DNA of 7,824 nucleotides, taken from the NCBI GenBank assembly GCA_020432595.1, contig JAGQGA010000240.1:1-7824 (forward strand), read 5' to 3'. The position numbers were made by a program, and so were the translations under genes. The number at the start of each line of letters is the position of its first letter. Position 1 is the first letter of the stretch. This document shows positions 1-7,824 of the stretch, piece by piece. Below the pieces are notes generated by a model. That model saw only the letters and a program-made list of their open reading frames with translations. It was not told where the DNA came from and made no database searches. The DNA comes from Anaerolineales bacterium. GTDB taxonomy: Bacteria; Chloroflexota; Anaerolineae; Promineifilales; Promineifilaceae.

Positions 1-968
1 GCCTGCGCCATGCCTTCATCCAGCCCCACGCGAGGAGTGTAGCCAAGCAGGGTTTGGGCTTTGGTATCGGGGTAAAGGGTGTGGAGCGTCATAAAGCGGA
101 CGCGCTCGCGGGTGAGGGGAACGCGCAAATTGAAAGTGTCGCGCAGCCAGGCAACGATTTTGGCTCCCCACAGCGGCATACTGCGCGGGGTTTTGCCACA
201 CATGCGGCCGTAGCAGCCAAAAAAGGTTTTGAAACTGACGTGGCTGTCTATGAGCTGGAAGGCTTGGTTGGGGGCTTGGGGGGAAACGGCCGTTAATAAC
301 AGCCCATCTACCATATTGTCAATAAACGACGGGTACGCATGACCCGACCCATCACCCACAATGCAAGGCGTGCCGTTTTGCACCAGCCGCAACATTTGCA
401 CCGACCAGCTTACCGACCCAGGGCCATAAATCATGCCGGGTCGGACAACCGCCACCTCAATGCCTAGCTCAGGACCAAGTTCCAGCACCCGGTTATCGGC
501 CAACGCCTTGGTACGACCATAAACGTCGGCTTGGGTCGTGTCCAGTGGCGTATCTTCGGTAACAGTCGTCGTTTTGGGCAGCCCATAGGCCGCCATCGAG
601 CTAACATAAACAAAGCGGCACACGCCTGCTTTGGCGGCCAGCCGCAGCAGTTGCTCCGTTGCCTCCACGTTGACCTTGTAGGCCATCGCTTCGGCTCCTT
701 TGTTATAAACCAGCCAGGCGGCGACGTGGAAAACTACATCTTGCTCAGCCACCAGCTCCGCCAGCCGCGCCGTGTCGAGCATATCGGCGGCCTGCATATT
801 GACCCCAGCCGCCTGCAAATAGGCTGCTTTTTCCAGGCTGCGCCCGGTGCCGGTGACAATCGCCTCTTCTTCGGTTGCCAGCCGCAGTGCCAGCCGCCCA
901 CCGACAAAGCCGGTTGCCCCGGTGACTAAAACTTTTTGCTTGCGTAATGCGTAATTGATATAGGACAT
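1..968 (-). CDS. NAD(P)-dependent epimerase/dehydratase (extended SDR), C-terminus cut by window edge
   Basis: Translating the minus strand from the ATG at 966-968 gives 322 codons without a stop, running off the left edge. The N-terminus carries the Rossmann nucleotide-binding motif TGATGFVG (residues 16-23). It is followed by HVAAW (81-85), a VYVSS strand, and the catalytic YxxxK as YGRTK (Y150, K154), then RPGMIYGPG. This order is that of extended short-chain dehydrogenases acting on nucleotide sugars, sterols or similar substrates; the substrate cannot be told from sequence. It is soluble, with no signal peptide. No Shine-Dalgarno precedes the ATG, but a good promoter places transcription start on it (see 976-1004). 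An in-frame ATG at 1002-1004 is the alternative start, but it falls inside the -35 box. Residues 5-9 are encoded by a heptamer repeat. Family assignment is firm, exact function is not. Confidence 0.93.
   Translation of the reverse strand, partial: MSYINYALRKQKVLVTGATGFVGGRLALRLATEEEAIVTGTGRSLEKAAYLQAAGVNMQAADMLDTARLAELVAEQDVVFHVAAWLVYNKGAEAMAYKVNVEATEQLLRLAAKAGVCRFVYVSSMAAYGLPKTTTVTEDTPLDTTQADVYGRTKALADNRVLELGPELGIEVAVVRPGMIYGPGSVSWSVQMLRLVQNGTPCIVGDGSGHAYPSFIDNMVDGLLLTAVSPQAPNQAFQLIDSHVSFKTFFGCYGRMCGKTPRSMPLWGAKIVAWLRDTFNLRVPLTRERVRFMTLHTLYPDTKAQTLLGYTPRVGLDEGMAQ
942..955. repeat. Two-unit heptamer repeat GCGTAAT inside SDR 5' coding end
   Basis: GCGTAAT occurs twice in tandem (942-948, 949-955). 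On the coding strand it reads ATTACGC twice and encodes part of the short N-terminal extension (NYALR) just before the first Rossmann strand. It has the same 7-bp period as the larger intergenic repeats further right. Confidence 0.7.
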
Positions 969-975
969 ATCGGAA

Positions 976-1004
976 ATTGTAGCGATAAACCGGGTAGGTG
1001 TCAT
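976..1004 (-). promoter_or_regulatory. Sigma70-type promoter for the SDR gene, giving a leaderless mRNA
   Basis: On the minus strand, ATGACA (1004-999, 5/6 to the -35 consensus) is followed after exactly 17 bp by TACAAT (981-976, 5/6 to the -10 consensus). Seven bases further is A968, the first base of the SDR ATG. The expected transcription start is therefore on or beside the start codon, which fits the absence of a ribosome-binding site. Inferred from box matches only. Confidence 0.6.
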
Positions 1005-1006
1005 GT

Positions 1007-1035
1007 TTGACAGCTAAACGGCCGTTGTCTACACT
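1007..1035 (+). promoter_or_regulatory. Sigma70-type promoter for holin-like/methyltransferase unit
   Basis: A perfect TTGACA (1007-1012) is followed by a 17-bp spacer and TACACT (1030-1035, 4/6 to TATAAT). Start of transcription would be near 1042, leaving a leader of about 50 nt before the ATG at 1091. The -35 box is 2 bp from the -35 box of the opposite promoter, so the two are back to back. The palindrome AACGGCCGTT (1017-1026) fills the middle of the spacer and could be a protein-binding site. Confidence 0.6.
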
Positions 1036-1045
1036 ACCCTAATCT

Positions 1046-1072
1046 GTAAGGTGGATTAGCAATCCGTCCTAC
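1046..1072 (+). other. Leader hairpin upstream of holin-like gene
   Basis: Arms 1046-1057 and 1061-1072 pair over 12 positions with core GGATT/AATCC, two G-U wobbles and one A-C mismatch, around a 3-nt loop. It lies in the presumed 5' leader, 8 nt before the AAGGAG ribosome-binding site. It has no T-run, so it is unlikely to be a terminator. It may stabilise the leader or be a repeat remnant. Confidence 0.4.
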
Positions 1073-1090
1073 TATTCACGAAGGAGACCC

Positions 1091-1447
1091 ATGAGTCGTT
1101 TTATTATCCGTATTTTGATCAACGCTGCCGCTCTGTGGGTGGCCGCGCAACTGCTTTCCGGCATCACGCTTGCCCAGGATTTCGTCACCGTCCTCATCGT
1201 CGCCCTTGTTTTTGGTTTGATCAACGCGCTGCTCAAGCCCATTCTCACTATTTTGTCCCTACCGTTTATCATTGTCACGCTGGGGCTGTTTACGCTAGTC
1301 ATCAATGGCCTGCTGCTGCTATTGGTTGACGCGCTCACCGATGGGCTAACAATAGCCGGGTTCTGGTGGGCTGTTTTAGGCAGCATCGTCATTTCCATCG
1401 TCAGCATGGTGCTTAACTCGCTGTTTGATGAGGAGAATAACCGCTAA
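1091..1447 (+). CDS. Phage holin 4 / YvlD-like small membrane protein
   Basis: The product is a 118-residue, almost wholly hydrophobic protein with about four membrane segments (roughly residues 4-24, 28-48, 50-76 and 84-110) and a short charged tail (DEENNR). Length, the INALLKPIL stretch in the second segment, and the GLFTLVINGLLL segment fit the family named mycobacterial 4-TMS phage holin (PF04020), which includes YvlD of Bacillus. Despite the name, these are usually chromosomal envelope proteins of unknown role rather than lysis proteins, and no phage gene is nearby. The start is supported by a strong AAGGAG at 1081-1086, 4 nt before the ATG. It heads a two-gene unit: its TAA (1445-1447) touches the next ATG. 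A promoter is seen at 1007-1035. Confidence 0.88.
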   Translation: MSRFIIRILINAAALWVAAQLLSGITLAQDFVTVLIVALVFGLINALLKPILTILSLPFIIVTLGLFTLVINGLLLLLVDALTDGLTIAGFWWAVLGSIVISIVSMVLNSLFDEENNR

Positions 1448-2146
1448 ATGTGGCTGTGGGTGGGAGGCATTGCTGCCATCATTGCGCTGGGGTTCCTGCT
1501 CTATTGGCTGATAGTCATCACCGAGGGGCTGTTTTTGGGGCGGCACTTTGTTGTTTGGCTTTACGACCGCACGGCGCACCAATATGATGGCATCAAGGAG
1601 TTTGATGCGCTGGCGGAGCAATTTTTTGTGACGCAGCCGCTGCTGCTTCAGCTCACGGGGGTTCCCGCGCCGCGTGTGCTGGATGTGGCGACAGGGACGG
1701 GGCGGCTGCCTTATTTTTTGCTCAACGAGCCGCTGTTTAACGGCAAAGTGGTGGGTGTGGAGCCATCGGCCAAGATGTTGGCGTTGGCGCAGGAAAAATT
1801 ACGGCCGTTTTCCTATCGCGTGAGTTTGGTGCAGCAAACGGCCGTTCCCCTTCCCTTTGCCGATCACAGTTTTGATGCTGTCACCTGTCTCGAAGCCCTC
1901 GAATTTTTCCCCTCCGACAGGGAAGCACTGCAAGAAATGGTGCGCGTGCTGCGCCCCGGCGGCACGCTGCTCGTCACGCGGCGACGCGGCTGGGAAGCCA
2001 AACTCTTTTTAGGTCGCTATTGGTCGCAAGAAGCGTTTGAAACCTATTTGCGCTCTCTGGGGCTAGAGGGCGTAAACACCCAGATTTGGCAGGTAGATTA
2101 TGACCAGGTTTTTGCCCAGAAGATGATTGTAGGGAGTAGGGAGTAG
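1448..2146 (+). CDS. Membrane-anchored class I SAM-dependent methyltransferase
   Basis: The product has 232 residues. Residues 3-25 form a hydrophobic membrane anchor. Residues 76-181 are a Methyltransf_11-type core: motif I VLDVATGTGR (77-86), acidic E105 at the end of the second strand (VVGVEPS) for ribose binding, PFADHSFDAVTCLEALEF (136-153), and VLRPGG (167-172) before strand 5. It should transfer a methyl group from S-adenosylmethionine at the cytoplasmic face; the ubiE-like core suggests a lipid, quinone or small-molecule acceptor, but none can be named. The ATG follows the holin-like stop codon without a gap, and AGGAG (1431-1435) lies in the end of that gene, so translation is probably coupled. 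The last residues (VGSRE) and the TAG stop are encoded by a GTAGGGA heptamer repeat, so the C-terminus was likely reset by that element. Confidence 0.88.
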   Translation: MWLWVGGIAAIIALGFLLYWLIVITEGLFLGRHFVVWLYDRTAHQYDGIKEFDALAEQFFVTQPLLLQLTGVPAPRVLDVATGTGRLPYFLLNEPLFNGKVVGVEPSAKMLALAQEKLRPFSYRVSLVQQTAVPLPFADHSFDAVTCLEALEFFPSDREALQEMVRVLRPGGTLLVTRRRGWEAKLFLGRYWSQEAFETYLRSLGLEGVNTQIWQVDYDQVFAQKMIVGSRE

Positions 2147-2194
2147 GGCGTACCTTTACACCCCACGCCCTACTCCCTACCCCCCACTCCCTAC
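2129..2194. repeat. Heptamer inverted repeat, unit GTAGGGA, between convergent genes
   Basis: The left arm is GTAGGGA, GTAGGGA, GTAGGGC (2129-2149). The right arm is the reverse complement in heptads (GCCCTAC 2167-2173, TCCCTAC 2174-2180, a degenerate CCCCCAC 2181-2187, TCCCTAC 2188-2194). The loop is about 17 nt. The TAG stop of the methyltransferase (2144-2146) and, on the other strand, the TAG stop of the SH3 protein (2193-2191) both lie in the repeat. A transcript from either side would fold into a strong GC-rich hairpin, which could end or protect both mRNAs, although there is no T-run. Confidence 0.85.
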
Positions 2195-2991
2195 GGCTCT
2201 GCTGTTGGAGCAGGGGGAATGTCAATGGCGGGGGGAACGGCCGTTTCATCCCCCACAAACGTCACCGCTTCAGCTACCACCCAGGCCAGCTCCCCATTAA
2301 TACAGCACACCTGCCACCAATCCTGCGCCGAGACGCTGCCAACGGCCGTAAATTGTTCCCCTGCTGCGGCCACCAGCAAAATGGGGTAATCAGTGCTGGG
2401 GCCACTGCGGATGTTAAGCCGTTCGACATTGACCACCACGCTGGGCAGTTCAGGCGTTGGGGTGGCGGGGATGGGAATGGCAGAAACGGCCGTTTGTGTG
2501 GGCAAGGGTAGTGGGGTTGCCGTAACAGTTGGGGTTGGCGTAAATGTAGCTGAAGCAGTAGCCGTTGCCGTTAGGGTGGGAACAGCGGACGGCAGCGTGG
2601 TTGCGGTGGCGGAAGGCGTAGACGTGTTTGCCACTGCCGCTACCGCTGCGACAGTAGGTAAGGGAGTGGTTGCTGGCCGCATGGCGAATTGCCAAATAGC
2701 AAAACTGAGCAGCCCCAACAGCAAAACAGCCGTTGGCAGCAGCCACCATCGCCTAGGCACCGGTTTTGCATCTGGCGGTGCGGGTGGTGCTGGCTGGGCT
2801 TGGCAATAGATGGGGCAGGTGGGGTGGTTGGGGCTGAGGCAGAAGGTTTGTTGGTGGTCGAGGGAAACGGCCGTTTCCGGCTTGGTGCGAAAACAGCGCC
2901 CCATTTGCGAAGGAAACAGCAGCCCCGTTGTAGGGTCATTGGCAACGGCAAAATGGGGGCAATTTTGGTAAACGGTGTCGCGGTCGGTCAT
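2191..2991 (-). CDS. Single-pass membrane protein: Cys-rich N-terminus, Pro/Thr linker, extracytoplasmic SH3 domain
   Basis: The product has 266 residues in four parts. Residues 1-63 are a compact segment with cysteines at 11, 33, 51, 59 and 63 and the signature CP...D.TT...P....C......L..Q..FCL...P.CP.Y. It could bind a metal in the cytoplasm; I recall similar N-terminal segments on Chloroflexota membrane proteins but cannot verify it here. Residues 82-103 are a membrane segment preceded by RR (80-81), which favours an N-in orientation. Residues 106-183 are a Pro/Thr/Ala-rich spacer, typical of cell-wall-spanning linkers. Residues 186-247 are a bacterial SH3 domain (LNIRSGPSTDYP, WWQV, AWV), which usually binds peptidoglycan or other envelope ligands. 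It is convergent with the methyltransferase, and its TAG stop is inside the GTAGGGA repeat. There is no clear ribosome-binding site before the ATG at 2989-2991. Confidence 0.85.
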   Translation of the reverse strand: MTDRDTVYQNCPHFAVANDPTTGLLFPSQMGRCFRTKPETAVSLDHQQTFCLSPNHPTCPIYCQAQPAPPAPPDAKPVPRRWWLLPTAVLLLGLLSFAIWQFAMRPATTPLPTVAAVAAVANTSTPSATATTLPSAVPTLTATATASATFTPTPTVTATPLPLPTQTAVSAIPIPATPTPELPSVVVNVERLNIRSGPSTDYPILLVAAAGEQFTAVGSVSAQDWWQVCCINGELAWVVAEAVTFVGDETAVPPAIDIPPAPTAEP

Positions 2992-3018
2992 CTGTTTTGG
3001 GCAAAGAAATGATGTTTA

Positions 3019-3069
3019 GAGATTAGAGATTGGAGATTATGAGCCTCATAATCTCCAATCTCTAATCTC
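3019..3069. repeat. Perfect 25-bp inverted repeat of GATTAGA/GATTGGA heptads between divergent genes
   Basis: Arms 3019-3043 and 3045-3069 are exact reverse complements separated by a single C at 3044. Each arm is built of 7-bp units (GATTAGA, GATTGGA, GATTATG). It lies in the 165-bp gap between the SH3 protein start (2991, minus) and the sigma factor start (3157, plus). It could form a cruciform in DNA or a long hairpin in a transcript from either side. I see no convincing promoter for either gene in the remaining gap. Confidence 0.9.
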
Positions 3070-3156
3070 AGAATTTTGCTTGGATCATGGGCGATTTGGC
3101 CGAATCTGTCAATGAAACTGTCACAAAATCGGTAATGGCGGTGTTTAGAGGGGTGA

Positions 3157-3753
3157 ATGGCGACAAAGGACAAAGCTTTGACCACACTATCGGATAATGT
3201 TTTGCTTAAACGGCTGGAGCAGGGCGACGAAGCTTCATTTGAAACGCTTTTTCACCGTCACTATGACCGGGTGTATGGGTTGCTGTTTCGGCTGCTGGGC
3301 AACCGGGATGAGGCGGAGGAGCTAGTGCAGGAGGTTTTCCTAAAGCTGTATCGCCATGCCTTTGCCCAACAGATGTTTGCCAAACGGCCGTTTGGCGGCA
3401 CGCCGCCGCACAATCTCAGCGGCTGGCTGTATCGGGTGGCGACCAACGAAGGGTATAACGCCATTCGCGGACGGCAGCGGCAGTGGCAGCGCAATCGGCT
3501 GCTGGTGCCAGACCCGGCGGGTGCGCCCGGCGCGGAGGTGGCGGTGGAGAGAAAGGAACGGGAAATGGCCGTTCGTGCTGCCCTGTCAACTCTACCGCCT
3601 CACCAGGCCCAACTGCTGCTGCTGCGCCAAATGGATTTGAGCTATGCCGAGCTGGCCGAAGCGTGTGACATTGCCCCTGGCTCGGTAGGGACGCTGCTGC
3701 GTCGGGCGGTGGCGGCTTTTCGTGAAGCGTATCAAAGGGAGATTGGGGATTAG
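3157..3753 (+). CDS. ECF-family RNA polymerase sigma factor
   Basis: The product has 198 residues. Sigma2 covers about residues 28-112: FETLFHRHYDRVY, then DEAEELVQEVFLKLY (core binding, region 2.2, 51-65), then LSGWLYRVATNEGYNAIR (-10 recognition, 87-104). Sigma4 covers about 138-192: LSTLPPHQAQLLLLRQMDLSY (144-163), then the helix-turn-helix ELAEACDIAPGSVGTLLRRA (165-184), which reads the -35 element. Sigma3 is absent, as expected for ECF (extracytoplasmic function) factors. Between regions 2.2 and 2.3 there is a loop (about 70-86) whose AKRPFG is encoded by an 18-bp palindrome. AGAGGGG just upstream is a modest ribosome-binding site. The gene downstream encodes a membrane protein in the usual anti-sigma position. 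The stop TAG lies in a GATTAGA heptad. Family is clear; the regulon is unknown. Confidence 0.94.
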   Translation: MATKDKALTTLSDNVLLKRLEQGDEASFETLFHRHYDRVYGLLFRLLGNRDEAEELVQEVFLKLYRHAFAQQMFAKRPFGGTPPHNLSGWLYRVATNEGYNAIRGRQRQWQRNRLLVPDPAGAPGAEVAVERKEREMAVRAALSTLPPHQAQLLLLRQMDLSYAELAEACDIAPGSVGTLLRRAVAAFREAYQREIGD

Positions 3754-3797
3754 AGATTAGAGATTGATGAAGGTTTGCAATCTCCAATCTCCAATCT
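3741..3797. repeat. Imperfect heptamer inverted repeat (GATTAGA / CAATCTC) at the sigma factor stop
   Basis: The left arm has GATTGGG, GATTAGA, GATTAGA, GATTGAT (3741-3768). The right arm has CAATCTC twice and CAATCTT (3778-3798). Pairing is imperfect, with A-C mismatches where the left arm has GATTAGA instead of GATTGGA. The TAG stop of the sigma gene (3751-3753) is inside the left arm. The hairpin separates sigma from its presumed anti-sigma partner and may tune their relative expression. Confidence 0.8.
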
Positions 3798-3824
3798 TTA
3801 ACCCCATATTTTTGGAGAAAACAG

Positions 3825-4814
3825 ATGATCAACCCAAATGAGAATGAGACAGACATTTTGGATGTGATGGAAACGTTGGAAGTGCTGGAACCAACGGCCG
3901 TTAATGCCCCCCAACCAGTCCGCCAGGCATATGCCCAATTGCGCCAGCAGATGGCGCCCATGCCCCAGCGCAGTTGGTGGCAGCGGCTCCTGCAAACGCC
4001 AGAACGCCGTTTTGCTACGGTACTGGCTTCGCTGGTATTTATGTTTGCCCTGGCACTCAGCTTCCCCAGCTTCCGCGCCGCCGCCAGCGACTTCCTGGGG
4101 CTGTTCCGCGTGCAAAAATTTGCTGCCATTTCCGTTTCGCCGGAGCAGATAGCCATTCTGGAGCAGTTGGCTGAATCGGGGGTAACGCCGGGCGAATTGG
4201 AAGTTATCGACGAACCGACTGAGCCGATGCGCTTTGCCTCACTGGGTGAAGCAGCAAGGCAAACGGGGCTGACACCGCGCACGCTGCCATCGCTGGGTGA
4301 TCCACAGGAGGTGCAGGTGATGGGTGGGGTAAACGGCCGTTTAATCGTCAACCTCGAAAGTGCCCGCACCATCCTCAGTGCCACCGGCAGCGACCCCGCC
4401 CTGCTGCCCGACAGCCTTGACGGCCAGCCAATCAACATCCAAACGTTTCCCGCCGTGGTTCAGCGCTGGGGCGATTTGATGCTGCTGCAAAGCGAAAGCC
4501 CCAACATCAGCTATCCCGATGGCTTGGATGCCACCCTCATCGGTAAAGCCATTTTGCGAGCTTTGGGGCTAAACGAAGCCGAGGCCGCACGGCTGGCGCA
4601 GCAAATTGACTGGACAGGTACGCTGCTGCTGCCCGTGCCGCAAAATGTTGCCAACTTTAGCGAAGTGACAATAGAGGGGACGAGCGGTATTGCGCTCACC
4701 AGTCTGGACAGCCAGGACAACATGGTGATGTGGCAAAAAGACGGCGTGATCTACGTACTGGCCGGCCGTCAGGATGTGGCGGGTTTGCTGGACGTAGCGG
4801 GAGAACTGCGGTAA
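3825..4814 (+). CDS. Single-pass membrane protein in anti-sigma position
   Basis: The product has 329 residues. Residues 1-60 are a cytoplasmic part, acidic at first, then with a charged helix (VRQAYAQLRQQM, 32-43). Residues 63-80 form one membrane segment after ERR (60-62), giving N-in orientation. Residues 84-329 are an extracytoplasmic domain opening with FRAAASDFLGLFR, and containing a predicted mix of helices and strands. There is no zinc-binding HxxxCxxC motif, so it is not a ZAS-type anti-sigma factor. Its place directly after an ECF sigma gene, with a good GGAG (3814-3817) 7 nt before the ATG, supports a role in holding that sigma factor at the membrane and sensing an outside signal. 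That role is inference from position and topology; a lipoprotein-like sensor of unrelated function is the alternative. Stop at 4812-4814 lies 28 bp before the next repeat. Confidence 0.8.
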   Translation: MINPNENETDILDVMETLEVLEPTAVNAPQPVRQAYAQLRQQMAPMPQRSWWQRLLQTPERRFATVLASLVFMFALALSFPSFRAAASDFLGLFRVQKFAAISVSPEQIAILEQLAESGVTPGELEVIDEPTEPMRFASLGEAARQTGLTPRTLPSLGDPQEVQVMGGVNGRLIVNLESARTILSATGSDPALLPDSLDGQPINIQTFPAVVQRWGDLMLLQSESPNISYPDGLDATLIGKAILRALGLNEAEAARLAQQIDWTGTLLLPVPQNVANFSEVTIEGTSGIALTSLDSQDNMVMWQKDGVIYVLAGRQDVAGLLDVAGELR

Positions 4815-4842
4815 AAAGGGGGTTACTGCCATTGGCATTTTT

Positions 4843-4908
4843 GGAGATTAAGAGATTGAGAGATTAGGAGATTATGGGGGATTACTCTCTCAATCTCCCA
4901 ATCTCTTC
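4843..4908. repeat. Imperfect inverted repeat of 8-bp units (GAGATTAG-like / CAATCTC-like)
   Basis: The left arm (4843-4875) repeats GAGATTA/AGAGATTG with a period near 8. The right arm (4881-4908) has CTCTCAAT, CTCCCAAT, CTCTTC. Pairing needs small bulges. It has the same GATTAGA-type content as the elements at 3019 and 3741 but with one extra base per unit. It occupies most of the 111-bp gap between the anti-sigma-like gene and the ABC ATPase gene. Confidence 0.78.
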
Positions 4909-4925
4909 TTTAGCCTTTGACCTAT

Positions 4926-5852
4926 ATGCCTGAAACGACAACCCCTGCCATTTACACCTCCCATTTGCACAAAACCTTTGGCAATAAAGTGGCTGTGGCC
5001 GACCTGACGCTGACGGTGGAGCGCGGGGAGGTGTTTGGCTTTTTGGGGCCAAACGGCGCGGGCAAAACAACATCGGTGAAAATGCTGCTGGGGTTGACGC
5101 GGCCAACGGCTGGGGAAGCACGGCTGTTAGGCAAGCCGGTGGGCGACCGCGAAATGCGGCGTAAGGTTGGCTTTTTGCCGGAGCATTTTCGTTTTCATGA
5201 GTGGCTGCGGGCGGGGGAATTTTTGGATTTACACGGCCGTTTATATGGCATGAGCCGCAGCGAACGACAAGAGGCCATTCCCCGCCTGCTGAAGCTGGTG
5301 GGGCTGGCCGACAGGGTGGAGACACGGCTGGGGGCGTTTTCTAAGGGGATGCTACAGCGAGTTGGGCTGGCACAGGCGTTACTCAATAAGCCTGACCTGG
5401 TTTTTTTGGATGAGCCAACGTCGGGGCTTGACCCGCTGGGGCGGCGGCTGGTGCGGGATATTATCAACGGGCTGCGGGGGGAAGGAACGGCCGTTTTTCT
5501 CAACTCCCACCTCCTCAGCGAAGTGGAGCAGACGTGTGACCGGGTGGCCTTTGTTCGCCAGGGGGTAGTGCTTAGCACAGCCAACGTAGCTGACTTTGAT
5601 GCCGACAAGCTACAGGTAGTAGTGCGGGTGGGGCAGCCATCGCCGCAACTGTTGGCCGATTTGGGGCAGTTTGATCGGGAGGTGGCGTGGGAAAACGGCC
5701 GTTATCACCTCACTCTACCCCACGAAAGCGACCTCCCCCGGCTGGCAAGCTGGCTTGTTGGTCACAACCACACCCTCTATGAATTTACCCCGACTCGCCT
5801 ATCGCTGGAAGATCGTTTTTTGCAAATCATTGGCGAAGATACGGGTCAGTAA
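4926..5852 (+). CDS. ABC transporter ATP-binding protein (ABC-2 exporter type)
   Basis: From the ATG at 4926 the product has 308 residues. A TTG at 4917 would add three; neither start has a ribosome-binding site, so the start is uncertain. Walker A is GPNGAGKTT (41-49), the ABC signature is FSKGMLQR (138-145), Walker B is LVFLDEP (158-164) followed by the D-loop SGLDP, and the switch histidine is H195 (LNSHLLSE). The usual Q-loop glutamine appears as H87 in [12 protein letters not shown], a variant position worth noting. Residues about 225-308 form a C-terminal extension as in DrrA/NosF-like exporters. It would drive export together with the permease encoded 86 bp downstream; the cargo is unknown. 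The TAA stop (5850-5852) lies in the first CAGTAAT heptad of the following repeat. Confidence 0.95.
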
Positions 5853-5928
5853 TCAGTAACCAGTTATCAGTTATCAGTAACCAGTTTAACTGATTACTGA
5901 TTACCGATTACCGATTACCAAATTACTG
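5847..5928. repeat. Heptamer inverted repeat, units CAGTAAT/CAGTTAT and GATTACC
   Basis: The left arm has CAGTAAT, CAGTAAC, CAGTTAT, CAGTTAT, CAGTAAC, CAGTTTA (5847-5888). The right arm, from about 5889, has CTGATTA twice, CCGATTA twice, then CCAAATTA and CTGG. Arms are complementary with scattered mismatches and no real loop. It fills the gap between the ABC ATPase and permease genes and would form a long hairpin in their shared transcript. Confidence 0.85.
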
Positions 5929-5938
5929 GCAGCAAACC

Positions 5939-6766
5939 ATGACAACTCTAATTATTGCCCAATTGACGATTCAAGAAACCCAGCGCAAGCGCATTTTGTG
6001 GCTGGCACTGATTTTGGGTGGGCTGTTTTTGCTGCTGTTTGGCATTGGCTTCCACTACATCTACAGCGATATGGAGCAGTTTGCTGGCAACCGTGACCAG
6101 ATTTTCTTAGGCTTTTTGCTGATGGCTGGGCTGTATGTGGTCAATTTTTTGATTGTGATGCTGTCGGTGTTGACTTCGGTAACGGCCGTTTCTGGCGAAA
6201 TCGAAACCCACACTATCGAAACCTTGCTGACCAAACCTGTGCGCCGCTGGGAAGTCGTGCTGGGCAAATGGCTGGGGTTTGTCGTGCTGCTCATTGGCTA
6301 CATCATTTTGCTGGCCGGGGGCGTGATGCTCATTGTCTATCTTCGCGCCGGCTTTGCCGTGGAAAACTTGTGGGCGGGGCTGGGGCTAATGGTGCTGGAA
6401 GGGTTGGCGGTGCTGTCGCTGACCATTGCCGGGGGCACGCGCCTGTCAACGCTGGCAAACGGGGTGCTAACGTTTATGCTTTATGGCGTGGCCTTTATTG
6501 GCGGCTGGGTGGAACAAATTGGGGCACTGCTGCGGAATGAAACGGCCGTTGATATTGGCATTGTTTCCAGCCTGATTATGCCCAGCGAAATGCTGTGGAA
6601 AAAAGCGTCAGCCTTGTTCTTACCCTCGCTTGCCAACAACCCCTTCAACGTTGGACCATTTGCCGTCGCCTCCGAACCAAGCACGTTGATGTTGCTTTAC
6701 GGGGGCTTCTATACCGTTGCCTTGCTTCTGCTGGCACTATGGAGTTTTTCCGTCCGTGATTTATAG
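5939..6766 (+). CDS. ABC-2 type transporter permease (NosY-like)
   Basis: The product has 275 residues with six predicted membrane segments (about 20-40, 57-82, 111-135, 147-165, 173-192 and 248-270). Between segments 2 and 3 is the family hallmark SGEIETHTIETLLTKPVRRWEVVLGKW (85-111, key residues E87, E89, T92, L96, P100, R102 and K110), the cytoplasmic coupling region seen in ABC-2 permeases of the NosY/GldF kind. It is the membrane partner of the ATPase encoded just upstream, and both subunits would be needed to make the exporter. There is no strong ribosome-binding site before the ATG at 5939; a stretch of heptad repeats ends about 10 bp upstream. Translation may depend on the upstream gene. 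The exported substrate is not predictable. Confidence 0.92.
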   Translation: MTTLIIAQLTIQETQRKRILWLALILGGLFLLLFGIGFHYIYSDMEQFAGNRDQIFLGFLLMAGLYVVNFLIVMLSVLTSVTAVSGEIETHTIETLLTKPVRRWEVVLGKWLGFVVLLIGYIILLAGGVMLIVYLRAGFAVENLWAGLGLMVLEGLAVLSLTIAGGTRLSTLANGVLTFMLYGVAFIGGWVEQIGALLRNETAVDIGIVSSLIMPSEMLWKKASALFLPSLANNPFNVGPFAVASEPSTLMLLYGGFYTVALLLLALWSFSVRDL

Positions 6767-6944
6767 TTGGCATCTGGTTGCCTTTGGTTAGTTGTCCTAT
6801 TTCAAGACATTATTGTAGTCATTCAATTAGTTCCTCTTATTGAAAGCAAAGCAGCCTCAACAGGATAGACTTCTCTGCCGCTGAGATAATCTTTTGGTTC
6901 CATCCGAGTAAATCGCTCGTTAACCCCATAGCGGTTTAGTATAA

Positions 6945-6974
6945 TTTAGATACTGCCCATGCCGGTCATATAAT
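6945..6974 (+). promoter_or_regulatory. Candidate promoter for the DUF2000 gene
   Basis: A perfect TATAAT (6969-6974) has TTTAGA (6945-6950, 4/6 to TTGACA) 18 bp upstream. The expected start would be near 6981, about 40 nt before the ATG at 7021. A second TATAAT at 6940-6945 lacks a good -35 partner. The -35 match is weak, so this is only a candidate. Confidence 0.4.
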
Positions 6975-6980
6975 ACAAGC

Positions 6981-7003
6981 GGGTCAACTATCCAAATTGA
7001 CCC
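6981..7003. other. GGGTCAA / TTGACCC inverted repeat, possible operator
   Basis: Two 7-bp arms, GGGTCAA (6981-6987) and TTGACCC (6997-7003), are exact reverse complements with a 9-bp spacer, so their centres are 16 bp apart. They sit directly downstream of the candidate -10 box, where a repressor would block transcription. A 5' leader hairpin is the alternative. Confidence 0.4.
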
Positions 7004-7020
7004 ACTTTTCTACGCAAAAC

Positions 7021-7431
7021 ATGAACTTTGATACCAAAATTGCTATTGTCGTAGCTGAAGATTTAGCCATTTGGCAAAAACTTAACGTAACCGCATTCCT
7101 TACCTCTGGCATCGTTGGAACTACTGAAGGCATCATCGGCGAACCATATAAAGATGGTTCACAGCGGGCTTATCTGCCACTTTGCATTCAGCCAATAATT
7201 GTTTTGAAAACCAGCCGTGGCCGCTTGCAAACCATCCTCAACCGCGCCAACAGCCAGAAGGTGGCCGCTGCCATCTACATCGAAGACATGTTCGCCACCG
7301 GCCACGATGCCGCCAACCGCGCCACCGTCACCAACTACCCATCGGGTACGTTGCCACTTGTAGGGCTGGCCGTGCGCGGCGAGAAAAAGCTGATTGACAA
7401 GATTGTGAAAGGAGCCAAGCTCCATGATTAA
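7021..7431 (+). CDS. DUF2000 family protein
   Basis: From the ATG at 7021 the product has 136 residues. The opening FDTKIAIVVAEDLAIWQKLNVTAFL (residues 3-27, key K6, E13, W18, N22 and F26) followed by GIVG and IIGEPYKDGSG-like text is typical of DUF2000 (PF09391), whose length it matches. I recall that members share the peptidyl-tRNA hydrolase 2 fold; their biochemical role is not established. A later segment, YIEDMFATGHDAANR (about 91-105), fits the conserved C-terminal half. A TTG at 6997 would add eight residues, but that addition is unlike the family and overlaps the inverted repeat, so the ATG is preferred. There is no clear ribosome-binding site. The next gene starts 50 bp downstream on the same strand and may be cotranscribed. 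Confidence 0.85.
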   Translation: MNFDTKIAIVVAEDLAIWQKLNVTAFLTSGIVGTTEGIIGEPYKDGSQRAYLPLCIQPIIVLKTSRGRLQTILNRANSQKVAAAIYIEDMFATGHDAANRATVTNYPSGTLPLVGLAVRGEKKLIDKIVKGAKLHD

Positions 7432-7445
7432 AACACCCGTGTAGT

Positions 7446-7463
7446 CGAGGATTCCAATCCTCG
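7446..7463 (+). other. Hairpin between DUF2000 and acylase genes
   Basis: CGAGGATT (7446-7453) and AATCCTCG (7456-7463) are exact reverse complements separated by CC. The hairpin lies 17 bp before the acylase ATG. It has no T-run, so termination is unlikely. It shares the GGATT..AATCC core of the hairpin at 1046-1072. It resembles a tRNA T-arm, but no other tRNA parts surround it. Confidence 0.5.
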
Positions 7464-7480
7464 CTCCAAGGCTGGCTGCT

Positions 7481-7824
7481 ATGAATTGGCGGAAACTCCT
7501 CTTGATATTTGTTCTGTTCCTCTTAATCCTCATTGGCGGCGTGCTGCTGTACGCCTTTTGGCCGACCACGCCTAACCTGGCACATTTGGCTGCCCCGGCT
7601 GGAAGCCACGACGTGCGCATTCTGCGTGACGAATGGGGGGTGCCGCATGTTTTTGGCCGCACCGATGCCGATGCCGCTTTTGGGTTGGCCTATGCCCACG
7701 CCGAGGATGACTTTCTCACTATCCAGCAAATTTTGGCCGCCAGCCGTGGTCAGCTTGGGCGGTATTATGGCGTGGATGCGGCGCCCAACGATTACATGGT
7801 GCAGCTATTGCGGCTTTGGGAGGT
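7481..7824 (+). CDS. Penicillin acylase family Ntn-hydrolase, N-terminal part (cut by window edge)
   Basis: The ATG at 7481 opens a frame of 114 codons that runs off the right edge. Residues 5-27 are a strongly hydrophobic signal peptide or membrane anchor after a positive N-terminus (NWRK). Then come VRILRDEWGVPHVFG (45-59), AAFGLAYAHAEDDF (65-78) and LAASRGQLGRYYG (85-97), the conserved start of the alpha chain in the penicillin amidase family (PF01804; penicillin acylases, acyl-homoserine-lactone acylases). Members are exported and self-cleave before a catalytic serine that becomes the beta-chain N-terminus; that site is beyond this window. Substrate, whether lactone signal, lipopeptide or other amide, cannot be assigned. 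No ribosome-binding site is obvious; a hairpin lies just upstream. Confidence 0.9.
   Translation, partial: MNWRKLLLIFVLFLLILIGGVLLYAFWPTTPNLAHLAAPAGSHDVRILRDEWGVPHVFGRTDADAAFGLAYAHAEDDFLTIQQILAASRGQLGRYYGVDAAPNDYMVQLLRLWE

Follow-up and report, generated by a model that had tools for sequence, protein, structure and literature searches.

A highly iterated palindrome with lineage-specific dialects in one order of Anaerolineae (Chloroflexota)

The window analysed here, a 7,824-nt stretch of an Anaerolineales genome with a GC content of 55.3% (the original prediction had put it at about 57-58%), contains 13 exact copies of the decamer AACGGCCGTT, far more than expected by chance and as many as had been predicted. 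One copy lies in an epimerase gene encoded on the minus strand (285..294, with the octamer at 286-293), one is intergenic (1017..1026), one falls within a UbiE-like methyltransferase gene (1837..1846) and three within an SH3-domain gene on the minus strand (2236..2245, 2485..2494 and 2866..2875, the last in the full 16-bp form GGAAACGGCCGTTTCC). The copy in the sigma-70 gene (3383..3392) is located in a stretch absent from most orthologues, and its octamer was found in none of them, while the two copies in a gene of unknown function (3893..3902 and 4332..4341) have their octamer in 2 and 4 of 16 main-clade orthologues, respectively. Sharing is more extensive in the ABC ATPase gene, where the octamers of 5486..5495 and 5694..5703 are present in 13/18 and 16/18 main-clade orthologues (the latter also in G088, with GCGGCCGC occupying the orthologous place in G200), and in the ABC-2 permease gene (6181..6190, 8/12; 6541..6550, 10/12); the window sites are thus poorly shared in two of the four syntenic genes. 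Three further sites retain only the octamer ACGGCCGT: 1801..1808 in the UbiE-like methyltransferase gene (left outer base T), 2342..2349 in the SH3-domain gene (right outer base A) and 5233..5240 in the ABC ATPase gene (left outer base C; 16/18 main-clade orthologues).

The window therefore holds 16 octamers against 0.14 expected, and 18 matches to the decamer with at most one mismatch against a mean of 0.29 in shuffles, five of them with one mismatch rather than the three reported earlier. The sequences flanking the copies are unrelated to one another. The word had also been described as occurring on both strands: the surrounding genes do point both ways, but a palindrome is identical on both strands, so that the statement has a meaning for gene directions only.

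The enrichment is not limited to the window, as 16 related Chloroflexota genomes contain 564-5,060 decamers each, versus 1-42 copies of the reversed word. Among 396 genomes of the class, 23 possess 79-5,060 copies and the remaining 373 possess 0-29; all 23 belong to one order of Anaerolineae. The octamer is more abundant still, with 2,887-15,176 copies per genome (0.4-2.1 per kb) in 28 genomes, and is 72-fold enriched in 1.14 Mb of sampled DNA (1902 copies vs 26.3 expected). It is found in all three reading frames and in both coding (1.71/kb) and non-coding DNA (1.25/kb). Such a genome-wide excess, at about 1000 copies per Mb and spread over coding and non-coding regions, is characteristic of the class of highly iterated palindromes (HIPs); this order has its own family of such words, of which AACGGCCGTT is the local dialect. 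The order-wide counts support the earlier suggestion that this lineage might have a system similar to HIP1 but written in another word; no earlier report of this Chloroflexota palindrome system was found in the literature searched, in keeping with the proposal that it might be undescribed. No comparable word was detected in 13 genomes from other orders of the class (10-60 kb each). A CGATCG dialect considered for G150 is not claimed, CCGATCGG occurring 9 times vs 0.8 in 10 kb but 4 times vs 1.5 in a separate 15 kb. In G139, ACGCGCGT was seen 7 times vs 1.7 in 10 kb.

Although the decamer is enriched, as originally claimed, the actual unit is the octamer ACGGCCGT, accompanied by weaker, lineage-dependent flank preferences. 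Its core, CGGCCG, is embedded in a near-strict octamer, beyond which a symmetric preference extends up to 16 bp (GGRA-ACGGCCGT-TYCC; 17 sampled genomes). An unbiased palindrome scan singled out one octamer for each lineage, and all dialects but one contain the CGGCCG core. One sister lineage uses TCGGCCGA (9,414 and 7,668 copies), other sister lineages use GCGGCCGC (G200) and TGCCGGCA, another sister group has CGGCCG with weak flanks, and one nested clade of seven genomes has mostly lost the word. CGATCG does not exceed its expected frequency in the sampled main-clade genomes; the word is accordingly not HIP1 proper (GCGATCGC), its core being CGGCCG. Main-clade genomes with mid-level decamer counts (350-880) might be taken for decaying carriers, a reading that was rejected for the main clade since their octamers are as numerous as elsewhere, except in G410 (2,887), and it is the outer base that differs.

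At the DNA level, octamers are maintained at their positions so strongly that synonymous codons are frozen and certain tripeptides become enriched. Where the protein is unchanged, 97% of octamers are kept (1194/1230), versus 28% of same-composition controls (1923/6887); the corresponding values for rpoB are 92% (1306/1426) and 18% (4676/25693). Counted by unique site, retention with unchanged protein is 0.99 (10 sites) versus 0.12 (322). Nearly all octamer losses (1043 of 1079) are accompanied by a protein change. Genomes of the weak-flank group keep ACGGCCGT in just 8/18 cases, versus 136/705. Two rpoB positions are shared widely: 21 genomes have TCGGCCGA at the first and 20 have CCGGCCGG at the second, with loss-clade and other genomes among them in both cases; since position sharing alone is unspecific, we place the weight on the unchanged-protein controls. 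The imprint on the proteome follows the dialect: the tripeptide TAV is in 3.75-fold excess with ACGGCCGT, versus 1.02-fold in 12 word-free genomes, and SAE is in 3.0-fold excess in the TCGGCCGA dialect.

Spacing between copies is near-Poisson (CV 1.01 vs 1.06 +/- 0.04), which led us to reject selection of regular spacing for coverage; a comparison with similarly frequent words was set aside, as there was one such word only. One-off variants of the core show no overall excess in the main clade, second-base variants being slightly in excess in the T dialect (22 vs 13.0) and the G dialect (10 vs 6.4). An apparent depletion of one-off variants was rejected as a sign of repair: it shrank with a masked background, and third-base depletion was seen in the loss clade too, so only the absence of excess is used here. 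Phage contigs carry the word, and the dense ones equal host density. Scanning viral sequences for the other dialects proved unproductive: pairs of TTCGGCCGAA were found in 2 contigs, with 0.27 octamers per kb, and pairs of CGCGGCCGCG gave matches in at least 120 stretches.

What might maintain such a word? In the classical HIP model (Elhai 2015), a solitary methyltransferase would read CGGCCG, methylated sites would be kept, for example for mismatch repair, and dialects would reflect exchanged methyltransferases. We consider this unlikely, even though a palindromic core of 6-8 bp is typical for type II specificities and, in cyanobacteria, methyltransferases of matching specificity accompany the alternate HIPs (PMC4390886). 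The assemblies are incomplete metagenome assemblies, in which we searched for the PF00145, PF01555 and D12 families. The first two were compared between 28 carriers (24 main-clade genomes plus G171, G222, G297 and G368) and 13 genomes taken as word-free, one of which, G200, carries the GCGGCCGC dialect and, in agreement with the model, matches both families. PF01555 matches better than 1e-10 in at least 21 of the 28 carriers also agree with it. However, a C5 methyltransferase was rejected as the reader, PF00145 being absent from 13 of the 28 carriers, incomplete as these assemblies are. An N4/N6 methyltransferase fared no better: among the matches listed, 7 of 28 carriers are without PF01555 below 1e-10, no cluster covers all carriers, and the largest (from 49 clustered sequences) is limited to 10 main-clade genomes and G297. 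Five of the 28 incomplete assemblies (G001, G006, G011, G379 and G222) have neither family below 1e-10 among the matches listed. D12 enzymes, present in 45 of 56 genomes, word-bearing and word-free alike, were rejected as well, and 20 of the 20 examined possess a motif that we take to be of the GATC type. The flank preferences reaching 16 bp also argue against the model. The link to methylation raised by the original prediction, while possible, is thus unsupported by the three families searched in carriers.

A recombination or uptake signal, be it a Chi-like site of RecBCD/AddAB or a DNA uptake sequence maintained by transformation, seems very improbable. Its density, dialects and spread over all genes recall the dialects of uptake sequences, and carriage by phages is what a protective Chi-like word might require; yet the word is palindromic, whereas to our knowledge no known Chi or uptake word is, individual sites are almost always retained, and the word is as frequent in dense phage contigs as in hosts. 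Moreover, PF12705 on frames of >900 aa (a length as in RecB/AddA/AddB) was found in just 3/28 main-clade genomes (G014, G315 and G374), although G409, which has the T dialect, and G171, G368, G420 and G421 possess it too. Dnd was likewise rejected, with DndC above the cut-off in just 5 of the order's 56 genomes; no reader fitting the carriers was found among the three methyltransferase families, RecBCD/AddAB and Dnd. Sequence-directed repair or conversion, or local protection from mutation, could make and keep the word as a by-product from which the cell gains nothing. Near-Poisson spacing, phage carriage, the lack of a cloud of decayed cores in the main clade and the protein imprint all fit, and retention and imprint would be equally expected from functionless biased repair. 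Nevertheless, we regard this as distinctly unlikely: VSR-type repair works at a single position and would not build a 72-fold enrichment, no candidate enzyme was found in the families searched, and, as octamer losses nearly all coincide with protein changes, the latter override any such process. Finally, the idea that the word arose by chance or is an artefact, whether of contaminated assemblies, codon usage or a mobile repeat, is refuted to near certainty by the agreement of independent assemblies, the restriction of 23 out of 396 genomes to one order, the presence of the word in all frames and in non-coding DNA, the unrelated flanks in the window, the copies at orthologous positions and the different behaviour of same-composition controls.

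We favour the explanation that the copies are sites for an abundant palindrome-reading protein, a reading to which we give about an even chance. They would be putative binding sites of a two-fold symmetric DNA-binding protein, possibly a nucleoid or chromosome-maintenance protein or else an enzyme outside the tested families; binding would make the loss of any single site costly, or shield the site from mutation. A change in reader specificity would rewrite the whole genome to a new dialect, and in a lineage that lost its reader the word would decay. In sister lineages the flank has been replaced and, in one case, the core. Conversely, the change of dialect at thousands of sites is reminiscent of exchanged R-M-type specificities, which favours an enzyme; the poor sharing in two syntenic genes and the low retention in the weak-flank group also count against the favoured reading. 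More tentatively, and with clearly less than even confidence, we suggest that the order may use a genome-wide code word distinct from any methylation mark, its roughly 3,000-15,000 symmetric sites per genome serving a putative new abundant chromosomal protein. This word would be conserved at each site strongly enough to alter the proteome, carried by phages and rewritten into another dialect at every shift in reader specificity.

This independent HIP case offers natural replicates, namely several sister dialects, a clade that lost the word and a lineage in which the core has changed. Between these lineages the reader should differ, and it should therefore be traceable by comparing their genes and mapping substitutions onto the phylogeny. 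Frozen synonymous codons together with dialect-matched tripeptides make a strong case that a signal in the DNA itself shapes protein sequence, and both would bias codon-based work on these genomes. The word could also tag metagenome contigs and phages for host assignment.

Several known systems invite comparison. Dnd phosphorothioation takes place at GGCC-centred sites, a palindromic context like that of the Chloroflexota word, from which the scarcity of DndC in the order sets it apart. Chi is likewise a short, GC-rich word over-represented in coding DNA, but it is asymmetric and needs RecBCD/AddAB, whereas the present word is symmetric and long subunits of that type are rare in the main clade. 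In Neisseriaceae and Pasteurellaceae, DNA uptake sequences also occur roughly once per kb and vary between lineages while their core stays fixed; unlike the known uptake words, the Chloroflexota word is palindromic, and it can reach host density in phage contigs. The closest parallel is HIP1 (GCGATCGC) of cyanobacteria, described in 1995 and with a role still termed a mystery (Elhai 2015, PMC4390886). According to that account, cyanobacterial HIPs reach about 1000-2000 copies per Mb, some lineages have an alternate HIP in place of the word and others have lost it, deviations fall on the outermost bases, and one-off words are common in many cyanobacteria (PMC4390886). Both are GC-rich palindromes of 6-10 bp with similar density, a CG-NN-CG core, flanking extensions, lineage replacement and loss, and outermost-base deviations, although the main clade, unlike many cyanobacteria, has no overall excess of one-off core variants. 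The Chloroflexota word further differs in its phylum, its CGGCCG core, its flank preferences to 16 bp, its carriage by phage contigs and its several dialects inside one order; no fitting methyltransferase was found for it among the three families searched, and near-complete retention at synonymous positions has been measured for it.

Thirteen exact copies of the palindromic decamer AACGGCCGTT are present in the window, as the original prediction had counted, together with five one-mismatch copies rather than the three it had reported. The octamer unit of this palindrome, ACGGCCGT (core CGGCCG), occurs 16 times versus 0.14 expected. Fifteen of these octamers are genic and one is intergenic, and the genes are ordinary ones (epimerase, PF04020 membrane protein, UbiE-like methyltransferase, SH3 protein, sigma-70 factor, a protein of unknown function, ABC ATPase, ABC-2 permease, DUF2000 and penicillin amidase). 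A separate short repeat, GATTAGAGATT, is found in four copies at 3021-3067 and 3748-3765, in intergenic DNA or at the end of a gene.

Scanning genome contigs for decamer pairs 185-215 bases apart yielded at least 120 stretches; among the 80 listed, 75 come from the assemblies of 16 Anaerolineae/Chloroflexi genomes, and the other 5 are lone matches in other groups. Whole-genome counts in these 16 Chloroflexota relatives, the check that had been advised, place AACGGCCGTT far above its control (564-5,060 copies per genome versus 1-42 of the reversed word); the five off-group genomes hold 3-186 copies. The 186 copies in 3.8 Mb of an uncultured Saprospiraceae (L022, genome G018), several of the listed ones grouped 44-118 bases apart, have the look of a short repeat and not of a highly iterated palindrome (HIP). 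Within the 75 Anaerolineae/Chloroflexi loci, which total 522 kb without the off-group matches, 505 decamers were counted versus 1.6 (second-order Markov) or 4.4 (third-order) expected, an enrichment biased upward because the loci were retrieved via the word, a bias from which whole-genome counts are free. Expectation rises to 25, 142 and 357 at orders 4, 5 and 6, where the model words themselves include much of the motif. Across 396 genomes of the class the decamer count is two-peaked (79-5,060 in 23 genomes, 0-29 in 373), and all 23 decamer-rich genomes belong to one order, of which 56 genomes were examined.

The 28 genomes rich in ACGGCCGT, hereafter the main clade, carry 2,887-15,176 octamers each, at 0.4 per kb in G410 and 1.0-2.1 per kb in the others. 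A 1.14 Mb pool from 27 of them (G374 absent), which includes the word-retrieved loci, contains 1902 octamers versus 26.3 expected (third-order model, sites masked), with a density of 1.71/kb where the DNA is coding and 1.25/kb where it is not. One-off variants are in excess at the first base (527 versus 205 expected) and show no overall excess at three inner positions (100 versus 131, 107 versus 171 and 86 versus 70). Beyond the octamer the flanks are symmetric, reading outward A, A, G, G at 70, 42, 44 and 47% (1,381 copies, 17 genomes), so that the extended consensus in these genomes is GGRA-ACGGCCGT-TYCC. Among 339 copies from five further genomes of the main clade, only the two G positions retain a preference (45 and 48%). 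Spacing, sampled in four genomes from the main-clade group G001, G362, G379, G407 and G408, is near random (CV 1.01 versus 1.06 +/- 0.04 for random placement; 743 sites, 409 kb), with gaps of at most 100 bp mildly too few (0.142 versus 0.176 +/- 0.012).

A scan made without a prior word returned one octamer per lineage, ACGGCCGT being that of the main clade. The T dialect (G409 and G115) uses TCGGCCGA, with 194 copies versus 5.6 expected in 138 kb and 9,414 and 7,668 copies genome-wide, the main clade holding 14-298; ACGGCCGT occurs 198 and 85 times in this pair. The word of G200 is GCGGCCGC (68 versus 1.7 expected in 44 kb), found 9 and 10 times in two more contigs (4.3 and 6 kb) and 0 times in the 4.2 kb rpoB locus. 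G412 uses TGCCGGCA (25 versus 1.3 expected in sampled DNA; 3,665 genome-wide), which is the reversed control word; CGGCCG is depleted there (4 versus 26.8 expected), and G351 shows a milder TGCCGGCA excess (886 copies). CGGCCG with weak or absent flank preference characterizes G171, G297, G222, G368 and G421, and CCGGCCGG is in milder excess in G241 (13 versus 1.5), G288 (16 versus 3.4), G411 (17 versus 5.5) and G222 (21 versus 5.1).

An RpoB tree covering 50 of the 56 genomes was built by a quick method with SH-aLRT as its sole support measure, and its deep branching is partly unresolved; the 6 omitted genomes, including main-clade G002, G006, G015 and G374, had no usable rpoB. In this tree high and mid decamer carriers form a single clade, G297 excepted. 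G115, G409 and weak-flank G171 group together outside it, where G200, G412 and the G297/G222/G368/G421 group also branch. Inside the clade the word has been largely lost from G351 and from a group of seven genomes. These seven have a higher GC when pooled (62%) and 220-646 octamers per genome, and a twofold excess remains in them (27 versus 13.6 expected). In this loss clade (G088 and relatives) 8-mers of a different repeat, such as AATTAGGA and AATTACGA, are over-represented 12-21-fold. GGGCCC is strongly avoided in G088 and several main-clade genomes, as is GCCGGC in several genomes, a pattern as under restriction; in G088, for example, 119 kb hold 0 copies of GGGCCC where 97 would be expected. 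In L286-L287 (G320), 8-mers out of GGGCATTAAGAC and GAAATAGACT reach 44-70 copies within 40 kb and may belong to a CRISPR or comparable array.

The word leaves an imprint on proteins. All three reading frames are used in the main-clade pool (T-A-V 930, x-G-R 558, R-P 257), and TAV is the most over-represented tripeptide among those seen at least 60 times (983 occurrences, 3.75-fold; next NGR, 3.15), versus 1.02 in 12 genomes without the word. The top tripeptide is SAE (3.0) in the T dialect and AAA (2.4) in G200.

Octamers are also maintained in place. Matching DNA for the window locus exists in 55 of the 56 genomes (longer matches at ~64-74% identity), and DNA from 20 genomes was compared. 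Main-clade orthologues retain the ABC ATPase octamers at 5233 (16/18), 5487 (13/18) and 5695 (16/18, G200 having its own word GCGGCCGC there) and the ABC-2 permease octamers at 6182 (8/12) and 6542 (10/12); those in the gene of unknown function at 4333 and 3894 persist in only 4/16 and 2/16, the sigma-70 octamer at 3384 lies in a stretch absent from most orthologues, and loss-clade G088 retains one of the window's octamers. Around rpoB, five related genomes retain 84-100% of octamers versus 21-60% of same-composition 8-mers. Within rpoB, ACGGCCGT positions are common to up to 26 genomes; such sharing alone is little proof, since single-place TCGGCCGA and CCGGCCGG sites are common to 21 and 20 genomes, including word-free ones. 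Ordered comparisons of four genes in up to 19 genomes, window included, gave retention of 1194/2273 octamers versus 1923/19664 controls, and of 1194/1230 versus 1923/6887 where the protein is unchanged, a tally with 15 more control comparisons. In rpoB the figures are 1306/1426 versus 4676/25693 (24 main-clade genomes), 2/3 versus 2/67 (T pair), 8/18 versus 136/705 (weak-flank group) and 0/5 versus 1216/3878 (loss clade). Genome pairs in these comparisons are not independent; averaged over unique sites of the four genes, retention is 0.99 (10 sites) versus 0.12 (322 controls).

The word extends to viral contigs. Two IMG/VR scans with the decamer pair retrieved 20 contigs, which may be free phages or proviruses and may include near-duplicates; ACGGCCGT density over the fetched part is 1.1-3.5 per kb in 14 and 0.15-0.5 in 6, biased upward because the contigs were retrieved via the word. 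One to four proteins per contig were scanned against PHROGs for 9 of the 14 dense contigs. Four encode structural genes: terminase and portal (L303), terminase (L383), portal and head protease (L296) and head protease (L297); the others match helicase loader, endolysin, methyltransferase or peptidase domains, except one without a PHROGs match. The octamer occurs within phage structural genes as well. In L303:1-530, degenerate GTCACAAATGACGATG-type repeats lie in the middle of a phage D12-class methyltransferase gene (93-998) and directly upstream of it.

No fit was obtained for the methyltransferase sought by the original prediction: neither PF00145 nor PF01555 (28 carriers, namely 24 main-clade genomes plus G171, G222, G297 and G368, against 14 and 13 other genomes, respectively) nor PF02086, PF12705 or DndC (all 56 genomes) has a distribution matching the carriers; the D12 enzymes carry a motif of GATC type. 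That the palindrome is bound by a putative, abundant palindrome-reading protein seems to us an evenly balanced proposition. Its main rival is that a methyltransferase outside these families, or missed by their search, reads the word. In five of the 28 carriers PF00145 is missing and no PF01555 match passes 1e-10; the assemblies being incomplete (rpoB itself is undetected in 5 of the 56), this makes a methyltransferase less likely but not implausible.

In the literature searched, with most subscription journals outside its reach, no comparable word is described for Chloroflexota. Passages of Hiraoka 2019 (PMC6329791) describe GANTC, TTAA and GCWGC motifs shared by three Chloroflexi genomes, none related to the palindrome, and one of PMC8093824 concerns unrelated matter. 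The suggestion of a HIP-like system with another word in this lineage is borne out by the 2,887-15,176 octamers per main-clade genome and by the dialects of sister lineages: this is a word family, with dialects and maintenance in place, comparable to HIP.
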